From assembly GCF_001293775.1 (NCBI RefSeq), contig NZ_LGLN01000077.1, forward strand, positions 66,807-130,806: a stretch of 64,000 nucleotides of DNA, read 5' to 3'. A program made the position numbers and the translations under genes. Positions 1 to 64,000 of this stretch are shown piece by piece. How positions within the stretch are numbered: position 1 is the first letter of the stretch; the number at the start of each line of letters is the position of its first letter. Source of the DNA: Pseudomonas syringae pv. cilantro. GTDB lineage: Bacteria > Pseudomonadota > Gammaproteobacteria > Pseudomonadales > Pseudomonadaceae. Below the pieces are notes generated by a model. It did no database searches. It had not been told where the DNA came from and saw nothing but the letters and a program-made list of their open reading frames with translations.

Positions 1-35
1 TGTGCCAGACATAACCAAGGCAGCTGAATTCAGGG

Positions 36-72
36 CCGCTTCGCAGCCCTTCGCGGACAAGTCCGCTCCCAC
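36..72. repeat. REP-like palindromic element
   Basis: The stretch carries the typical Pseudomonas REP core, with the arms CTTCGCGGAC and GTCCGCTCCCAC around a short loop. It lies in non-coding DNA at the left edge, before the first gene. The same family recurs near 14.84 kb. Identification rests on recognising the core sequence. Confidence 0.65.
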
Positions 73-164
73 GCCCTCCGGGCAGAAGCCCGATTTCCGG
101 ACTTATCGAGATGAGCGCTCCAGTGTGGGCAAGACAATCTCGGCTTGAAGCTTACCGCTCAAGC

Positions 165-521
165 CTATTCCAGATGCTCCGGCTTGACCGGATCGCCCGA
201 CTTGACGTTCAGTTTGTCGCGAATGTCGTCGAACATCCGGTCGTAGTCTTTATGTTGCGCAATGGGCAAAGCGGCGGAGTTGTGCAGACCGTGTCTGATG
301 GCGATGCGGCTGGCGTTACGAGCGAAGTTGAAAGCCAGATCGCGTGTCAGCTGGAACTGCTCTTCAAACGGTTTGCCACCGATTTCACCCTGCATGGTGA
401 AATGCATGGAGGTGCCTTCCTTTGGGTCTTCGTTGACGTCGTAGCGCAAGTGAATGTCATAGCTGATATCCGACGGTTGCAGCGCTACGTAGGTGAGGTG
501 CAGATGGCCTGGCTCGTACAT
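165..521 (-). CDS. DUF5064 family protein
   Basis: A 118-residue soluble protein with no signal peptide or membrane segment. The N-terminus (MYEPGHLHLTYVAL) and the central run of hydrophilic strands resemble the small Pseudomonas-restricted family annotated as DUF5064, whose function is unknown. It is a single gene read leftward, about 100 bp beyond the DUF454 gene in the same direction, so a shared transcript is possible. Family assignment is from recall of the sequence pattern, so no function is claimed. Confidence 0.7.
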   Translation of the reverse strand: MYEPGHLHLTYVALQPSDISYDIHLRYDVNEDPKEGTSMHFTMQGEIGGKPFEEQFQLTRDLAFNFARNASRIAIRHGLHNSAALPIAQHKDYDRMFDDIRDKLNVKSGDPVKPEHLE

Positions 522-623
522 GAAATGACTCCATCAGGTGATGAGTGTGCTCAGTCAGACACTAATCGTGTCCGGCCGGTTCAGCGTTATGCGTGTGGCG
601 GCGCTCATGTGCTGCTGTCTCGG

Positions 624-1088
624 TCAATGCTCACGGTCAGCTTTGGCGGGCTCGGGTCTCGACCATATCCAGATATTGCCCAGTGCCATCCCGGTCAGTG
701 CCAGATACAGCCACCAGGCATGACCGATCAGGCTCAGCATGACCACCGCGCACACCAGCATGCTGACGGTTGCGCTGATTTTGGCCTTACGGGCGACCAG
801 TCGGCCATTACGCCAGTTGTACAGGATCGGCCCGAATACCCGATGGTTTTCCAGCCAGGCGTTCAGCCGCGGCGAACTGCGTGTCGCTGCCCAGGCCGCC
901 AGCAGAATGAATTCGGTGGTCGGCAGGCCAGGAACGAAGATCGCAACGATGCCTATGCCAAGCGCGGTGTAGGCGAGGATGCCGTATAAAAGGCGTGAAA
1001 GTCGGGAGCCGGGTGGTTTGTACGTCATGGTCTCTACAGGCAGGTTCGGAAAGCCCGGCCAGCTTAACAGCACCGGGCGCTTTTTCAT
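624..1088 (-). CDS. DUF454 (YbaN-type) inner-membrane protein
   Basis: A 154-residue protein with hydrophobic segments near residues 30-55 and 105-140 and the DUF454 signature FVPGLPTTEFILLAAW, followed by a conserved R-L-N-A-W-L-E-N-H motif. YbaN-type proteins are small inner-membrane proteins of unknown function, often found beside haem or iron uptake genes. The ATG at 1088 overlaps the stop of the upstream remnant as ATGA, which suggests the gene was once translationally coupled to it; a second Met 20 codons in (MTYKPPG) is the alternative start. The reading frame is intact although its former partners are decayed. Confidence 0.8.
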   Translation of the reverse strand: MKKRPVLLSWPGFPNLPVETMTYKPPGSRLSRLLYGILAYTALGIGIVAIFVPGLPTTEFILLAAWAATRSSPRLNAWLENHRVFGPILYNWRNGRLVARKAKISATVSMLVCAVVMLSLIGHAWWLYLALTGMALGNIWIWSRPEPAKADREH

Positions 1089-1198
1089 GCCTGAGCTACT
1101 TCGGCTACAGGTGCATCGATGTAGGCATGCTGCAGCAGTACATTGAATCGCTCGAAAGCTGCAATCGCTCCTTGATCAAGTTGCGCTTCCTGCCACGG
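1085..1198 (-). pseudogene. C-terminal remnant, probably haem oxygenase
   Basis: About 36 residues remain open in this frame, containing AIAAFERFNVLLQHAY and ending EVAQA-stop. The A-F-x-R-F-N-x-L-L pattern resembles the final helix of bacterial biliverdin-producing haem oxygenases. No start codon or body of the protein is present upstream; the sequence switches frame near 1190-1200 into a different remnant. Its stop overlaps the start of the DUF454 gene. The identity is inference from a short motif plus the neighbouring Fur box and sigma-factor remnant. Confidence 0.4.
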
Positions 1199-1328
1199 TC
1201 AGGTGATCCGCTTGCAGGCGTAACGGCAGATTGCTGAAGCTGAACAGCCCCAGCAGCAGAACGGCGGCGGTTTCCAGTGCGGGCGGACACGCTGCCACAC
1301 TGAAGGCTAACGCGGCTGCGCAAGGGTT
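1176..1328 (-). pseudogene. Possible FecR-like anti-sigma remnant
   Basis: An open stretch of about 50 codons without a start encodes a hydrophobic segment (AAVLLLGLFSFSNLPLRL) followed by QADHLTVAG. This order, a transmembrane helix and then an A-D-x-x-T-x-x-G motif, is typical of the middle of FecR-type transmembrane sensors. It is stopped on both sides and overlaps the haem-oxygenase-like remnant in another frame, as expected at a deletion junction. It could also be a chance hydrophobic frame. Confidence 0.3.
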
Positions 1329-1358
1329 TCAGTCGCAAGTTGAACGGGTTGAGCGTGC

Positions 1359-1442
1359 TCAGGCTGGCGAGCAGGCGCTTGGCGTGCGCAACAGCACGGT
1401 ACGTTGGGCCAGAAAGACGTCATTGAAGCGAGACTGCGACAC
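1359..1442 (-). pseudogene. N-terminal remnant of an iron-starvation ECF sigma factor
   Basis: A GTG at 1442 opens a 27-codon frame reading VSQSRFNDVFLAQRTVLLRT before a stop. That is the usual beginning of FecI-type ECF sigma factors of pseudomonads, where region 2 should continue; here it is cut off. A Fur-box-like sequence lies 30-50 bp upstream on the same strand, as expected for such a gene. The fragment is too short for certainty. Confidence 0.45.
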
Positions 1443-1470
1443 AAGGAGAGCCCGACCAAAGATTCAAGCA

Positions 1471-1489
1471 AATGATAATGCTTCTCATC
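1471..1489 (-). promoter_or_regulatory. Candidate Fur box
   Basis: AATGATAATGCTTCTCATC matches the 7-1-7 Fur consensus TGATAAT-N-ATTATCA at 12 of 14 defined bases. It lies just upstream of the sigma-factor remnant and is flanked by an 8-bp inverted repeat (CCCGACCA at 1451-1458, TGGTCGGG at 1493-1500). Nothing intact now appears to be driven by it except possibly the DUF454 gene. From here to 1608 no further gene is seen. Confidence 0.5.
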
Positions 1490-1608
1490 TTCTGGTCGGG
1501 TCAAGCGTGGATCGGTAAATATTTGTTCCGGCAGTGTCTCGTTCCTGCGTTCCGGTAAGAGCTGCCTGCGGTGACACCAGCCATCACGTCCAGCTGCTCA
1601 TGAAACGG

Positions 1609-2610
1609 TTACTGCGCGTTATGCAGCGCCAGGCAGTTGTCGAGCATGCGGTTGGAAAACGCCCACTCGTTGTCGTACCAGGACAGAACCTTGAGCAATT
1701 TGCCGCTGACTTTGGTGTGATTGGCGTCGAAGATCGACGACAGCGGGTTGTGATTGAAGTCGTGGGAGACCAGCGGCAGGGTGTTGTAACCCAGGACCTT
1801 CGAGTGCTGGCTGGCTTCTTTCATCAGCGCATTGACTTCTTCAGCCGTGGTTTCACGTTTCAGGGTTACGGTCAGGTCGACCAGCGAAACGTTGATCACC
1901 GGGACGCGAACGGCCATGCCGGTCAGTTTGCCTGCCAGTTCCGGCAGTACCAGGCCCACCGCTTCGGCAGCGCCGGTCTTGCTCGGGATCATCGACTGGG
2001 TGGCCGAACGTGCGCGGTACGGGTCTGTGTGATAGACGTCGATCAGGTTCTGGTCGTTGGTGTAGGCATGGATGGTGGTCATCAGGCCGCTTTCGATACC
2101 CAGTTCACGGTGCAGCACTTGCGCGACCGGTGCCAGGCAGTTGGTGGTGCATGATGCGCTGGAGATAATCTGGTGCGACTGGCGCAGCGTGTCGTGGTTG
2201 ACACCATAGACGATGGTGGCATCGGCACCGCTGGCCGGGGCGGAGATAATCACCTTGCGCGCACCGGCAGTCAGGTGCGCCGCAGCCTTGTCGCGGCTGG
2301 TGAACAGGCCGGTGCATTCGAACACCACGTCGATGTTCTGCGCTTTCCACGGCAGTTCGGCCGGGTTGCGGATGGCGCTGACCGAAATACGGTCACCGTT
2401 GACGGTCAGACTTTCCTTGTCACACTCGACCGTGCCGCTGAACGGGCCGTGTACGGTGTCGAAACGCAGCAGGTGTGCGTTCATTTCGCTGTCGCCCAGA
2501 TCGTTGATGGCGACGACCTGCAGGTCCTGACGGTAGCCTTGGGTATACAGTGCGCGTAGGACGTTGCGGCCGATTCGGCCAAAACCGTTGATTGCGATAC
2601 GAAGAGTCAT
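1609..2610 (-). CDS. gapA: Glyceraldehyde-3-phosphate dehydrogenase, type I
   Basis: A 333-residue GAPDH converting glyceraldehyde 3-phosphate, NAD+ and phosphate to 1,3-bisphosphoglycerate in the cytoplasm. The Rossmann motif [10 protein letters not shown] lies at residues 7-16, and the catalytic cysteine is C154 in SASCTTNC; the conserved HAYTNDQ and WYDNEW motifs follow. Length is normal for the family. It is divergent from edd across 219 bp holding two HexR-type operators, so the enzyme acting below KDPG aldolase is probably induced together with the Entner-Doudoroff genes. Confidence 0.97.
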
Positions 2611-2631
2611 ACAGCCGTCCTTCTAAATTTG

Positions 2632-2646
2632 TTGTTGGAATTACAA
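2632..2646. promoter_or_regulatory. HexR operator, gapA-proximal
   Basis: TTGT-TGGAATT-ACAA fits the published Pseudomonas HexR consensus TTGT-N7/8-ACAA exactly. It lies 22 bp upstream of the gapA start, where a bound repressor would block gapA transcription. HexR releases DNA on binding KDPG, the Entner-Doudoroff intermediate. Confidence 0.75.
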
Positions 2647-2693
2647 GATTATTCTCATAGAAATAGAAAACAAGCCTTTTTAGTGGCAATATT

Positions 2694-2708
2694 TTGTTTT
2701 ATCTACAA
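2694..2708. promoter_or_regulatory. HexR operator, edd-proximal
   Basis: TTGT-TTTATCT-ACAA is a second exact match to TTGT-N7-ACAA, 62 bp from the first (start to start) in the gapA-edd intergenic region. It is well placed to control the edd-glk-gltR-gtrS operon, whose first codon is at 2830. The hexR gene itself is at 15.2 kb. Confidence 0.75.
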
Positions 2709-2829
2709 CTACAAGCCTGAAAGGCCCTCCCGGTTGATCGAGATCAGGGTTCTGCTCCCTGACCGCCACTGCTCGAAAACCGGAACCGTCTTTACGGGTG
2801 ACCTTAGACGTTAGCCTGGAGTTCATCAC

Positions 2830-4656
2830 ATGCATCCCCGCATTCTTGAGGTAACCGAGCGGCTCATCGCTCGCAGCCGTGACACCCGTCAGCGTTATCT
2901 TGAATTGATTCGCGGTGCAGCGAGCGAAGGCCCGATGCGCGGCAAACTGCAATGTGCCAACTTTGCTCACGGGGTCGCTGCCTGCGGCCCGGAAGACAAG
3001 CAAAACCTGCGTCTGATGAATGCCGCCAACGTGGCGATCGTCTCTTCCTACAACGAAATGCTCTCGGCGCATCAGCCCTACGAACACTTTCCTGCGCAGA
3101 TTAAACAGGCGTTACGTGACATTGGATCGGTCGGTCAGTTTGCCGGTGGCGTGCCCGCCATGTGCGATGGCGTGACCCAGGGCGAGCCGGGCATGGAACT
3201 GGCCATCGCCAGCCGCGAAGTGATCGCCATGTCTACCGCCGTGGCGTTGTCGCACAACATGTTCGATGCCGCGCTAATGCTGGGTATCTGCGACAAGATC
3301 GTCCCCGGCCTGATGATGGGCTCGCTGCGTTTTGGCCATCTGCCGACCGTTTTCGTGCCGGGCGGGCCGATGGTGTCGGGGATTTCCAACAAGCAAAAAG
3401 CCGACGTGCGGCAGCGTTACGCGGAAGGCAAGGCCACTCGCGAAGAGCTGCTGGACTCGGAAATGAAGTCCTACCACGGCCCCGGCACCTGCACCTTTTA
3501 CGGCACGGCCAACACCAATCAGTTGCTGATGGAAGTCATGGGCATGCACCTTCCCGGTGCTTCGTTCGTCAATCCTTACACGCCATTGCGCGATGCGCTG
3601 ACTGTCGAGGCGGCGCAGCAGGTCACCCGTCTGACCAAACAGAGCGGCAACTTCATGCCGATCGGCGAAATTGTCGACGAGCGCTCGCTGGTCAACTCCA
3701 TTGTCGCGCTGCACGCGACGGGCGGCTCGACCAATCACACGCTGCACATGCCCGCCATCGCCCAGGCTGCCGGTATCCAGTTGACCTGGCAGGACATGGC
3801 CGATCTGTCGGAAGTGGTGCCGACCCTCAGCCACGTGTATCCGAACGGCAAGGCGGACATCAACCATTTCCAGGCCGCCGGCGGCATGTCGTTCCTGATT
3901 CGCGAGTTGCTCGCTGCAGGCCTGCTGCACGAAAACGTCAACACCGTGGCCGGTTACGGCCTAAGCCGCTACACCAAAGAACCCTTTCTGGAAGACGGCA
4001 AGCTGGTCTGGCGCGAAGGTCCGCTGGAAAGCCTGGATGAAAATATCCTGCGCCCGGTATCGCGTCCGTTTTCGCCGGAAGGTGGCCTGCGGGTCATGGA
4101 GGGCAATCTGGGCCGCGGCGTGATGAAGGTTTCTGCTGTTGCTCCCGAGCACCAGATCGTCGAGGCTCCGGCCAAGGTATTCGAGGATCAGCAGGACCTG
4201 GCTGATGCGTTCAAGGCCGGCGAGCTGGAGTGTGATTTCGTTGCCGTGATGCGTTTCCAGGGGCCACGCTCCAACGGCATGCCCGAGCTGCACAAGATGA
4301 CGCCGTTTCTGGGCGTTCTGCAGGACCGGGGTTTCAAGGTTGCGCTGGTGACCGATGGACGGATGTCGGGCGCTTCGGGCAAGATCCCGGCAGCGATTCA
4401 CGTCTGCCCTGAAGCGTTCGATGGTGGCCCGTTGGCACTGGTGCGCGATGGCGATGTGATCCGCGTCGATGGCGTAAAAGGCACGTTACAAGTGCTGGTC
4501 GAGGCGTCAGAATTGGCCGTCCGCGAACCGGCCGGCAATCAGCTCGACAACAGCGTTGGCTGCGGTCGCGAGCTGTTTGGATTCATGCGCATGGCCTTCA
4601 GCTCCGCAGAGCAAGGCGCCAGCGCCTTTACCTCTAGTCTGGAGAAGCTCAAGTGA
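2830..4656 (+). CDS. edd: 6-phosphogluconate dehydratase
   Basis: A 608-residue member of the IlvD/Edd dehydratase family, which removes water from 6-phosphogluconate to give KDPG, the first committed step of the Entner-Doudoroff pathway. Recognisable blocks are [15 protein letters not shown] and [13 protein letters not shown] in the N-terminal half, where the iron-sulfur cluster cysteines lie, and [16 protein letters not shown] near residue 505. A GGAG ribosome site precedes the ATG. Its last codons overlap the glk start by 4 bp. It heads edd-glk-gltR-gtrS and is likely repressed by HexR. Confidence 0.97.
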
Positions 4657-5618
4657 AGTTGGCCCTGGTCGGTGACATAGGCGGTACCAATGCACGTTTT
4701 GCCATATGGGAAGACGACACGCTGCATTCTGTCCGGGTATTCCCGACCATTGACTACGCCGGCCCGGAAAAAGCCATCGAAGTCTATCTTCAGGACCTTG
4801 AGCTGCAGCGCGGTGATATCGGCTACGTCTGCCTGGCGGTCGCCGGGCCGGTCGACGGTGATCTGTTTCAGTTCACCAACAGTCATTGGCAACTCAGTCG
4901 CGAAGCGTTCTGCGCCGATCTCAAGGTCGATCACCTGCTGCTGATCAACGATTTCACCGCCATGGCGCTGGGCATGACCCGCCTCAAGGACGACGAGTAC
5001 CTGACCGTCTGCCATGGTCAGGGCAAGCCGGATCGGCCGCGTGTCGTGGTTGGGCCGGGCACCGGTCTGGGCGTCGGTACGCTGATCAAGCTGGAGGGCG
5101 GTCGCTGGATGGCGTTGCCGGGCGAGGGCGGGCATGCCGACCTGCCGATTGGCAGCCCGCGCGAAGCGTTGCTGTGGGCGCGGCTGATGGCTGAACGCGA
5201 GCACGTCAGTGCCGAAGTGGTGCTCAGTGGTGCTGGCCTGTTGCTGCTGTATCAGGTCAGTTGCGCGCTGGACAACGTCGAGGCGGTGCTCAAGTCACCT
5301 GCCGCGATCACTGCCGCAGCGCTGGCGGGCGATCCGGTAGCGGCAGCGGTACTGGAACAGTTCTGTGTGTTTCTGGGCCGCGTGGTGGGCAATAACGTGC
5401 TTGTTCAGGGCGGCCTGGGCGGCGTTTACATCGTCGGGGGCGTGGTCCCGAGGTTCGTCGACTTCTTCATCAACAGCGGCTTCAAGCGCGCCATGGCTGA
5501 AAAAGGCGTGATGAGCGACTATTTCAAAGGCCTGCCGGTCTGGCTGGTCACCGCCGAATATCCCGGCCTGATGGGTTCAGGTGTAGCCTTGCAACAGGCT
5601 TTCGGTTCGCAGATCTGA
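4653..5618 (+). CDS. glk: Glucokinase
   Basis: A 321-residue ATP-dependent glucokinase of the bacterial ROK-independent type, phosphorylating cytoplasmic glucose to glucose 6-phosphate. The phosphate-binding loop [13 protein letters not shown] lies at residues 8-20; the catalytic aspartate sits in [21 protein letters not shown] and the [10 protein letters not shown] block follow. It starts with GTG, overlapping the edd stop (GTGA), so translation is coupled. It feeds glucose brought in by GtsABCD into Zwf. Confidence 0.96.
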
Positions 5619-5668
5619 GCAACATCCCATAACAACAAAGCTTTGCAGCCAAACAAGGACGCTCCATT

Positions 5669-6406
5669 TTGAGTTCAGTCAGTAAATCGATCCTGCTGGT
5701 GGATGACGATCAGGAGATTCGCGAGTTGCTGGACACCTACCTGAGCCGCGCCGGTTTTCAGGTACGCACCGTTGGCGATGGCGCCGGTTTTCGTCAGGCA
5801 TTCAACGAGGCGTCGAGCGATTTGCTGATTCTCGATGTCATGCTGCCCGACGAAGACGGTTTCAGTCTGTGCAAATGGGTGCGCCAGCATCCGCGCCAGC
5901 CGCATGTGCCCATCATCATGCTGACCGCCAGCTCCGACGAGGCCGACCGCGTCATCGGCCTGGAACTGGGGGCTGACGATTACCTCGGCAAGCCCTTCAG
6001 CCCGCGCGAGCTGCAGGCCAGAATCAAGGCGCTGTTGCGCCGTGCCCAGTTCGGCCAGGAACGTGCGGGCGGCGATGTGATCGTGTTCGATGAATGGCGT
6101 CTGGACATGGTCAGCCATCGACTGTTTCACAACGATGGCGAAGAAGTGATTCTGTCCGGCGCCGACTTTGCGCTGCTCAAGCTGTTTCTCGACAACCCGC
6201 AGCAGATCCTCGACCGCGACACCATCGGCAACGCCACCCGTGGGCGCGAGCTGATGCCGCTGGAGCGCATCGTCGACATGGCGGTCAGCCGCCTGCGCCA
6301 GCGTTTGCGCGATACCGGCAAGTCGCCTCGTCTGATTCGCACCATACGCGGCAGCGGTTACTTGCTGGCGGCGAACGTCAACACGCAAGCAGGCGGCAAT
6401 TATTAA
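5669..6406 (+). CDS. gltR: OmpR-type response regulator of glucose transport
   Basis: A 245-residue response regulator. Receiver domain occupies residues 6-125, with acidic pocket D12-D14, phospho-acceptor D56 in LLILDVMLP and the switch lysine in GKPFSPREL; a winged-helix DNA-binding domain lies at about 140-235 and ends RTIRGSGYLLA. The likely start is TTG, preceded by AAGGAC. In Pseudomonas the orthologue controls the glucose ABC transporter and oprB, which lie immediately downstream here. It sits between glk and its sensor kinase gene. Confidence 0.92.
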   Translation: MSSVSKSILLVDDDQEIRELLDTYLSRAGFQVRTVGDGAGFRQAFNEASSDLLILDVMLPDEDGFSLCKWVRQHPRQPHVPIIMLTASSDEADRVIGLELGADDYLGKPFSPRELQARIKALLRRAQFGQERAGGDVIVFDEWRLDMVSHRLFHNDGEEVILSGADFALLKLFLDNPQQILDRDTIGNATRGRELMPLERIVDMAVSRLRQRLRDTGKSPRLIRTIRGSGYLLAANVNTQAGGNY

Positions 6407-6455
6407 GCCGCTTGCCACAGGCCGGAAAAAAGCCGGCCTGCCACTGCCGCGCTCA

Positions 6456-7874
6456 TTGTTGGGCCGCATGCTGCTGCTCACCTTGCTGGCGGTGCTGATG
6501 GCTCAGGCGCTGTCCAGCGTGATCTGGCTGTCGCAACTGCGTGCCACACAGATGGAAGGGCTGGTCACCAGTGCGCGCAGCCTGGCGTATTCGATGGCTG
6601 CCAGTGTCAGCTACTTTCGCTCATTGCCGCTGGCTTACCGGCCGATGGTGCTGGATCAGTTGCGCAGCATGGGCGGCACACGCTTCGTGGTCTCGCTAAA
6701 CGATCACCCGCTGGACATGCCGATCATGCAGCCCACGCCGCGCAAACAGGCGGTGCTTGACGTCGTCGGCGAAGTGTTGCGCCAGCGGATGGGCAACGAT
6801 CCGGCCATCACCGTATGGTTTGCCCGCCCGGAAGAATTGCGGATTTTCAATAGCGGCCTGAAGCTCGACGAGCTGCCGCGCTCCTGGGCGCATTACGCGC
6901 TGACGCTCGAACCGGTGAACCCGCCGGTGCTGGTGACACAGATCGAAATGGCGCCGGGCGAATGGTTTTACATTGCCTCGTTGTTGCCCGAGCCTTACAC
7001 CTCGCTCGAAGAGCAGGAGCTGCCTCTCCAGCAGGTCTCGTTCATCGTCCTGACCAGTCTTTTTCTGTTGCTGTTCATCGGCTTGCTGGTGCACTGGCAA
7101 AGCCGTCCGCTAAAACGGCTGTCGCGCGCTGCGAGGGACATGTCGCTAGGCGCGGACGTGGTGCCGGTGGATGAAGGCGGCGGCAGCGAAGTGGTCGAGG
7201 TCAGCCGCGCGTTCAATGCCATGCGCACCCGGATCAGCCGCTACCTGACCGAAAGGGGCCAACTGTTCAGCGCGATTTCTCACGATTTGCGCACGCCCAT
7301 CACCCGTTTGCGGCTGCGGGTCGAACTGCTGGAAGACGAGCAGCTGCAACGCAAGTTCAGCCGCGATCTGGATGAACTGGAGATGTTGGTCAAAGGCGCG
7401 TTGCAATGCGTCAAGGACACCGACATTCACGAAAATATCGAGCCGGTCGACCTCAATGCGTTGCTGGACTGTCTGGTCGAACCCTGGCTGCTGGCTGATG
7501 GCAGCGGGCGGGTTACGCAACAGGGCGAGGCGCTGGCTGCGTACCCCGGCAAGCCGCTGGCGCTCAAGCGCTGTATTGGCAACCTGATCGACAACGCCCT
7601 TAAATACGGGCATCGAGCGCATTTGAAGGTCGAAGACGATGCGCAGGCGTTTGTCTTGCACGTGGACGACGAGGGCCCCGGCGTTCCCGAACAGCGTCTC
7701 GAACACGTCTTCGAGCCGCATTTTCGTCTGGCGGGCAATCAGCAGCAGGGTTACGGCCTGGGTCTGGGGATCGCCCGCAACATCGCCCACAGTCACGGCG
7801 GTGAAGTCAGTTTGCAGAACCTGCGCGGTGGCGGGCTGCGGGTGACGTTGTACCTACCGCGGACGGTTGAATGA
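6456..7874 (+). CDS. gtrS: Sensor histidine kinase partner of GltR
   Basis: A kinase of at least 472 residues with a transmembrane helix near residues 4-26, a periplasmic domain of about 165 residues, a second helix near 193-213, HAMP, the phospho-acceptor H276 in AISHDLRTPITRLRLR, and a catalytic domain with N box NLIDNALKYG and G box GYGLGLGIARN. The frame is open upstream of the TTG at 6456 into the end of gltR with no ATG, so the exact start is uncertain (TTG at 6456 or 6459, or further upstream). In P. aeruginosa the orthologue GtrS senses 2-ketogluconate and 6-phosphogluconate. Confidence 0.9.
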   Translation: MLGRMLLLTLLAVLMAQALSSVIWLSQLRATQMEGLVTSARSLAYSMAASVSYFRSLPLAYRPMVLDQLRSMGGTRFVVSLNDHPLDMPIMQPTPRKQAVLDVVGEVLRQRMGNDPAITVWFARPEELRIFNSGLKLDELPRSWAHYALTLEPVNPPVLVTQIEMAPGEWFYIASLLPEPYTSLEEQELPLQQVSFIVLTSLFLLLFIGLLVHWQSRPLKRLSRAARDMSLGADVVPVDEGGGSEVVEVSRAFNAMRTRISRYLTERGQLFSAISHDLRTPITRLRLRVELLEDEQLQRKFSRDLDELEMLVKGALQCVKDTDIHENIEPVDLNALLDCLVEPWLLADGSGRVTQQGEALAAYPGKPLALKRCIGNLIDNALKYGHRAHLKVEDDAQAFVLHVDDEGPGVPEQRLEHVFEPHFRLAGNQQQGYGLGLGIARNIAHSHGGEVSLQNLRGGGLRVTLYLPRTVE

Positions 7875-7919
7875 GTGATCGCGTAGTGGCCTTTAGACCT
7901 TTGTGGCCGGGACTTTGCC

Positions 7920-7943
7920 AAATGTCACCATCCTGTGACATTT
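7920..7943. promoter_or_regulatory. Perfect 9-bp inverted repeat upstream of gtsA
   Basis: AAATGTCAC and GTGACATTT are separated by CATCCT, giving a 24-bp symmetric site 100 bp before the gtsA start. The spacing and sequence recall CRP-family operators but with TGTCA in place of TGTGA half sites. It could be an operator for GltR or another regulator of the glucose transporter, or a weak terminator for gtrS since it is followed by a few T residues. Confidence 0.5.
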
Positions 7944-8044
7944 TCGCATCCCTTCGTTACTGTTGCGGCGTCCGGCTTGGTTAGACTCCCACGAAGCGCA
8001 AGCATCAGACTTGCTCAGGCATAACAACAAGAAAGGTCAATTCG

Positions 8045-9331
8045 ATGAATTCCATGTCACGTCTCGCCGTTGTCATCTCTCTCGCTTCGTTGTTCCCTCT
8101 GAGCGCCACCGCCGCTGAATCCAAAGGCACTGTTGAAGTGGTGCACTGGTGGACATCGGGTGGCGAAAAAGCTGCGGTCGATGTCTTGAAAGCACAAGTT
8201 GAAAAAGACGGCTTTGTCTGGAAAGACGGCGCGGTCGCCGGTGGCGGCGGTGCCACGGCCATGACCGTGCTCAAAAGCCGCGCCGTAGCTGGCAACCCGC
8301 CAGGCGTTGCGCAGATCAAAGGCCCGGATATACAGGAATGGGCGTCTACCGGCCTGCTCGATACCGACGCGTTGAAAGACGTTGCCAAGGCCGAGAAGTG
8401 GGACTCCCTGCTGGACAAGAAAGTCTCCGATACCGTTAAGTACGACGGTGATTACGTGGCTGTACCGGTGAACATTCACCGCGTCAACTGGCTGTGGATC
8501 AACCCCGAAGTGTTCAAAAAAGCGGGCATCGAAAAAGCACCGGCCACCCTCGAAGAATTCTACGCAGCGGGCGACAAGCTGAAGAAAGCCGGCTTCATTC
8601 CGCTGGCACACGGCGGTCAGCCTTGGCAGGACAGCACCGTGTTTGAAGCCGTCGTGCTCTCGGTCATGGGCGCTGATGGCTACAAGAAGGCGCTGGTCGA
8701 TCTCGACAAAGACGCGCTGACCGGCGAAGGCATGGTCAAATCGCTGACTGAACTGAAGAAAGTCGCCACCTATATGGATGCCGATGGCAAGGGCCAGGAC
8801 TGGAACCTGGAAGCGGCCAAGGTCATCAACGGCAAGGCCGGCATGCAGATCATGGGTGACTGGGCCAAGAGCGAGTGGACCGCCGCCAAGAAAGTCGCGG
8901 GCAAGGATTACCAGTGCGTAGCCTTCCCGGGCACCGACAAGTCCTTCACCTACAACATCGATTCGCTGGCGGTGTTCAAGCAGAAAGACAAAGGCACGAC
9001 TGCCGCTCAGCAGGATCTGGCCAAAGTTGCGATGGGTGAGGACTTCCAGAAAGTCTTCAGCATCAACAAAGGTTCGATCCCTGTTCGCCAGGACATGCTT
9101 GCGGACATGAACAAGTACGGTTTTGACTCCTGCGCACAAACCGCTGCCAAGGACTTCCTGGCCGACTCGAAAACAGGCGGTCTGCAGCCAAGCATGGCGC
9201 ACAACATGGCGACTACGCTGGCAGTTCAGGGCGCCTTCTTCGATGTGATCACCAACTACATCAATGACCCGAAAGCCGACCCGGCAGCAACGGCCAAGAA
9301 ACTGGCCACCGCGGTCAAGTCGGCCCAGTAA
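8045..9331 (+). CDS. gtsA: Periplasmic glucose-binding protein of ABC transporter
   Basis: A 428-residue family 1 solute-binding protein with a cleavable signal peptide (residues 1-23, ending SATA-A). The mature start [16 protein letters not shown] and the repeated lysine-rich surface are typical of pseudomonad glucose/mannose-binding proteins. It captures glucose entering through OprB and delivers it to GtsBC. It is the first gene of gtsABCD and is separated from gtsB by 104 bp with a stem-loop, which usually allows higher expression of the binding protein. Confidence 0.94.
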
Positions 9332-9359
9332 TTCGTCATTAATTGCCTGTAACCGCCGT

Positions 9360-9396
9360 CCGTGGTGTTGAAATCCTTCATTGATTTCACCCACGG
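9360..9396 (+). promoter_or_regulatory. Intercistronic stem-loop between gtsA and gtsB
   Basis: CCGTGG-TG-TTGAAATC pairs with GATTTCA-CCCACGG, with a small bulge and a 7-nt loop. It lies 28 bp after the gtsA stop, with no U-tract. Such hairpins after binding-protein genes commonly protect the upstream mRNA from 3' decay or cause partial termination, giving binding protein in excess of permease. Confidence 0.5.
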
Positions 9397-9435
9397 CTGC
9401 GGCCTGGATTCGATATACCGGATGGGATACTCCCG

Positions 9436-10344
9436 ATGAACTCTGTCGCTGCGCACAGCAAAGCCTCGCCAATGGATGCGCTGCAACGCTGGCTACCAAA
9501 ACTGGTGCTGGCACCCAGCATGTTCATCGTGTTGGTCGGTTTCTATGGCTACATCCTCTGGACCTTCGCACTGTCGTTCACTAACTCGACGTTTTTGCCG
9601 TCCTACAAGTGGGTCGGTCTGGCGCAATATGCGCGCCTGATGGACAACGACCGCTGGTGGGTGGCGAGCAAGAACCTGGCGGTGTTTGGCGGCATGTTCA
9701 TTGCCATCAGCCTGGTTATCGGGGTTTTGCTGGCGGTTCTGCTGGACCAGCGCATCCGCCGCGAAGGCATGATCCGCACTATTTATCTGTACCCGATGGC
9801 GCTGTCGATGATCGTCACCGGTACGGCCTGGAAGTGGCTGCTCAACCCCGGCCTGGGCCTGGACAAGATGCTGCGCGACTGGGGCTGGGAAGGTTTCCGC
9901 CTCGACTGGCTGATTGATCCGGATCGCGTTGTGTACTGCCTGGTCATCGCTGCGGTCTGGCAGTCTTCCGGCTTTGTCATGGCACTGTTCCTGGCGGGTC
10001 TGCGCGGCGTCGATCAGTCGATCATTCGTGCGGCACAAATGGACGGTGCGAGTTTGCCGATGATCTACTGGCGCGTCGTATTGCCAAGTCTGCGTCCGGT
10101 GTTTTTCAGCGCAGTCATGATCCTCGCGCACATTGCCATCAAGAGCTTCGATCTCGTGGCGGCCATGACAGCGGGCGGCCCCGGTTACTCGTCGGACCTG
10201 CCTGCCATGTTCATGTATTCCTTTACCTTCAGTCGCGGCCAGATGGGCATGGGCTCGGCCAGTGCAATTCTGATGCTCGGCGCAATCCTGGCGATTCTGG
10301 TGCCGTATCTGTATTCCGAGCTGAGGACCAAACGCCATGACTAG
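9436..10344 (+). CDS. gtsB: Glucose ABC transporter permease 1
   Basis: A 302-residue MalF-type permease with six predicted membrane segments (about 30-50, 85-110, 120-140, 165-190, 220-240, 275-295). The EAA loop appears as IIRAAQMDGASLPMIYWRVVLPSLRPV near residue 195. Together with GtsC it forms the inner-membrane channel for glucose. Its end overlaps gtsC by 8 bp, so the two subunits are made together. Confidence 0.94.
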   Translation: MNSVAAHSKASPMDALQRWLPKLVLAPSMFIVLVGFYGYILWTFALSFTNSTFLPSYKWVGLAQYARLMDNDRWWVASKNLAVFGGMFIAISLVIGVLLAVLLDQRIRREGMIRTIYLYPMALSMIVTGTAWKWLLNPGLGLDKMLRDWGWEGFRLDWLIDPDRVVYCLVIAAVWQSSGFVMALFLAGLRGVDQSIIRAAQMDGASLPMIYWRVVLPSLRPVFFSAVMILAHIAIKSFDLVAAMTAGGPGYSSDLPAMFMYSFTFSRGQMGMGSASAILMLGAILAILVPYLYSELRTKRHD

Positions 10345-11182
10345 TCATGTTGGAAAACCGGGCATCAGCTTCAGTCGTGTGGTTATTTACGCCGTGCTGT
10401 TGCTGGCCTGTCTGATCTATCTGGTGCCGTTGGTGGTGATGTTGTTCACCAGCTTCAAGACGCCTGAGGACATCGGCACCGGCAACTTGTTGAGTTTGCC
10501 GAGCGTCGTCACCGCCATCGGCTGGATCAAGGCCTGGGATATCGTTGATGGCTATTTCTGGAACTCGATCAAGATCACGGTTCCGGCGGTGCTGATTTCC
10601 ACCGCGATCGGCGCACTTAACGGTTATGTGCTGTCAATGTGGCGCTTCAAGGGCTCGCAGTTGTTTTTTGGTCTTCTGCTGTTCGGCTGCTTCCTGCCGT
10701 TTCAGACGGTTCTGCTGCCTGCTTCCTTCACGCTGGGCAAGATGGGGCTGGCCAATACGACCGTCGGGCTGGTGTTCGTTCATGTGGTCTACGGGCTCGC
10801 GTTCACCACGCTATTCTTCCGTAACTACTACGTCAGCATTCCCGATGCACTGGTCAAGGCTGCGCGCCTGGACGGTGCCGGGTTTTTCACGATCTTCGGC
10901 CGCATCATTCTGCCGATGTCCACGCCCATCGTGATGGTCTGCCTGATCTGGCAGTTCACCCAGATCTGGAACGATTTCCTGTTCGGCGTGGTGTTCTCCA
11001 GTGGCGAGTCTCAGCCGATCACTGTGGCGCTGAACAACCTGGTCAACACCAGCACAGGCGCCAAGGAATACAACGTTGACATGGCGGCGGCGATGATCGC
11101 CGGTCTGCCGACACTGCTGGTCTACGTACTGGCTGGCAAGTATTTCCTGCGTGGGCTCACAGCCGGCGCGGTCAAGGGGTAA
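10337..11182 (+). CDS. gtsC: Glucose ABC transporter permease 2
   Basis: A 281-residue MalG-type permease with six membrane segments and the EAA loop (LVKAARLDGAGFFTIFGRIILPMS, split here only by its own sequence) around residue 172. It ends in the short hydrophilic tail usual for this family. Overlap with gtsB and a 2-bp gap to gtsD indicate one operon. Confidence 0.94.
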   Translation: MTSHVGKPGISFSRVVIYAVLLLACLIYLVPLVVMLFTSFKTPEDIGTGNLLSLPSVVTAIGWIKAWDIVDGYFWNSIKITVPAVLISTAIGALNGYVLSMWRFKGSQLFFGLLLFGCFLPFQTVLLPASFTLGKMGLANTTVGLVFVHVVYGLAFTTLFFRNYYVSIPDALVKAARLDGAGFFTIFGRIILPMSTPIVMVCLIWQFTQIWNDFLFGVVFSSGESQPITVALNNLVNTSTGAKEYNVDMAAAMIAGLPTLLVYVLAGKYFLRGLTAGAVKG

Positions 11183-11184
11183 TC

Positions 11185-12345
<1,161 letters not shown>

Positions 12346-12470
12346 TAGATTGCGCAACGGGTGCACTGGCCGGCCTTCGACTGCCACCGGAGCAGCCTGT
12401 CGTAAACACAAGCAGTAAATGAAGCAAGACGTCTACCAAAGCTAATAACAATAAAACGAGGATTGATGGG

Positions 12471-13832
12471 ATGAAGAAGATCACCAAAGGTAAAACGCTT
12501 TCCCGGCTTCAGTTGGTAAGCACGTTGTCGGTGTTGGGTGCCATGGGGCTGGCCAGCAGCGTTCATGCAGCCGAACCGTTTGCTGCCGATTCACCCTGGA
12601 TGACCGGCGACTGGAACGGCAAGCGTACCGAGTTGCTCGACAAGGGCTATGACTTCTCGCTGGAATACGTTTCCGAGATGGCCAGCAACCTGAAAGGCGG
12701 TTACAACGACGACACCACCGGCCGCTACAGCGATCAGTTCGCGCTAGGCATGAAGGTCGATCTGCAGAAGGTTCTTGGCTGGCAGGACGCGGAGTTCAAG
12801 CTGGCGATTACCGAGCGTAGCGGACGCAATATCTCCAATGACCGGATCGGCGATCCTCGTGCCGGTACGCTCAGTTCCTCGCAGGAAGTCTGGGGTCGTG
12901 GCCAGACCTGGCGTCTGACTCAGATGTGGGTCAAGCAGAAATATTTTGACGGCGCACTGGACGTCAAAGCCGGTCGCTTTGGTCCGGGCGAAGACTTCAA
13001 CAGCTTCCCGTGCGACTTCCAGAACCTGTCTTTCTGCGGCTCGCAGGTCGGTAACTACGTGAACACCTGGTACAACTGGCCAATCAGCCAGTGGGCCTTG
13101 CGCGTGAAATACAACATCACGCCTGAAGTGTACGCACAGGTGGGTGTATACGAGCAGAACCCGTCCAACCTGGAGACCGGCAACGGCTTCAAACTCAGCG
13201 GCAGTGGCACCAAAGGGATGATCCTGCCGGTCGAACTGGTCTGGACACCGTCCTTCAACTCGTTGCCCGGTGAGTACCGTGTCGGTTACTACAAGAGCAC
13301 GCCTAACGCCGACGACGTCTATGAAGACGTGAATGGTCAGGCGCAGGCGATTACCGGCGCAGCGTTCAAGTCGCACAGCAGCAAGCATGGCTGGTGGGTC
13401 GTTGCCCAGCAGCAACTGACCGCTCATGACGGCGATGCATCGCGCGGCCTGAGTATCTTTGCCAACGCCACCGTGCATGACAAGGCGACCAACTTCGTCG
13501 ACAACTACCAGCAGATCGGTTTCACGTACAAAGGTCCGTTCAACTCGCGTCCGAAAGATGACATCGGTATCGGTTTTGCCCGTATCCACGTCAACGACGA
13601 TGTGCAGGATCGCGTGCGTCTGGCCAACCAGATCAGCGGTATCAACGATTACGACAACCCTGGCTTCCTGCCGGTCCAGAGCACTGAATACAACTCTGAA
13701 ATCTACTACGGCTTCCACGTGACCAACTGGCTGACCGTGCGTCCCAACCTGCAATACGTCAAGCACCCTGGCGGCGTAGATCAGGTGGATGACGCGATTG
13801 TGGCGGGCATCAAGATTCAATCGAAGTTCTGA
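12471..13832 (+). CDS. oprB: Carbohydrate-selective porin OprB
   Basis: A 453-residue outer-membrane porin with a signal peptide (residues 1-34, cleavage after VHA-A). The body alternates short amphipathic strands and ends in phenylalanine (IKIQSKF), the usual signal for outer-membrane insertion. MTGDWNGKRTELLDKGYDF near the mature N-terminus is diagnostic of OprB. It admits glucose to the periplasm for GtsA. A strong terminator follows. Confidence 0.95.
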   Translation: MKKITKGKTLSRLQLVSTLSVLGAMGLASSVHAAEPFAADSPWMTGDWNGKRTELLDKGYDFSLEYVSEMASNLKGGYNDDTTGRYSDQFALGMKVDLQKVLGWQDAEFKLAITERSGRNISNDRIGDPRAGTLSSSQEVWGRGQTWRLTQMWVKQKYFDGALDVKAGRFGPGEDFNSFPCDFQNLSFCGSQVGNYVNTWYNWPISQWALRVKYNITPEVYAQVGVYEQNPSNLETGNGFKLSGSGTKGMILPVELVWTPSFNSLPGEYRVGYYKSTPNADDVYEDVNGQAQAITGAAFKSHSSKHGWWVVAQQQLTAHDGDASRGLSIFANATVHDKATNFVDNYQQIGFTYKGPFNSRPKDDIGIGFARIHVNDDVQDRVRLANQISGINDYDNPGFLPVQSTEYNSEIYYGFHVTNWLTVRPNLQYVKHPGGVDQVDDAIVAGIKIQSKF

Positions 13833-13876
13833 GTATTTATTGACGCGTAACGCGATCAAGGGTCGTGTGTGCTTTG

Positions 13877-13903
13877 CGGGCAGCCTGGCTGCCCGTTTTT
13901 TTT
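13877..13903 (+). terminator. Rho-independent terminator after oprB
   Basis: CGGGCAGC and GCTGCCCG form an 8-bp stem with a CTG loop, followed directly by eight T residues. It closes the gtsABCD-oprB unit, 44 bp after the oprB stop. Confidence 0.9.
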
Positions 13904-13942
13904 ATGGCTTGAATTCTTTTTATTTCAGGGACGCGATTGGCG

Positions 13943-14816
13943 ATGACCATTCACGACGCGCAACCGCCTGAACATCCATTGCAACGCTTCTTCCGCTCCC
14001 GACGTACCCGACCGGTTTTCGAGTGGGAGCGCCATCAGTTGCGTGACATATTGGTGATCGATCATCCGCAGTGCCAGGCGGTGTTCAGCCGACAAGGCGC
14101 GCAATTGCTGCACTTCCAGCCACAGGGCCAGAAACCCTGGCTATGGTGCGCAGCACAGTGGCCGCAAGTGGGCGCGATCCGCGGTGGTGTGCCGGTCTGC
14201 TGGCCCTGGTACGGCCGTCATCCCGGTGAGAGCGGCTGGCCCGCGCATGGGTGGGGGCGATTGCTGGACTGGAAACTGATTGACAGCAGCGAGAGTGAGG
14301 AGGGCGTCAGCCTGCACTGGCGCCTGCGGCTATGGGACTGGCAGGTCAACCTGCACGCCGAGCTGGGGCAGGGCATGGAGCCGCTTGAGCACCTGCCATG
14401 AAGACCGCGAGCCTTGTCATTTCAGTCATGCGCTGCTGGCGTACTGGCTGATCAGTGACATCGCGGACGTTGCGCTGGATGGTCTAGACGGCGTTCAGGG
14501 CTATGACGAACTCAGTCGCCAAGCCTGTCGGCAACACGGCGAACTGCGCGTGGCAGGCGGCTGTCAGCGAGTCTTCGAACATGCCGGTGCCTTGCAACTT
14601 CAGGACCCGGCCTGGCAGCGCAGACTGAACATCGATACCGGCGACAGCGCCAACACCGTGGTCTGGCATCCCGGCAGCCGACCCCTGCTGGGCGTAGGCG
14701 GCAGCGAAGCCACCGGCTTCGTCAGAGTGGAAGCCGCCTCAGGCTCCGGCGACGCCTTCAGCCTGCGACCGGGCGAGCAGGTGCAACTCAAATTGCAGGC
14801 CAGCCTGGCGGGGTAG
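13943..14816 (+). pseudogene. D-hexose-6-phosphate mutarotase, frameshifted
   Basis: The two halves of a YeaD-type aldose-1-epimerase lie in adjacent frames. The first frame runs from ATG 13943 (MTIHDAQPPEHPLQ) through GVPVCWPWYG and NLHAELGQGMEPL to a stop at 14399-14401. The second carries CHEDREPCHFSHALLAYW to the normal C-terminus at 14816. The span is 874 nt, 291 codons plus one base, so a single extra base (or a 2-base loss) around 14370-14395 explains it. The enzyme normally interconverts anomers of glucose 6-phosphate. Programmed frameshifting has no visible slippery signal here; a sequencing error is possible. Confidence 0.85.
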
Positions 14817-14837
14817 CGCCGGTTACATATTGCCCAT

Positions 14838-14975
14838 GTGGGAGCTCGCTCGCGAAGGCGGGCTCACATCAGCATAAATCTTCGGCGGTCCCAAGGGCCT
14901 CTTCGTGAGCAAGCTCACTCCCGCATGGATACCGAATTACATGGCTTTCGTGGGCGAGTTTGCTCGCGCAGGCGG
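14838..14975. repeat. REP/REPIN cluster
   Basis: Three REP-type units lie in this gap: GTGGGAGCTCGCTCGCG from 14838, an inverted copy ending GAGCAAGCTCACTCCCGC near 14923, and a third, GTGGGCGAGTTTGCTCGCGC, from about 14950. The first two face each other, as in a REPIN pair. They separate the convergent mutarotase and hexR genes. Apparent open frames through this region are chance. Confidence 0.75.
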
Positions 14976-15158
14976 CCCCCGGATCAGTGTCAGGGCGAAG
15001 GAACCCGACGAAGTCGGGCCGGAAACGGAGCCAGGATTTTGGTTACTTTGATCCTTCAAAGTCACTCGCCGAGGGGCGAAAAGGTGACTTGAGTCGAGCC
15101 TGAATCTCACTGAGTCGCATGCCGTTCTGGATACTCCGCGTCCGATCTTGAGCCTGTT
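14976..15158. repeat. Interspersed Pseudomonas repeat remnant, no gene
   Basis: The sequence with GGATTTTGGTTACTTTGATC and the nearby GCCGAGGGGCGAAAAGG resembles a short dispersed element often seen next to REPs in Pseudomonas genomes. I see no credible coding sequence between the REP cluster and the end of hexR. Confidence 0.4.
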
Positions 15159-16025
15159 TCAGCCCTGATCTTCGATAGGATAGCGGCTGTCGTTCAAGCT
15201 CTCCTTGATCTTGCGCAGGTGCGGCTGGAAGTCTACGCCACGGCGCAGGGTCATGCCGGTCGCAAGCACATCAAGGACGGTGAGCTGGATGATCCGCGAG
15301 GTCATAGGCATATAAATGTCAGTGTCTTCCGGCAGCGGAATATTCAGGCTCACGGTGCTGGCCTGAGCCAGCGGCGAACCTGCGGCGGTCAGGCCCAGCA
15401 CCGAAGCGCCGTTGGCCCGTGCGATGCGTGCTACTTCTACCAGCTCGCGGGTACGGCCGGTGTAGGAAATGATCACAAACAGCTCACCCGTGTGCGCCAC
15501 CGAGGCAATCATCCGCTGCATCAGCACATCGGCATGCGCCGTGACCGCCAGATTGAAACGAAAGAATTTGTGCTGCGCATCGAGCGCCACCGGCGCGGAG
15601 GCGCCCAGCCCGAAAAAATGGATCTGCCGCGCCTGAATCAGCATGTCCACCGACTTGCTGATCAGCGCCGGGTCCAGTTGCTGGCAGGCGCTGTCCAGCG
15701 AAGCAATGGCGCTGCCGAAAATCTTCTGGGTATACGCTTCGGGATTGTCGTCGGCTTCCACTGCACGGCTGACATAGGCTGCGCCGCTGGCCAGGCTCTG
15801 CGCCAGTTGCAGCTTGAGTTCCGGGTAACCACTGACGTTGAACGAGCGGCAGAAACGGTTGACCGTCGGTTCGCTGACCTTGGCAGCCTGGGCGAGCGCT
15901 GCAATGCTCAAGCGGGTCGCCATCTGCGGATTGAGCAGAATCACTTCGGCCACCTTGCGTTCGGCCTTGTTCAACTCATCGAGTCGGCCCTGGATTTGCT
16001 CCAGGAGGTTTCTTACGCGGTCCAT
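15159..16025 (-). CDS. hexR: RpiR-family repressor HexR
   Basis: A 288-residue regulator with an N-terminal RpiR helix-turn-helix (about residues 1-78, [21 protein letters not shown]) and a C-terminal SIS sugar-phosphate-binding domain (about 120-255, with [20 protein letters not shown] and [16 protein letters not shown]). HexR represses zwf-pgl-eda, edd-glk-gltR-gtrS and gapA, and is released by KDPG. It is divergent from zwf, which it presumably controls from the shared 219-bp intergenic region; matching operators also lie at 2632 and 2694. Confidence 0.96.
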
Positions 16026-16162
16026 TCAAAGTCCTTGTCGGGGCTGATTTACCAACGGTTTCTGACTCGGGCTTTTATTAGCCCTTTAGCCTGTAGCAAA
16101 GGTGGCCTATCGTACTGAGGGCCTGTGTTGATCACCACTGGAATATGCTTTTAGGCAGAATG

Positions 16163-16179
16163 TTGTGGTTATTACTACA
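16163..16179. promoter_or_regulatory. Probable HexR operator before zwf
   Basis: TTGTGGTTATTACTACA contains the palindrome TGTGGT-N4-ACTACA and partly fits TTGT-N7-ACAA (ACTA replaces ACAA at the usual distance). It lies 66 bp upstream of the zwf start and about 140 bp upstream of hexR, so it could serve both divergent genes. The match is weaker than the two sites near gapA. Confidence 0.5.
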
Positions 16180-16244
16180 TATGGCCTTGAGTAACGCCTT
16201 TAAAAAAGGTATTTGTAGCCCAACTTGATAAAAGAACCAACATT

Positions 16245-17714
16245 ATGCCCTTGATTACGGTTGAACCGTGCACATTTGCCCTGTTTGGTGCCCTGGGGGA
16301 CCTGGCGGTACGCAAGCTGTTCCCGGCTCTTTATCAGCTCGATCGCGCTGGACTGCTGCATGAAGACACTCGAATTCTTGCCCTGGCGCGTGAACCAGGC
16401 GACGAACATTCGCATCTGGCGTACATCGAAAAATCCATGCGTCGCTTCATTCCCGAAGCGGAGCTCGAGGCCGACAATGCCGCGCGTTTCCTGGCGCGTC
16501 TCAGCTATCTGCACGTCGATTTCCTCAAGGCCGAGGACTATGTCGCGCTGGCCGAGCGCGTTGGCGATGCGCAAACCCTGATCGCCTATTTCGCGACACC
16601 TGCCTCGGTCTACGGTGCGATTTGCGAAAACCTCGCGTCGGTGAACCTGGCCGAGCGCACACGCGCCGTCCTGGAAAAGCCCATCGGTCACGACCTGGCC
16701 TCGTCGCGCCGGGTCAACGACGCCGTTGCGCAGTTCTTCCCGGAAAACCGCGTCTACCGCATCGACCACTATCTGGGCAAGGACACGGTGCAAAACCTCA
16801 TTGCCCTGCGTTTCGCCAACAGCCTGTTTGAGACCCAGTGGAACCAGAACCACATTTCCCACGTGGAAATCACCGTCGCCGAGAAAGTCGGCATCGAGGG
16901 CCGTTGGGGCTACTTCGATCAGGCCGGTCAGCTGCGCGACATGATTCAGAACCACCTGCTGCAGTTGCTTTGCCTGATCGCCATGGACCCACCCAGCGAC
17001 CTGTCGGCCGACAGTATTCGTGACGAGAAGGTCAAGGTGCTCAAGGCCCTGGCGCCGTTCACGCCGGAGCGGCTGGCGACGCAAGTGGTGCGTGGTCAGT
17101 ACACCTCCGGTTACAGCGAAGGCAAGGCGGTGCCCGGCTATCTGGAAGAAGAGAACTCCAACACCCAGAGCGACACCGAAACCTTCGTTGCCTTGCGTGC
17201 CGACATCCGCAACTGGCGCTGGTCAGGTACACCGTTCTATCTGCGTACCGGCAAGCGCATGCCGCAAAAGCTGTCGCAGATCGTGATCCACTTCAAAGAG
17301 CCGCCGCACTACATCTTTGCCCCGGAGCAGCGCTTGCAGATCAGCAACCGTCTGATCATCCGACTGCAGCCTGACGAAGGCATTTCCTTGCAGGTGATGA
17401 CCAAGGATCAGGGCCTGGACAAAGGCATGCAGTTGCGCAGCGGTCCCTTGCAGCTGAATTTTTCCGACACCTACCGCAGCGCTCGTGTCCCCGACGCTTA
17501 TGAGCGGTTGTTGCTGGAAGTCATGCGCGGCAATCAGAACCTGTTTGTCCGCAAAGATGAAATCGAGTACGCCTGGCAATGGTGCGATCAGTTGATCGCC
17601 GGCTGGAAGAAGGCGGGCGACGCGCCCAAGCCTTATCCGGCTGGAACCTGGGGGCCGATGAGCTCCATTGCTTTGATTACTCGCGACGGGAGATCCTGGT
17701 ATGGCGATATGTGA
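16245..17714 (+). CDS. zwf: Glucose-6-phosphate 1-dehydrogenase
   Basis: A 489-residue enzyme oxidising glucose 6-phosphate to 6-phosphogluconolactone with NAD(P)+. The nucleotide-binding motif is [20 protein letters not shown] (residues 11-30) and the catalytic motif [13 protein letters not shown] lies near residue 172. The ATG at 16245 has only a weak purine stretch before it. Its end overlaps pgl by 14 bp, and eda follows, giving a zwf-pgl-eda operon. Confidence 0.97.
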
Positions 17715-18414
17715 TCTGGAACTGCCAGCAGGGCTGGTGGCACGTGACTTCGACACTCCGCAACAACTGGCCGATGCACTGGCCACCCATGTGGCAGAGC
17801 GTCTGAAACAGGCAATCAGTGAAAACGCTCTGGCCACGCTGGTGGTGTCCGGTGGGCGCAGCCCGGTGGCGTTTTTCCAGAGCCTGGCCGCACAGCCGCT
17901 GGACTGGTCGAAAGTGGTCGTCAGCCTCGCTGATGAACGTTTCGTGCCCACCGAACATGCCGATAGCAACGCCGGCCTGCTGCAGCGTCATCTGTTGCAA
18001 GGCCCGGCAGCGAAAGCCAAGTTTTTCGGTCTTTATAACGTGGCGGTCAGTGTCGAAGATGCTGCGCGGGTTGCCGATCAGGCGCTGGCCGAACTGCCGC
18101 CCATTGATGTGTTGATCCTGGGCATGGGCGACGATGGGCATACCGCGTCGCTGTTTCCCGACAGCCCCAACCTGAGCGAGGCGCTGGACCTCAATGGCGA
18201 GCGTCGCTGCCTGCCCATGCTCGCACCGAGCGTGCCGCATCAACGCCTGACCATGACCCGTCGCCTGTTGGCATCGGCGCGTTGGCCGATTCTGTCGGTG
18301 TCCGGTCAGGCCAAACTGGACACTTTGCGCGCTGCGCTGGCGGGCGATGACGTCGCCGAAATGCCGGTGCGTGCCTTCCTCAACCCGTCTCTCGAGATTT
18401 ACTGGTGCCCATAA
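17701..18414 (+). CDS. pgl: 6-phosphogluconolactonase
   Basis: A 237-residue DevB-type lactonase hydrolysing 6-phosphogluconolactone to 6-phosphogluconate. Family blocks [23 protein letters not shown] and [19 protein letters not shown] are all present in order. It overlaps zwf and precedes eda by 17 bp, so Zwf and Pgl are made together. Confidence 0.96.
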
Positions 18415-18431
18415 GCAAAGGAACCGTCGCC

Positions 18432-19106
18432 ATGACACAGAACGAAAATAACCAGCCGCTCAACAGCATGGCGAACAAGATTGCCCAGATCGACGAACTC
18501 TGCGCCAAGGCGAAGATTCTGCCCGTCATCACCATCGCCCGCGAACAGGACGTGCTGCCGCTGGCTGACGCGCTGGCCGCCGGGGGCATGACCGCACTGG
18601 AAATCACCCTGCGTTCGGCGTTCGGGCTGAGTGCGATCCGCATGTTGCGCGAGCAGCGCCCGGAACTGTGCACCGGCGCCGGGACCATTCTGGACCGCAA
18701 GATGCTGGCCGACGCAGAGGCGGCCGGCTCGCAGTTCATCGTTACTCCCGGCAGCACGCAGGAACTGCTGCAGGCGGCGCTCGACAGCCCGCTGCCTTTG
18801 TTACCGGGCATCAGCAGTGCGTCGGAAATCATGATCGGTTATGCCATGGGCTATCGCCGTTTCAAGCTGTTTCCAGCAGAGATCAGCGGTGGCGTGGCGG
18901 CCATCAAGGCACTGGGCGCTCCGTTCAACGAAGTGCGCTTCTGCCCAACGGGCGGCGTCAACGAGCAGAATCTCAAGAGCTACATGGCGTTGCCCAATGT
19001 CATGTGTGTCGGCGGAACCTGGATGATCGATAACGCCTGGGTCAAGAATGGCGACTGGGGCCGTATTCAGGAAGCCACAGCGCAGGCGCTGGCAATGTTT
19101 GACTGA
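18432..19106 (+). CDS. eda: KDPG/KHG aldolase
   Basis: A 224-residue class I aldolase splitting 2-keto-3-deoxy-6-phosphogluconate into pyruvate and glyceraldehyde 3-phosphate. The base E57 lies in ALEITLRSAFG and the Schiff-base lysine K145 in RRFKLFPAE; LLPGISSASE and FCPTGGV follow. The ATG at 18432 is preferred because AAAGGA lies about 10 bp before it; the frame is also open from 18405, inside pgl. It is last in zwf-pgl-eda. Confidence 0.96.
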   Translation: MTQNENNQPLNSMANKIAQIDELCAKAKILPVITIAREQDVLPLADALAAGGMTALEITLRSAFGLSAIRMLREQRPELCTGAGTILDRKMLADAEAAGSQFIVTPGSTQELLQAALDSPLPLLPGISSASEIMIGYAMGYRRFKLFPAEISGGVAAIKALGAPFNEVRFCPTGGVNEQNLKSYMALPNVMCVGGTWMIDNAWVKNGDWGRIQEATAQALAMFD

Positions 19107-19236
19107 TTGGTAGCATTTCAGAGTCAGCGCTCAGCAGGCTGACTCTGGCAAGGCAGTTGTTGTTGGTTGTATGGCTTTTGCGGTGCTCCCTGGTCCGGAG
19201 TACCGTTTTTTTCATCCCGGACCGTATCTCCTTTGC

Positions 19237-19476
19237 TTATGCCCTGTCTTTGAACGACTGACGCGGACGCGTGCGCAGCGGGTCCAGCAGCGCGCTGAGG
19301 CCGTTGTGATCGATTTCCTGCATCAGCGCCAGCAGGCCGCCCAATTCTCCTTTGGGAAAGCCTTCCCGGGCGAACCAGTTCAGATAATGCCCCGGCAGAT
19401 CGGCGATCAGCCGCCCTTTGTATTTGCCGAACGGCATTTCCTGCATTACCAGTAACCTGAGTTTCTCCGGGTTCAC
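19237..19476 (-). CDS. DUF3820 family protein
   Basis: A 79-residue protein with the DUF3820 core MPFGKYKGRLIADLPGHYLNW and a conserved F-P-K-G-E-L-G block. The family has been described as putative quorum-sensing-regulated virulence factor, with unclear molecular role; small Pseudomonas members look soluble. The start is GTG, with GGAGGG about 9 bp upstream. It is convergent with eda, and the 130 bp between them holds no evident gene. Confidence 0.8.
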   Translation of the reverse strand: MNPEKLRLLVMQEMPFGKYKGRLIADLPGHYLNWFAREGFPKGELGGLLALMQEIDHNGLSALLDPLRTRPRQSFKDRA

Positions 19477-19695
19477 CTGCGAGCCCTCCCATCAATAGAT
19501 AACGACCTGCACGATACGTGCATTCTGCATGCAGGCCAAATGACAGTTCATGCAGAAGTCACGATCAGTCAAATGTGAAAATTCCGTAAGTAATTGATTT
19601 TAAAATATTATATTCGCATCTAAAACTGGCACGGTGCCTGCAGTTACCTATTCATCGAACACTTTCGTATCAACCTGCCATTAGGAAATTATCAA

Positions 19696-20166
19696 ATGAC
19701 TGATATCAATAAAGAAGCAATCTCCGTCCTGAATGACCTGATCGAAACCAGCAAAGATGGCGAGAAAGGCTTTCAGGCAAGCGCTGAATACCTGAAAAAC
19801 CCGGCGATCAAAGCATACTTCTTGGCACGATCCGCTGAAATCGCAACTGCAGTGAAAGAGCTGCAGGCAGAAGTGCGTGCTTTAGGTGGTGACCCGGAAA
19901 CGTCCTCCAGTGTGTCCGGCACTCTGCACCGTGCATGGGTAGATCTGAAATCCAAGGTGACCGGCAAAGATGACAAAACAATTCTGGAAGAAGTAGAGCG
20001 CGGTGAAGACGTTGCCAAGAAAGCCTATAAAGAGGCGCTTGAAAAAGCACATGAGCATAATTTCCCGGCTAACGTTACCTCGTTGATCACAAAGCAGCAG
20101 GCTGGCGTTCTGGCCACCCACGACAAAGTCAAAGCACTGCGTGACGCAGCCCGCGCCGCATCGTAA
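19696..20166 (+). CDS. PA2169/DUF2383-type four-helix-bundle protein
   Basis: A 156-residue, strongly helical, hydrophilic protein without signal peptide. The start INKEAISVLNDLIETSKDGEKGF matches the ferritin-like DUF2383 domain (split over its first 100 residues), with conserved E and H residues that might bind metal. Such proteins are often general-stress induced in pseudomonads; their function is not established. The upstream 219 bp is A+T rich, suggesting a strong promoter. It ends at a bidirectional terminator. Confidence 0.8.
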   Translation: MTDINKEAISVLNDLIETSKDGEKGFQASAEYLKNPAIKAYFLARSAEIATAVKELQAEVRALGGDPETSSSVSGTLHRAWVDLKSKVTGKDDKTILEEVERGEDVAKKAYKEALEKAHEHNFPANVTSLITKQQAGVLATHDKVKALRDAARAAS

Positions 20167-20185
20167 TTCGATGCCCTTGCGGTAG

Positions 20186-20215
20186 AAAAAACGCCAGCCC
20201 GTCTGGCGTTTTTTT
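20186..20215. terminator. Bidirectional terminator
   Basis: AAAAAACGCCAG and CTGGCGTTTTTT form a 12-bp stem with a 5-nt loop. A-tract and T-tract flank it on both sides, so it can end both the DUF2383 gene and the convergent diguanylate cyclase gene. Confidence 0.9.
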
Positions 20216-20230
20216 ATGTCGGTCGACAGG

Positions 20231-21766
20231 CTATAAAGCCTGATTTAGCGGTTCTGAATCCGAAGCAGCAGCCCGCTGTTCAACGCGATTGCGGCCATTG
20301 TTCTTGGCCTGATAAAGCGCCTTGTCGGCAATGCCGAAGAACGTCTCCAGCTTGTCTCCCTGACGCACACTCTCTGAAGCCACACCGATGCTGACCGTTA
20401 ACGGATGTTCGGCGTCCTTGAACAGCGGCAGTGACTCGACCGAGCGGCGGATATTCTCTGCGATCATCATGGCGCCGTTCAGGTCGGTTTCCGGCAAGAC
20501 CACCACAAACTCCTCGCCGCCATAGCGCGCCAGCCGGTCACCTGGCCGACGGATAGTGTGGGAAATGGTTTGTGCAATCAGCCTCAGCGCTTCATCGCCG
20601 CCCTGATGCCCGTGACGCTCGTTGAACGCCTTGAAATGGTCAACGTCGATCATCAGCAGTGAAAGCCGCTCGCCAGAGCGCTGGGCCCGTGCCCATTCGG
20701 CTTCCATCGCCTTGTCGAGCTGGCGGCGGTTATCGAGTCCGGTCAAGCCATCGGTGGCAGCCAGGCTGGCCAGCGCGTGTTCGGCACGGCGCCGACGACG
20801 CAACTCTCGACTCAGCAGCCAGGTCAGCCACAGAATGCCGAGGCACAGCACGCTGGTGGCCGTCGCGACCAGCCAGGCGTTGCGTGTCCAGACGGCATAA
20901 ACTTCCTCTTCGGACTGACCGATCACCACCACAAGTGGAAGATTGCCAACGCGTGAGAACGTATACAAGCGTTGCGTGTTGAGTTGCGTTGAAAGGGCGC
21001 TGAAACTGCCATCGACTTCCTTGAGAATGCGTTGAAAATTGGCCGTGTGACTGTAATCCTTGCCGATCAGATCCTGGCCGTCCAGTTCGGGGTGGCGGAC
21101 GATCAGAATGCCGTCGGTATTGATCAGATTGATGCTGCTTCCAGGACCCAGATTCTGGCTCATGAACAGGTTCTTGAAATACACCAGGCGCATGGCGGCA
21201 CTGGCAATGCCCAGAAACTCACCCTTGGGGCCTGACAGGCGTCGGCTGAAACTGATGCACCAGTCCTTGTATCCCCAACGGGTTTTATACGGTGTGCTGA
21301 CATGCAGATCCAGAGAAGGATCAACCGCATGTATCCGGAAATAGGAACGGTCGGAAAAGTTATCGTCCCGTGGCGTTACTGACAGCGAGTCAGCCAGCAG
21401 TTCGCCCTTGTTGTCGAGTAATACCAGATCGCCTTTGTAAGCGGCAGCCGTCGAGCGATCGAAGAGGACAAGTTGTCGCAGTTCCGGAGAAAGACTCTTC
21501 AGGTCGCTACGTTGCCACGCGCTGATCATGCCTTGCAGTGACGAGTCGTAGAGTTCTGCGCTATGCATCACGTCGGCATCTATCAGGCGAACAATGTTGG
21601 CCGCCGACCGCGCCGCTGTCTGAGCCGCGTCGTCGCGCTCGCGGAGCAACAGCGACGCGACGATGGCCAGAATGGCGGACACCGACAACAGGCTGCCCAG
21701 GATCAACATGAGCTCGGGACGGGACCATTGGAGCTGCGCTGGCCGAGAGGACGCGAACAACGTCAT
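20231..21766 (-). CDS. Membrane diguanylate cyclase with periplasmic sensor
   Basis: A 511-residue protein from the ATG at 21766 (a TTG six codons earlier is the alternative). Helices near residues 18-40 and 290-310 bracket a double-Cache-like periplasmic domain (motif YFRIHAVDP and SFSRRLSGPKGEFLGIAS). The cytoplasmic GGDEF domain carries an intact GGEEF active site near residue 418 and the allosteric RPGD inhibition site five residues before it, so it should make cyclic di-GMP and be product-inhibited. It stands alone, read leftward to the shared terminator. Confidence 0.92.
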   Translation of the reverse strand: MTLFASSRPAQLQWSRPELMLILGSLLSVSAILAIVASLLLRERDDAAQTAARSAANIVRLIDADVMHSAELYDSSLQGMISAWQRSDLKSLSPELRQLVLFDRSTAAAYKGDLVLLDNKGELLADSLSVTPRDDNFSDRSYFRIHAVDPSLDLHVSTPYKTRWGYKDWCISFSRRLSGPKGEFLGIASAAMRLVYFKNLFMSQNLGPGSSINLINTDGILIVRHPELDGQDLIGKDYSHTANFQRILKEVDGSFSALSTQLNTQRLYTFSRVGNLPLVVVIGQSEEEVYAVWTRNAWLVATATSVLCLGILWLTWLLSRELRRRRRAEHALASLAATDGLTGLDNRRQLDKAMEAEWARAQRSGERLSLLMIDVDHFKAFNERHGHQGGDEALRLIAQTISHTIRRPGDRLARYGGEEFVVVLPETDLNGAMMIAENIRRSVESLPLFKDAEHPLTVSIGVASESVRQGDKLETFFGIADKALYQAKNNGRNRVEQRAAASDSEPLNQAL

Positions 21767-21966
21767 GGAGTGTGCTACCTGCAAAAATGAGGCTGAAAGT
21801 GCTGGGGTTCAGTTGTCTTTTTTTTATCGATTTATAGCAGGGTATATAGCACGCCTCTTATAACCTGACATGACTGAAGTGTGAATAAACCGCGTTTATT
21901 GAACAAACGGCAAACGAGCGGGTGGCAACAGTAAAGTGTCCCGAGAAAAAACGGACGGCTCTGAGA

Positions 21967-22359
21967 TCAACGAGGCAGTTGAATACCAAATGTAGTGTTC
22001 CCCTGAGCACTTTTTACAAACACCGTGCCACCGTGCATCAGGGCAATGGCTTTGACAATCGCCAGACCCAACCCATGATGGGCGCCACTGTTGCGGCGCG
22101 AGTAGGCCAGTTCGACGCGCTCCAGCGTCGAGTTGAAAGACGCGACAAACTGTTCCAGCTCGGGCGGCAGCGGCGATAGTTGCAAGCGTCCGGACAGCCG
22201 TGGCGGCGCGAGTTTCCGGACTTCCTGCGACAGCCTTGCCAGCGGGCGCAGACCAATGCGTGCTACCCAATAGCCGAGCGCTGATGCCAGCAGAATGCCG
22301 ACGGCAGCGAGGCCGATCAGTGCCACCAATAACGAATGCTGGGTGTGCCAGAACGTCTC
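21967..22359 (-). pseudogene. Histidine kinase remnant with internal deletions
   Basis: What remains is a transmembrane segment (HSLLVALIGLAAVGILLASA), a HAMP-like region (RPLARLSQEVRKLAPPRLSGRL) and then an abrupt jump to the final part of the ATPase domain (HHGLGLAIVKAIALMHGG and GIQLPR). The sensor domain, the phospho-acceptor histidine and the N box are missing. It is fused in another frame to the end of the response regulator remnant. This resembles a CopS/CzcS/IrlS-type heavy-metal sensor kinase. About 180 bp upstream of the diguanylate cyclase hold nothing else. Confidence 0.85.
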
Positions 22360-23000
22360 AGCCCATGCCGCGAATGGTGTGCAGCAGTTTGTGTTCATAC
22401 GGCCCGTCAAGCTTGGCGCGCAGGCGCTTGATGGCCACTTCGACGACATCCGCGTCGCTGTCGAAATTGATGTCCCAGACCATTTCGGCAATCGACGTTT
22501 TGGACAGGATGTCACCCTGACGCCTGGCCAGTACGCTGAGCAGGGAAAACGCCTTGGCGGTCAGGTCCAGGCGTGCGCCGCCGCGGGTGGCCTTGCGGCT
22601 CATCAGGTCAATCCACAGGTCGGCAATGGTGATCGGCACCGGCTCGTGGCCGCCGCTGCGCCGGGTCAGCGCTTGCAGGCGGGCCACCAGTTCCAGAAAG
22701 GAGAAAGGTTTGCCTGGGGGCTGTACCCGTTTCATCGCGGCCGCGAATACGGTCGTCGACCTGTTCCCGAGCCGTCAGCATGATCACCGGGGTCTGCTTG
22801 CGCGCCCGCAATGCACGCAGCACACCGAAACCGTCCAGGCCCGGCAGCATCACGTCGAGAATGATCACCGCGTACTCGTTTTCCAGCGCCAGGTGCAGAC
22901 CTTCGATACCGTCGCGGGCCACGTCCACGGTATAGCCCTGTTCGTTCAGGCCACGGCGCAGGTAGTCGGCGGTTTTTTCTTCGTCTTCGATAATCAGCAC
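22358..23000 (-). pseudogene. OmpR-type response regulator, frameshifted
   Basis: The first frame encodes a normal receiver start (LIIEDEEKTADYLRRGL) with the phospho-acceptor in ILDVMLPGLDG, up to VDDRIRG at 22740. The second frame resumes at KPFSFLELVARLQALTRR near 22711 and gives a complete winged helix ending HTIRGMG. The 29 bases between should encode the G-A-D-D-Y-L stretch but do not. The final residues after HTIRGMG (normally YVLE) are replaced by a stop at the junction with the kinase remnant. The likely start is GTG at 23000. It overlaps nothing of the pump gene upstream but lies only 16 bp after it. Confidence 0.88.
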
Positions 23001-23016
23001 GCGTATCAGGCGATTC

Positions 23017-26000
23017 TCACTCTAAACCAGCCAGCGCTGACTTGGCGGGCGCTGGCTGGCGGCGATGAAACAGCCGCTCCAGTTGCAAGTAGATGATCGG
23101 GGTGGTGAACAGCGTCAGCATCTGGCTCACCAGCAGACCGCCGACCACGGCGATACCCAACGGTTGGCGCAGCTCGGAACCGACCCCGAAACCGAGCATC
23201 AGCGGCAGCGCGCCGAGCAGGGCGGCGATGGTGGTCATCATGATCGGGCGAAAACGCGTCGTGCAGGCCTCGTAAATCGCCTCCTTTGGCGTAAGGCCTT
23301 GCTCGCGCTGTGCTTGCAAGGCGAAGTCGACCAGCAGAATGCCGTTCTTCTTGACGATACCGATCAGCAGCACCACGCCGATCAGGGCCATGATCGAGAA
23401 GTCCTGGCCCATCATCCACAGCAGCAACAGCGCCCCGATGCCCGCCGAGGGCAGGGTGGAGATGATCGTCAGCGGGTGCACGAAGCTTTCGTACAGAACA
23501 CCCAGAATGATGTAAACCGCCACCAGCGCCGCGAGGATCAGCCACGGCTGGTTGGCCAGCGAACTCTGGAACGCCTGCGCCGCGCCCTGAAAGCTGCCGA
23601 TGATTGCGGCCGGCATGCCGATCTCGTTCTTGGCCTGATCGAGCATGCCAACCGCATCGCCGAGCGCGACCCCTGACGCGAGGTTGAACGACAGGTTCGC
23701 GGCCGGAAACATGCCGTCGTGGCTGATCGACAGTGGGCCCATGCGCGGCGCACTGACCTTGGCCAGCGCCGACAATGGCACCATTTCACTGGTCAGCGGT
23801 GAGCGCAGGTAAAAGTACGCCAGGCTCTCTGCCTTGCCGCGCTGCCGGGCATCCAGTTCGAGGATCACCTTGTACTGGTTGACCTCGGTCTGGTATTCGC
23901 TGATCTGCCGCTGACCAAATGCGTCGTACAGCGCCTGATCGACGTCAGCAGTGGTCAGGCCAAAGCGGGCGGCCGCACTGCGGTCGATGTCGATGTGCGT
24001 GACGCTGCCGCCCAGTTGCAAATCGTTGGACAGGTCACGGAAAGCCGGGTTGCCACGCAGTTTTTCGGTCAGTCGTTGCGTCCAGGTGTTGAGCAACGCC
24101 CCGTCATTGCTTTTCAGCACGTACTGATACTGGGCGCGGCTGGGGCCAGAGCTGAGGTTGATGTCCTGGCCGGCACGCAGGTACAGCACGATGCCGGGCA
24201 CTTTCGCCAGTTTGGGGCGCAGCCGGTCAATGAATTCGCTGACTGACACATCGCGCTCGGCACGCGGCTTGAGCGAGATCCAGAAGCGGCCGTTGGCGAT
24301 GGTCTGGTTGCTGCCGGATACGCCCACCGAATGCGAGAACGCCAGCACTGCCGGGTCCGCGCCGACGATTTTCGCCAGTTGCAGGTGCTTTTCGACCATG
24401 TCCGGGTAGGAAATATCGGCAGCGGCCTCGGTGGTGCCTTGCGCGAACGAGGTGTCTTGAACCGGGAAGAAGCCCTTGGGAATGAGGATGTAACCTATCA
24501 CCGCAAGCACCAGCGTCAGGCCGAAGATGCCGAGCATCAGGCGTTGATGGGCCAGAGCCTTGCGCAAACCGCGTTCGTAAGACGCCAGCAGGCGATCACT
24601 GAACCCCGGTTTCTGGTGCTGATGGTGCTTGGGAGCACGCATGAACAACGCTGCCAGCGTCGGTGCCAGCGTGAGTGAAACCACCACCGAAATCAGAATG
24701 GTCGCCGTCGCGGTGAGCGCGAATTCCTTGAACAGGCGGCCGACCACGCCACCCATGAACAGCAAGGGAATGAACGCCGCCACCAGCGAGAAACTGATCG
24801 ACACCACGGTGAAGCCGATCTCTCTGGAGCCCTTGATCGCCGCTTCGCGCATGCCTTCACCGGCTTCGAGATGGCGATGTATGTTCTCGACCACGACGAT
24901 GGCGTCATCGACCACGAAACCGACCGCGACCACGATGGCCACCAGCGTCAGGTTGTTCAGGCTGAAACCGAACAGGTACATCATCGCAAAGCTGGCGATC
25001 AGCGAAACGCCAAGCACTGCGCTGACGATCAGCGTGGCCGACAGTTGACGCAGAAACAGCGCCATCACCGCGACCACCAGCAACACAGCGATCAGCAGGG
25101 TCATTTCCACTTCGTGCAGCGACGCCCGAATGGTCCGCGTGCGGTCGTTGAGCACCGAAACGTCGACCGCCGCCGGGAGCATTTCCTGTAAGCGCGGCAG
25201 TCCACGCTGAATGCGGTCCACCGTTTCGACGATGTTGGCCCCAGGCTGACGGAAGATCGCGATATTGACGCCTTGCTGGTCGCCGGACCACGCTTTGACG
25301 TAGGCGTTTTCCGAACCGGCGACGACTCGCGCCACATCCTTGAGCTGAACCGGGGCACCGTCCTTGTAGGAAACGATCAGTTGCGCATAGTCCTGCGGCT
25401 TGAACAGCTGGTCGTTGGACGACAGGGTGGAAATGCTGTCTTTGCCATATAAAGCGCCTTTGGCCAGGTTCAGGCTGGTCTGCTGCACCGCCACACGGAT
25501 GTCTGCGAGGGTCAGGCCCAGTGCGGCCAGTTTTTCCGGCGCGGCCTGCACGCGAATCGCCGGACGTTGCTGGCCGGTGATGTACACCTGACCCACGCCT
25601 TCGATCTGGCTGAGCTGGCGTGCCAGAATGGTTTCGGTGACATCGCTAAGCTCGGTGCCAGGCATCAGGCTGGAGCTGACACTCAGAATCAGCACCGGGC
25701 TGTCCGCCGGGTTGACCTTGCGCCAGGTCGGCAGGTTGGGCATGTCCGCCGGCAGCCGTCCGGAGGCGGTATTGATGGCGGCCTGGACTTCCTGAGCGGC
25801 GGTGTCGATGCTTTTGTCGAGGGTGAACTGCAAGGTCAGGTTGGTGGAGCCCAGCGCACTGCTGGAGGTCATCTGAGTCATGCCGGGTATCGCGCTGAAT
25901 TGCACTTCCAGCGGCGTCGCCACCGACGACGCCATGGTTTCCGGGCTGGCACCGGGAAGCTGCGCGGTGACCTGAATGGTCGGGAACTCCGCTTCCGGCA

Positions 26001-26124
26001 GCGGGGCAATCGGCAGGAGCGGAAAGGCGATGACGCCCAGCAGCACCATCGCGAAAGTCAGCAGCAGCGTGGCGACCGGGTGATTGATGCACCACGCGGA
26101 AACCGAGCCCCGGCTGCTGCTCAT
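23017..26124 (-). CDS. RND efflux transporter (MdtC/MuxC-like)
   Basis: A 1035-residue HAE1-type RND pump with twelve predicted membrane segments. The N-terminal block FPLLPIAPLPEAEFPTIQV, the D-D motif in TM4 (VVAVGFVVDDAIVVVENIHR) and GGVVGRLFKEFALT are typical of the MdtBC/MuxBC branch. It would export drugs or other amphiphiles using the proton gradient, with the adjacent fusion protein and an outer-membrane channel encoded elsewhere. The start overlaps the end of the MFP gene by 4 bp. The operon once continued into the two-component genes. Confidence 0.93.
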   Translation of the reverse strand: MSSSRGSVSAWCINHPVATLLLTFAMVLLGVIAFPLLPIAPLPEAEFPTIQVTAQLPGASPETMASSVATPLEVQFSAIPGMTQMTSSSALGSTNLTLQFTLDKSIDTAAQEVQAAINTASGRLPADMPNLPTWRKVNPADSPVLILSVSSSLMPGTELSDVTETILARQLSQIEGVGQVYITGQQRPAIRVQAAPEKLAALGLTLADIRVAVQQTSLNLAKGALYGKDSISTLSSNDQLFKPQDYAQLIVSYKDGAPVQLKDVARVVAGSENAYVKAWSGDQQGVNIAIFRQPGANIVETVDRIQRGLPRLQEMLPAAVDVSVLNDRTRTIRASLHEVEMTLLIAVLLVVAVMALFLRQLSATLIVSAVLGVSLIASFAMMYLFGFSLNNLTLVAIVVAVGFVVDDAIVVVENIHRHLEAGEGMREAAIKGSREIGFTVVSISFSLVAAFIPLLFMGGVVGRLFKEFALTATATILISVVVSLTLAPTLAALFMRAPKHHQHQKPGFSDRLLASYERGLRKALAHQRLMLGIFGLTLVLAVIGYILIPKGFFPVQDTSFAQGTTEAAADISYPDMVEKHLQLAKIVGADPAVLAFSHSVGVSGSNQTIANGRFWISLKPRAERDVSVSEFIDRLRPKLAKVPGIVLYLRAGQDINLSSGPSRAQYQYVLKSNDGALLNTWTQRLTEKLRGNPAFRDLSNDLQLGGSVTHIDIDRSAAARFGLTTADVDQALYDAFGQRQISEYQTEVNQYKVILELDARQRGKAESLAYFYLRSPLTSEMVPLSALAKVSAPRMGPLSISHDGMFPAANLSFNLASGVALGDAVGMLDQAKNEIGMPAAIIGSFQGAAQAFQSSLANQPWLILAALVAVYIILGVLYESFVHPLTIISTLPSAGIGALLLLWMMGQDFSIMALIGVVLLIGIVKKNGILLVDFALQAQREQGLTPKEAIYEACTTRFRPIMMTTIAALLGALPLMLGFGVGSELRQPLGIAVVGGLLVSQMLTLFTTPIIYLQLERLFHRRQPAPAKSALAGLE

Positions 26125-27287
26125 TGCGCGCGCTCCGCATCTGCTGCCGTGACATCCGCAGTCGGCGCACTGACCACTTCGATGGTCGCGCCCGGCCGCA
26201 GCCGCGACTGTCCGTCGCTGACCAGCACATCGCCCGCTTGAGGTCCGCTGATCAGCGCTTGCTCGCTGTCCTGATAAAGCACCTTGACCGGCACCACCTG
26301 CACTTTGTTGTCGGCCATCACCCGGTAGACGAAGTGCTGATCAACGCCGCGCTGTATCACCTGCGGCGGTACCTTGAGCGCGTTGCGTTCGATGCCGGTC
26401 TGGATTTTCACCGTCACCAGTTGCCCTGGCCAGAGCTGCTCGCCGGGATTCTTGAAGTGCGCTTTGGCGCGGATCGTACCGGTGGTCGCCGCCACCTGGT
26501 TGTCGATCAACGACAACGTGCCTTCGCCCAGCAGCAAGCCGTTGGCCGCACCGTCGCCCTGATAAGCCTTGACCGCCGCCGCAGTGTGCTCGGCGACCAG
26601 GCCCTGCAAGGTCGGCAGCATTTGCTGCGGCAGGGAGAACTCCACGGCGATCGGATCGATCTGCGTCACCGAAAACAGCCCTTGGGCATCGCTGACGCGC
26701 AGGAAATTGCCTTCATCGACGTTGCGGATACCGACTCGTCCGGTCACCGGTGAGCGAATCTGCGTGTAGGAAAGCTGCACCAGAGCCGAGTTGATACTGG
26801 CCTCGTTGCCTTGCGCCGTGGCCCCCAGCTGCTTGACCAGTGCCTGTTGCTGATCGAAGGTCTGCCGCGAAATGCCGTTGTCTTCGGTGAGCTGGCGGTA
26901 GCGCTTGAGGTCCAGTTGCGCGACGTCGAGCTGCGCCTTGCTCTGCGCAAGCTGAGCCTTGGCCTGTTCGAGCGACGCGCGGATCGAGCGGTCATCGAGC
27001 GTCGCCAGCAGCTCTCCGGCCTTGACCTGTTGCCCCTCTCTGACCAGCACGCGGGTCAGCACGCCATCCACCTGCGGGCGAATGACAACGCTTTGCAGCG
27101 ACAGTACAGAACCGATTCCGGTCACGAACCGCGGCACATCCTCGACGCTGACGGTGATCACTTTGACTGGCACCGCCGTTGAGGCATGTCCGGGCATCGT
27201 AGCGGGACGCGTCAGGGTCCAGACGGCAAACGCAGCGCAGGCTGCCAGCAGAACAACGGCGGTGACGGTCAGGGTCTGTTTGCGCAT
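26121..27287 (-). CDS. RND efflux membrane fusion protein
   Basis: A 388-residue periplasmic adaptor with an N-terminal membrane anchor (residues 5-25). The lipoyl half-motifs VDGVLTRVLVREGQQVKAGELLATLD and SPVTGRVGIRNVDEGN flank a coiled-coil hairpin (about 100-165), followed by beta-barrel and membrane-proximal domains. It links the RND pump to an outer-membrane factor. First gene of the efflux operon; 276 bp separate it from the divergent pilin-like gene, where I see no recognisable operator. Confidence 0.92.
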   Translation of the reverse strand: MRKQTLTVTAVVLLAACAAFAVWTLTRPATMPGHASTAVPVKVITVSVEDVPRFVTGIGSVLSLQSVVIRPQVDGVLTRVLVREGQQVKAGELLATLDDRSIRASLEQAKAQLAQSKAQLDVAQLDLKRYRQLTEDNGISRQTFDQQQALVKQLGATAQGNEASINSALVQLSYTQIRSPVTGRVGIRNVDEGNFLRVSDAQGLFSVTQIDPIAVEFSLPQQMLPTLQGLVAEHTAAAVKAYQGDGAANGLLLGEGTLSLIDNQVAATTGTIRAKAHFKNPGEQLWPGQLVTVKIQTGIERNALKVPPQVIQRGVDQHFVYRVMADNKVQVVPVKVLYQDSEQALISGPQAGDVLVSDGQSRLRPGATIEVVSAPTADVTAADAERAQ

Positions 27288-27575
27288 GTGAGGGGAACGC
27301 CGGGTTCGTGTTGGGTTTATGTGTTACCGCTTCTTTATAGCCTGCAAACCCGGTCAGCAGAATGACTTTCAGTTGTCAGTTTTGTCAGAAAGCCTCGGCG
27401 GGCTATGACGCTCGGTCAAGAAAAGTCAGTATCGGGCGATATTAGATTGAAGGGCAACTTTGTACAGATGTTTATCGAGTCCTAGGGTAAATCCTACATC
27501 TCCCTTCATCGGCCTCTGACAGCGCGCTCTGTCTACACGCCGGTTCAATCATTGAATTCATGAGTGGAGAGTGCC

Positions 27576-27956
27576 ATGAGATACGGATCATCCAGCGGGA
27601 AACGACTGTTGAACCTTCTGTTCCTTCAGAAAGGATTGAGGGTTGCAGCAGTGTTAATGCCTTTGTTGACTGTTCCGCAAGTTGCCCTGGCCAGAGAGGG
27701 CGGGTTTACTCTGCACGGCAGCATCGTCAATAGCAGTTGCACCGTCATCGGCCTCAATGGTCTTGCCGCAGATACTGGCTTTCGCGTGCTTGAAGTGGCT
27801 CCGGGGATCGCGATGCAGGTGAGTACCGAACATAACGTCTGTGGCAATCAGGCTGTTCCATTCGCCACGAGTTACCAACAGTTGCCCGTGACAACGCGAA
27901 TGGACCACGAACCGAACCAGGCCAGTGCGGCGTTGGTGACCCTGAGTTATCAGTAA
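27576..27956 (+). CDS. Small pilin-like protein of unknown role
   Basis: A 126-residue protein from the ATG at 27576, which has GGAGAG just upstream. A hydrophobic signal segment ends near residue 42 (VALA-R). The mature part, only about 80 residues, begins GGFTLHGSIVNSSCTV, like strand A of type 1 pilins with the first conserved cysteine, has a second cysteine in HNVCGNQ, and ends AALVTLSYQ, like the terminal beta-zipper strand. It is about half the usual pilin size. It precedes the chaperone-usher operon and may be a minor subunit or terminator, or a degenerate pilin. Confidence 0.6.
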   Translation: MRYGSSSGKRLLNLLFLQKGLRVAAVLMPLLTVPQVALAREGGFTLHGSIVNSSCTVIGLNGLAADTGFRVLEVAPGIAMQVSTEHNVCGNQAVPFATSYQQLPVTTRMDHEPNQASAALVTLSYQ

Positions 27957-28307
27957 TACTGCTTCTGTATGGTTTTCTCTCGGAAACTGTCGTGTTTTTA
28001 TAGCGCGACAGTCGATTGTCCTGCACTGTTCCCGGACACGCCATCGGTGTAGCCCGTACCACGTATTTGATAAGTGATGTCGAAGCCGGACATTTGACTG
28101 ATCTTTGCGCTGGGTTATCACGTGACAGGCCTTCCTGTCGTCGCCTGCCTGCTGATCATGGTTATTCCTACAGACCCATCCTGCGCGTTATGTCGTGTTA
28201 TCGGCGGTTGCAAAGTTACTGGCCTGACAGCGCTCGAACAGCGAGGGTTCTATAGTGCTGGTCGTCCGATAGTGGGCACACACGAAATAACAGGGAAGGT
28301 AGTTGGC
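27957..28307. other. Intergenic region before major pilin, no gene
   Basis: An imperfect inverted repeat (ACTGTCGTG at 27986-27994, CGCGACAGT at 28004-28012) could end the small pilin-like transcript. The remaining 290 bp hold no convincing reading frame and presumably contain the promoter of the fimbrial operon. The GGGAAGG before ATG 28308 is the pilin ribosome site. Confidence 0.5.
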
Positions 28308-28886
28308 ATGAAAAAGATGGCTCTTACATTGGCAGTTCTGGGCGCAATGGGTATGGTCAGTACGGCCACGGCCGCAAACAACGGTAAACTGGTTTTTAAC
28401 GGTACGTTGACCAATATCTCTTGCGATGTAGGTCCGGGCTCGGGCGTCAGCGCAGGCACCAGTCCGGGCGACATCAATGTCGATCTGGGGAACGTCTCCT
28501 TCTCCGACATCGGTATTTCCAGCGAAAGCCGTTTTGAAACGGCAACGCCGATCCAATTGCTGGTCAACTGCAGCGCAGGCGCGGAGCAATACAATACGGT
28601 CAAAATGCGCCTTGTCGCCCGTAACGGCAGTGGCCTGGACAATAACGATGCCAAGCTTCTGCGCACCACCGGTGCTGCCGACGGCGTAGGCATCGGTTTG
28701 CTGAATGCCTCGAACGCGCTGATGGATCTCAGCGCGGGCGAGACGATCGATACGGCACTCGTCAAAGAGGGCACCGCTGGTGCGACGGCGGAAATCAACT
28801 TTGGTGCGGTGTACGTGCTTAACGGCACGCCCGCCAATCCGGGCAACGCCGACGGCTTCCTGCCATTCGTGATGGATTACGAGTAA
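28308..28886 (+). CDS. Major fimbrial subunit (type 1 pilin)
   Basis: A 192-residue pilin with a signal peptide of about 22 residues (ending STATA-A). The mature N-terminus NNGKLVFNGTLTNISCDV and the second cysteine in LLVNCSAGAE are typical of the fimbrial PF00419 fold, and the C-terminus FLPFVMDYE gives the expected beta-zipper strand with penultimate-type tyrosine. Subunits would be donor-strand-complemented by the chaperone and assembled through the usher at 29.8 kb. A hairpin directly after the gene probably raises pilin output relative to the downstream genes. The frame is open further upstream, but only the Met at 28308 gives a proper signal peptide. Confidence 0.85.
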   Translation: MKKMALTLAVLGAMGMVSTATAANNGKLVFNGTLTNISCDVGPGSGVSAGTSPGDINVDLGNVSFSDIGISSESRFETATPIQLLVNCSAGAEQYNTVKMRLVARNGSGLDNNDAKLLRTTGAADGVGIGLLNASNALMDLSAGETIDTALVKEGTAGATAEINFGAVYVLNGTPANPGNADGFLPFVMDYE

Positions 28887-28894
28887 CAGAGCCG

Positions 28895-28923
28895 GACAGG
28901 GCGGGCTTATGGCTCGCCCTGTC
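28895..28923 (+). promoter_or_regulatory. Stem-loop after pilin gene
   Basis: GACAGGGCGGGC and GCTCGCCCTGTC pair at 11 of 12 positions with a 5-nt loop. It lies 8 bp after the pilin stop and is followed by ATTTATC rather than a true U-tract, fitting a partial terminator or mRNA-protecting structure between an abundant subunit and the low-level chaperone and usher. Confidence 0.65.
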
Positions 28924-28951
28924 ATTTATCGAATTCAAGGCGATTGCCAGT

Positions 28952-29701
28952 ATGTTTCCTGACTTTTTTCGCTACGCAGCGTTAATTGCCGTGCTGTCCT
29001 GCGCGGCCAGTGCTCAAGCAGGCATTGTGTTGAACACCACTCGGGTCATTTATCAGGGCGGTGAAAAGGAAGCCAGCCTGGGTGTCCACAACAGTGGTGC
29101 CCGGGAAATTCTTTTGCAATCCTGGCTTGAACCACCGGCTGCCGCTGCCAGTCATGATGAAGCCGCAAAGAACCTGCCGTTTATTGTCACGCCCTCACTG
29201 GCCCGGATGGCCGGGGGCGGCAGGCAGTTGCTGCGCATTATTCATTCCGGCACCGGCATGCCCGATGACCGTGAATCGGTACTCTGGCTCAATGTTCAGG
29301 AGATACCACAGACCGCCGCAGAAAACACCTTGCAAATCGCAATACGGCAGCGCATCAAAGTGTTTTTCCGGCCGGACGGTTTAACGGGAGATCCCCTTCA
29401 AGCGCCTGAAAAGTTGCAGTGGCAATTACAGGGTCACGATAGTTTACAGGTGAATAATCCCGGACCTTATCACGTGTCCATGCTCAGGATTTCGATACGC
29501 CAGCATAACGTGGAACTGGCCAGTGTCGACAGCCAGATGCTCGCGCCGAAGCAAAGTCTGCGTGTTCCGTTAGTCAACAAGGCCAGTACCGCGCCACTGA
29601 CCCTGAGCTTTGTCAGTATCAACGATTACGGCGGACAAGTGCGTTATCAGGCAACACTGACCGATAAACAAGCCGGTTATGCCAGCAAGACAGTGCCTTG
29701 A
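28952..29701 (+). CDS. Fimbrial periplasmic chaperone 1
   Basis: A 249-residue PapD-type chaperone with a signal peptide (residues 1-24, ASAQA-G). The G1-strand region KNLPFIVTPSLARM, the conserved RQLLRIIHSGTGMPDDRES and the C-terminal SFVSINDYGG are characteristic of the two-domain Ig fold. It binds pilin subunits in the periplasm and supplies the missing strand. It lies between the pilin and the usher, co-directional. Confidence 0.92.
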   Translation: MFPDFFRYAALIAVLSCAASAQAGIVLNTTRVIYQGGEKEASLGVHNSGAREILLQSWLEPPAAAASHDEAAKNLPFIVTPSLARMAGGGRQLLRIIHSGTGMPDDRESVLWLNVQEIPQTAAENTLQIAIRQRIKVFFRPDGLTGDPLQAPEKLQWQLQGHDSLQVNNPGPYHVSMLRISIRQHNVELASVDSQMLAPKQSLRVPLVNKASTAPLTLSFVSINDYGGQVRYQATLTDKQAGYASKTVP

Positions 29702-29826
29702 TTAACTGAACATTCGGTGTTCATGTTCAATATTAAACATTCGGGCTCGACCACGTGTCGTCCCGCTGGACCTGCGTGTGTGTAAAGGACTGTGCTGCGC
29801 GAGTCGAAGTAGAGTGAAGTCAGCTA

Positions 29827-32376
29827 ATGGAATGGCATAAAAAATACAGCCGGGGTTTCGTTGCGCAGCTCGTGTTCCCCTGCCAACGACGCTATTCGCC
29901 GTGCATCGGTTTTGCGCTGACGTTGACCTGTTCGCTCAGCGCATTGGCCGCTCAGTCTGGTGTTGCCGACGGCAGCGTACCGGTCAGATTCAATACGGCG
30001 TTCATTCAAGGCAGTGATCAGCCGCCCGATCTTCAGGAGTTCATGCGCAGCAACAGTGTGTTGCCTGGCACTTACCGGGTGGATATCTACGTCAATCGCA
30101 CTCTGAGCGGCAGGCGCGATGTCACGTTTTCAAAAAACCCGCTGTCGGGTCTGATCGAACCCTGTCTGTCGCTGGATATGCTGAAAGGCTTCGGCCTGGA
30201 CATCACGCGGTTGCCTGCGCAGGCCGAACCTGATGAGGCATGTTTCGATCTGCCCGCGCAGGTCGAGTTTGCCCGAGTCGATTATCAGCCCGCCGCACTG
30301 CGACTCAGTATCAGCATTCCGCAGGCGGTCATGGCGCGTGGGAACCGGGGTTATGTTGCTCCCGAGTTGTGGGACCAGGGTGAAACGGCGGGCTTTATCA
30401 ATTACAACTTCAATGGCAGCAAGCGGCGCAACAAGGGGCTGGAAACCGACCAGTATTACCTCGGCCTGCGTAATGGCCTGAATATCGGGGCCTGGCGCCT
30501 GCGCAACGAATCCTCACTGGTTCAAGGCAATGACCAGCCTTGGCGTTATCGCAGCAACCGCACGTTCGCGCAGCGCGACATCACGCTGCTCAAGAGTCAG
30601 CTGACGATTGGTGAGACCTTCACCGATGCGCAGGTGTTCGACAGCGTCCGTTTTCAAGGCGCTGCGCTGGTATCTGACGATGGCATGCTGTCTGACAGCG
30701 AGCGTACGTATGCGCCGGTGATTCGCGGGATCGCCGAAACCAACGCCACGGTGGAGGTTCGTCAGAACGGCTTTCTGCTGTACAGCGGCAGCGTGTCGCC
30801 CGGGCCTTTTGAAATCACGGATATCTACCCCAGCGGCTCCAATGGTGACCTGTCCGTGACGGTCATCGAAGCGGACGGACGCGTGCGCTCATTCACTCAG
30901 GCCTACGCGTCGCTGCCGATCATGGTGCCCTCCGGATCATTTCGTTACAGCCTGGCGGCAGGGCAGGTCGACAACAACAACGACGACCTTCAGGCCGCGC
31001 CGGGTTTCGGCAGTGTGGCGCTGATCTATGGGCTCTCCGAACGAGTGACGGCTTTCGGCGGCCTGCAACTCGCCGAGGGCTATCAGGCCGCGAACGCAGG
31101 CGCCGGGGTCAACACCGGGGTGGGCGCGGTGTCGGTGGATATCACTCGCTCTGTCAGCCGTCCTGATCAGCAGGCATCGCGCAGCGGGCAGAGCCTGCGC
31201 GTGCGTTACGCCAACACGCTGGACGTAACCAGTACCACGTTGGCGCTGGCCGGTTATCGGTATTCGTCCGAGGACTATCGAACCCTTGACCAGCACGTCA
31301 GTGAAACCCGTCCGCAAACTCTTTCGCGCAGCACCGGCCGCGCTCGCGACAGGCTTGAACTCAGTGTCACGCAGATAGTGCCGGTCCACGCGGCCTCGCT
31401 GAGCCTGACCGCTTCCGAGCAGCGTTACTGGAACATGCCGGGCAAGACCCGGCAGCTTTACCTGGCGTGGAATGCGGCCTGGCACACGTTGAATTACAGC
31501 CTGTCCATCGAGCGCAACGAGGATTTCGGGCGCAGCGGCGAAGCGAGTACCGATAACCGGCTTGCCTTGAGCGTGACCTTGCCGCTGGGCGCAAGTGCGG
31601 CCTCTTCGCGGCTGTCGTTCAATGCGGTACGCGACAGCGCGGGTCAATACAACGCTCAGATCGGGCTCAACGGCCAGGTGTTGGGCGAGCGCAACACCTT
31701 TTATTCCATGCAGGCGGGGCACGACAGCAGTTCGGGAAGCTTCGGGGCAGGCAAGATCAACACCACCACCGGGTTCGGTCGCTTCGAGGCCGGTTTCAGT
31801 CAGGGTCAGGATTACGACGCCTTCAGCCTGGCTGCGTCGGGCTCGCTGGTGGCGCATGCCGGAGGCGTGAATCTGGGGCAGACGCTGGGTGAAACCTTCG
31901 CTCTGGTTCAGGTCCCGGAGGTCAAAGGTGCCCGGTTAAGGTCCTTCAGCAATGTCGAGACCACTGGCAACGGCTATGCGGTTCTGCCCTACGTGCAGGC
32001 CTATCGCATCAATTGGGTCAGCCTGGATACCCGGCAACTGGGTGCCGATGTCGATCTCGGCAGCGCCATCACGCAAGTTGTGCCGCGCCGTGGCGCTGTG
32101 CCGGTGGTCCGTTTCAAAGCCTCGGTGGGCAGGCGCGTGCAGTTCGAACTGGTGCTGGGCGACGGCAGCCGATTGCCGCTGGGGGCCAGCGTCGAAGATG
32201 AACAGGGCAGGGCACTGGCGGTGGTTGATCCGACTAGCCAGGCGCTGGTGCTCAGCGAGCGCGACCGCGGTCGTTTGCGCGTGCGCTGGGCTGGCAAGCA
32301 ATGTGTGGCTGCTTACTCGCTGCCGCCCAGAGACCCGGCCCGAGCTTACGAGCGTGTGCGGGTGATATGCCAATGA
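29827..32376 (+). CDS. Outer-membrane fimbrial usher
   Basis: An 849-residue usher. A signal region is followed by the N-terminal periplasmic domain (VRFNTAFIQGSDQPPDLQEF, YRVDIYVN), the 24-strand barrel with plug (ETNATVEVRQNGFLLYSGSVSPGPFEITDIYPSG) and C-terminal domains with conserved cysteines near the end (KQCVAAYSLP, RVICQ). It forms the secretion pore for the pilus. Its last four bases overlap the second chaperone start (ATGA). The usual N-terminal signal peptide is long here (about 44 residues), so an internal start is possible. Confidence 0.93.
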   Translation: MEWHKKYSRGFVAQLVFPCQRRYSPCIGFALTLTCSLSALAAQSGVADGSVPVRFNTAFIQGSDQPPDLQEFMRSNSVLPGTYRVDIYVNRTLSGRRDVTFSKNPLSGLIEPCLSLDMLKGFGLDITRLPAQAEPDEACFDLPAQVEFARVDYQPAALRLSISIPQAVMARGNRGYVAPELWDQGETAGFINYNFNGSKRRNKGLETDQYYLGLRNGLNIGAWRLRNESSLVQGNDQPWRYRSNRTFAQRDITLLKSQLTIGETFTDAQVFDSVRFQGAALVSDDGMLSDSERTYAPVIRGIAETNATVEVRQNGFLLYSGSVSPGPFEITDIYPSGSNGDLSVTVIEADGRVRSFTQAYASLPIMVPSGSFRYSLAAGQVDNNNDDLQAAPGFGSVALIYGLSERVTAFGGLQLAEGYQAANAGAGVNTGVGAVSVDITRSVSRPDQQASRSGQSLRVRYANTLDVTSTTLALAGYRYSSEDYRTLDQHVSETRPQTLSRSTGRARDRLELSVTQIVPVHAASLSLTASEQRYWNMPGKTRQLYLAWNAAWHTLNYSLSIERNEDFGRSGEASTDNRLALSVTLPLGASAASSRLSFNAVRDSAGQYNAQIGLNGQVLGERNTFYSMQAGHDSSSGSFGAGKINTTTGFGRFEAGFSQGQDYDAFSLAASGSLVAHAGGVNLGQTLGETFALVQVPEVKGARLRSFSNVETTGNGYAVLPYVQAYRINWVSLDTRQLGADVDLGSAITQVVPRRGAVPVVRFKASVGRRVQFELVLGDGSRLPLGASVEDEQGRALAVVDPTSQALVLSERDRGRLRVRWAGKQCVAAYSLPPRDPARAYERVRVICQ

Positions 32377-33155
32377 GCGCCGTGACTGGCTGGCGCCTGA
32401 CGCTGTTGTCGTTGGCTTTGACTGTCAGTGTGAGCGTTGAGGGAGCCGTTGCGCTGACCGGCACACGATTGATCTTTGATGGCCAGTATCGCGAGGTCAG
32501 CATCGAGGTGCGTAATGCGGGCAAAGCCGAAACGCTGGTTCAGACCTGGCTCAGTGAAGCGCGCGATGGCGACGATACGCCGCCTGATCAACGCAGATCG
32601 CTACCGTTTGCAGTGACACCACCCTTGTCCCGTCTTGCGGTAAATGGCCGCCAGGCGCTGCGGATTTTGTATCACGGTTCGGGCATGCCGCAGGACCATG
32701 AATCAATGATGCACCTTTATGTGCTGGAAGTGCCTCGCCGTGAAGAGGGGCATCGTCAATTGAATATCGCGGTGCGCCAACGGATCAATGTGTTCTATCG
32801 GCCGCAAGGGCTGGCTGGCGACCCGGCTGAAACGGCCAGCCAGTTGCAGTGGCGGGTGGTCCATGCCGCGTCGAAAGCTGGGGTACTGAAAATCAACAAC
32901 CCCACGCCTTATTACGCCTCGCTGGAGGCGGTGCATCTGGATGGCATACCGCTCGAACGCTACGTGCTATTGGCACCGGGCGGCGAAGTGGAGCTGACAT
33001 TGCCTGGTCGGATTTCATCGTTTATGCAACATCGACTTCTGTACAACGCGCTGACCGATTACGGCGGACGGCGCGCTTATTGCGCGCGTATAAACGGACA
33101 GGGGGGCGTTATGGCCCGCCTGTTGGAGAACACCTCTTTTCAGGAAGAATGCTGA
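32373..33155 (+). CDS. Fimbrial periplasmic chaperone 2
   Basis: A 260-residue second PapD-type chaperone, starting at the ATG that overlaps the usher stop. The signal peptide ends near residue 24 (VEGAVA). It shares with chaperone 1 the blocks TRLIFDGQYREVSIEVRN, LPFAVTPPLSRL and RQALRILYHGSGMPQDHES, and a C-terminal LTDYGG. The two are clearly paralogous. It may serve the adhesin encoded next, leaving chaperone 1 for the pilin. Confidence 0.9.
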   Translation: MSAVTGWRLTLLSLALTVSVSVEGAVALTGTRLIFDGQYREVSIEVRNAGKAETLVQTWLSEARDGDDTPPDQRRSLPFAVTPPLSRLAVNGRQALRILYHGSGMPQDHESMMHLYVLEVPRREEGHRQLNIAVRQRINVFYRPQGLAGDPAETASQLQWRVVHAASKAGVLKINNPTPYYASLEAVHLDGIPLERYVLLAPGGEVELTLPGRISSFMQHRLLYNALTDYGGRRAYCARINGQGGVMARLLENTSFQEEC

Positions 33156-33156
33156 T

Positions 33157-34155
33157 ATGAACCCCCCTTCGGCCAGTCGCTGGCTGCGATCTGTCTTGTT
33201 ACCGCTGATGCTGTCCCCGACCTCAGGCTTTGCGCTGGTCTGCACCGTTCAGAACTCGGGGGCAACCGAGATCCACGATAGCCTGAACAGCACCGTCGCG
33301 ATCCCCGCGTCATTGGCTGACGGGGAAGTGGTGTGGCGTTCCGAACCGCTGAACATTCAGGTGGAATGCGCCAGGGATAGCCTGCAGCCGGGCGAAGAAG
33401 AGGTGTTCCTCTATCTGAACCCGGACAACCAAGTGATCGGCCAAGGCATTCGTGCCGGATTGACGCTCGATGCCAGCGATCATCTGCAGAGCAGTGGGCG
33501 AGTCGGCACCGGGCATTTCCTGCCGGTCTGTCGCGAGGAGGAAGCCAGCCTCGACACGTGCCCGAAGGTACGCTTCAACCTCGGATTTTCCGTGCTCATC
33601 CAGAAGTCCGGCGCGACGCCGCCTTCTGGCGTGGCAAGCCAGCTGACGGATTATCGGTTCTTTCAGTTGGGAGGTTCGACAGGGCCAGACCGGTTGCCGG
33701 GGCGCAGCTTGAGTTACGTCATCAATAACCTGAGCGGGCTGCGTTTCGTCGCCTGCGATGCGGCGCTGGAAGTGCTTCCTGAAACCGTGGATTTCGGCGA
33801 GGTGGGCATGCAGCCGGTGGTCGTCGGCGAAACGTTTGCGACGCAGCCATTTTCGCTGTCGACCAGTCGCAGCTGTGATTCGCCGTTCAGCATCGATGCC
33901 CGGTTTCGGCCGGTGACCGGCAGTGTGTCTGGCGAGCTGCTGGTTCCTTCGGATAACGACTCGGTGGGCATTCGCATTATCAGTGCGGTCAACCGCACTG
34001 CGTTGCCGTACAACCAATCGTTCCATCTGGCCGAGCTGCTGGGGGAAACCCTCGTGGCGCGCGCTGACTTCAATGCCGAGCTGGTCTGGAACAAGGCGCG
34101 GCCGAAGTCGGGGCCGTTCGAAGCCGAGATCATGATCGATCTGTTCTACAAATGA
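33157..34155 (+). CDS. Fimbrial tip adhesin
   Basis: A 332-residue exported protein with a signal peptide (residues 1-24, ending SGFA) and a mature start LVCTVQNSG. The N-terminal 170 residues look like a separate lectin-type domain with its own cysteines; the C-terminal 140 contain a pilin domain (VDFGEVGMQPVVVGETF..., a cysteine pair, and the final EIMIDLFYK beta strand). Two-domain structure and last position in the operon fit a tip adhesin. Target receptor unknown. It begins one base after chaperone 2 ends. Confidence 0.8.
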   Translation: MNPPSASRWLRSVLLPLMLSPTSGFALVCTVQNSGATEIHDSLNSTVAIPASLADGEVVWRSEPLNIQVECARDSLQPGEEEVFLYLNPDNQVIGQGIRAGLTLDASDHLQSSGRVGTGHFLPVCREEEASLDTCPKVRFNLGFSVLIQKSGATPPSGVASQLTDYRFFQLGGSTGPDRLPGRSLSYVINNLSGLRFVACDAALEVLPETVDFGEVGMQPVVVGETFATQPFSLSTSRSCDSPFSIDARFRPVTGSVSGELLVPSDNDSVGIRIISAVNRTALPYNQSFHLAELLGETLVARADFNAELVWNKARPKSGPFEAEIMIDLFYK

Positions 34156-34248
34156 CGGTGACAGGAGGCCTGAGCAGTTGCCCGGTGATTGAGGTATGCT
34201 GCGCGACCGCGGGCGCTCGCCCGGCCATTTCGACTTTCTGGTGACACC

Positions 34249-34473
34249 ATGACCACGCCTGAACAATCTCCTGTTCAAGACGCCGCAACCGACGCTGCAG
34301 CCGATTCCGACAAGCAGGGTGCTGTTGCGCCGTTCAGCTTTCCGTTCAAGCCTGCGGAGTTCGCCCAGGCCAGGAAGGATCAGGCCTGGTATCAGAAAGC
34401 CAACAAGCACGGCCATCACAAGACGCCCGGCGTCGCACCGGCGGGCACCCGCAGGTCGATGGGCAAGCGCTGA
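34249..34473 (+). CDS. Small conserved hypothetical protein
   Basis: A 74-residue, alanine-rich, then basic protein: an acidic low-complexity N-terminus (DAATDAAADSDKQG), a central FSFPFKPAEFAQARKDQAWYQKA (broken only by normal spacing) and a lysine/histidine-rich tail ending RSMGKR. No signal peptide or known domain is recognised. Similar short proteins occur in other pseudomonads, but no function is known to me. The next gene is convergent 18 bp away. Confidence 0.6.
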   Translation: MTTPEQSPVQDAATDAAADSDKQGAVAPFSFPFKPAEFAQARKDQAWYQKANKHGHHKTPGVAPAGTRRSMGKR

Positions 34474-34491
34474 CAGCACGCTTTTGTTCGT

Positions 34492-35244
34492 TCAGGCGGC
34501 CTGCAGCGGAATGAACAGATAGGACTCCGGCTGGCGGTCGGTCACTTCGGCACCTTCGTCTTGCAAGGTGCTCAACGCCAGTTGCCCGGCGACATGAAAT
34601 GCCCAGCCGGCGTTTTCGAACGACACGTCAGCCTCGCCGGTCACCTGCTCGATGGCCGCCGCGAACGCGTTCATGTCCGGCAGATAAGCCACAAAGCCGT
34701 TGCCCTTGAGCGCCGTGGTGCGAATGCCCAGTTTCTGACAAATCAGCTGTTTGGCCACGATCTCGTCGCGGTCGGCCTGGCGTGACTGCTCTATGAGGGC
34801 CTTCAGCTGGGTATCGACCAGCCGGTCGCTGACAATCAGGTCCGGACCCTGTTGCCATGATTCCGGCGGGCAGCCTTTGTTTTCCGGGCGTAGCGGGATG
34901 TGCGGATTGATCTCCATCGGATAGATGCGGCAGACCAGCGGCCGACGCTCGTAGATGCGGCAGAGGTTCTGCTCGCCAAGATTCCGGCAGCGTCCGACGT
35001 TGTAGGCCGCGAAGGTGATCGCCACATAAGCCGTGGTACTGCCGCTGCTCACTTCGGTCGAGCGCCGGGTGGCGTGGGTCAGTTGTTCAGCAGGCACACC
35101 GAAGCCATTAGTCAGAAACGCTTCGGTCAGAACGATCACATTGCCGCCGTCTGCTGCCCATTGCCCGGCTTCGACCAGGGTGAGAGGAACGTGGTGATCG
35201 GTACAGCAACCGCCGCAACCTACGCAGGAAAACTGGATATTCAT
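34492..35244 (-). CDS. YkgJ-type cysteine-cluster protein
   Basis: A 250-residue cytoplasmic protein. The N-terminal FSCVGCGGCCTDHHVPLT and later CRIYERRPLVCRIYPMEINPH carry the C-x2-C-x2-CC and C-x-I-Y-x-x-R-P-x-x-C-R patterns of the CxxCxxCC (UPF0153/YkgJ) family, thought to hold a zinc or iron-sulfur centre. The C-terminal 100 residues are a Pseudomonas-specific extension. Biochemical role is not established. It is alone on its strand, with about 135 bp of non-coding DNA upstream. Confidence 0.8.
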   Translation of the reverse strand: MNIQFSCVGCGGCCTDHHVPLTLVEAGQWAADGGNVIVLTEAFLTNGFGVPAEQLTHATRRSTEVSSGSTTAYVAITFAAYNVGRCRNLGEQNLCRIYERRPLVCRIYPMEINPHIPLRPENKGCPPESWQQGPDLIVSDRLVDTQLKALIEQSRQADRDEIVAKQLICQKLGIRTTALKGNGFVAYLPDMNAFAAAIEQVTGEADVSFENAGWAFHVAGQLALSTLQDEGAEVTDRQPESYLFIPLQAA

Positions 35245-35379
35245 TGTTTCGATGACCCGATCAGAAATGCGCGACGGACGACAATATTTGGTCGTTTGCC
35301 CGGCTTGTAAGGGATACGAAGCAAGTACTGCGCCACCGCCGGGGCGCGAAAGATCGCTATGCCGACTGCGGCGACCGCT

Positions 35380-35925
35380 TCAGGATGCAGGAATAGCGAT
35401 GCGTTTCACGTAGGACATGCCTGATTTTTCGTAAAGGCGTCGCGCCACCAGGTTGTTTTCCATGACGTATAAATCGGCGGCTGCTTCGTGGCGGCGGGTC
35501 AGGTGGGCGAACAGATGATGCAGCAGGGCGAAGCCGACTCCAAGGTTGCGGGCATCGGGATGCACCACCAGGTCTTTGATGAATGCGCTGGTCCAGCCAG
35601 TGATCACACCGATGACTGCGCCGTTGCGCATGGCCAGGAAGCACAGCGACAGGTCGTATTCGGCATCGCGTTCGAACGCGGCCAGCCAAGTCTGATAATC
35701 CGGGACGTTGCCTGCGCCACCCAGATAACCTGACGTCAGCAAGCGGTGAGTTTCAGCCGCCCGGTCAAGGGTGAGGGGGGTAACCACGACATCAGTCGGC
35801 CAGCGCGTCTGCGGCAGCGAGTCGCCAAGATTGCGGCGCATCAGCCAGTAATGTTCGGCCGATGCATCGGTGGGTTTCGGCCGGGACGCGGGTACGGACG
35901 CTCGCGGCAGCGTCCGTACGGTCAA
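35380..35925 (-). CDS. GNAT-family acetyltransferase
   Basis: An acetyltransferase whose core (DVVVTPLTLDRAAETHRLL, IKDLVVHPDARNLGVGFALLHHLF, YVMENNLVARRLYEKSGMSY) contains the acetyl-CoA loop in R-N-L-G-V-G-F-A. The substrate is unknown. The start is uncertain: TTG at 35925 gives 181 residues; ATG at 35841 gives 153 and is downstream of a palindrome; the open frame also runs into the end of cheV. It follows cheV on the same strand. Confidence 0.8.
   Translation of the reverse strand: MTVRTLPRASVPASRPKPTDASAEHYWLMRRNLGDSLPQTRWPTDVVVTPLTLDRAAETHRLLTSGYLGGAGNVPDYQTWLAAFERDAEYDLSLCFLAMRNGAVIGVITGWTSAFIKDLVVHPDARNLGVGFALLHHLFAHLTRRHEAAADLYVMENNLVARRLYEKSGMSYVKRIAIPAS
35892..35919 (-). terminator. 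Perfect 11-bp inverted repeat, possible cheV terminator
   Basis: GTACGGACGCT and AGCGTCCGTAC flank a 6-nt CGCGGC loop, 33 bp beyond the cheV stop. There is no U-tract, so it may slow rather than end transcription. If it does act as a terminator, the acetyltransferase probably starts at the ATG at 35841, downstream of it. Confidence 0.5.
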
Positions 35926-35951
35926 GACTTCTGTCGTTGAAGTGTCGTTCG

Positions 35952-36848
35952 TTAAAGCCCTTTGGCGACGACGGTGCGTGCGGCCTCGATCAGGCATTTG
36001 GTCAGCTCGGGTGACGAGAACTTGGTCAGCACGGCGTCGGCCCCGGCAATCTGGGACTTCTCACTGTTCATCGCGCTGTCGAGCGAAGTATGCAGCAGGA
36101 TGTACAAGTCCTGGAAGTCAGGCGTGTCGCGAAGCGTCCGGGTCAGCGCGTAGCCGTCCATCTCGGACATCTCGATGTCTGAAACCACCACGTTGATCTG
36201 CCTCGCCGTGCCCTGCAAATCCAGCAGTACATCGATGGCTTCCTTGGCGCTGCGAGCGGTGTGGCATTCGATGCCCAGGTTACGCAGGGTGATGATCGAC
36301 TGCTGAAGCGCGACCTGACTGTCGTCGACTACCAGAATGCGAGCCTTGCTCAGCACCTCCGCGTCTTCCTTGGCCAGCTCTGTCGACTGCACGGTAAGTC
36401 TCGCCGGGGCAATGCCGTGAATCACTTTCTCGATATCCAGCACCTGCACCAGTACGCCATCGACCTGGGTCACCCCGGTGATGAACGACTTGCTGCTGGA
36501 GCCGTAGGGTGGTGGACGAATGTCTGTGGTCAGGCAGTGCACAATCTTGCTGACCGCCTGAACGTGCAGGCCCTGTTTGGAGCGACTGACGTCGGTGACG
36601 ATCAGGCAGCCGCCATCGGGGTCGGCCAGTGGACGCTCGCCAATGGCGCGGCTGAGGTCGATGACCGACAGCGAGGAACCGCGCAGTGTGGCGATCCCCT
36701 TCACGTGCGGGTGCGACTCCGGCAAATGGGTGAGGGGAGGGCAGGGAATGATCTCGCTGACCTTCAACAGGTTGATCGCCATCAGCTTGCCGCTGCGCAA
36801 CGTGAAGAGGAGCAGCGAGAGAGAATCTGCTCGGACGTTCTTGGACAT
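35952..36848 (-). CDS. Chemotaxis coupling protein CheV
   Basis: A 298-residue protein with an N-terminal CheW-like domain (about residues 10-150: INLLKVSEIIPCPPL, HVKGIATLRGSSLSVIDL, FITGVTQVDGVLVQVLDIEKV) and a C-terminal receiver domain (about 170-295), with acidic pair in ILVVDDSQ and phospho-acceptor aspartate in VVVSDIEMSEMDGY. CheV proteins couple receptors to CheA and are phosphorylated for adaptation. No other che genes lie nearby, so it acts with a distant chemosensory cluster. The start is ATG 36848. Confidence 0.93.
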   Translation of the reverse strand: MSKNVRADSLSLLLFTLRSGKLMAINLLKVSEIIPCPPLTHLPESHPHVKGIATLRGSSLSVIDLSRAIGERPLADPDGGCLIVTDVSRSKQGLHVQAVSKIVHCLTTDIRPPPYGSSSKSFITGVTQVDGVLVQVLDIEKVIHGIAPARLTVQSTELAKEDAEVLSKARILVVDDSQVALQQSIITLRNLGIECHTARSAKEAIDVLLDLQGTARQINVVVSDIEMSEMDGYALTRTLRDTPDFQDLYILLHTSLDSAMNSEKSQIAGADAVLTKFSSPELTKCLIEAARTVVAKGL

Positions 36849-37152
36849 ATTAACCTTCTGACTTTAGGTGTTTCGTCGCCTGTAGGCGGCAAACAGCTTT
36901 CGATGACAGGGTATCGACCTGCGGCGGACAGGCTTGAGGATTTTTAACGCGACGTTGTGCGCGTTGCATTCTCGGATGCGGGGCGGCGGCAGACGTTCGA
37001 TGCATCCCCGGTCACTCACATGAATTGCCACAACCTGTCAGAGTGGTGGCACTGTGATTTCCTTACGGTCAAATGGTTCTGCGTGCGACAAAAGGGGTGC
37101 GGCTAATCGTCGCAGGCGGCGCAGGTGTTACGGATATGTTTGAGGCCGGATA

Positions 37153-37260
37153 TTGACCCATGTGCAGGCTGGGTCAAAATGCCGCAGCTATATATAAAGG
37201 AAGCGCTGCGTCAAATTGACGCAGCCTTCTATATATAGAAGGATCCTGATATGGCATTTT
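37153..37260. repeat. Nested palindromes, MITE-like or RNA structure
   Basis: This is the main content of the 610-bp gap between cheV and dsbB. A first hairpin is TTGACCCA (37153-37160) with TGGGTCAA (37170-37177). Directly adjoining is a larger palindrome centred on 37215: CTGCGTCAA/TTGACGCAG, then AAGG/CCTT, then CTATATATA/TATATATAG, and outermost AAAATGCC (37176-37183)/GGCATTTT (37253-37260). The remaining sequence of the gap (36849-37152, 37261-37458) has no credible gene. No transposase or clear target-site duplication is visible. Confidence 0.6.
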
Positions 37261-37458
37261 TGCGAGATAGTCTTGTGGAGCGCAGGACCATCTGGCGGCA
37301 AAATCTGCCCGTATGGCTGCCGGGCGCTTGAGTTGCCAAGGCGGGCAGATGATCATGCCGCACGCTTGAGCGACGCAGGCCAGATGCCGCGGCCTGAGCC
37401 CTGTGAGCCCGCCCTGTAACGCCGGCGAATCACCCGACCATTTCGATAAGGCCTGTAA

Positions 37459-37968
37459 ATGAGTGACAACACGTTGTACCTAAGACGCGAAAAGCGCTTT
37501 CTGGTTCTGCTGGGGATCATCTGTCTGTCCCTGATCGGCGGCGCCTTGTACATGCAGATCGTGCTGGGCGAGGCCCCTTGTCCGCTGTGCATCCTGCAGC
37601 GATATGCCTTGCTGTTCATCGCCATCTTCGCGTTCCTTGGCGCTGCAATGCCGGGACGTCGCAGCATCACGGCATTCGAGGCGCTGGTTACCCTGAGCGC
37701 ATTGGGTGGTATCGTGGCTGCCGGGCGTCATGTCTGGATCCTGGCCAATCCGTCCGCCAGTTGCGGGATCGATACCTTGCAACCCATTGTCGACGGTCTG
37801 CCATTGGCTACACTGTTTCCTATGGGCTTTCAGGTCAGCGGATTCTGCACAACGCCATATCCGCCAGTTCTTGGATTGTCACTCGCCCAATGGGCATTGG
37901 TGGCATTCGTCCTGACGGCAGTACTGGTTCCGGCGTGCATCATTCGCAACCGCCGCAAACCTTACTAA
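37459..37968 (+). CDS. dsbB: Disulfide bond formation protein B
   Basis: A 169-residue inner-membrane quinone reductase that reoxidises DsbA. Four membrane helices are predicted (about 12-32, 45-65, 70-92, 140-162). The first periplasmic redox pair is C-P-L-C in GEAPCPLCILQRYALL and the second pair lies in the loop SCGIDTL...GFC. The arginine after the first pair, needed for quinone binding, is present (QRYA). Single gene, ended by a terminator, upstream of cyo. Confidence 0.94.
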   Translation: MSDNTLYLRREKRFLVLLGIICLSLIGGALYMQIVLGEAPCPLCILQRYALLFIAIFAFLGAAMPGRRSITAFEALVTLSALGGIVAAGRHVWILANPSASCGIDTLQPIVDGLPLATLFPMGFQVSGFCTTPYPPVLGLSLAQWALVAFVLTAVLVPACIIRNRRKPY

Positions 37969-37991
37969 AAACAGGGGCTTTTGAAAGAAAT

Positions 37992-38016
37992 GCCTCGTGA
38001 TTACGAGGCTTTTTTT
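37992..38016 (+). terminator. Rho-independent terminator after dsbB
   Basis: GCCTCGT and ACGAGGC form a 7-bp stem with a GATT loop, followed by seven T residues, 23 bp beyond the dsbB stop. Confidence 0.9.
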
Positions 38017-38432
38017 CGACTGGATCACGTCTTTCGAGGGTGATTGTTGCAGTCTCGGATATTAACTGTTACAAAATTAGGCATAGTCATTAAAAATTTA
38101 CATATCTACAATCCCCAGCACTTGTCGTCCAGCCTGGCTGAACGATCAGAATTTTGAGGCTAGGAGCGTCCCCTGTGCACTCTGAACAGGCAGCGCAACG
38201 CTTGCCTCCGAGGGCGTATAATGGCCGCGCTGAAAACGTCTGTCCTGAACTATGGGCAGTTCCAGCAACTCAAAAAACAAGAATCCATCGCTAAACCCGG
38301 ATTTGTCGATATGCCGAAATGCGTACTGGCAGGCCCTTGTTCAATTCAAAAAAATTAGCCGGCACTGGCAGGGCGAAGTGTTGGCGGTCGAAACCCAACT
38401 GCACCGCGCAAGCTGCTTTTAGAGGTCGTGAA
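38017..38432. promoter_or_regulatory. cyo upstream region, no gene
   Basis: Some 416 bp without a convincing reading frame. It has an A+T-rich part at 38050-38110, and a consensus -10 hexamer TATAAT at about 38217-38222, without a good -35 at normal spacing. It presumably carries the cyo promoter and its regulation. The frame of cyoA is open upstream to 38319 but the lipoprotein signal starts at 38433. Confidence 0.4.
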
Positions 38433-39374
38433 ATGAGTAAAAAAAGGTACCCCAGGTTTTTTGGCTTCTTGGCCCTTTTCTGTATGCTTTTGCTCAGTGG
38501 ATGCGATGGCGTACCTCTGCTCGATCCGAAAGGGCAGGTGGGTATCGAGCAGCGTAACCTGATCATCATTGCTACATTGCTGATGCTGATTGTGGTGATC
38601 CCGGTCATTCTGATGACCCTGATCTTCGCCTGGAAATATCGCGCTTCGAACAAGGCTGCCAAGTACACTCCGGACTGGTCGCACTCCACCAAGATCGAGA
38701 TCGCAGTCTGGGGCGTACCCATGCTGCTGCTGGTCTTTCTGGGCTATATCACCTACGTCTCGACTCACGAGCTGGACCCTTACCGTCCGCTGGAATCCGA
38801 CGTCAAGCCGGTCACCATTCAGGCGATCTCGGTCGATTGGAAGTGGGTATTCATCTACCCGGACTACGGCATTGCCACGGTCAACAAGATCGTCTTCCCG
38901 GCCAAGACCCCGATCAATTTCCAGGTCACGTCGGACAGTGTGATGAACTCGTTCTTCATCCCGGGTCTGGGTGGTCAGATCTACGCGATGGCAGGCATGC
39001 ACACCAAGTTGCACCTGATTGCCAACGAGAATCACGAATTCAACGGTATTTCGGCCAACTACAGCGGCGCTGGCTTTACCGGTATGAAGTTCAAGGCTAT
39101 CGCTACCAGCCAGGCAGATTTCGACGCCTGGGTCAGCGAAGTGAAGAACTCGCCTAAAAAGCTTGGCAAAGACGAGTACGCCGAACTGATCAAGCCGAGC
39201 GAACGTAACCCTGTCGAACTCTTTTCCTCGGTCACTCCGAACCTGTTCCAGATCGTCATCGACAAGTATGAGGGTATGAATCCAGGCAAGAAGCACGTCG
39301 CTGGTGAGAAGGAAGTGGCCGGTAACGCCGATGCGGAAAAAGGCAAAAATTCAGCTGCTGGGGCAGAGGAGTAA
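38433..39374 (+). CDS. cyoA: Cytochrome bo3 ubiquinol oxidase subunit II
   Basis: A 313-residue lipoprotein subunit. The lipobox LLLSGC gives lipidation at C24; two membrane helices follow (about 45-68, 88-108), then the periplasmic cupredoxin-like domain with [20 protein letters not shown] and [18 protein letters not shown], lacking CuA ligands as in quinol oxidases. The C-terminal COX-aromatic-rich region ([16 protein letters not shown]) is complete. It begins the cyoABCDE operon; cyoB follows after 3 bp. Confidence 0.95.
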
Positions 39375-39377
39375 ACG

Positions 39378-41390
39378 ATGTTTGGCAAATTAAGTCTGGA
39401 AGCGGTACCGTTCCACGAGCCGATAGTCATGGTGACACTTGCCATGATCGCGCTCGGCGGTATTGCGGTTGTCGGGTTGATCACCTATTTCCGCAAGTGG
39501 ACGTACTTGTGGTCTGAGTGGCTGACCTCCGTCGACCACAAGAAAATCGGTGTGATGTACATCATCGTTGCCATGGTCATGCTGCTGCGCGGCTTTGCTG
39601 ACGCCATCATGATGCGTACCCAACTGGCGATGGCCCAGAACGGTTCCGAAGGTTTCCTTCCGCCTGAGCACTATGACCAGATCTTCACCGCGCACGGTGT
39701 GATCATGATCATCTTCATGGCGATGCCGTTCTTCACGGGTCTGATGAACATCGTTCTGCCTCTGCAGATCGGCGCTCGCGACGTAGCGTTCCCGTTCCTG
39801 AACTCGCTGAGCTTCTGGCTGCTGGTTGCAGGCATGCTGCTGATCAACCTGTCTCTGGGTGTCGGCGAGTTCGCCAAAACCGGCTGGGTCGCGTATCCGC
39901 CTCTTTCCGGGCTGCAATACAGTCCTGGCGTGGGGGTCGACTACTACATCTGGGCGCTACAGCTATCCGGGTTAGGTACGACGCTGACGGGGGTCAACTT
40001 CCTCGTGACCGTACTGAAGATGCGTACCCCTGGCATGAAACTGATGGACATGCCGATCTTCACCTGGACCTGCACCTGGGCAAACATCCTGATCGTGGCT
40101 TCGTTCCCGATCCTGACCGCTACCCTGGCGCTGCTGACCCTTGACCGCTACATGGACTTCCACATTTTCACGAACGAAATGGGCGGTAACCCCATGATGT
40201 ACGTGAACCTGTTCTGGGCGTGGGGTCACCCTGAGGTGTACATCCTGATCCTGCCGGCCTTCGGTGTGTTCTCGGAAGTCATCTCGACGTTCTCGGGCAA
40301 GCGCCTGTTTGGCCACAAGTCGATGATCTTCGCTTCCGGCGCGATCTGTATCCTGGGCTTCATGGTCTGGCTGCACCACTTCTTCACCATGGGTGCAGGT
40401 GCCAACGTCAACGCCTTCTTCGGTCTGGCGACGATGCTCATTGCGATCCCGACGGGTGTGAAGCTGTTCAACTGGCTGTTCACCATGTATCAGGGCCGTC
40501 TGCGCTTCACCGCGCCAGTGCTCTGGACTCTCGGCTTCATGGTCACCTTCTCGATCGGCGGCATGACCGGCGTTCTGTTGGCGATCCCGGGTGCCGACTT
40601 TGTACTGCACAACAGCCTGTTCGTAATCGCTCACTTCCACAACGTCATCATCGGCGGTGCGGTATTCGGTTACATCGCCGGCTTCGCGTTCTGGTTCCCT
40701 AAAGCGTTCGGTTTCACCCTGAACGAGAAGTGGGGCAAGGCAGCGTTCTGGTTCTGGATCGTCGGTTTCTTCGTCGCATTCATGCCGCTCTACGCGCTGG
40801 GCTTCCTGGGCATGACCCGTCGCCTGAACGCAACCGACATGCCAGAGTGGAACATCTACCTGGACGTCGCGTTGTTCGGTGCCGTGCTGATTGCCATGGG
40901 TATCGCTTCGCAGCTGATCCAGTTGTTCGTCAGTATTCGTGACCGCGACAGCAACCGCGATCTGACCGGTGACCCATGGAATGGCCATACTCTGGAATGG
41001 TCCACTTCTTCGCCACCGCCGTTCTACAACTTTGCCGAGCTGCCAAAGGCTGACGACGTAGACCCGTTCACCGACGCAAAACGTGCTGGTACCGCTTATC
41101 AGGTTCCTGCTCGCTATACGTCGATCCACATGCCTAACAACACGCCTACCGGCTTGTACATGGGCCTGCTGTTGACGGTGTTCGGCTTCGCATTCATCTG
41201 GCACATCTGGTGGCTGGTTGGCGCAAGCCTGGTTGCAACCATTGCGGTCTTCGTCGCTCACGCTGTGCGTGATGATCAGGGCTACATGGTGCCGGCTGAA
41301 GAAGTAGCGCGTATTGAAGGTGAGCATCACAAGGTCCTGGCGGCCAACGGTGCATACACTCCTGTCAAGTCCTCGCTGGAACAGGTTTAA
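39378..41390 (+). CDS. cyoB: Cytochrome bo3 ubiquinol oxidase subunit I
   Basis: A 670-residue haem-copper oxidase with about fifteen membrane helices. The binuclear-centre motif [18 protein letters not shown] (copper histidine and cross-linked tyrosine), LHHFFTMG (two copper histidines) and the haem ligands in [12 protein letters not shown] are present, with the D-channel start at about residue 135. It reduces oxygen to water and pumps protons, oxidising ubiquinol. It lies between cyoA and cyoC with 2-3 bp spacing. Confidence 0.97.
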
Positions 41391-41392
41391 AC

Positions 41393-42025
41393 ATGTCGAA
41401 TATTGCTATCAACTCCGGAGCCCACGATCACGGTCACGACCATGATCACGGGCATGACGATCACCACGACAGCGGTGGCATGACGGTTTACGGCTTCTGG
41501 CTGTACCTGATGACCGACTGCGTGCTGTTCGCCTCGTTCTTCGCGGTATACGCCGTGATGGTCAACAGTGTCGCGGGCGGCCCGTCGGGCCAGGACATTT
41601 TCCTGCTGCCGTTCGTGGCTGTGGAAACCGCGTTCCTGTTGGTCAGTAGTATCACTTATGGCTTTGCCATGCTGGCGCTGTACAAGGGCAAGAAAAGCCA
41701 GGTACTGGGCTGGCTGGCACTGACCTTCCTGTGCGGTGCTGCCTTTATCGGCATGGAAATCTATGAGTTCCATCACCTGATCGAAGAGGGCTTCGGCCCT
41801 AGCCGTAGCGGCTTCCTGTCGGCGTTCTTTGCACTGGTCGGCCTGCACGGCGTCCACGTGACAAGCGGCCTGATCTGGATGGCGATCATGATGTTCCAGG
41901 TCCAGAAAAAGGGCCTGACCAACACCAACAAGACGCGCCTGAGCTGCCTGAGCCTGTTCTGGCACTTCCTGGACGTTGTCTGGATCGGCGTGTTCACCGT
42001 TGTCTATCTGATGGGAGCTTTGTAA
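41393..42025 (+). CDS. cyoC: Cytochrome bo3 ubiquinol oxidase subunit III
   Basis: A 210-residue membrane subunit with five helices and a histidine/aspartate-rich N-terminus ([19 protein letters not shown]). Family blocks [16 protein letters not shown] and [14 protein letters not shown] are intact. It stabilises subunit I. Its stop overlaps the cyoD ATG by one base. The His-rich leader could bind metal but that is not established. Confidence 0.95.
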
Positions 42026-42357
42026 TGTCAAATTCGCATCACTCCGCTGAAGACAATAGTCACGGCTCCGTAAAGTCTTACATCATCGGCTTCGTACTGT
42101 CGGTCATTCTGACCGCCATTCCGTTTGCCCTGGTGATGTCGCCTATGCTGCCGAAAGATATGACGATTGCGATCGTTCTGGTCTTCGCGATCATCCAGAT
42201 CCTGGTGCACTTGCATTACTTCCTGCACCTGGACTTCACGAGCGTGCAGCGCAACAACGTGATGGCCTTCGCCTTTACCACGATGGTTATCGTTCTGCTG
42301 GTCGGCCTGTCGCTGTGGATCATTTTCAGCGTCCACCGCGAAATGATGGCGCATTGA
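42025..42357 (+). CDS. cyoD: Cytochrome bo3 ubiquinol oxidase subunit IV
   Basis: A 110-residue subunit with three membrane helices (about 18-38, 45-66, 78-100). The conserved [17 protein letters not shown] and [12 protein letters not shown] motifs match CyoD. It assists assembly of the bo3 complex. cyoE starts 10 bp downstream with GAGGA as ribosome site. Confidence 0.93.
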
Positions 42358-42367
42358 GGAATACCAG

Positions 42368-43255
42368 ATGTCACTGAAGCACTTTATCCAAATCACCAAG
42401 CCGGGGATCATTTTCGGTAACGTGCTTTCGGTGGCAGGTGGCTTTTTTCTGGCTTCCAAGGGGAATATCGACTTCGGCGTGTTTCTGGCCGCAATCATCG
42501 GTACTTCCCTGGTCGTTGCGTCGGGTTGTGTGTTCAATAACTGCATCGATCGCGATATCGATCAGCGAATGGAAAGGACCCGTAACCGGGTTCTGGTGCA
42601 GGGCCTGGTCTCGTTGAGGCTGGCCCTGTTCTACGCAACCATTCTGGGTGTTGCAGGCGTTGCCTTGCTGTACACCGAGGCCAATCCACTGGCTGCATTG
42701 TTTGCAGTGATCGGGTTCGTTATCTACGTCGGCTTCTACAGCCTGTACCTGAAACGCAGATCCGTTCACGGCACGCTGGTCGGTAGTCTGTCGGGGGCCA
42801 TGCCTCCGGTCATTGGCTACTGCGCAGTGAGCAACAGTTTCGATTTTGCGGCCCTGACGCTGCTGGTGATGTTCAGCCTGTGGCAGATGCCCCATTCGTA
42901 TGCCATCGCGATTTTCCGTTTCAACGACTACAGTGCGGCCAAGATCCCGGTTCTGCCGGTCAAACGCGGCATTCTGGTCACCAAACGCCACATCCTGCTC
43001 TACATCCTGGCCTTCCTCGTGGCGACCCTGATGTTGACGGTAGGCGGTTACGCGGGCCTGAATTATCTCGCTGTCGCGGCGGGCATGGGCATGTACTGGC
43101 TGTACATGGCCTGGAAAGGCTACAAGGCCGTCGACGATACGGTCTGGGCTCGCAAGCTGTTCGTGTTCTCCATCTTCACCATCACCGCATTGAGCGTGAT
43201 GATGTCGGTGGACTTTCAGGTGACCAAAGAGCTGCTGGTAACCTACGCGTTCTGA
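42368..43255 (+). CDS. cyoE: Protohaem IX farnesyltransferase
   Basis: A 295-residue UbiA-type prenyltransferase with about nine membrane helices that converts haem B to haem O for the oxidase. The prenyl-diphosphate-binding motif [17 protein letters not shown] lies near residue 58 and the second motif YTLYLKRRS-type as [21 protein letters not shown] (in two parts) near 120. It is the last gene of cyoABCDE and is closed by a terminator. Confidence 0.95.
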
Positions 43256-43278
43256 CCGCACCTGAGTTGAAACACCCA

Positions 43279-43309
43279 AACCCCGTTCCGCAAGGAACGG
43301 GGTTTTTTT
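43279..43309 (+). terminator. Rho-independent terminator after cyoE
   Basis: AACCCCGTTCC and GGAACGGGGTT form an 11-bp stem with a GCAA tetraloop, followed by a run of T. It ends the cyo operon 23 bp after the cyoE stop. Confidence 0.95.
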
Positions 43310-43473
43310 ATTATCGCGCTGCCAACCGGGCATAACAGAAGTCTGCCGGTGGGCCTGCTTCAGAAACGCCATGTCAGTTTGCAATTATTTCAAGCCTCAG
43401 GCTCCGAATGATCTGGCAGAATAAGGCATTGGCCTGACTCGTCCAGGCAGTCGCTAAAATGATAGAGGGCGTT

Positions 43474-44493
43474 ATGAGTCAAGAAAGCATCAACTGGGAC
43501 ACTCTGGGTTTCGACTACATCAAGACCGACAAGCGCTACCGCTCTCACTGGCGCGACGGTGCCTGGGATCAGGGAGCGCTGACCGAAGACAACACGCTGC
43601 ACATCAGCGAGGGGTCAACCGCGTTGCATTACGGTCAACAGTGCTTCGAGGGCCTGAAAGCCTATCGCTGCAAAGATGGCTCGATCAACCTGTTCCGTCC
43701 TGATCAGAACGCTCTGCGCATGCAGCGCAGCTGTTCTCGCCTGTTGATGCCGCATGTGCCCACTGATGTGTTCATTGATGCCTGCAAGCAGGTCGTCAAG
43801 GCCAACGAACGCTTCATCCCGCCGTATGGCTCCGGCGGCGCGCTGTATCTGCGTCCGTTCGTGATCGGTGTCGGCGACAATATCGGCGTGCGGACCGCGC
43901 CCGAGTTTATCTTCTCGATCTTCTGCATTCCGGTCGGTGCCTATTTCAAAGGCGGCCTGAAGCCGAACAACTTCGTGATTTCCGGTTATGACCGTGCTGC
44001 GCCAAACGGCACGGGCGCTGCCAAAGTCGGTGGCAACTACGCTGCCAGCCTGATGCCGGGGTCAGAGGCCAAGAAACACAGCTTCGCGGATTGCATCTAC
44101 CTTGATCCGCAAACCCATTCGAAGATTGAGGAAGTGGGGTCAGCCAACTTCTTCGCCATCACTAATGACGATGTGTTCCTGACGCCCAAGTCGCCCTCCG
44201 TGCTGCCGGGCATCACACGCCTGTCGTTGATCGAGCTGGCAAAATCCCGTCTGGGCCTGAGGGTCGAAGAGGGCGATGTGTTCATCGACCAGCTCGACAC
44301 GTTCAAGGAAGCGGGTGCTTGCGGCACTGCGGCCGTGATTACCCCTATTGGCGGGATTTCCTACAAGGACAACCTGCATGTGTTCTATAGCCAGACCGAA
44401 GTCGGCCCGGTGACTCAGCGCCTGTACAAGGAACTGACAGGTGTCCAGGCGGGTGACATTGAGCCGCCAGCCGGGTGGATCGTCAAGGTCTGA
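43474..44493 (+). CDS. ilvE: Branched-chain amino acid aminotransferase
   Basis: A 339-residue class IV (fold type IV) PLP enzyme making or degrading leucine, isoleucine and valine. The start ESINWDTLGFDYIKTDKRYR and the blocks EGSTALHYGQQCFEGLKAYR, AAKVGGNYAASL (with the PLP lysine in the G-A-A-K-V-G-G-N-Y motif), EVGSANFF and EAGACGTAAVITPI are standard for the long bacterial type. The ATG at 43474 is preferred over 43459 by comparison with family length. Monocistronic. Confidence 0.95.
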   Translation: MSQESINWDTLGFDYIKTDKRYRSHWRDGAWDQGALTEDNTLHISEGSTALHYGQQCFEGLKAYRCKDGSINLFRPDQNALRMQRSCSRLLMPHVPTDVFIDACKQVVKANERFIPPYGSGGALYLRPFVIGVGDNIGVRTAPEFIFSIFCIPVGAYFKGGLKPNNFVISGYDRAAPNGTGAAKVGGNYAASLMPGSEAKKHSFADCIYLDPQTHSKIEEVGSANFFAITNDDVFLTPKSPSVLPGITRLSLIELAKSRLGLRVEEGDVFIDQLDTFKEAGACGTAAVITPIGGISYKDNLHVFYSQTEVGPVTQRLYKELTGVQAGDIEPPAGWIVKV

Positions 44494-44523
44494 CCGGCTG
44501 AGCACCTGACGAGAAGTATCGCT

Positions 44524-44547
44524 CGTGCCAGTGCTCGCACTGGCACG
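44524..44547. terminator. Perfect 11-bp palindrome between convergent genes
   Basis: CGTGCCAGTGC and GCACTGGCACG are separated by TC only. It lies 31 bp after ilvE and 5 bp beyond the stop of the opposite gene. There is no T-tract, so it may be a bidirectional stop of imperfect type or a repeated palindromic element. Confidence 0.5.
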
Positions 44548-44551
44548 CCGC

Positions 44552-45559
44552 TCAGGACGCAGGCGCCGACGCTTCCTGAACCGGCTCTTTCGCTGGCCCC
44601 AGCACAATTGCCAGATGCCGCAAGTCGTCGACTTCCAGGCTGTAGCTCTTGCCCGACGGGCTTTGAGTGAGGGTGCCCAGTGCATAAACAGTGAAAAACT
44701 TTACCGCGTCTGCGTGGCTCAACAGTTCGCTGATGTAACGGCTGGAACGATAAGCCTGCATGTGCGCAGGTGACACGTAGAGCGTCACCAGCTTGCCTTC
44801 CAGGCGGTCGAAGAACTTGAATTTGAATCCAGGCCCGTAACGCTGCTCGACCAGTCCTCCGCCATACAGGACGCGGCCGTTTTCACCCGGTTTGGCGTAT
44901 TTCATGTGGCGAAAATACGAGCGCAGGGAAACTTCGCCCTGGCCGGGAACCTTGAGTTTCAGCAGTTTGAAATCTTCCAGTGACAGTTCGGCTTTGGCCT
45001 GGCGATAGCTGTCCACCAGCCGCTCGAGATTGTTGGTACGCGTCTCGCTGTAACGGGGTGACTTCGGTGCAGCAGGTTCTGTAGGCGGATCGGCGACGGG
45101 CGGACTTTGCTCGGTCGCGCCAGCCTTCTCCAGGCCGGACGCATCTTTGGCAGGCTGCTTGCTTGCTGGCTGCTTAAGGGTCGGGTCGAAAACGTCGATG
45201 TAGTCATCCAGCTTGCGTTTGGCCTTGCGCAAGCGCGTCTGGACGTCGGTATCCTCAATCGGGTCCTCAACCTCGTCCTCTGCGTCAGCATCCACCCACT
45301 CACAGCCCGGATGGTGATCGTAGTGCGGATTGGCACGAAAATGCGCGGCGACGAAGGTCGGGTTGTCCTGTGGCTTCACGTCATAGCGTACCCCGGTCAC
45401 CTTGGCCCCCAGCGCCCGGCAGGCTTTGTTCGAGCAGAGAAATTCGAATCGCGCGCGGGGTGGCTCCTGGGAGAAGTATTCGCGTCGGGCAGCAGCGATC
45501 GATAGCTCCTGCTGCAATTCAACGCAAAATGCGCGGGTGATGGGCTTGCTGGGCTTCAT
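44552..45559 (-). CDS. Conserved hypothetical protein with possible zinc site
   Basis: A 335-residue soluble protein not recognised as a named family. The N-terminal 90 residues contain FEFLCSNKACRALGAKV and AHFRANPHYDHHPGCEW; the C-x4-C and H-x3-D-H-H-x2-G-C spacing suggests a zinc knuckle, somewhat like the N-terminus of CoiA-like proteins. A low-complexity linker rich in D, E, K, P and A follows (about 90-175), then a more ordered C-terminal domain of some 150 residues with GRVLYGGGLVEQRYGPGFKFKFFDR. Convergent with ilvE, alone on its strand. Function unknown. Confidence 0.7.
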   Translation of the reverse strand: MKPSKPITRAFCVELQQELSIAAARREYFSQEPPRARFEFLCSNKACRALGAKVTGVRYDVKPQDNPTFVAAHFRANPHYDHHPGCEWVDADAEDEVEDPIEDTDVQTRLRKAKRKLDDYIDVFDPTLKQPASKQPAKDASGLEKAGATEQSPPVADPPTEPAAPKSPRYSETRTNNLERLVDSYRQAKAELSLEDFKLLKLKVPGQGEVSLRSYFRHMKYAKPGENGRVLYGGGLVEQRYGPGFKFKFFDRLEGKLVTLYVSPAHMQAYRSSRYISELLSHADAVKFFTVYALGTLTQSPSGKSYSLEVDDLRHLAIVLGPAKEPVQEASAPAS

Positions 45560-45678
45560 GCGAATCGTCCGTGTTCATCCAGGACAACACGCTATTTCAG
45601 GCGCAAAGCGCTTGCAACAAATATGTGGAATGCGCTGAAAAATGGCGGGCAGGGCGGGACCCATTCATTACCCGGCTG

Positions 45679-45706
45679 TACCCCTTGCGCTGTTACACAA
45701 GGGGTA
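45679..45706 (-). terminator. Stem-loop beyond the chemoreceptor gene
   Basis: TACCCCTTG and CAAGGGGTA form a 9-bp perfect stem with a 10-nt loop, about 10 bp after the stop of the leftward chemoreceptor gene. No U-tract is visible. Confidence 0.5.
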
Positions 45707-45715
45707 AGAATGGCA

Positions 45716-47368
45716 TCAGGACAGGCGGAAACGTCCCACGATGTTGTTCAGGTCCAGCGCCAGCGTCGACAGCTCACGGCTTGCGCTGGCGGTCTGTTGT
45801 GCGCCCGATGAAGACTGTGCCGAGAGGTCGCGGATGTTCATGAGGTTGCGGTCCACTTCGCGAGCGACGTGGGCCTGCTGCTGGGCAGCGCTGGCGATTA
45901 CCAGATTCAGATCGTTGATCTCGCTCACCGCAGCGCTGATGACGGTCAGCGATTCATTGGCGCCTTCGGCAATGCCAAGCGTTTCGCTGGCCAGCTCGGT
46001 ATTGCCGCGCATGGAGCCTACGGCGCGTTCAGTGCCGTTCTGGATGTTGGTCACCAGACGTTCAATTTCGCTGGTCGATTGCTGAGTGCGATGAGCCAGC
46101 GCACGAACTTCATCCGCCACGACCGCAAACCCGCGCCCGGCCTCGCCCGCGCGAGCAGCTTCGATCGCGGCGTTAAGCGCCAGCAGATTGGTCTGCTCGG
46201 CAAGGCCCCGGATGACATCCAGCACCTTGCCGATGTCGCGCGACTGGCCGGCCAGTTCGCCGATCAGGGTCGCGGTTTTCTGCACATCTGTGCTCATGAT
46301 GTTGATTGAAGTCACGGTCTTTTTGACCAGCCCCAGACCGTCTTGCGCGGCGCTGGTCGCATTGCTCGACGAGCGCGCTGTGTGCTCGGCATTGCGCGCC
46401 ACTTCTTCCACTGCGCTGGTCATTTCATTGACCGCAGTGGCGGCCTGATCGATCTCGTTGTTCTGACGCTGGATACCCTGCACACCGTCTTCAGTGATGG
46501 CAGTCATCTCTTCGGCAGCGGCGGCCAGCTGGGTCGCAGAGTTTGAAATCTGTTGCAGGGTGTCGCGCAGCTGGGTCTGCATCGCGAACACGGCAGCCGC
46601 GACGCTGGAGGTGTCATTGGCGCTGATAGTGATCGGGCTGCTCAAGTCTCCGCGGGCGATAGTGCGGGTGAGCGTTGCGACGTTGCCAGGCTCACCACCA
46701 ATCGCCGAAAGGATGCTGCGTATGGTCATGAGGGTCACGATCACGCCCAGTATTGTGATCGCCAGGGTAGCACCGATGGACAGGTTGGTGGCTTTGGTGG
46801 CGCTGGATTCCTGATCGGCGAAACGCTCGCCTGCGTGCTGCTTGCCTTGCTCGCGCAGCGTTTGCAGGGTCTTGAACACCTGCTCGGCGAAGGGTTTGAC
46901 CTCGGTCCGGTTGATAGTGGTCGCAGCGGCGATATCACCCGTCTGGATCACATTGGTCTGGTGCCGCATGCCGTCACGCAACTTTAGGTAGTCGCGCTGC
47001 AACTGTTGGGTCAGGTTCACATCAAGGGTTTCTGCGGTGTTCTTGCTCAGTTGAACGGTCAACTCGTCGAGTTTGGCGAAAGCAGCCTCGTTTTCGTTCT
47101 TCCAGCCCGCCGTCTGTTCCGGGTTACCGATGGCGATCATGCGCAAAATATTGATGTCCACCCGAGTGAGCGCACCGTCGATATTGTTAACCGCCTCAGT
47201 GGCCAGAAAATCCTTGCTGTAGAGCGCATCGACATTTTCAGTGGATGTCTTGAGCGTGTGGATCATGAACACCGATAGCGCGATAAACGCAGCAATGATG
47301 GCGAATGTAGACGCCATCAATCGCTGTTTTACGGTCAGGCTGTCAGCAGGCGTTTGAGTCTGGGTCAT
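45716..47368 (-). CDS. Methyl-accepting chemotaxis protein
   Basis: A 550-residue chemoreceptor starting at 47368 (AGGGAAA upstream). A membrane helix (about 18-40), a periplasmic four-helix-bundle ligand domain (about 41-200), a second helix (about 202-225), HAMP, and the cytoplasmic signalling hairpin with the tip [35 protein letters not shown] (in family order) are present. The ligand is not predictable from the sequence. It is alone, with 108 bp to the next gene on the same strand. Confidence 0.94.
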
Positions 47369-47475
47369 CGGGATTTCCCTATGAAAGCTATCAAGGGCCT
47401 CGTCATTTGCACCGAGGAACAAGTAACTATCGGCGTCGAAAATCCTGACTTGAGGTGATGGCTAAATAATATCCG

Positions 47476-48279
47476 TCAGGGCGTGACGGGTACCGCCAGC
47501 CATTCGCTCAGCGCCTGTTGATACTCGCCGGTGGCTTTGCTCAGGTGCAACCACTGGTCGACATAGGCTTTCCAGGCGACATCGTCACGCGGCAACAGAT
47601 AGGCTTTTTCACCATATTGCATGTAGCGGGTCGGATTCACGGCGCACAGACCCGGCATGCGCTTCTGTTGATAAAGCGCTTCGGAGGCGTCGGTGATCAT
47701 CACGTCAGCTTTCTTGTCCAGCAACTCCTGAAAGATGGTTTTGTTGTCGTGAAAGGCCAGCGACGCCTTCGGCAGATGGGCGCGAGCGAACGCCTCGTTA
47801 GTGCCGCCGGCAGGCTCGATCAGGCGCACGGAAGGCTGATTGAGTTGTTCGACGGTCTGGTATAACGCCTGATCCTCGCAACGTACCAGCGGGATTTTGC
47901 CGTCGATATCCAGCGTGTTGCTGAAGAAGGCTTTCTTCTGCCGCTCCAGGCTGACCGAAATACCGCCCATGGCGATGTCGCATTTTCCGGCGACCATGTC
48001 CGGCATCAGGCTCTTCCAGGTTGTTGGCACCCACTGCACGGTGACGCCCAGGCTTTTTGCCAGTGAACGGGCGAGGGTGATGTCGATGCCCTCGTATTCG
48101 CCGTCTTCGCGTAACAGGGTGTAAGGCTTGTAATCGCCCGTGGTGCAGACCGTCAACTGGCCCGTCTGAATAATCTTGTCCAGGTGCGAGTCTGATTCCT
48201 GAGCCTGAGCCTGAGCCTGAGCCATAGCTGCTATGCCCGACAACAGGATGGTCAGTGCGCTGTATTTCAGATTGATCAT
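47476..48279 (-). CDS. Periplasmic PheC-like cyclohexadienyl dehydratase
   Basis: A 267-residue periplasmic-binding-protein-fold enzyme. The pattern LTVCTTGDYKPYTL, CDIAMGGISVSLERQKKAFF, EPAGGTNEAFARAHLPKA, ADVMITDASEA and GEKAYLLPRDD closely follows Pseudomonas PheC, which makes phenylpyruvate from prephenate (or phenylalanine from arogenate) in the periplasm. The start is taken at the Met at 48279, giving a signal peptide that ends in the tandem A-Q repeat. It could instead be an ordinary amino-acid-binding protein, but no transporter genes are adjacent. Confidence 0.75.
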   Translation of the reverse strand: MINLKYSALTILLSGIAAMAQAQAQAQESDSHLDKIIQTGQLTVCTTGDYKPYTLLREDGEYEGIDITLARSLAKSLGVTVQWVPTTWKSLMPDMVAGKCDIAMGGISVSLERQKKAFFSNTLDIDGKIPLVRCEDQALYQTVEQLNQPSVRLIEPAGGTNEAFARAHLPKASLAFHDNKTIFQELLDKKADVMITDASEALYQQKRMPGLCAVNPTRYMQYGEKAYLLPRDDVAWKAYVDQWLHLSKATGEYQQALSEWLAVPVTP

Positions 48280-48400
48280 GGGGCGTGTGCTCGCGACTGT
48301 GCGTTTGATTGTATAAATGTGACAGAGTGCTTTATTTGGCATGCCGATGTGAAGCAGCAATCAAATGCTGTGCTCTCTGTTTTTTTCAAATCAAGGGTTG

Positions 48401-48426
48401 AACATTTCGTAAAAAAGCGTAATGTT
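48401..48426. promoter_or_regulatory. Operator copy 1 for ArsR-type regulator
   Basis: AACATTTCGT, six A residues, GCGT and AATGTT form an imperfect 26-bp palindrome with outer arms AACATT/AATGTT. It touches the start region of the regulator gene. The same design recurs at 48741 before the dehydrogenase gene. Confidence 0.65.
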
Positions 48427-48433
48427 ATGCCCC

Positions 48434-48730
48434 ATGATTCTTGAGCAAATCAAAGCGGTCGGCAATGACACTCGCATGTTGATCATGGAGTGGCTGAAAG
48501 ACCCGCAAGCCCATTTTCCTCCCCAGGACCACGGTGATCCGGCGATAGGCGTGTGCGTGTCGCACATTCAGGCCAAGGCCAACCTGTCGGCGTCCACGGC
48601 GTCTGCGCATCTGGCTATCCTGCAACGTGCCGGGCTGGTTCAGGCCACGCGGATTGGCAAATGGACTTACTTCCGCCGCGACGAACTGGCCATCGACCGG
48701 TTTGCCGATCGGCTCAAGAAAGAACTTTAA
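48434..48730 (+). CDS. ArsR-type winged-helix regulator
   Basis: A 98-residue dimeric-type repressor whose fold is winged helix: EQIKAVGNDTRMLIMEWLKDP, then the recognition helix in ANLSASTASAHLAILQRAGLV and a wing GKWTYFRRD. The N-terminal insert HFPPQDHGDPAIGVCVSHIQ contains a cysteine and three histidines, but no classical metal-binding C-x-C is seen. The ATG at 48434 is chosen because the one at 48422 lies within the operator. It probably represses itself and the adjacent alcohol dehydrogenase. Confidence 0.85.
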   Translation: MILEQIKAVGNDTRMLIMEWLKDPQAHFPPQDHGDPAIGVCVSHIQAKANLSASTASAHLAILQRAGLVQATRIGKWTYFRRDELAIDRFADRLKKEL

Positions 48731-48740
48731 GTTTTGTTTA

Positions 48741-48766
48741 TACATTTCGTCATTTTGCTTAATGTT
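48741..48766. promoter_or_regulatory. Operator copy 2 before the dehydrogenase gene
   Basis: TACATTTCGT, CATTTT, GCTT and AATGTT match operator copy 1 at 17-18 of 26 positions, including CATTTCGT and AATGTT. It is 20 bp upstream of the dehydrogenase ATG and 10 bp downstream of the regulator stop. Confidence 0.65.
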
Positions 48767-48786
48767 GAATTGATAGGAGATTGACC

Positions 48787-49797
48787 ATGAGTAACACCAC
48801 TATCTACGTGCAGGCCGGCGGCGGCTACGATCAGGTCAGCGTTGGCGACAGCGAAGTGCTGGCACCCAAAGCCGGTGAAATCACCGTGCGTCTGCACGCC
48901 AACTCGCTCAACTATCATGACTTCGCCGTCGTCACCGGCATGTGGGCGCCGACTGAAAAGCGTATTCCCATGGCCGATGGTGCGGGTGTGGTCACAGCGG
49001 TAGGCGAGGGCGTCAGCGAGTTCAAGGTTGGCGATTCGGTCGTCAGCACGTTCTTCCCGGAGTGGATCAGCGGCGAGCCGCTGGTTGAAGGGTTTGTCAC
49101 AGTGCCGGGCGACGGCGTCGACGGCTACGCTCGCGAGCAGGTCACAGCCCGTGCCACCTCATTCACTCGCGCGCCGTTGGGCTACAGCCATGCTGAAGCG
49201 TCCACGCTGACCACTGCCGGGCTCACCGCCTGGCGTGCGCTGATGGTCGATGATTCGCTGAAAGCCGGTGATACCGTACTGGTGCAAGGCACTGGCGGCG
49301 TGTCGATCTTCGCCTTGCAGTTCGCCAAAATGGTTGGTGCAACGGTGATCGCGACGTCTTCCAGCGATGAAAAACTGGAGCGTTTGCAGGCCATGGGCGC
49401 CGACCACCTGATCAACTACCGCAAGGACAGCAACTGGGGCGAGACGGCCCGCAAGCTGACCGGTGGGCGCGGTGTAGACCACATTATCGACGTCGGCGGG
49501 CCATCGACTCTGCAGCACTCGATGAACGCTGCGCGAGTGGGCGGCCACATTTCGGTCATCGGCATTCTGAGCGGTGTTGCCGGTCAGCTGGAATTCGTTC
49601 CGGCGTTGGTCAAACAACTGCGCATGCAGGGCGTGCTGGTCGGCAGCCGCAGCCAGCAACAGGACATGATCCGCGCCATCGATGCCAATGGCATGCGTCC
49701 GGTCATGGACCGTTCGTTCCCGCTGACCGAGATCGTCGAAGCGTTCAAGTATCAGGAGACCAACCAGCATTTCGGCAAGATCTGCCTGGACATCTGA
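48787..49797 (+). CDS. NAD(P)-dependent alcohol dehydrogenase (MDR family)
   Basis: A 336-residue medium-chain reductase with the nucleotide-binding motif VLVQGTGGVSIFALQFAKMVGA near residue 165. The N-terminal catalytic half has HANSLNYHDF and PMADGAGVVTAVGEGV but lacks the usual zinc-binding cysteines, so it belongs with the quinone-oxidoreductase or ZADH-like zinc-independent group. The ATG at 48787 is used. It follows the ArsR-type gene and shares its operator, so it is probably induced by a reactive compound sensed by that regulator. Confidence 0.85.
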   Translation: MSNTTIYVQAGGGYDQVSVGDSEVLAPKAGEITVRLHANSLNYHDFAVVTGMWAPTEKRIPMADGAGVVTAVGEGVSEFKVGDSVVSTFFPEWISGEPLVEGFVTVPGDGVDGYAREQVTARATSFTRAPLGYSHAEASTLTTAGLTAWRALMVDDSLKAGDTVLVQGTGGVSIFALQFAKMVGATVIATSSSDEKLERLQAMGADHLINYRKDSNWGETARKLTGGRGVDHIIDVGGPSTLQHSMNAARVGGHISVIGILSGVAGQLEFVPALVKQLRMQGVLVGSRSQQQDMIRAIDANGMRPVMDRSFPLTEIVEAFKYQETNQHFGKICLDI

Positions 49798-49834
49798 TCC
49801 TCCGCTCTGCGCAGACTTTGATGCGCAGGCCCTT

Positions 49835-49874
49835 ACCGCCGGGAGGTCGAGAGGCACGTCGACCTCCCGGCGGT
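49835..49874 (+). terminator. Strong 16-bp stem-loop after the dehydrogenase
   Basis: ACCGCCGGGAGGTCGA and TCGACCTCCCGGCGGT pair perfectly around an 8-nt loop, 38 bp after the stop. A short T run (GACGTTTTGC) follows, so it likely terminates. Confidence 0.8.
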
Positions 49875-50043
49875 GACGTTTTGCATCAATTCCTCCGGCG
49901 ACCCATTCGCATTTTTTTGCATCAAACTCCGCCTGCCTGTGGTCATATCTTCTGTGACATCACGGACGTTGCGCGGCATGTTCAGGCACGCTGCTCAAGG
50001 CGACGTCCAATCTGATTACCAGACCAGGGACGCATTGAAACCT

Positions 50044-50568
50044 ATGAAAACTCATCTATGGCTGGGCCTGCTTGGCGCTTTTTCCCTCAGTGCTCAAGCG
50101 GCATCGCTGGACGTTCCGATCAACATGGTCAGTGCCGACGGCGCGCCCAAACCCATCGGCAGCGTGACGGTCAGCGAAACCGACTACGGTTTGCTGTTCA
50201 CCCCGAAACTTACCGGTCTGCCTGCGGGCATCCACGGTTTTCACGTGCATGAAAACGCTAGCTGCGAGGCGGGCACCAAAGACGGCGCCAAGGTAGCAGC
50301 GCTGGCAGCAGGCGGGCACTTTGACCCGGCCAAGACCGGCAAGCACCTAGGCCCTTATGCTGACGGTCATCTCGGTGACCTGCCTGCGCTGTACGTGACA
50401 GCCGACGGCAAAGCGGATTACCCGGTACTGGCGCCGCGCTTGAAGAAATTGTCTGAAATCAAAGGTCACGCGTTGATGGTCCACGCAGGCGGCGACAACC
50501 ATGCCGATATGCCCAAACCATTGGGCGGTGGCGGAGATCGGGCTGCTTGTGGTGTGATCGAGGGGTGA
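50044..50568 (+). CDS. sodC: Periplasmic Cu,Zn superoxide dismutase
   Basis: A 174-residue enzyme dismuting superoxide in the periplasm. The signal peptide ends SAQA-A near residue 20. Copper and zinc ligands are in [34 protein letters not shown] and [13 protein letters not shown], and the disulfide partner is C in RAACGVIEG. The Met at 50044 gives the signal peptide; the frame is open further upstream without meaning. It may defend against host oxidative burst. Confidence 0.95.
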
Positions 50569-50730
50569 TTGTGTGCCTTGTGCCTGTGCCTGATGGGGCG
50601 CAGGCACGCCATGAACAGTTCTCTGCTCAAGGCCAGGCTGAACCGCAAACAGTGCAGCGCGAAAGGTCTGTCATGCGCAACGTTCAGCGCAGTCCGTGCG
50701 CTGAATGATGTGCGTTAAAACCCGCGTGGC

Positions 50731-51456
50731 TCAGACGTCGAAGAAATCGACCTTGCCATTTTCCAGGCTGTAGTAAGCGCCAACTACCTTGACCTTGCCA
50801 TCCTTGATCGGATTCATCAGGGTCGGCTCGGACGCCGTGCGCAAGCGTGCAACGGTGCGCTGAACGTTGGCCTTGACCGAGTCTTCCAGCAGGCTTGCAC
50901 CTTTTCTGGCCTTGGCAGTCAACACCGCAGGCAGGATAGGTTCGATCATCTGGCCTATCGCGCCCGGATAAACCGTGCTGTCTTCGACCACCGATACGGC
51001 AGCGGCCACTGCGCCGCACTTCTCGTGACCCATCACCACCACCAGCGGCACACCCAACTGGCTGACACCGTATTCAATCGAGCCCAGTGCTGCGGTATCC
51101 ACAGTGTTGCCCGCGTTGCGCACGATGAACAGTTCACCCAGGCCACGGCCAAACAACAGTTCCGGCGGTACGCGTGAGTCCGAGCAGGAGATCAGAATGC
51201 AGAACGGCGTCTGACCTTTGGCAATCTCCAGACGCCGGTCACGGTCACTCTCGACCTTGATGACCTTGATGACCTTGTCCGTCATGAACGCGTCGTTACC
51301 ATCACGCAGCGCTTTTAGCGCCTGGTCGGCGGTCATGACGGTGCGCGGAGAGGTCGGCGCAGCCTGGGCCATGGACGGGAATTCCATCAGCGCTGCGGCC
51401 ACGGGAAGACAACACGCACACTGAAGAACTTTGCGGCGGGACAGGGACGAATTCAT
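50731..51456 (-). CDS. Exported beta-carbonic anhydrase
   Basis: A 241-residue enzyme interconverting CO2 and bicarbonate. The zinc ligands are C91 and D93 (ISCSDSR), H144 and C147 (GHEKCGA). The N-terminus SRRKVLQCACCLPVAAAL fits a twin-arginine signal, and MAQA-A is the likely cleavage site, so the folded metalloenzyme would be exported to the periplasm, unlike the usual cytoplasmic Can. A tandem V-I-K-V-I-K-V occurs at residues 62-68. Convergent with sodC. Confidence 0.9.
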   Translation of the reverse strand: MNSSLSRRKVLQCACCLPVAAALMEFPSMAQAAPTSPRTVMTADQALKALRDGNDAFMTDKVIKVIKVESDRDRRLEIAKGQTPFCILISCSDSRVPPELLFGRGLGELFIVRNAGNTVDTAALGSIEYGVSQLGVPLVVVMGHEKCGAVAAAVSVVEDSTVYPGAIGQMIEPILPAVLTAKARKGASLLEDSVKANVQRTVARLRTASEPTLMNPIKDGKVKVVGAYYSLENGKVDFFDV

Positions 51457-51644
51457 AAGAAGCCTCGGGCTTGTTAACTGTCAAAGAGCGATTGGTGGAT
51501 CCCGCCCAGGTTGCGCGGGACGCGGGACCTGTCCACTTCATACAGCCACTGGAATTTCATTTCCAATTGTATTTATTTCGATACGTGTCGCTGATGCCGA
51601 AACGACCAGCCCGCTCGACGTGCCTGACCACGCACACTGCACCG

Positions 51645-51854
51645 TCAGGCAGGTTTGAGCGTGTCTTCGTGATGCAAAGCCGAGTGGCCGGTCTTGTCGC
51701 TTTTCACCTCAAACTGCGGCGCATCTTTCGAGGCTGGCCGGTGCTTACCCATGAATTCCACATCCTTGACGTGCACTTTAGTGATCCTGCCCTGTATTTC
51801 ACCCGCTTCTGAATTCCAGCGCACAGCGTCGCCAACCTTGAATGAAGTGCTCAT
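51645..51854 (-). CDS. DUF2945/HVA1 TUDOR-like small protein
   Basis: A 69-residue protein starting at 51854 after AGAGGAAA. The sequence FKVGDAVRWNSEAGEIQGRITKV...FMGKHRPASKDAPQFEVKSDKTGHSALHHEDTL is the hypervirulence-associated-protein TUDOR domain (DUF2945), found in many bacteria with unknown function. Longer upstream open frame (to 52022) is not expected to be coding. 188 bp separate it from the carbonic anhydrase gene. Confidence 0.85.
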   Translation of the reverse strand: MSTSFKVGDAVRWNSEAGEIQGRITKVHVKDVEFMGKHRPASKDAPQFEVKSDKTGHSALHHEDTLKPA

Positions 51855-52121
51855 GGGCTTTCCTCTCACGGTAATTTTTCTGGCGTTTTGCCAGTCACTA
51901 GTGGGAGTCGGCGGCGGCGGGGGAATTCCGTTGGTGTGGATAGATGACTGCGCTACTTCTCGGCGCAACAGGGTCAGTTGAATGCGTAAACAAGAGGAAA
52001 CACACCGCCCGCCATATTTCAACCTGGGGTTCCCGCATCATTGTGTCGTGGTGTAACGTTGAAAGCTTTCTGATCGAGCGATCAGGATTTTCAGAACTTT
52101 CGCCACGGAATGCCCACGACA

Positions 52122-53861
52122 ATGAACTTTGCCCTTAAAAAACTGGCTGCTGCGACGCTGATGCTGGCCAGTCTTTCAACGTTTGCCAGCGCTGCACACG
52201 CCAACATCACCGAGCAACAGAGCGCGGCCATTCTGAAGACGTCCAGTGATGCATCGCTGACTGATTTCAGGCAGTTTCTGTCAGGCCTGAGTAAAAGCGA
52301 TGTCGCCAGGAGCGCCAATCTGGAACCGGCCATCAGTGCCTTTCTCGCTAACGGTAAACTGTCCGAAACGCAGCAGAACGATGTCTATCGTTTGCTCGGT
52401 ATTTACACGCGTTTGAAATACGGCAGTGCGGCCACCGAAACCCTGCGCGAGCTGGTGGCGATTCCCACCGTTCGGGTCGACGGCGTTGCGCAGCATGAAA
52501 ACCCGGCATTCATCAAGATAGCCGACACGATCAAGCGCCTTGCCGAAAGCTTCAACCTGAAGTTTCGCAACGTCGATAACCGTGTCTACGAAATCTCGCT
52601 CGATGGCGCCGGTGATGAGGTCGTAGGCATTCATGTTCATGCTGATGTAGTGCCGGTCACGCCGGAAAACTGGGTGCTGCCGGACGGTACGAAGCTGGAC
52701 CCGTTCAACGTCACGCTGATCGGTGATCGCATGTACGGGCGCGGTACCGAGGATGACAAGAATGGCATCGTGGTGTCGTTGTATGCCATGAAAGTGATCA
52801 AGGAAGAGAAGCTGCCGCTGGCCAGAAACTTCAAGTTGTTGATCGACACGACTGAAGAAACAACTGGCGATGCCATCCCTTATTACTTCGAACGCAATCC
52901 GACGCCTAATTACAACCTGGCGCTGGATGGCAGCTATCCGGTGGTCATTGCCGAAAAAGGCTACGGCACGGTCATGGCCGGGTTTACCCGCAGAACGGCG
53001 CAAGGCGAGGGCGCGGAAGTGACCTCGGTGACCGGCGGCATGGCCACTAACCAGATTCCGTCGAAGTCGGTCGCCACATGGGTGACGGACAAGCCCGCGG
53101 AGCTTGCAGCCAGCCTGCAACAGGCGGGCGCTGATTACATCAAGCGCAACGGCGGCAACTTCGAGGTGGCCGCGAAGGTCGAGGGCAAAGACGTCAAGCT
53201 GACGATTACCGGTGTATCCGCGCACTCCTCCGACCCCGAGTCCGGCGTTAATCCGGTTGCACGGATGCTGGATTTCATCAACAGCCTGGAAGGCAACGTT
53301 GCGCTCAAGCACAACCACATCACGGACGCTGCGCGATATGCGGCTGACAATTGGGGGCTGGATTATCTGGGAAACAAGCTGGGCATCGGTTTCTCCGATG
53401 AGTTCATGGGCCCGCTGACCGCTTCTCTGACCTATGTTGCGATGGATGAAAAGGTTTTCAAACTGGCCGTCAACCTGCGTGTGCCCAAGGGCAAGTCTGC
53501 GGACGTGCTCAAGGCAGAAATCGCCGACAAGCTTGCCGCCTGGAGCAAGAAAACCGATATCAAGCCTGCGTTCGATTATTCGATTGCCAAGCCGATGTAT
53601 CGCAACCCGGAGGGTGAATGGGTCAAGACACTGCTGGCCGTCGCCAGCGAGAATCTGGGGATGGAACATAAGTTCGGTACGTCTGCCGGTGCGACATCGG
53701 TCCATGATTTGCCAAACGGTGTGCAATTCGGCCTGGCCAGGCCCGACGTCAAGTACACCGGCCACACGGACAGCGAGTTCAAGACCACCGGGCAATTCCT
53801 GCTGGACCTGCAAATAGTGACCGAAATGATGAGCCGTCTCGGTCAGTTGCCGAAGCTGTAA
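52122..53861 (+). CDS. Exported M20-family dipeptidase
   Basis: A 579-residue metallopeptidase with a signal peptide (MNFALKKLAAATLMLASL...ASAAHA, residues 1-25). Metal ligands lie in HVHADVVPV, GRGTEDDKNG and the general-base TTEETTGDA; the dimerisation domain contains ITGVSAHSSDPESGVNP, and the last ligand is near YTGHTDSE. It resembles PepV/Xaa-His dipeptidases, which are usually cytoplasmic; here it would work in the periplasm. A 90-residue extra N-terminal helical region precedes the catalytic domain. Confidence 0.88.
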   Translation: MNFALKKLAAATLMLASLSTFASAAHANITEQQSAAILKTSSDASLTDFRQFLSGLSKSDVARSANLEPAISAFLANGKLSETQQNDVYRLLGIYTRLKYGSAATETLRELVAIPTVRVDGVAQHENPAFIKIADTIKRLAESFNLKFRNVDNRVYEISLDGAGDEVVGIHVHADVVPVTPENWVLPDGTKLDPFNVTLIGDRMYGRGTEDDKNGIVVSLYAMKVIKEEKLPLARNFKLLIDTTEETTGDAIPYYFERNPTPNYNLALDGSYPVVIAEKGYGTVMAGFTRRTAQGEGAEVTSVTGGMATNQIPSKSVATWVTDKPAELAASLQQAGADYIKRNGGNFEVAAKVEGKDVKLTITGVSAHSSDPESGVNPVARMLDFINSLEGNVALKHNHITDAARYAADNWGLDYLGNKLGIGFSDEFMGPLTASLTYVAMDEKVFKLAVNLRVPKGKSADVLKAEIADKLAAWSKKTDIKPAFDYSIAKPMYRNPEGEWVKTLLAVASENLGMEHKFGTSAGATSVHDLPNGVQFGLARPDVKYTGHTDSEFKTTGQFLLDLQIVTEMMSRLGQLPKL

Positions 53862-53968
53862 TGCGATGCCAGGGCCTTGTCTCGCGGCGGGCCCTTTTCT
53901 CTGAAACATTCGAACCACGAAGAAACCGACGCTTTACTACTCGGTTTCGTATGCATAAGGATTTACCT

Positions 53969-54538
53969 GTGAAAACGCTCTTCACCCTCGCGCTGGCCAG
54001 TCTTGTCGCCTGCACGGCAAGCAGCGCCATTGCCGCAGTCACCGCCGTGCCAGGCAATTCATCGGACAGCACCACCAGCAATGGCAAGCTTCAGCCGCCT
54101 GTCAAATACGCCACCGTATGGGCGGACGAAAAGGGCGCGACTCATGTCGATCATTGCCGGATCGAGGGGCTTGAATTCAAAAGCTATGCGCCGCCGGCCG
54201 AGCCGCAATGGATTGGTGTATCGCCCGATGAGGTCGAGAGCATTGCCTACGCCGTTCTGCCGCCAGGTTACGTCGGCAGTTGGCATCACGCCCCCGGCCC
54301 GCAGTGGGTCATCACCCTGCAGGGTCAATGGTCGGTGGAAACGACCGATGGCACGGTGCTGGTTCAGGGGCCGGGCGAGATGCAGTTCAACGCCGACAGC
54401 ACCGCCAAAGCGCGTCCTGATGACGATCGGGTCGGGCATCTGAGCCGCACCGTGGGTGATCAGCCCAACGTGCAGTTGATCGTGAAACTCAAGCCTGAAG
54501 CTGCTGCCAAACGTACTCGTGGCGCTTGCGCGTATTGA
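53969..54538 (+). CDS. Exported cupin-domain protein
   Basis: A 189-residue protein using GTG 53969, which has AAGG 8 bp upstream; ATG 53951 is an alternative. The signal peptide is about 23 residues (SSAIA-A). The C-terminal half has the cupin fold (VLPPGYVGSWHHAPGPQWVITLQGQWSVE, VLVQGPGEM) with two histidines that could bind metal. Ligand and function unknown. It follows the dipeptidase by 107 bp and is 15 bp upstream of the SMP-30 lactonase, so the last two may be co-transcribed. Confidence 0.8.
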   Translation: MKTLFTLALASLVACTASSAIAAVTAVPGNSSDSTTSNGKLQPPVKYATVWADEKGATHVDHCRIEGLEFKSYAPPAEPQWIGVSPDEVESIAYAVLPPGYVGSWHHAPGPQWVITLQGQWSVETTDGTVLVQGPGEMQFNADSTAKARPDDDRVGHLSRTVGDQPNVQLIVKLKPEAAAKRTRGACAY

Positions 54539-54553
54539 TATCAGGACATCTGT

Positions 54554-55570
54554 ATGAATCGAGTCTTTGGTCGACCAGGCAAAAAAACGTTCGCCCTGCT
54601 GCTGAGTAGCGTCTTTCTCATGGCCAACGCAGCGCTGGCGTCAGACCCGGCGTCGCCGATATCGGTGGTGGATAACCATGCCCGGTTTGCCAGGCTGATC
54701 GCACCCGGTGCGAAAGCGCAGGTACTGACCGCCGATGCACAGTGGGCGGAAGGCCCGCTCTGTCTCGCTGAAGGACGACTGATCTGGAGCGATGTAAAGG
54801 CCAACAAGGTCATGAGCTGGAAAGAGGGTGAGGGTGTTACCCCCTGGCTCGACCCTGCCCATTATCAGAATGGACGTGCACGGGATGCCGAAGGGCGCGT
54901 CATTGCCGCTTCCCATGGCGAACGGGCGATTGTGCGTCAGGAGGCAGACGGTCAGTGGCGCACGCTGGTCGACACGTATCAGGGCAAGCGCCTGAACAGT
55001 CCGAACGATGTTGTCGTCGATGACAGCGGCAACATCTGGTTCAGTGATCCGACCTTCGGCGTGCTGAACAAGGCGGAAAGTTACGGAGGCAAGCCAGAGC
55101 AGGGCGGTGAGTATCTTTATCGCTATGACCCGAAGCGTGACGAACTGACCAGGCTCGAGACGCCCGGGCTTCATTCTCCGAATGGCCTGGCCTTTTCGCC
55201 CGATCAGCGTCTGTTATACGTCGCCGATTCGCAACTGGCCCATGATTTCAAGAACCCCAAGCTGGCGCATCGCATCATGGTCTATCAGGTGAATAATGGC
55301 GTGTTGAGCAACGGGCGGACGTTTGTCGAGGTTTCGCCGGGCATCGCAGACGGCGTTAAGGTCGATGAGCAGGGTAATGTCTGGAGCAGCAGCAAAGAGG
55401 GCATTCAGGTGTTTTCTGCCAAGGGCGAGCTGTTGGGCAAACTGCTGATTGCTGCGAAAGACACCGGCAACCTCGCCTTCTGTTCGACAGGTTCGCAGTC
55501 GTGGGTGTACATCACGGCGGCGACCAAGGTGCTGAGGATACCCGCACTGGTCAAAGGCGCCCGGCCCTGA
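54554..55570 (+). CDS. Exported SMP-30/gluconolactonase-type lactonase
   Basis: A 338-residue beta-propeller with a signal peptide (residues 1-25, ANAALA-S). SMP-30 hallmarks are AEGPLCLAEGRLIWSD (metal glutamate), RLNSPNDVVVDDSGNIWFSDPTFG (Asn ligand) and LHSPNGLAFSPD (Asn and Asp ligands). It likely opens a sugar lactone such as gluconolactone in the periplasm. The GntP permease 1.7 kb downstream would import the product, though a diguanylate cyclase gene lies between them. Confidence 0.88.
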   Translation: MNRVFGRPGKKTFALLLSSVFLMANAALASDPASPISVVDNHARFARLIAPGAKAQVLTADAQWAEGPLCLAEGRLIWSDVKANKVMSWKEGEGVTPWLDPAHYQNGRARDAEGRVIAASHGERAIVRQEADGQWRTLVDTYQGKRLNSPNDVVVDDSGNIWFSDPTFGVLNKAESYGGKPEQGGEYLYRYDPKRDELTRLETPGLHSPNGLAFSPDQRLLYVADSQLAHDFKNPKLAHRIMVYQVNNGVLSNGRTFVEVSPGIADGVKVDEQGNVWSSSKEGIQVFSAKGELLGKLLIAAKDTGNLAFCSTGSQSWVYITAATKVLRIPALVKGARP

Positions 55571-55620
55571 TTACGGCATGCGGGAGGTTGGCGAGGCGCT
55601 ACGTCACGTCAGCCCGGTGA

Positions 55621-56943
55621 TCAGCTAGCGCGTTCCACCCGGTTGCGCCCCAGGCGCTTGGCTTGATAAAGCGCCTTGTCCGCGCGCTGAATGAGGCTGG
55701 CTGCGGTTTCCCCTGACTCAAGTTCCGCGACGCCCAGTGAGATGGTGATGCAGCCGGTTTCGGTCAGTTCCAGACTGGCAACGCCCTTGCGCAAACGTTC
55801 GGCCAGTTCGGCAGCCTGATTCAACGAGCTGTCGGCCACCAGCACCAGAAACTCTTCGCCTCCCCAGCGGGCTGCAACATCGAACATTCGGACCTGGTGT
55901 TTGAGGATGTCGGCGACGCTTTTCAACACGCTGTCGCCGGCGGGGTGTCCGTAACGGTCATTGACCTGCTTGAAATGGTCGATGTCGCAAATGATCAGGC
56001 TGAAGGGGCGTCCCGACACCCGTGTCGTGTTGATCAGGCGCTCCAGCGTATGTTCGGCCGCTCGGCGATTGTCCAGGCCGGTCAGCGGGTCGCTGTGGGC
56101 AAACTCCAGCAGTTGCTGTTCGCGTCCCATGCGGGTGGTGACGTCCGGGCTGATGCTCACGTAATGAGTGATTTTCCCTTCCAGATCACGGAGCGGGGAG
56201 ATGCTGTGTTCTGCGTAGAAAAGAGAGCCATCCTTGCGCTTGTTGATGAACGTGGTGCGAAACGGCTCGCCGCTCGCCAGCGTCTCGTTGAACTGCGCGT
56301 AAAAGGCCTCATCGTGTTTGCCCGAGCGCAGCATCCCCGGGTTCTGGCCGACAATCTCGGTCGCGCTGTACCCGGTAATGTTCTGGAAGGCTTCGTTGAC
56401 AAACACAGTGACGGAATTACGGTCGGTGATGATGATCGGATCGAGCGCCGCGTTCAGCGCCTGGGCCAGCAGGTACTGTTCGCGTTCGGCTCGAATGCGC
56501 GGGCTGATGTTCTGCTGGACGGAAACGAAATTGCACACGACGCCCGCTTCATCGCGTACCGGAGAAATCTTCCACTCGACGACATACGGACTTCCGTCTG
56601 CGCGGTAATTGATCGTCGATCCTTCGAAAAAAAGACGTTCGCTCAGGCAGCGGCGCATCCGCTCGATGATCTGCGGGTCGGTCTCCGGCCCCTGCAGAAT
56701 CCGTGGCGATACGCCGATCAGATCCTCTGCGGCATAACCGGTCATCGCGCAAAACGCCGGATTGACATAGACAATGAACGGCCCGCCCCCGGTCATTTCG
56801 GCATCGGTGATCAATACGGCATTGAATGACTGCTCGACAACTGCTTCAAGCAAGGCCAGACGCTGACTGGATGAGGTCATCTGATTTCCCGTCGAGTGAT
56901 CCTGTGATTGACCGCGGCTCTGATCAGACACTGTATGACGCAT
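55621..56943 (-). CDS. Diguanylate cyclase with two PAS domains
   Basis: A 440-residue cytoplasmic protein. PAS 1 is at about 30-140 (FNAVLITDAEMTGGGPFIVYVNPAFCAMTGY) and PAS 2 at about 150-265 (DPIIITDRNSVTVFVNEAFQNITGYSATEI); both have PAC tails. The first may bind a flavin like LOV domains do, but the reactive cysteine motif is not seen. The GGDEF domain has an intact GGEEF near 361-365 and the RMFD inhibitory site five residues before it. Start is ATG 56943, or ATG 56880 which has a better ribosome site (GGAAATCAG). Confidence 0.92.
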   Translation of the reverse strand: MRHTVSDQSRGQSQDHSTGNQMTSSSQRLALLEAVVEQSFNAVLITDAEMTGGGPFIVYVNPAFCAMTGYAAEDLIGVSPRILQGPETDPQIIERMRRCLSERLFFEGSTINYRADGSPYVVEWKISPVRDEAGVVCNFVSVQQNISPRIRAEREQYLLAQALNAALDPIIITDRNSVTVFVNEAFQNITGYSATEIVGQNPGMLRSGKHDEAFYAQFNETLASGEPFRTTFINKRKDGSLFYAEHSISPLRDLEGKITHYVSISPDVTTRMGREQQLLEFAHSDPLTGLDNRRAAEHTLERLINTTRVSGRPFSLIICDIDHFKQVNDRYGHPAGDSVLKSVADILKHQVRMFDVAARWGGEEFLVLVADSSLNQAAELAERLRKGVASLELTETGCITISLGVAELESGETAASLIQRADKALYQAKRLGRNRVERAS

Positions 56944-57163
56944 TGCCTTGAGAATAGCCGGGGCTGCCGTTTGGACCGCGTGCCCTGAACACTCGTTGCC
57001 TTCGCACTATACCCACATAGCCTGTGCGGTGCATCTGCACCGAACGGGCCGTGATTGCGGCCTGAACGGGCGTTTCAGTCTGAAAATCCAGGCGGCAAAA
57101 CCTGCGTTGAATCCATATTTTTTCGCGACGTCATGGCGCATTCCGGTATCGTCTGAAAATATT

Positions 57164-57178
57164 GAAACCAATTGTTTC
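57164..57178. promoter_or_regulatory. Candidate operator before gntP
   Basis: GAAAC-CAATT-GTTTC is a 15-bp dyad 62 bp upstream of the gntP start codon. Its outer sequence TGAAAC/GTTTC resembles LacI-family operators such as that of PtxS (TGAAACCGGTTTCA), with different spacing. It is a plausible repressor site for the gluconate permease. Confidence 0.4.
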
Positions 57179-57239
57179 CATTTCCAGACCGGTGCTCGCG
57201 ATGGGCACCCGCACTTAACCATACGACAGGGGACCTGAA

Positions 57240-58610
57240 TTGGATTTATCGTCTGCTGCCTGGGTGCTTCACGACACCTGGCTGATCATCTGCTGCCTGA
57301 TTGCCATTGCCACGATCATCGTGTTGATCAGCGCGACCAGGCTTCCGCCTTTTCTGTCGATTCTGGTAGGTACGTTCATTGCCGGGATAGGCGCAGGCTT
57401 ACCGGCTGAGTCGGTTGCAAAAGCCTTCAGCAAAGGCGCTGGTGCCATTCTTGGCGAGGCCGGAATCATCATCGCCCTGGGCGCGATGCTCGGGGCGTTG
57501 ATGGCCGAGTCGGGGGCGGCGGATCGCATTGCCTCTACCTTGCTCAAACTGGGCAAAGGCCGGATGCTGCCGTGGATCATGGCGCTGGTCGCGATGGTCA
57601 TCGGCCTGCCGCTGTTCTTTGAAGTCGGCCTGGTCCTGATGGTGCCGATCATCTTCGTCATGGCGCGTCAGTCCGGGCAGCCGCTGCTGAAAATCGCCAT
57701 TCCGGCACTGGCGGGCATGACCACCCTGCATGCGCTGATGCCGCCTCATCCCGGACCGCTGATTGCCGTCAGTGCGCTGCACGCGGATTTGGGGCTGACC
57801 ATGCTGCTGGGGCTGTGCATCGCTGTGCCCGCGGTGATTCTCGCCGGTCCCCTGTATGGCAACTGGTTGTCCGGGCGCATGCACATCGAACAGCCTGCCG
57901 AGCTGGGCGAGTTGTTCAGCGCCAAGCCTGAAGCCAGCCGTCAGCCAGGGTTCGGCGTATCGTTGCTGATCATCCTGCTGCCAGTGATTCTCATGCTCGG
58001 CAGCACCCTGGCCAAGGTCGCCCTGGAACCCGAAAGCACTGTTGCGCTGACCTTGGAGTTTCTCGGCGAGCCGCTGGTGGCTCTGGGCATCGCAGTATTG
58101 GCGGCAACCGTTTGCCTGGGCTGGGCCAATGGCCTGTCTCGTGAGCATGTTGGCGCAACGCTGCGTAAAAGCCTGGCACCGATTGCCGTGCTGTTGCTGA
58201 CCATCGGCGCAGGCGGTGGTCTGAAGCAAACGCTGCTGGATGCCGGGGTCAGCCAGACCATCAGCAAAGTGGCGGAAGGCGCGCACATGCCTTATCTGCT
58301 GCTCGCCTGGCTGATTGCCGTGGCCCTGCGCCAGGCCACCGGTTCAGCCACCGTGGCAACGACCACGACGGCGGGTATTCTCGCGCCCATGATGGCCGGT
58401 CTGGCGCCGGTGCAGGCGTCGCTGATTGCGCTGGTGATCGGTGCGGGCTCGGTGTTTTTCTGCCACGTCAACGACGCCGGCTTCTGGATGGTCCGCGAAT
58501 ACTTCGGTCTGCAGTTGAAACAAACGCTCTGGGTGTGGTCGGTGTTGCAGACCATCGTCTCGCTGGTCGGGCTGATCGGCACGTCATTGTTATGGCACTG
58601 GTTGACGTGA
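57240..58610 (+). CDS. gntP: Gluconate:H+ symporter, GntP family
   Basis: A 456-residue transporter with about twelve to fourteen membrane segments. GntP family features include LPPFLSILVGTFIAGIGAG near residue 38, GEAGIIIALGAMLGALMAESGAA, and the re-entrant MPPHPGPLIAVSALHADLG. It takes up gluconate or a related aldonate. The start is TTG, with AGGGGACC 7-8 bp upstream; no ATG is near. No gluconate kinase lies beside it here. It is followed by about 720 bp of gene debris. Confidence 0.9.
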   Translation: MDLSSAAWVLHDTWLIICCLIAIATIIVLISATRLPPFLSILVGTFIAGIGAGLPAESVAKAFSKGAGAILGEAGIIIALGAMLGALMAESGAADRIASTLLKLGKGRMLPWIMALVAMVIGLPLFFEVGLVLMVPIIFVMARQSGQPLLKIAIPALAGMTTLHALMPPHPGPLIAVSALHADLGLTMLLGLCIAVPAVILAGPLYGNWLSGRMHIEQPAELGELFSAKPEASRQPGFGVSLLIILLPVILMLGSTLAKVALEPESTVALTLEFLGEPLVALGIAVLAATVCLGWANGLSREHVGATLRKSLAPIAVLLLTIGAGGGLKQTLLDAGVSQTISKVAEGAHMPYLLLAWLIAVALRQATGSATVATTTTAGILAPMMAGLAPVQASLIALVIGAGSVFFCHVNDAGFWMVREYFGLQLKQTLWVWSVLQTIVSLVGLIGTSLLWHWLT

Positions 58611-58695
58611 AACGCAGCGGTTTGCCTGGTGCCCTACGCAAGTAGCGGCGCAGTTGAACCGCTCTAGTCTGGCCTGGCTCGGTAAGCCGGGACGC

Positions 58696-58908
58696 TCAGG
58701 CACTGCATTCGGCAGCCGATCTGATAATGCGCAACAGCGCCTCTGATCGCATCGGCCTGTTCAACAGATAACCCTGTTCTGCCGTTATATCCAGATTGAG
58801 TGTTCGCCCCAGAGACAGGATGCTGCACGAGATGAAAATGTCCTGGCCTTCGATCTGCAATGCCGTGTGCAATTGACTGACGATACGTTCAGGTGTGACG
58901 CATGTCAC
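58696..58908 (-). pseudogene. GGDEF-EAL protein remnant
   Basis: A 70-residue open frame that joins two pieces: PERIVSQLHTALQIEGQDIFISCSI, which looks like the end of a GGDEF domain, followed without gap by LSLGRTLNLDITAE and QGYLLNRPMRSEALLRII, which is the end of an EAL phosphodiesterase domain (normally E-G-x-Q-G-Y-L-F-S-R-P). Roughly 250 residues between are missing, including the catalytic EAL motif. The fragment could still be translated but not be enzymatically active. Confidence 0.75.
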
Positions 58909-59027
58909 GATCCGTCAAGTAACCTTATGACTTGCGTTGCTATTGCATTTTTGCAGACAGCGCTGGCAGAATTTTGCTGTGCTCATCATGGGTAACCAGT
59001 GCGCGGTTTTGTGAAGTGTCGAAGTAA

Positions 59028-59333
59028 GGATTTTCGGGCTATCTCAATATCAACCGTGTTGCAATTCGTGTTAAGGACGGGGGGCATAACGTCACACCGG
59101 ACAAGGTACGTGCACGTTATTACAGATGCTTGGCACTGCTTCCTGAGGCAATTCAAGCAACGAGTCGGGCGTATTTGTTTGACAATTCAAGGGCTAAAGC
59201 TGAGCTAGAAGCAGAAATCACCGATGCGTCAGATGTTGAATACACATTCAACGAGGTGCCGGAATGGTGCAGCGTTGCAATTGAAGCGCTTGAAAAGCTT
59301 GTGCACTATGCACCTTGGATGCATAACGTCTAA
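59028..59333 (+). pseudogene. Zeta-toxin-like ATPase remnant, C-terminal part
   Basis: In one frame from 59028, directly after a stop, the sequence reads INRVAIRVKDGGHNVTPDKV, then RARYYRCLALLPEAI and RAYLFDNS. This is the C-terminal half of the zeta-toxin/predicted ABC-type ATPase family (COG4185), which normally begins with a Walker A motif. The N-terminal half with the P-loop is absent here and no start codon suits the frame, except ATG 59130 inside it. The tail overlaps the NUDIX gene by 4 bp. The region 58909-59027 shows nothing else. Confidence 0.7.
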
Positions 59334-59794
59334 AACAGCTTCTGCCCCCAAACCCCCGCATCCTCGAGCATTTGTGAAAGGCTGTCTGGCCATACGATTT
59401 CTTCTGTAGATTTCAGCTCGTTAGCGGACCACCAACGATGCTCCGCCATGACCTGAGTTTCCTGCCAAGTCCATTCTGACCGAGAGAGCGCCTCACTCTC
59501 GGCATGCACAACGTAGTATCGCTCAACTGCGAGCACGGTTTCGCCGCTGGGAAGCAGCATCGGGAAACTTCTGTCGGCAATGTGTTCAGCGACCGAGCTG
59601 ACCCGGATACCGGTTTCTTCGCGCAGTTCACGCATGGCAGCGGCCTCAAAAGTTTCGCCGTCTTCGACGCCACCGCCAGGCGTTGCCCAATAGTTTTTGC
59701 CGGCCAGCGCACCCTCTTTATGCTGAAATCTGAACAGCAATACTGCTCGTGACGGGCTGATTACCAGCAATCGTGCGGATTTTCGCTCACGCAT
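59330..59794 (-). CDS. NUDIX hydrolase
   Basis: A 154-residue pyrophosphohydrolase. The Nudix box reads GGGVEDGETFEAAAMRELREETGI, given here in its two parts GGGVEDGE and RELREETGI, with all catalytic glutamates present. Substrate is unknown; the family cleaves nucleoside diphosphates linked to another group. It is alone in the leftward direction, next to the zeta-toxin-like remnant. Confidence 0.9.
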   Translation of the reverse strand: MRERKSARLLVISPSRAVLLFRFQHKEGALAGKNYWATPGGGVEDGETFEAAAMRELREETGIRVSSVAEHIADRSFPMLLPSGETVLAVERYYVVHAESEALSRSEWTWQETQVMAEHRWWSANELKSTEEIVWPDSLSQMLEDAGVWGQKLF

Positions 59795-59836
59795 TTGTCT
59801 GTCCTCCGCGAAGTTGAGCGTCTATGCACTCAGTCA

Positions 59837-60523
59837 TCAAGCCTCATGCCGCCTTCGCGCATCGGTGAGCATGGAGATCGTCAGTTTGCGCACTTCCAGT
59901 TTGCTGATTTCCACGTGTGAGCGTAACAGCAACAACGCCTCATCCCGTTTGCGCGCCTGCAATGCGTTGAGGATGGCGGCGTGTTCGAGGTAGGTGTGTT
60001 CGATGCGGGCGCTTTTGAAGAAGTCGAGGCGTCTGACGATGCGGATGCGTTCGGTGACCTCCTGGTGAACCCGGGCCATTTCCAGGTTGCCTGAGGCCGC
60101 CACCAATTGCGTGTGAAACTGTTCATCGAGGTCGGCAACGATTTGCATATCGACCTGCCTGCGCTCGGGAGCGATCAGCCAGTGTGCGCGCAGGATATTG
60201 AGCTCCGGATGCACGTCGGAGGAGGCGCAGATACGTTCGATCGCCGCGCATTCAAGCACGATGCGCAGGTCGTAGAGTTGATCGATCTGGTTGAAATCCA
60301 GCGGTCTGACTGACCAGCCGCGCCGGAACTCTACGTCCAGATAGCCTTCGCGTTGCAGGCGATAGAGCGCATCACGTATCGGGGTTCGCGAGACTTGATA
60401 ACGATCTGCCAACTGGGTTTCGGTAAACCGGTCGTAAGGCAGCAGATAAAAGTCGAAAATCTCCTGCTTGAGCCGGCGATAGACGTCTTCTGCCAGCGCG
60501 TTGGTGGTGTTCGGGGGATTCAA
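59837..60523 (-). CDS. GntR/FCD-type transcriptional regulator
   Basis: A 228-residue regulator with a winged helix at about residues 10-75 (LADRYQVSRTPIRDALYRLQREGYLDV) and an all-helical FCD ligand domain at about 85-215 (LYDLRIVLECAAIERI, EQFHTQLVAASGN). In this subfamily ligands are often small organic acids or amides. Its start overlaps the end of the DUF3225 gene (ATGA), making it the last gene of the hydrolase operon, where it is probably an autogenous regulator. Confidence 0.9.
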   Translation of the reverse strand: MNPPNTTNALAEDVYRRLKQEIFDFYLLPYDRFTETQLADRYQVSRTPIRDALYRLQREGYLDVEFRRGWSVRPLDFNQIDQLYDLRIVLECAAIERICASSDVHPELNILRAHWLIAPERRQVDMQIVADLDEQFHTQLVAASGNLEMARVHQEVTERIRIVRRLDFFKSARIEHTYLEHAAILNALQARKRDEALLLLRSHVEISKLEVRKLTISMLTDARRRHEA

Positions 60524-60915
60524 GGGCGTGGCTCCAGGCTGCTCAGGTCAATGCTGACATGTGCGGCAACGACTTTCCAGCCGCCCTCAAGGCGAGCCCA
60601 GGTCTGCATTTGTCGTCCCAGACGTTGAGTCACGCCATCGTGGAATTCGGTACTGACGGTGGCGAAGTCTTCGCCAAAGGTGCTGATCACGGTACGCAAC
60701 AACGTGCGGCCCGGCCCGACCGGCTGACACTGGCGTCGATAGCGCGCAATGGTGTCGGCGCCGTGCAGGTTCTCCGCGACGCCGTAGCGAACGGTCTGTT
60801 CGGAATTCCAGAAGTAGGCATCCAGTGTGGCCAGTTCATTGGCCAGCAGGGCGCGTTCGTAGTCGTTGAAGGCGTGGGTCACTTCGGCGACCACATGGGG
60901 AAGGTTGATGTCCAT
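60520..60915 (-). CDS. DUF3225 (AtzH/HpxZ-like) protein
   Basis: A 131-residue NTF2-like protein. The pattern HAFNDYERALLANELATLDAYFW, VRYGVAENLHGADTIARYR and TWARLEGGWKVVAAHVS follows the DUF3225 family, which includes HpxZ of oxalurate catabolism and AtzH of the cyanuric-acid amidase system. These assist amidohydrolases. It overlaps the hydrolase upstream and the GntR gene downstream, suggesting a shared pathway of N-carbamoyl or ureide compounds. Confidence 0.85.
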   Translation of the reverse strand: MDINLPHVVAEVTHAFNDYERALLANELATLDAYFWNSEQTVRYGVAENLHGADTIARYRRQCQPVGPGRTLLRTVISTFGEDFATVSTEFHDGVTQRLGRQMQTWARLEGGWKVVAAHVSIDLSSLEPRP

Positions 60916-61592
60916 TACTGCGTACTCCTTGTGTGCAGGGCCAGTTGCAGGTCGGCGAGCGAGGCAACCCGCCCGACAATCGCACCTTGCGCGGTGATCA
61001 TGTCCAGGGTGGCCTGTTTGAACGCGGGGAAATAGCTTTCGGTGGCGTCTTCGAGCAGCAGGCAGCGATAACCCCGGTCATTGGCCTCGCGCATGCTGGT
61101 CTGCACGCAGACTTCGGTGGTGACGCCGGCAAAAATCAGGTAGGTGATGCCCGCTTCGGCGAGCTTGGCGTGCAGATCGGTGGCGAAAAACATGCCTTTG
61201 CCGGGCTTGTCGATGATCCATTCACCGGCAATGGGCGTCAGCGCGTCGATGATCTGATTGCCGGGCTCGCCGCGAACCAGAATGCGCCCCATCGGCCCCG
61301 GATCGCCAATGCGCAGCCCCGGTGAACCGTGCTCGAGTTTGGCTTGCGGGCAGTCGGCCAGGTCCGGGTGGTGAGATTCGCGGGTATGAATCACTGCAAG
61401 ACCCTGGTCGCGAGCCAGCGCCAGCAGTTGCCGCACGGCGGGCACGATGGCTTGCAGAGGCGCGACATCGTTGCCCAGCGCGGCCCCGAACCCGCCGGGT
61501 TCCAGAAAATCGCGCTGCATGTCGATGATCACCACCGCTGTACGCGAGGGCTCGAAGAGGAAGGCGGAAGGGCGCGCTTGCAGGCTGATCAT
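60915..61592 (-). CDS. Isochorismatase-like cysteine hydrolase 2
   Basis: A 225-residue cysteine hydrolase. The catalytic triad should be D24 ([10 protein letters not shown]), a lysine in [10 protein letters not shown] and C162 ([10 protein letters not shown]). It is clearly paralogous to the hydrolase encoded at 63.1 kb, sharing [13 protein letters not shown] and the R-E-A-N-D-R-G block. Likely substrates are biuret, ureidoacrylate or other amides; the sequence does not say which. It overlaps the ABC ATPase gene by 4 bp. Confidence 0.88.
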
Positions 61593-63130
61593 GGCAACGC
61601 CTCCGAATGCTGTTCGGCACCGGCCATGTGCCGACCCAGCTCGGTGCGGTCGGCGGTCGCTGCGGGGGATGCAAAAACCAGCTCGCCGTCATGAATGACC
61701 ACGATGCGGTCGGCCCGGCTCAGCAGTTCGTCGAGGTCTTCACTGAGCAGCAGAACCGCTGTGCCGTTGTTGCGCGCATCGATCAGGCGCTGGTGGATCA
61801 GCGCCACACTGGCAAAGTCCAGGCCGAAGACCGGGTTGGCGACGATCAGCACGGCGACGTCACGAGTCAGTTCGCGGGCCAGCACGGCGCGCTGCACGTT
61901 GCCGCCCGACAGGGTGCCGATCGGCCGGTTCGGGTCGTTGGGCGAAACCTGAAACTGCTCGATCAGTGTTTTTGCCTGCGCGCCAATGGCACGACGATCG
62001 AGACGCCAGCCCTGACGGCACAAAGGCGGCTGGTCGAAGTTGCGCAGGGCCAGATTGTCAGCGACGCTGAAACCGCCAATACAGCCATTGCGCAAGGGTT
62101 CTTCCGGCAGACTGAACACCCGCAAGCGCTGCATCTGTTCGCGCCGGGCGTGGTAAGGCTGGCCGTCGACCGAGATTTTTCCTGCGCTGAACGGTCGTTG
62201 GCCGAGCAGTGCTTCGGTGAGTTCGCGTTGCCCGTTACCGGAGATGCCCGCAATCCCGACAATTTCCCCCGGATGCACCGCCAGCGAAAGGTTCTTCACC
62301 GCCAGCGTTCCCTTGTCGCCCGGCACGTCCAGGTTTTCTACCTGCAATTGCGGCGCGCTGGCCGCCGATAGCGGGCGCTCAGTGCTGACGCTGCGCAACT
62401 GCGCTTCGCCCATCATCCAGGCGGCCATCTGCTGAGTGCTGGTGTCGGCCACGGCTGCCGTGCCCACCCAGCGACCCTTGCGCAACACGGTAACGTCGTC
62501 GGCGTAGGTGCTGACCTCGCGAAACTTGTGGGTAATCATCAGCACGGTCAATTCGCCACGGTGCGCCATCGCCTGCATCAGGCCTAGCACTTCATCGGCT
62601 TCCTGGGGCGTGAGCACCGAGGTGGGCTCGTCGAGAATGACCAGCCGCCGCTGCAGATACAGCTGTTTAAGGATTTCCAGTTTCTGTTTTTCACCGGCGG
62701 CCAGGCTGCTGACCGGGCGATGGATGTCGAGCCGCAAGGGCATGTCCGCCATGAACGCTTCGAGGCGCTCGTGCTCGGCGGCCCAGTTGATCCGCCACGG
62801 CAGATCACCCCGCGACAGCACCAGGTTTTCCGCAACGCTCAGGCCCGGCGCGACGGTGAAGTGCTGATAGACCATGCCGATCTGCAACTGATGCGAGTCG
62901 CGCGGTGTGCGAATCGCATGCTCGCGGTTGTTGATCAGAATGCTGCCTGATTGCAACGGGCTGTAGCCAATGATGCCTTTGACCAGCGTGCTTTTGCCCG
63001 CACCGTTTTCGCCGAGCAGGGCGTGCACGGTGCCGGCGCGGACCTTGAACGACACCTCGTCCAGCGCCCGAAACGTCCCGAAATGTTTGCTGGCACCGAT
63101 CGTTTCCAGGCTCGCGGCGCGCATGCTCAT
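61589..63130 (-). CDS. ABC transporter ATPase, nucleoside/BMP type
   Basis: A 513-residue double ATPase (two NBDs in one chain, like RbsA and the BmpE/NupO group). NBD 1 has Walker [10 protein letters not shown] (residues 40-48) and Walker B in [18 protein letters not shown] 2 has the signature [18 protein letters not shown] and a degenerate Walker B reading VANPVFGLD, as usual for this branch. It would energise uptake of a nucleoside, nucleobase-like or ureide compound. The start at 63130 overlaps the stop of the upstream hydrolase (ATGA). No permease or binding-protein gene is seen inside the window; they may lie beyond the right edge. Confidence 0.88.
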
Positions 63131-63813
63131 GCCTCCAGTAGATCGCGAAGCAGCGACGAATGACCGACGGCGCCGAACACGCCGCCCTGCATCTTGACCA
63201 TGCTCAGCGCCGCCGCGTGATTGCCCGGATCGGTGGCGCCGCAGCAATCTTCGAGCAGCAGGCATTCAAAGCCGCGGTCGTTGGCTTCGCGCATCGTAGT
63301 GTGCACGCAGACGTCGGTGGTGATGCCGGTCAGGATCAGGTTATCGATGCCGCGCGTGCGCAGGATCAGCTCCAGATCGGTGGCGCAGAACGAGCCTTTG
63401 CCGGGTTTGTCGATGATGATTTCGCCGGGCAGCGGGGCCAGCTCGTCGATGATTTCCCAGCCCGGTTCGCCGCGCACCAGAATCTTGCCGCACGGGCCCG
63501 GATCGCCGATCCCTGCGCCGATACGCTGCGAGCGCCAGCGTTTGTTGGCCGGCAGGTCGCTGAGGTCCGGGCGATGCCCCTCGCGGGTGTGAATGATGGT
63601 GAAGCCGAGCGGACGCATCACCGTCAGCAGCGCCTTGATCGGTTCGATAGGCGCACGGGTCAGCGCCAGGTCATAGCCCATGCTGTCGACGTAGCCACCG
63701 ACGCCGCAAAAGTCGGTCTGCATGTCGATCACGATCAACGCCGTGTTGTGCGCGTGCAACTGGCCGTTCCATGGCCAGGGGTAGGGCTGCGACGCAATAT
63801 GACGTTCACTCAT
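63127..63813 (-). CDS. Isochorismatase-like cysteine hydrolase 1
   Basis: A 228-residue cysteine hydrolase with D30 ([11 protein letters not shown]), the lysine in [10 protein letters not shown] and C169 ([10 protein letters not shown]). Sequence style is close to biuret amidohydrolases, triuret hydrolase and RutB-type ureidoacrylate amidohydrolases. It has an N-terminal extension [19 protein letters not shown], also typical of that group. It precedes the ABC ATPase and follows the partial gene at the right edge. Substrate not determined. Confidence 0.88.
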
Positions 63814-63817
63814 GGCG

Positions 63818-64000
63818 TTACTCCTTCCAGCTGCCGGGCGTGGGTTTGAAGTCGCGTTCGGGCGCGGCGAAACCGCACGAGCTGCCGTCGGTGTGCACCA
63901 CGTCGTTCTCCCAGGGCAAGCGGTACAGGCCAGCGGTCAGGTCGTGCATGTACGTGTAAGGGCAATCGCGTGCGCCGCCCTTGACCGCCACATAACCGCG
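63818..64000 (-). CDS. Partial unidentified gene, C-terminal end
   Basis: The last 60 residues and stop of a protein that begins outside the window. It ends [19 protein letters not shown], then [20 protein letters not shown] and GSWKE. No family is recognised by me. The short gap (4 bp) to the next gene shows it is in the same operon as the two cysteine hydrolases. Confidence 0.6.

Follow-up and report, generated by a model that had tools for sequence, protein, structure and literature searches.

A ten-gene operon of Pseudomonas syringae pv. cilantro with a probable triuret/biuret core and an accessory formamidase gene

Results

Organization of the gene cluster

The window analyzed in this study, a stretch of 64,000 nucleotides from Pseudomonas syringae pv. 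cilantro, ends within a cluster of ten same-strand genes on the minus strand (Table 1). The far end of the cluster (C42:136642) is located about 5.8 kb beyond the window end. Its members are atzF, the gene of a BMP binding protein, two permease genes (Perm1 and Perm2), a formamidase gene, biuH, the gene of an ABC ATPase, trtA, a DUF3225 gene and gntR. The first-pass annotation had placed five complete genes here, and their positions and strand were borne out by the gene calls and their family labels by Pfam/NCBIfam. The five-gene operon that it proposed was, however, an under-count. It had rightly seen that the operon leaves the window, and the rightward extension that it called for gave the two permeases, the BMP binding protein, the formamidase and AtzF. 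A gene does begin the visible part, as it had noted, but can be identified as a member of the formamidase family, with its 3' end in the window.

Table 1. Genes of the cluster that lie in the window (window positions)
Feature	Position	Strand	Basis
Formamidase-family gene, 3' end	63818..64000	-	NF009803, PDB 5g3o and 2dyu, residues
BiuH, 228 aa	63127..63813	-	NF050097, PDB 6azo, residues
ABC importer ATPase, BMP/nucleoside/sugar type, 513 aa	61589..63130	-	PF00005, NF047930
TrtA, 225 aa	60915..61592	-	PDB 6xix, residues
DUF3225 AtzH/HpxZ-like protein, 131 aa	60520..60915	-	PF11533, NF033625, PDB 6bjt
GntR/FCD regulator, last operon gene, TTG start	59837..60523	-	PF00392, PF07729

The BiuH/ATPase and ATPase/TrtA junctions both read ATGA, with an overlap of 4 bp each. 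The DUF3225/GntR junction is TTGA, again an overlap of 4 bp provided that the TTG start is right; it is TTGA in four of five close relatives and GTGA in the other. The TrtA/DUF3225 junction, by contrast, is TAATG with an overlap of 1 bp (TAATG or TGATG in the five close relatives compared), so that the 4-bp overlap claimed earlier for every junction holds for three of them. The formamidase gene stops 4 bp ahead of the BiuH start. A NUDIX gene behind the regulator (59330-59794) was considered as part of the operon and rejected, as it was present in only 1 of 80 loci (L010).

Hydrolases

On the basis of their sequences, the two cysteine hydrolases are BiuH and TrtA. The best solved match of TrtA was PDB 6xix (E 6.9e-93, no gaps over 1-217), which is the Herbaspirillum TrtA according to PMC7948467. 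Of the TrtA positions checked, 14 of 15 were identical to those published (PMC7948467). The catalytic triad (D24, K129 and C162) and the substrate residues (E72, K132 and Q202) were all identical with the same numbering, as were five of the six TrtA-specific residues F35, N41, A134, E160, Y187 and I205. Position 134 is Met here; the replacement A134S is tolerated in TrtA (PMC7948467).

BiuH scored 416.7 bits against NF050097, above the equivalog cut-off of 370, whereas the TrtA of the window scored 243.6 bits, below it. BiuH matched PDB 6azo (E 8.3e-120), the Rhizobium BiuH according to PMC7948467, and possesses the BiuH-type residues Y41, Y47, S141, D167, T194, Q209 and V212. The residues that tell BiuH from TrtA were taken from the same paper, in which Thr is implied by the mutant Y187T. 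Guanylurea hydrolase GuuH is unlikely as an identity because the TrtA and BiuH residues fit. The ureidoacrylate hydrolase RutB was rejected (TIGR03614, 121.2 bits for BiuH and 103.5 bits for TrtA, cut-off 378), as was an isochorismatase or nicotinamidase, solved relatives of those kinds scoring far below TrtA and BiuH.

AtzF, encoded outside the window, scored 822.5 bits against TIGR02713 (cut-off 511) and carries a C-terminal AH_C domain (PF21986) at 474-596.

Importer

The ABC ATPase matched PF00005 in two stretches, that is, it has two ATPase domains. Its best NCBIfam model was NF047930 (413.7 bits, under the cut-off of 670). The four importer parts scored 51, 130, 145 and 414 bits against NF047927-NF047930, the putative B6 BMP-type importer, which was the only named NCBIfam set matched; all four missed their cut-offs (400, 465, 400 and 670). 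By these matches, the importer is assigned to the same superfamily as that putative importer. Among solved structures, the BMP binding protein was closest to 3s99, which is adenine-bound, and to 6pi5 ("atrazine periplasmic binding protein"). A ring compound may therefore be transported, which counts against our best explanation. The leader of the binding protein looks like a twin-arginine signal.

DUF3225 protein

The DUF3225 protein matched PF11533 (AtzH-like, E 1.4e-52) and PDB 6bjt (AtzH, E 8.3e-35), and passed the equivalog cut-off of NF033625 (HpxZ, 162.7 bits against 135). Y19 and R43, the likely equivalents of Tyr22 and Arg46 of AtzH given an inferred 3-residue offset from the published numbering, were found in 60 of 60 rows (our protein and the best match of 59 of the 80 loci, themselves the best 80 of 567). 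AtzH is a proposed 1,3-dicarboxyurea decarboxylating amidohydrolase, and AtzE and AtzG, which make its proposed substrate, were not found among the ten operon genes. The context lends no support to an oxalurate role, as in HpxZ, since nothing else of the hpx type was assigned among the operon genes. The gene sits after trtA, where the carboxybiuret decarboxylase gene trtB could be expected, and this position suggests that its product may be TrtB. The trtB paper is reportedly Aukema 2020.

The atzDGEHF operon for cyanuric acid in Pseudomonas sp. ADP (PMC6219798) shares AtzF and an AtzH-type DUF3225 protein with the present operon. In contrast to that operon as described there, TrtA and BiuH are found here and AtzE, AtzG and AtzD are absent from the ten genes. 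A search for AtzD gave no matches in this genome, but none in any of the 14 control genomes either, so that the negative result says little about its absence.

Regulator and operon start

Both PF00392 and PF07729 scored above cut-off in the GntR/FCD regulator. A palindrome, TGTATACA, is located at the operon start in front of atzF and is a candidate operator, from which the GntR/FCD protein would repress the operon until the substrate is present. A scan of L009:14500-15300 gave no sigma-70 promoter, and a loose sigma-54 pattern ahead of the operon was matched in one relative only (L014).

Conservation of the cluster

The best 80 of 567 TrtA-like loci were taken, 67 of which had enough flank to be scored. 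Among these 67 scorable loci of the best 80, BiuH was found in 65 and the ATPase in 64, on the same strand and within 8 kb. Since BiuH and the ATPase lie near TrtA in nearly all of them, the clustering is not due to chance. The counts in the same set were 65 for Perm1, 64 for the BMP binding protein, 64 for Perm2, 55 for DUF3225, 45 for GntR and 34 for the formamidase; AtzF, on the same strand and within 8 kb, was found in 15. The operon is kept across alpha-, beta- and gammaproteobacteria. In close relatives, TrtA and AtzF diverge faster than the neighbouring operon proteins, which counts against our best explanation. Amidase matches, about 30% to AtzF, were seen near the cluster in other species.

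Formamidase

The whole formamidase gene (C42:130624-131640, 338 aa) lies mostly outside the window. Its product, a member of the nitrilase superfamily, scored 561.4 bits against NF009803 (cut-off 406) and matched PDB 5g3o (E 2e-105) and 2dyu (E 1.3e-95), which we take to be AmiF of Bacillus cereus and Helicobacter pylori, respectively. Glu61, Lys130, Trp134, Glu138, Cys163, Asp165 and Tyr189 were invariant in an alignment of 36 rows (our own and 35 from TrtA loci, with up to two gapped rows allowed). Presuming the AmiF numbering, the protein keeps the Cys-Glu-Lys triad (E61, K130 and C163) and the wall formed by Trp137 and Tyr192 of AmiF (W134 and Y189). It thus shares with AmiF full-length homology, the catalytic residues and the wall, and differs in being encoded inside a triuret/biuret operon.

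Among 398 Pseudomonadota genomes, all 15 with the formamidase had BiuH, compared with 11 of the 383 others (P 1.3e-20, relatedness ignored). The two genes were on one contig within 8.5 kb in 14 of the 15 genomes; the gap was 7-104 bp in eight and 1.6-8.5 kb in six, and the genes lay on separate contigs in one. Of 149 genomes of the genus, five had the formamidase (E <= 1e-80), and exactly these five have TrtA at at least 77%. In 35 TrtA loci, the formamidase gene was located between permease and biuH (29), between ATPase and trtA (4), before BMP (1) or before biuH at a contig end (1).

The formamidase is among the most conserved operon proteins (mean distance 0.21, as for BiuH). Its distances correlate with the distances of five further proteins encoded in the operon (r 0.74-0.87), as plain common descent would also give. 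Since it is absent from 33 of the 67 scorable TrtA loci (best 80 of 567), the formamidase is an accessory of the operon.

Discussion

Triuret and biuret are small nitrogen-rich molecules; fertiliser contains them, and so does oxidised uric acid. The ten genes very probably form a nitrogen-scavenging operon with a triuret/biuret core; homology establishes the enzyme identities and the operon structure, and the reactions of TrtA, BiuH and AtzF are those published for relatives. The BMP binding protein, the two permeases and the ATPase would bring in triuret/biuret-like ureides. TrtA would deaminate triuret to carboxybiuret, which would lose CO2 to give biuret, either spontaneously or aided by the DUF3225 protein as a putative decarboxylase. 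In the absence of enzyme, carboxybiuret decays with a half-life of about 20 min (PMC7948467). BiuH would then deaminate biuret to allophanate, and AtzF would convert allophanate to ammonia and CO2. The import and stepwise hydrolysis of a nitrogen-rich ureide proposed earlier are supported by the predicted importer and hydrolases, and the two successive substrates then suggested would be triuret (TrtA) and biuret (BiuH).

The first-pass annotation knew of no characterized pathway with this set of genes. The route from triuret through carboxybiuret, biuret and allophanate to ammonia by TrtA, BiuH and AtzF is, however, already published (PMC7948467), and trtA, biuH, trtB and atzF have been described together with bmpA-nupABC in ammonia oxidisers (PMC12625717). 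The flanking genes, to which the first-pass annotation had tied the fate of its reading, do identify this known pathway, although the formamidase is not used by it. As in Herbaspirillum sp. BH-1 and Rhizobium leguminosarum 3841 (PMC7948467), TrtA, BiuH and AtzF are encoded in one operon, with the same catalytic and discriminating residues. The ammonia-oxidiser contigs (PMC12625717) share the triuret enzymes and a BMP-type nucleoside-like importer, and gntR is named in the legend of Fig. 6 there. The formamidase is a difference from both, since no word beginning with "formamid-" appears in the main text of PMC7948467 or of PMC12625717. Where the body of PMC12625717 has trtB, its abstract has atzH, perhaps written in error for atzF.

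It is highly improbable that the operon instead serves breakdown of pyrimidines (Rut) or of oxalurate and allantoin (Hpx/All). The RutB model does match the hydrolases, at 121 and 103 bits, but its cut-off of 378 bits is missed, BiuH is above its own cut-off and the TrtA-specific residues are present. The DUF3225 protein is above the HpxZ cut-off, and one genome from a different genus (L108) has an allantoate amidohydrolase gene between the formamidase gene and the BMP-BiuH block; none of the ten operon genes, however, was assigned to Rut, AtzE or other Hpx functions. With the triuret/biuret reading, the published pathway, together with an importer, a regulator and a candidate operator, is now placed in a plant-associated Pseudomonas group. 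No report on triuret together with syringae was found in the non-subscription literature searched. In that literature we likewise found no link between a formamidase and a biuret hydrolase, the one paper on formamidase and biuret being apparently unrelated by its title; the pathway is known, and the formamidase in a triuret/biuret operon is the part for which no report was found.

Formylurea corresponds to biuret, and formylbiuret to triuret, in which H takes the place of one NH2. We tentatively propose, as a possible though rather doubtful role of the formamidase, a formyl branch in which BiuH and TrtA make formamide from these analogues and the linked formamidase finishes the reaction, within a wider salvage of oxidised-nucleobase fragments. 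Deamination of formylurea (or formylbiuret) by hydrolases of the TrtA/BiuH type would yield N-formylcarbamate. This would break down to formamide and CO2, and the formamidase would split formamide into formate and ammonia, thereby recovering the last nitrogen of the formyl analogues. Ammonia release by TrtA from formylurea, its best other substrate, is 0.3% of the triuret rate (PMC7948467), the sole source found in the non-subscription literature that treats formylurea and biuret together. This low rate weighs against the branch, as does the fact that no measurement of BiuH with formylurea was found there. If the branch exists, it would be a physiological source of formamide for Pseudomonadota with a formamidase beside BiuH, and conservation of the operon would be explained by purines and pyrimidines damaged by ROS or by C-H s-triazines such as 5-azauracil. 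The tie between formamidase and BiuH in the sampled Pseudomonadota makes the origin of natural formamide, and the reason for splitting it, testable.

Methylophilus methylotrophus has a formamidase that presumably belongs to another protein family, FmdA. Its gene clusters with those of a short-chain amide/urea importer and is induced by formamide and urea (PMC10781810). It is thus quite conceivable, if short of probable, that our formamidase uses free formamide entering through the same permissive small-amide importer, with no step shared with BiuH or TrtA. The fmdCABDEF cluster has in common with the present operon a formamidase and a binding-protein-dependent small-amide importer; TrtA, BiuH and AtzF, present here, do not figure in its description in PMC10781810. 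Use of free formamide also agrees with the conserved Trp/Tyr wall, which is said to limit AmiF to formamide (PMC10781810), and with the 33 of 67 scorable TrtA loci (best 80 of 567) that miss the formamidase. It leaves unexplained, however, the restriction of the formamidase to genomes with BiuH (15 of 15, among 398) and its recurrence at different positions of the cluster in the 35 TrtA loci.

An action of the formamidase-like enzyme on allophanate, biuret or a formyl-ureide, as a stand-in for AtzF or as a new amidase, is unlikely. The strong conservation of the protein, equal to that of BiuH, and the lack of a local AtzF in 32 of the 67 scorable loci (best 80 of 567) would fit such a role. 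The catalytic and pocket-wall residues of AmiF are nevertheless conserved, and substitution for AtzF was rejected, since no significant anticorrelation with AtzF at the locus was seen (15/19/20/13 table, P = 0.22) and an allophanate hydrolase above cut-off was present in nine of nine formamidase genomes tested. Seven of these nine have no AtzF in the locus examined, the copy of L021 possibly lying just beyond it.

Layout of the operon

The window was placed at positions 66807-130806 of contig C42 in the genome under study (G000), and the cluster was then traced outward past the end of the window. The first-pass annotation had described five genes here with a 4-bp overlap at every junction. All five genes were confirmed at their place on the minus strand, within a cluster of ten (Table). 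The overlap claim held for three of the four junctions (two ATGA and one TTGA), and failed for TrtA/DUF3225, where the overlap is 1 bp (TAATG here; TAATG or TGATG in five relatives).

Table. Genes of the operon in reading order
Order	Gene	Position	Strand
1	AtzF	C42:136642-134825 (L009:12826-14643 in the fetched operon locus)	
2	BMP binding protein	C42:134810-133701 (start 134828 if TTG)	
3	Permease	C42:133691-132579	
4	Permease	C42:132586-131666	
5	Formamidase	C42:131640-130624	
6	BiuH	window 63813-63127	minus
7	ATPase	window 63130-61589	minus
8	TrtA	window 61592-60915	minus
9	DUF3225 protein	window 60915-60520	minus
10	GntR	window 60523-59837	minus

Assignment of the enzymes and the importer

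The first hydrolase, BiuH, scored 416.7 bits against the NCBIfam biuret amidohydrolase equivalog (cut-off 370). Its top solved relative was Rhizobium BiuH (PDB ID: 6azo, E 8.3e-120), and it has BiuH-type residues at every position compared with TrtA. The second hydrolase, TrtA, scored 243.6 bits, under the same cut-off; its nearest solved structure was Herbaspirillum TrtA (PDB ID: 6xix, E 6.9e-93), which aligned over residues 1-217 without a gap. Of 15 checked positions that PMC7948467 names for TrtA, this protein matches 14; at the remaining one, A134, it has Met, and in that paper A134S caused no loss. The nearest named TrtA relatives, among the best 80 of 567 TrtA-like places, were from Pseudomonas cerasi and others (78-84%), by which the genome probably falls in the syringae group. 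Four other operon genes were assigned as AtzF, formamidase, AtzH-like/HpxZ and GntR/FCD. The score of the DUF3225 protein exceeds the HpxZ cut-off, and its position makes it a candidate for TrtB.

The importer is a BMP-superfamily system, but all four parts scored under the cut-offs of the matched NCBIfam set (putative B6 importer). The closest solved structures to the binding protein were 3s99 and 6pi5 (the latter titled "atrazine periplasmic binding protein"), and its N-terminus resembles a twin-arginine type leader (RRSFIKLAG).

Conservation of the operon

PMC7948467 shows that TrtA converts triuret to carboxybiuret and that this decays to biuret; it assigns the following steps to BiuH and AtzF. 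In ammonia-oxidising bacteria, trtA, biuH, trtB, atzF and bmpA-nupABC are adjacent, as reported in PMC12625717. Judged by sequence, the conserved core of the present operon is the same as this published triuret set. The pathway is already known, and the formamidase is the part that triuret breakdown leaves unexplained.

Conservation was scored in the 80 best TrtA-like places, a sample biased to close relatives. In 67 of them the flanks reached 6.5 kb or more upstream and 1.5 kb or more downstream. Among these 67 loci, BiuH and permease 1 were each present in 65, the binding protein, permease 2 and the ATPase each in 64, the DUF3225 gene in 55, GntR in 45 and the formamidase in 34. A same-strand AtzF within 8 kb was found in 15; when any AtzF at 41% identity or higher was counted, on either strand and anywhere in the fetched locus, the number was 35.

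When compared with the fetched loci L010-L012, TrtA and AtzF differed by 8-10% at codon positions 1 and 2, and the other operon genes by 2-6%. Amino acid identity was 82-86% for TrtA and AtzF, 91-95% for permease 1, the ATPase and GntR, and 95-98% for the BMP protein, permease 2, formamidase, BiuH and the DUF3225 protein. TrtA and AtzF thus diverge faster, yet the active site is retained. Triuret itself may be the less constrained substrate of the operon.

Association of the formamidase with BiuH

The formamidase (E <= 1e-80) was found in five of 149 genomes of the genus, the same five in which TrtA reaches at least 77% identity; two others had only a 48-51% match to TrtA (BiuH or another relative) and lacked the formamidase. 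In the phylum, 15 of 398 genomes, including the genome under study, carry it at 71-100% identity; three additional matches at 36-37%, which from identity alone are candidate aliphatic amidases, were excluded from this count. BiuH (at least 72%) was found in 26 of the 398 genomes. The formamidase was present in 15 of these 26 and in none of the 372 others (P 1.3e-20, with genomes treated as independent although they are related); these searches scored a few best candidates per genome, so that misses are possible.

The gap between the formamidase and biuH was 7-104 bp in eight of the 15 and 1.6-8.5 kb in six, five of them in one genus (g109); in one genome (G242) the two genes were on different contigs. 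In four g109 loci (L108, L109, L111 and L112) the fetched stretch contains BiuH and no TrtA match; in L110, the fifth, a TrtA-like match of 54% lies on the opposite strand. Since these loci have BiuH mostly without TrtA, it is BiuH to which the formamidase seems to be tied.

Among the 80 fetched TrtA loci, 35 bear the formamidase. In 29 of them it is flanked by permease 2 and biuH, and in four by the ATPase and trtA; in one it precedes the binding protein, and in one it precedes biuH where the contig ends. Its pairwise distances correlate with the distances of five further proteins of the operon (r 0.74-0.87, 35 sets), for which common descent alone might suffice, and it is conserved like BiuH (mean distance 0.212 versus 0.206). 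The formamidase as a substitute for AtzF was rejected by comparing the occurrence of the two: within the fetched loci they showed no significant anticorrelation (P = 0.22), and each of nine formamidase-bearing genomes tested encodes an allophanate hydrolase over the cut-off.

In L108 (G258:C95:62000-80000), 7.7 kb separate the formamidase from BiuH downstream of it; the stretch between the formamidase and the BMP gene encodes an allantoate amidohydrolase (573.7 bits, cut-off 479) and a DctA transporter. The gaps in L109-L112 are 3.6-8.5 kb. In the G242 locus (L113, G242:C5:20000-36000), which has no BiuH on the contig, the formamidase is about 0.5 kb from a molybdopterin oxidoreductase-type gene whose NCBIfam matches, including one to a formate dehydrogenase alpha model, are all under cut-off.

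Possible source of formamide

The pocket of the known formamidase AmiF is walled by Trp and Tyr and admits formamide only, according to PMC10781810. W134 and Y189 are invariant among the operon formamidases (alignment of 36). Since this wall is retained, the residues point to formamide rather than formylurea as the substrate. TrtA and BiuH take ammonia off a terminal ureide, so that a carbamate remains. With a formyl group at the far end, as in formylurea, the product would be N-formylcarbamate, and loss of CO2 would give formamide, the AmiF substrate. In PMC7948467, the substrate on which TrtA worked best after triuret was formylurea, from which it released ammonia at 0.3% of the rate seen with triuret. 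We propose this route from formylurea through TrtA or BiuH to the formamidase only tentatively, and would sooner doubt it than rely on it; its main rival is that free formamide is taken up.

Candidate operator before atzF

In the sequence upstream of atzF, ATCTTGTATACATGAA, the palindrome TGTATACA stands directly before the gene (L009:14647-14654, that is, C42:136646-136653, outside the window). The 80 loci, 1,492,187 bases in all, contain it 12 times. Ten of these sites precede the first recognised operon gene by 11-280 bp, a distance taken to the point where the tblastn match begins. Of the ten, nine are in Pseudomonas, Stutzerimonas and Halopseudomonas loci and one is in Salinarimonas. In L013 (P. 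californiensis; 1-3600), the operon and the palindrome are kept with no atzF match at the head, the site preceding the binding-protein gene; an allophanate hydrolase over cut-off is encoded elsewhere in that genome. This recurrence before the first operon gene, L013 included, suggests a candidate operator to which the GntR/FCD protein of the same operon would bind. Counting against this role, none of the other loci of the 80, L016 and L017 among them, has the exact octamer ahead of the operon.

A second allophanate hydrolase of the genome under study (L123, G000:C33:46000-58000) matched in two frames at C33:51805-53476, in a partly masked stretch. It adjoins a biotin-dependent carboxylase gene, probably, from its ORF, that of urea carboxylase.
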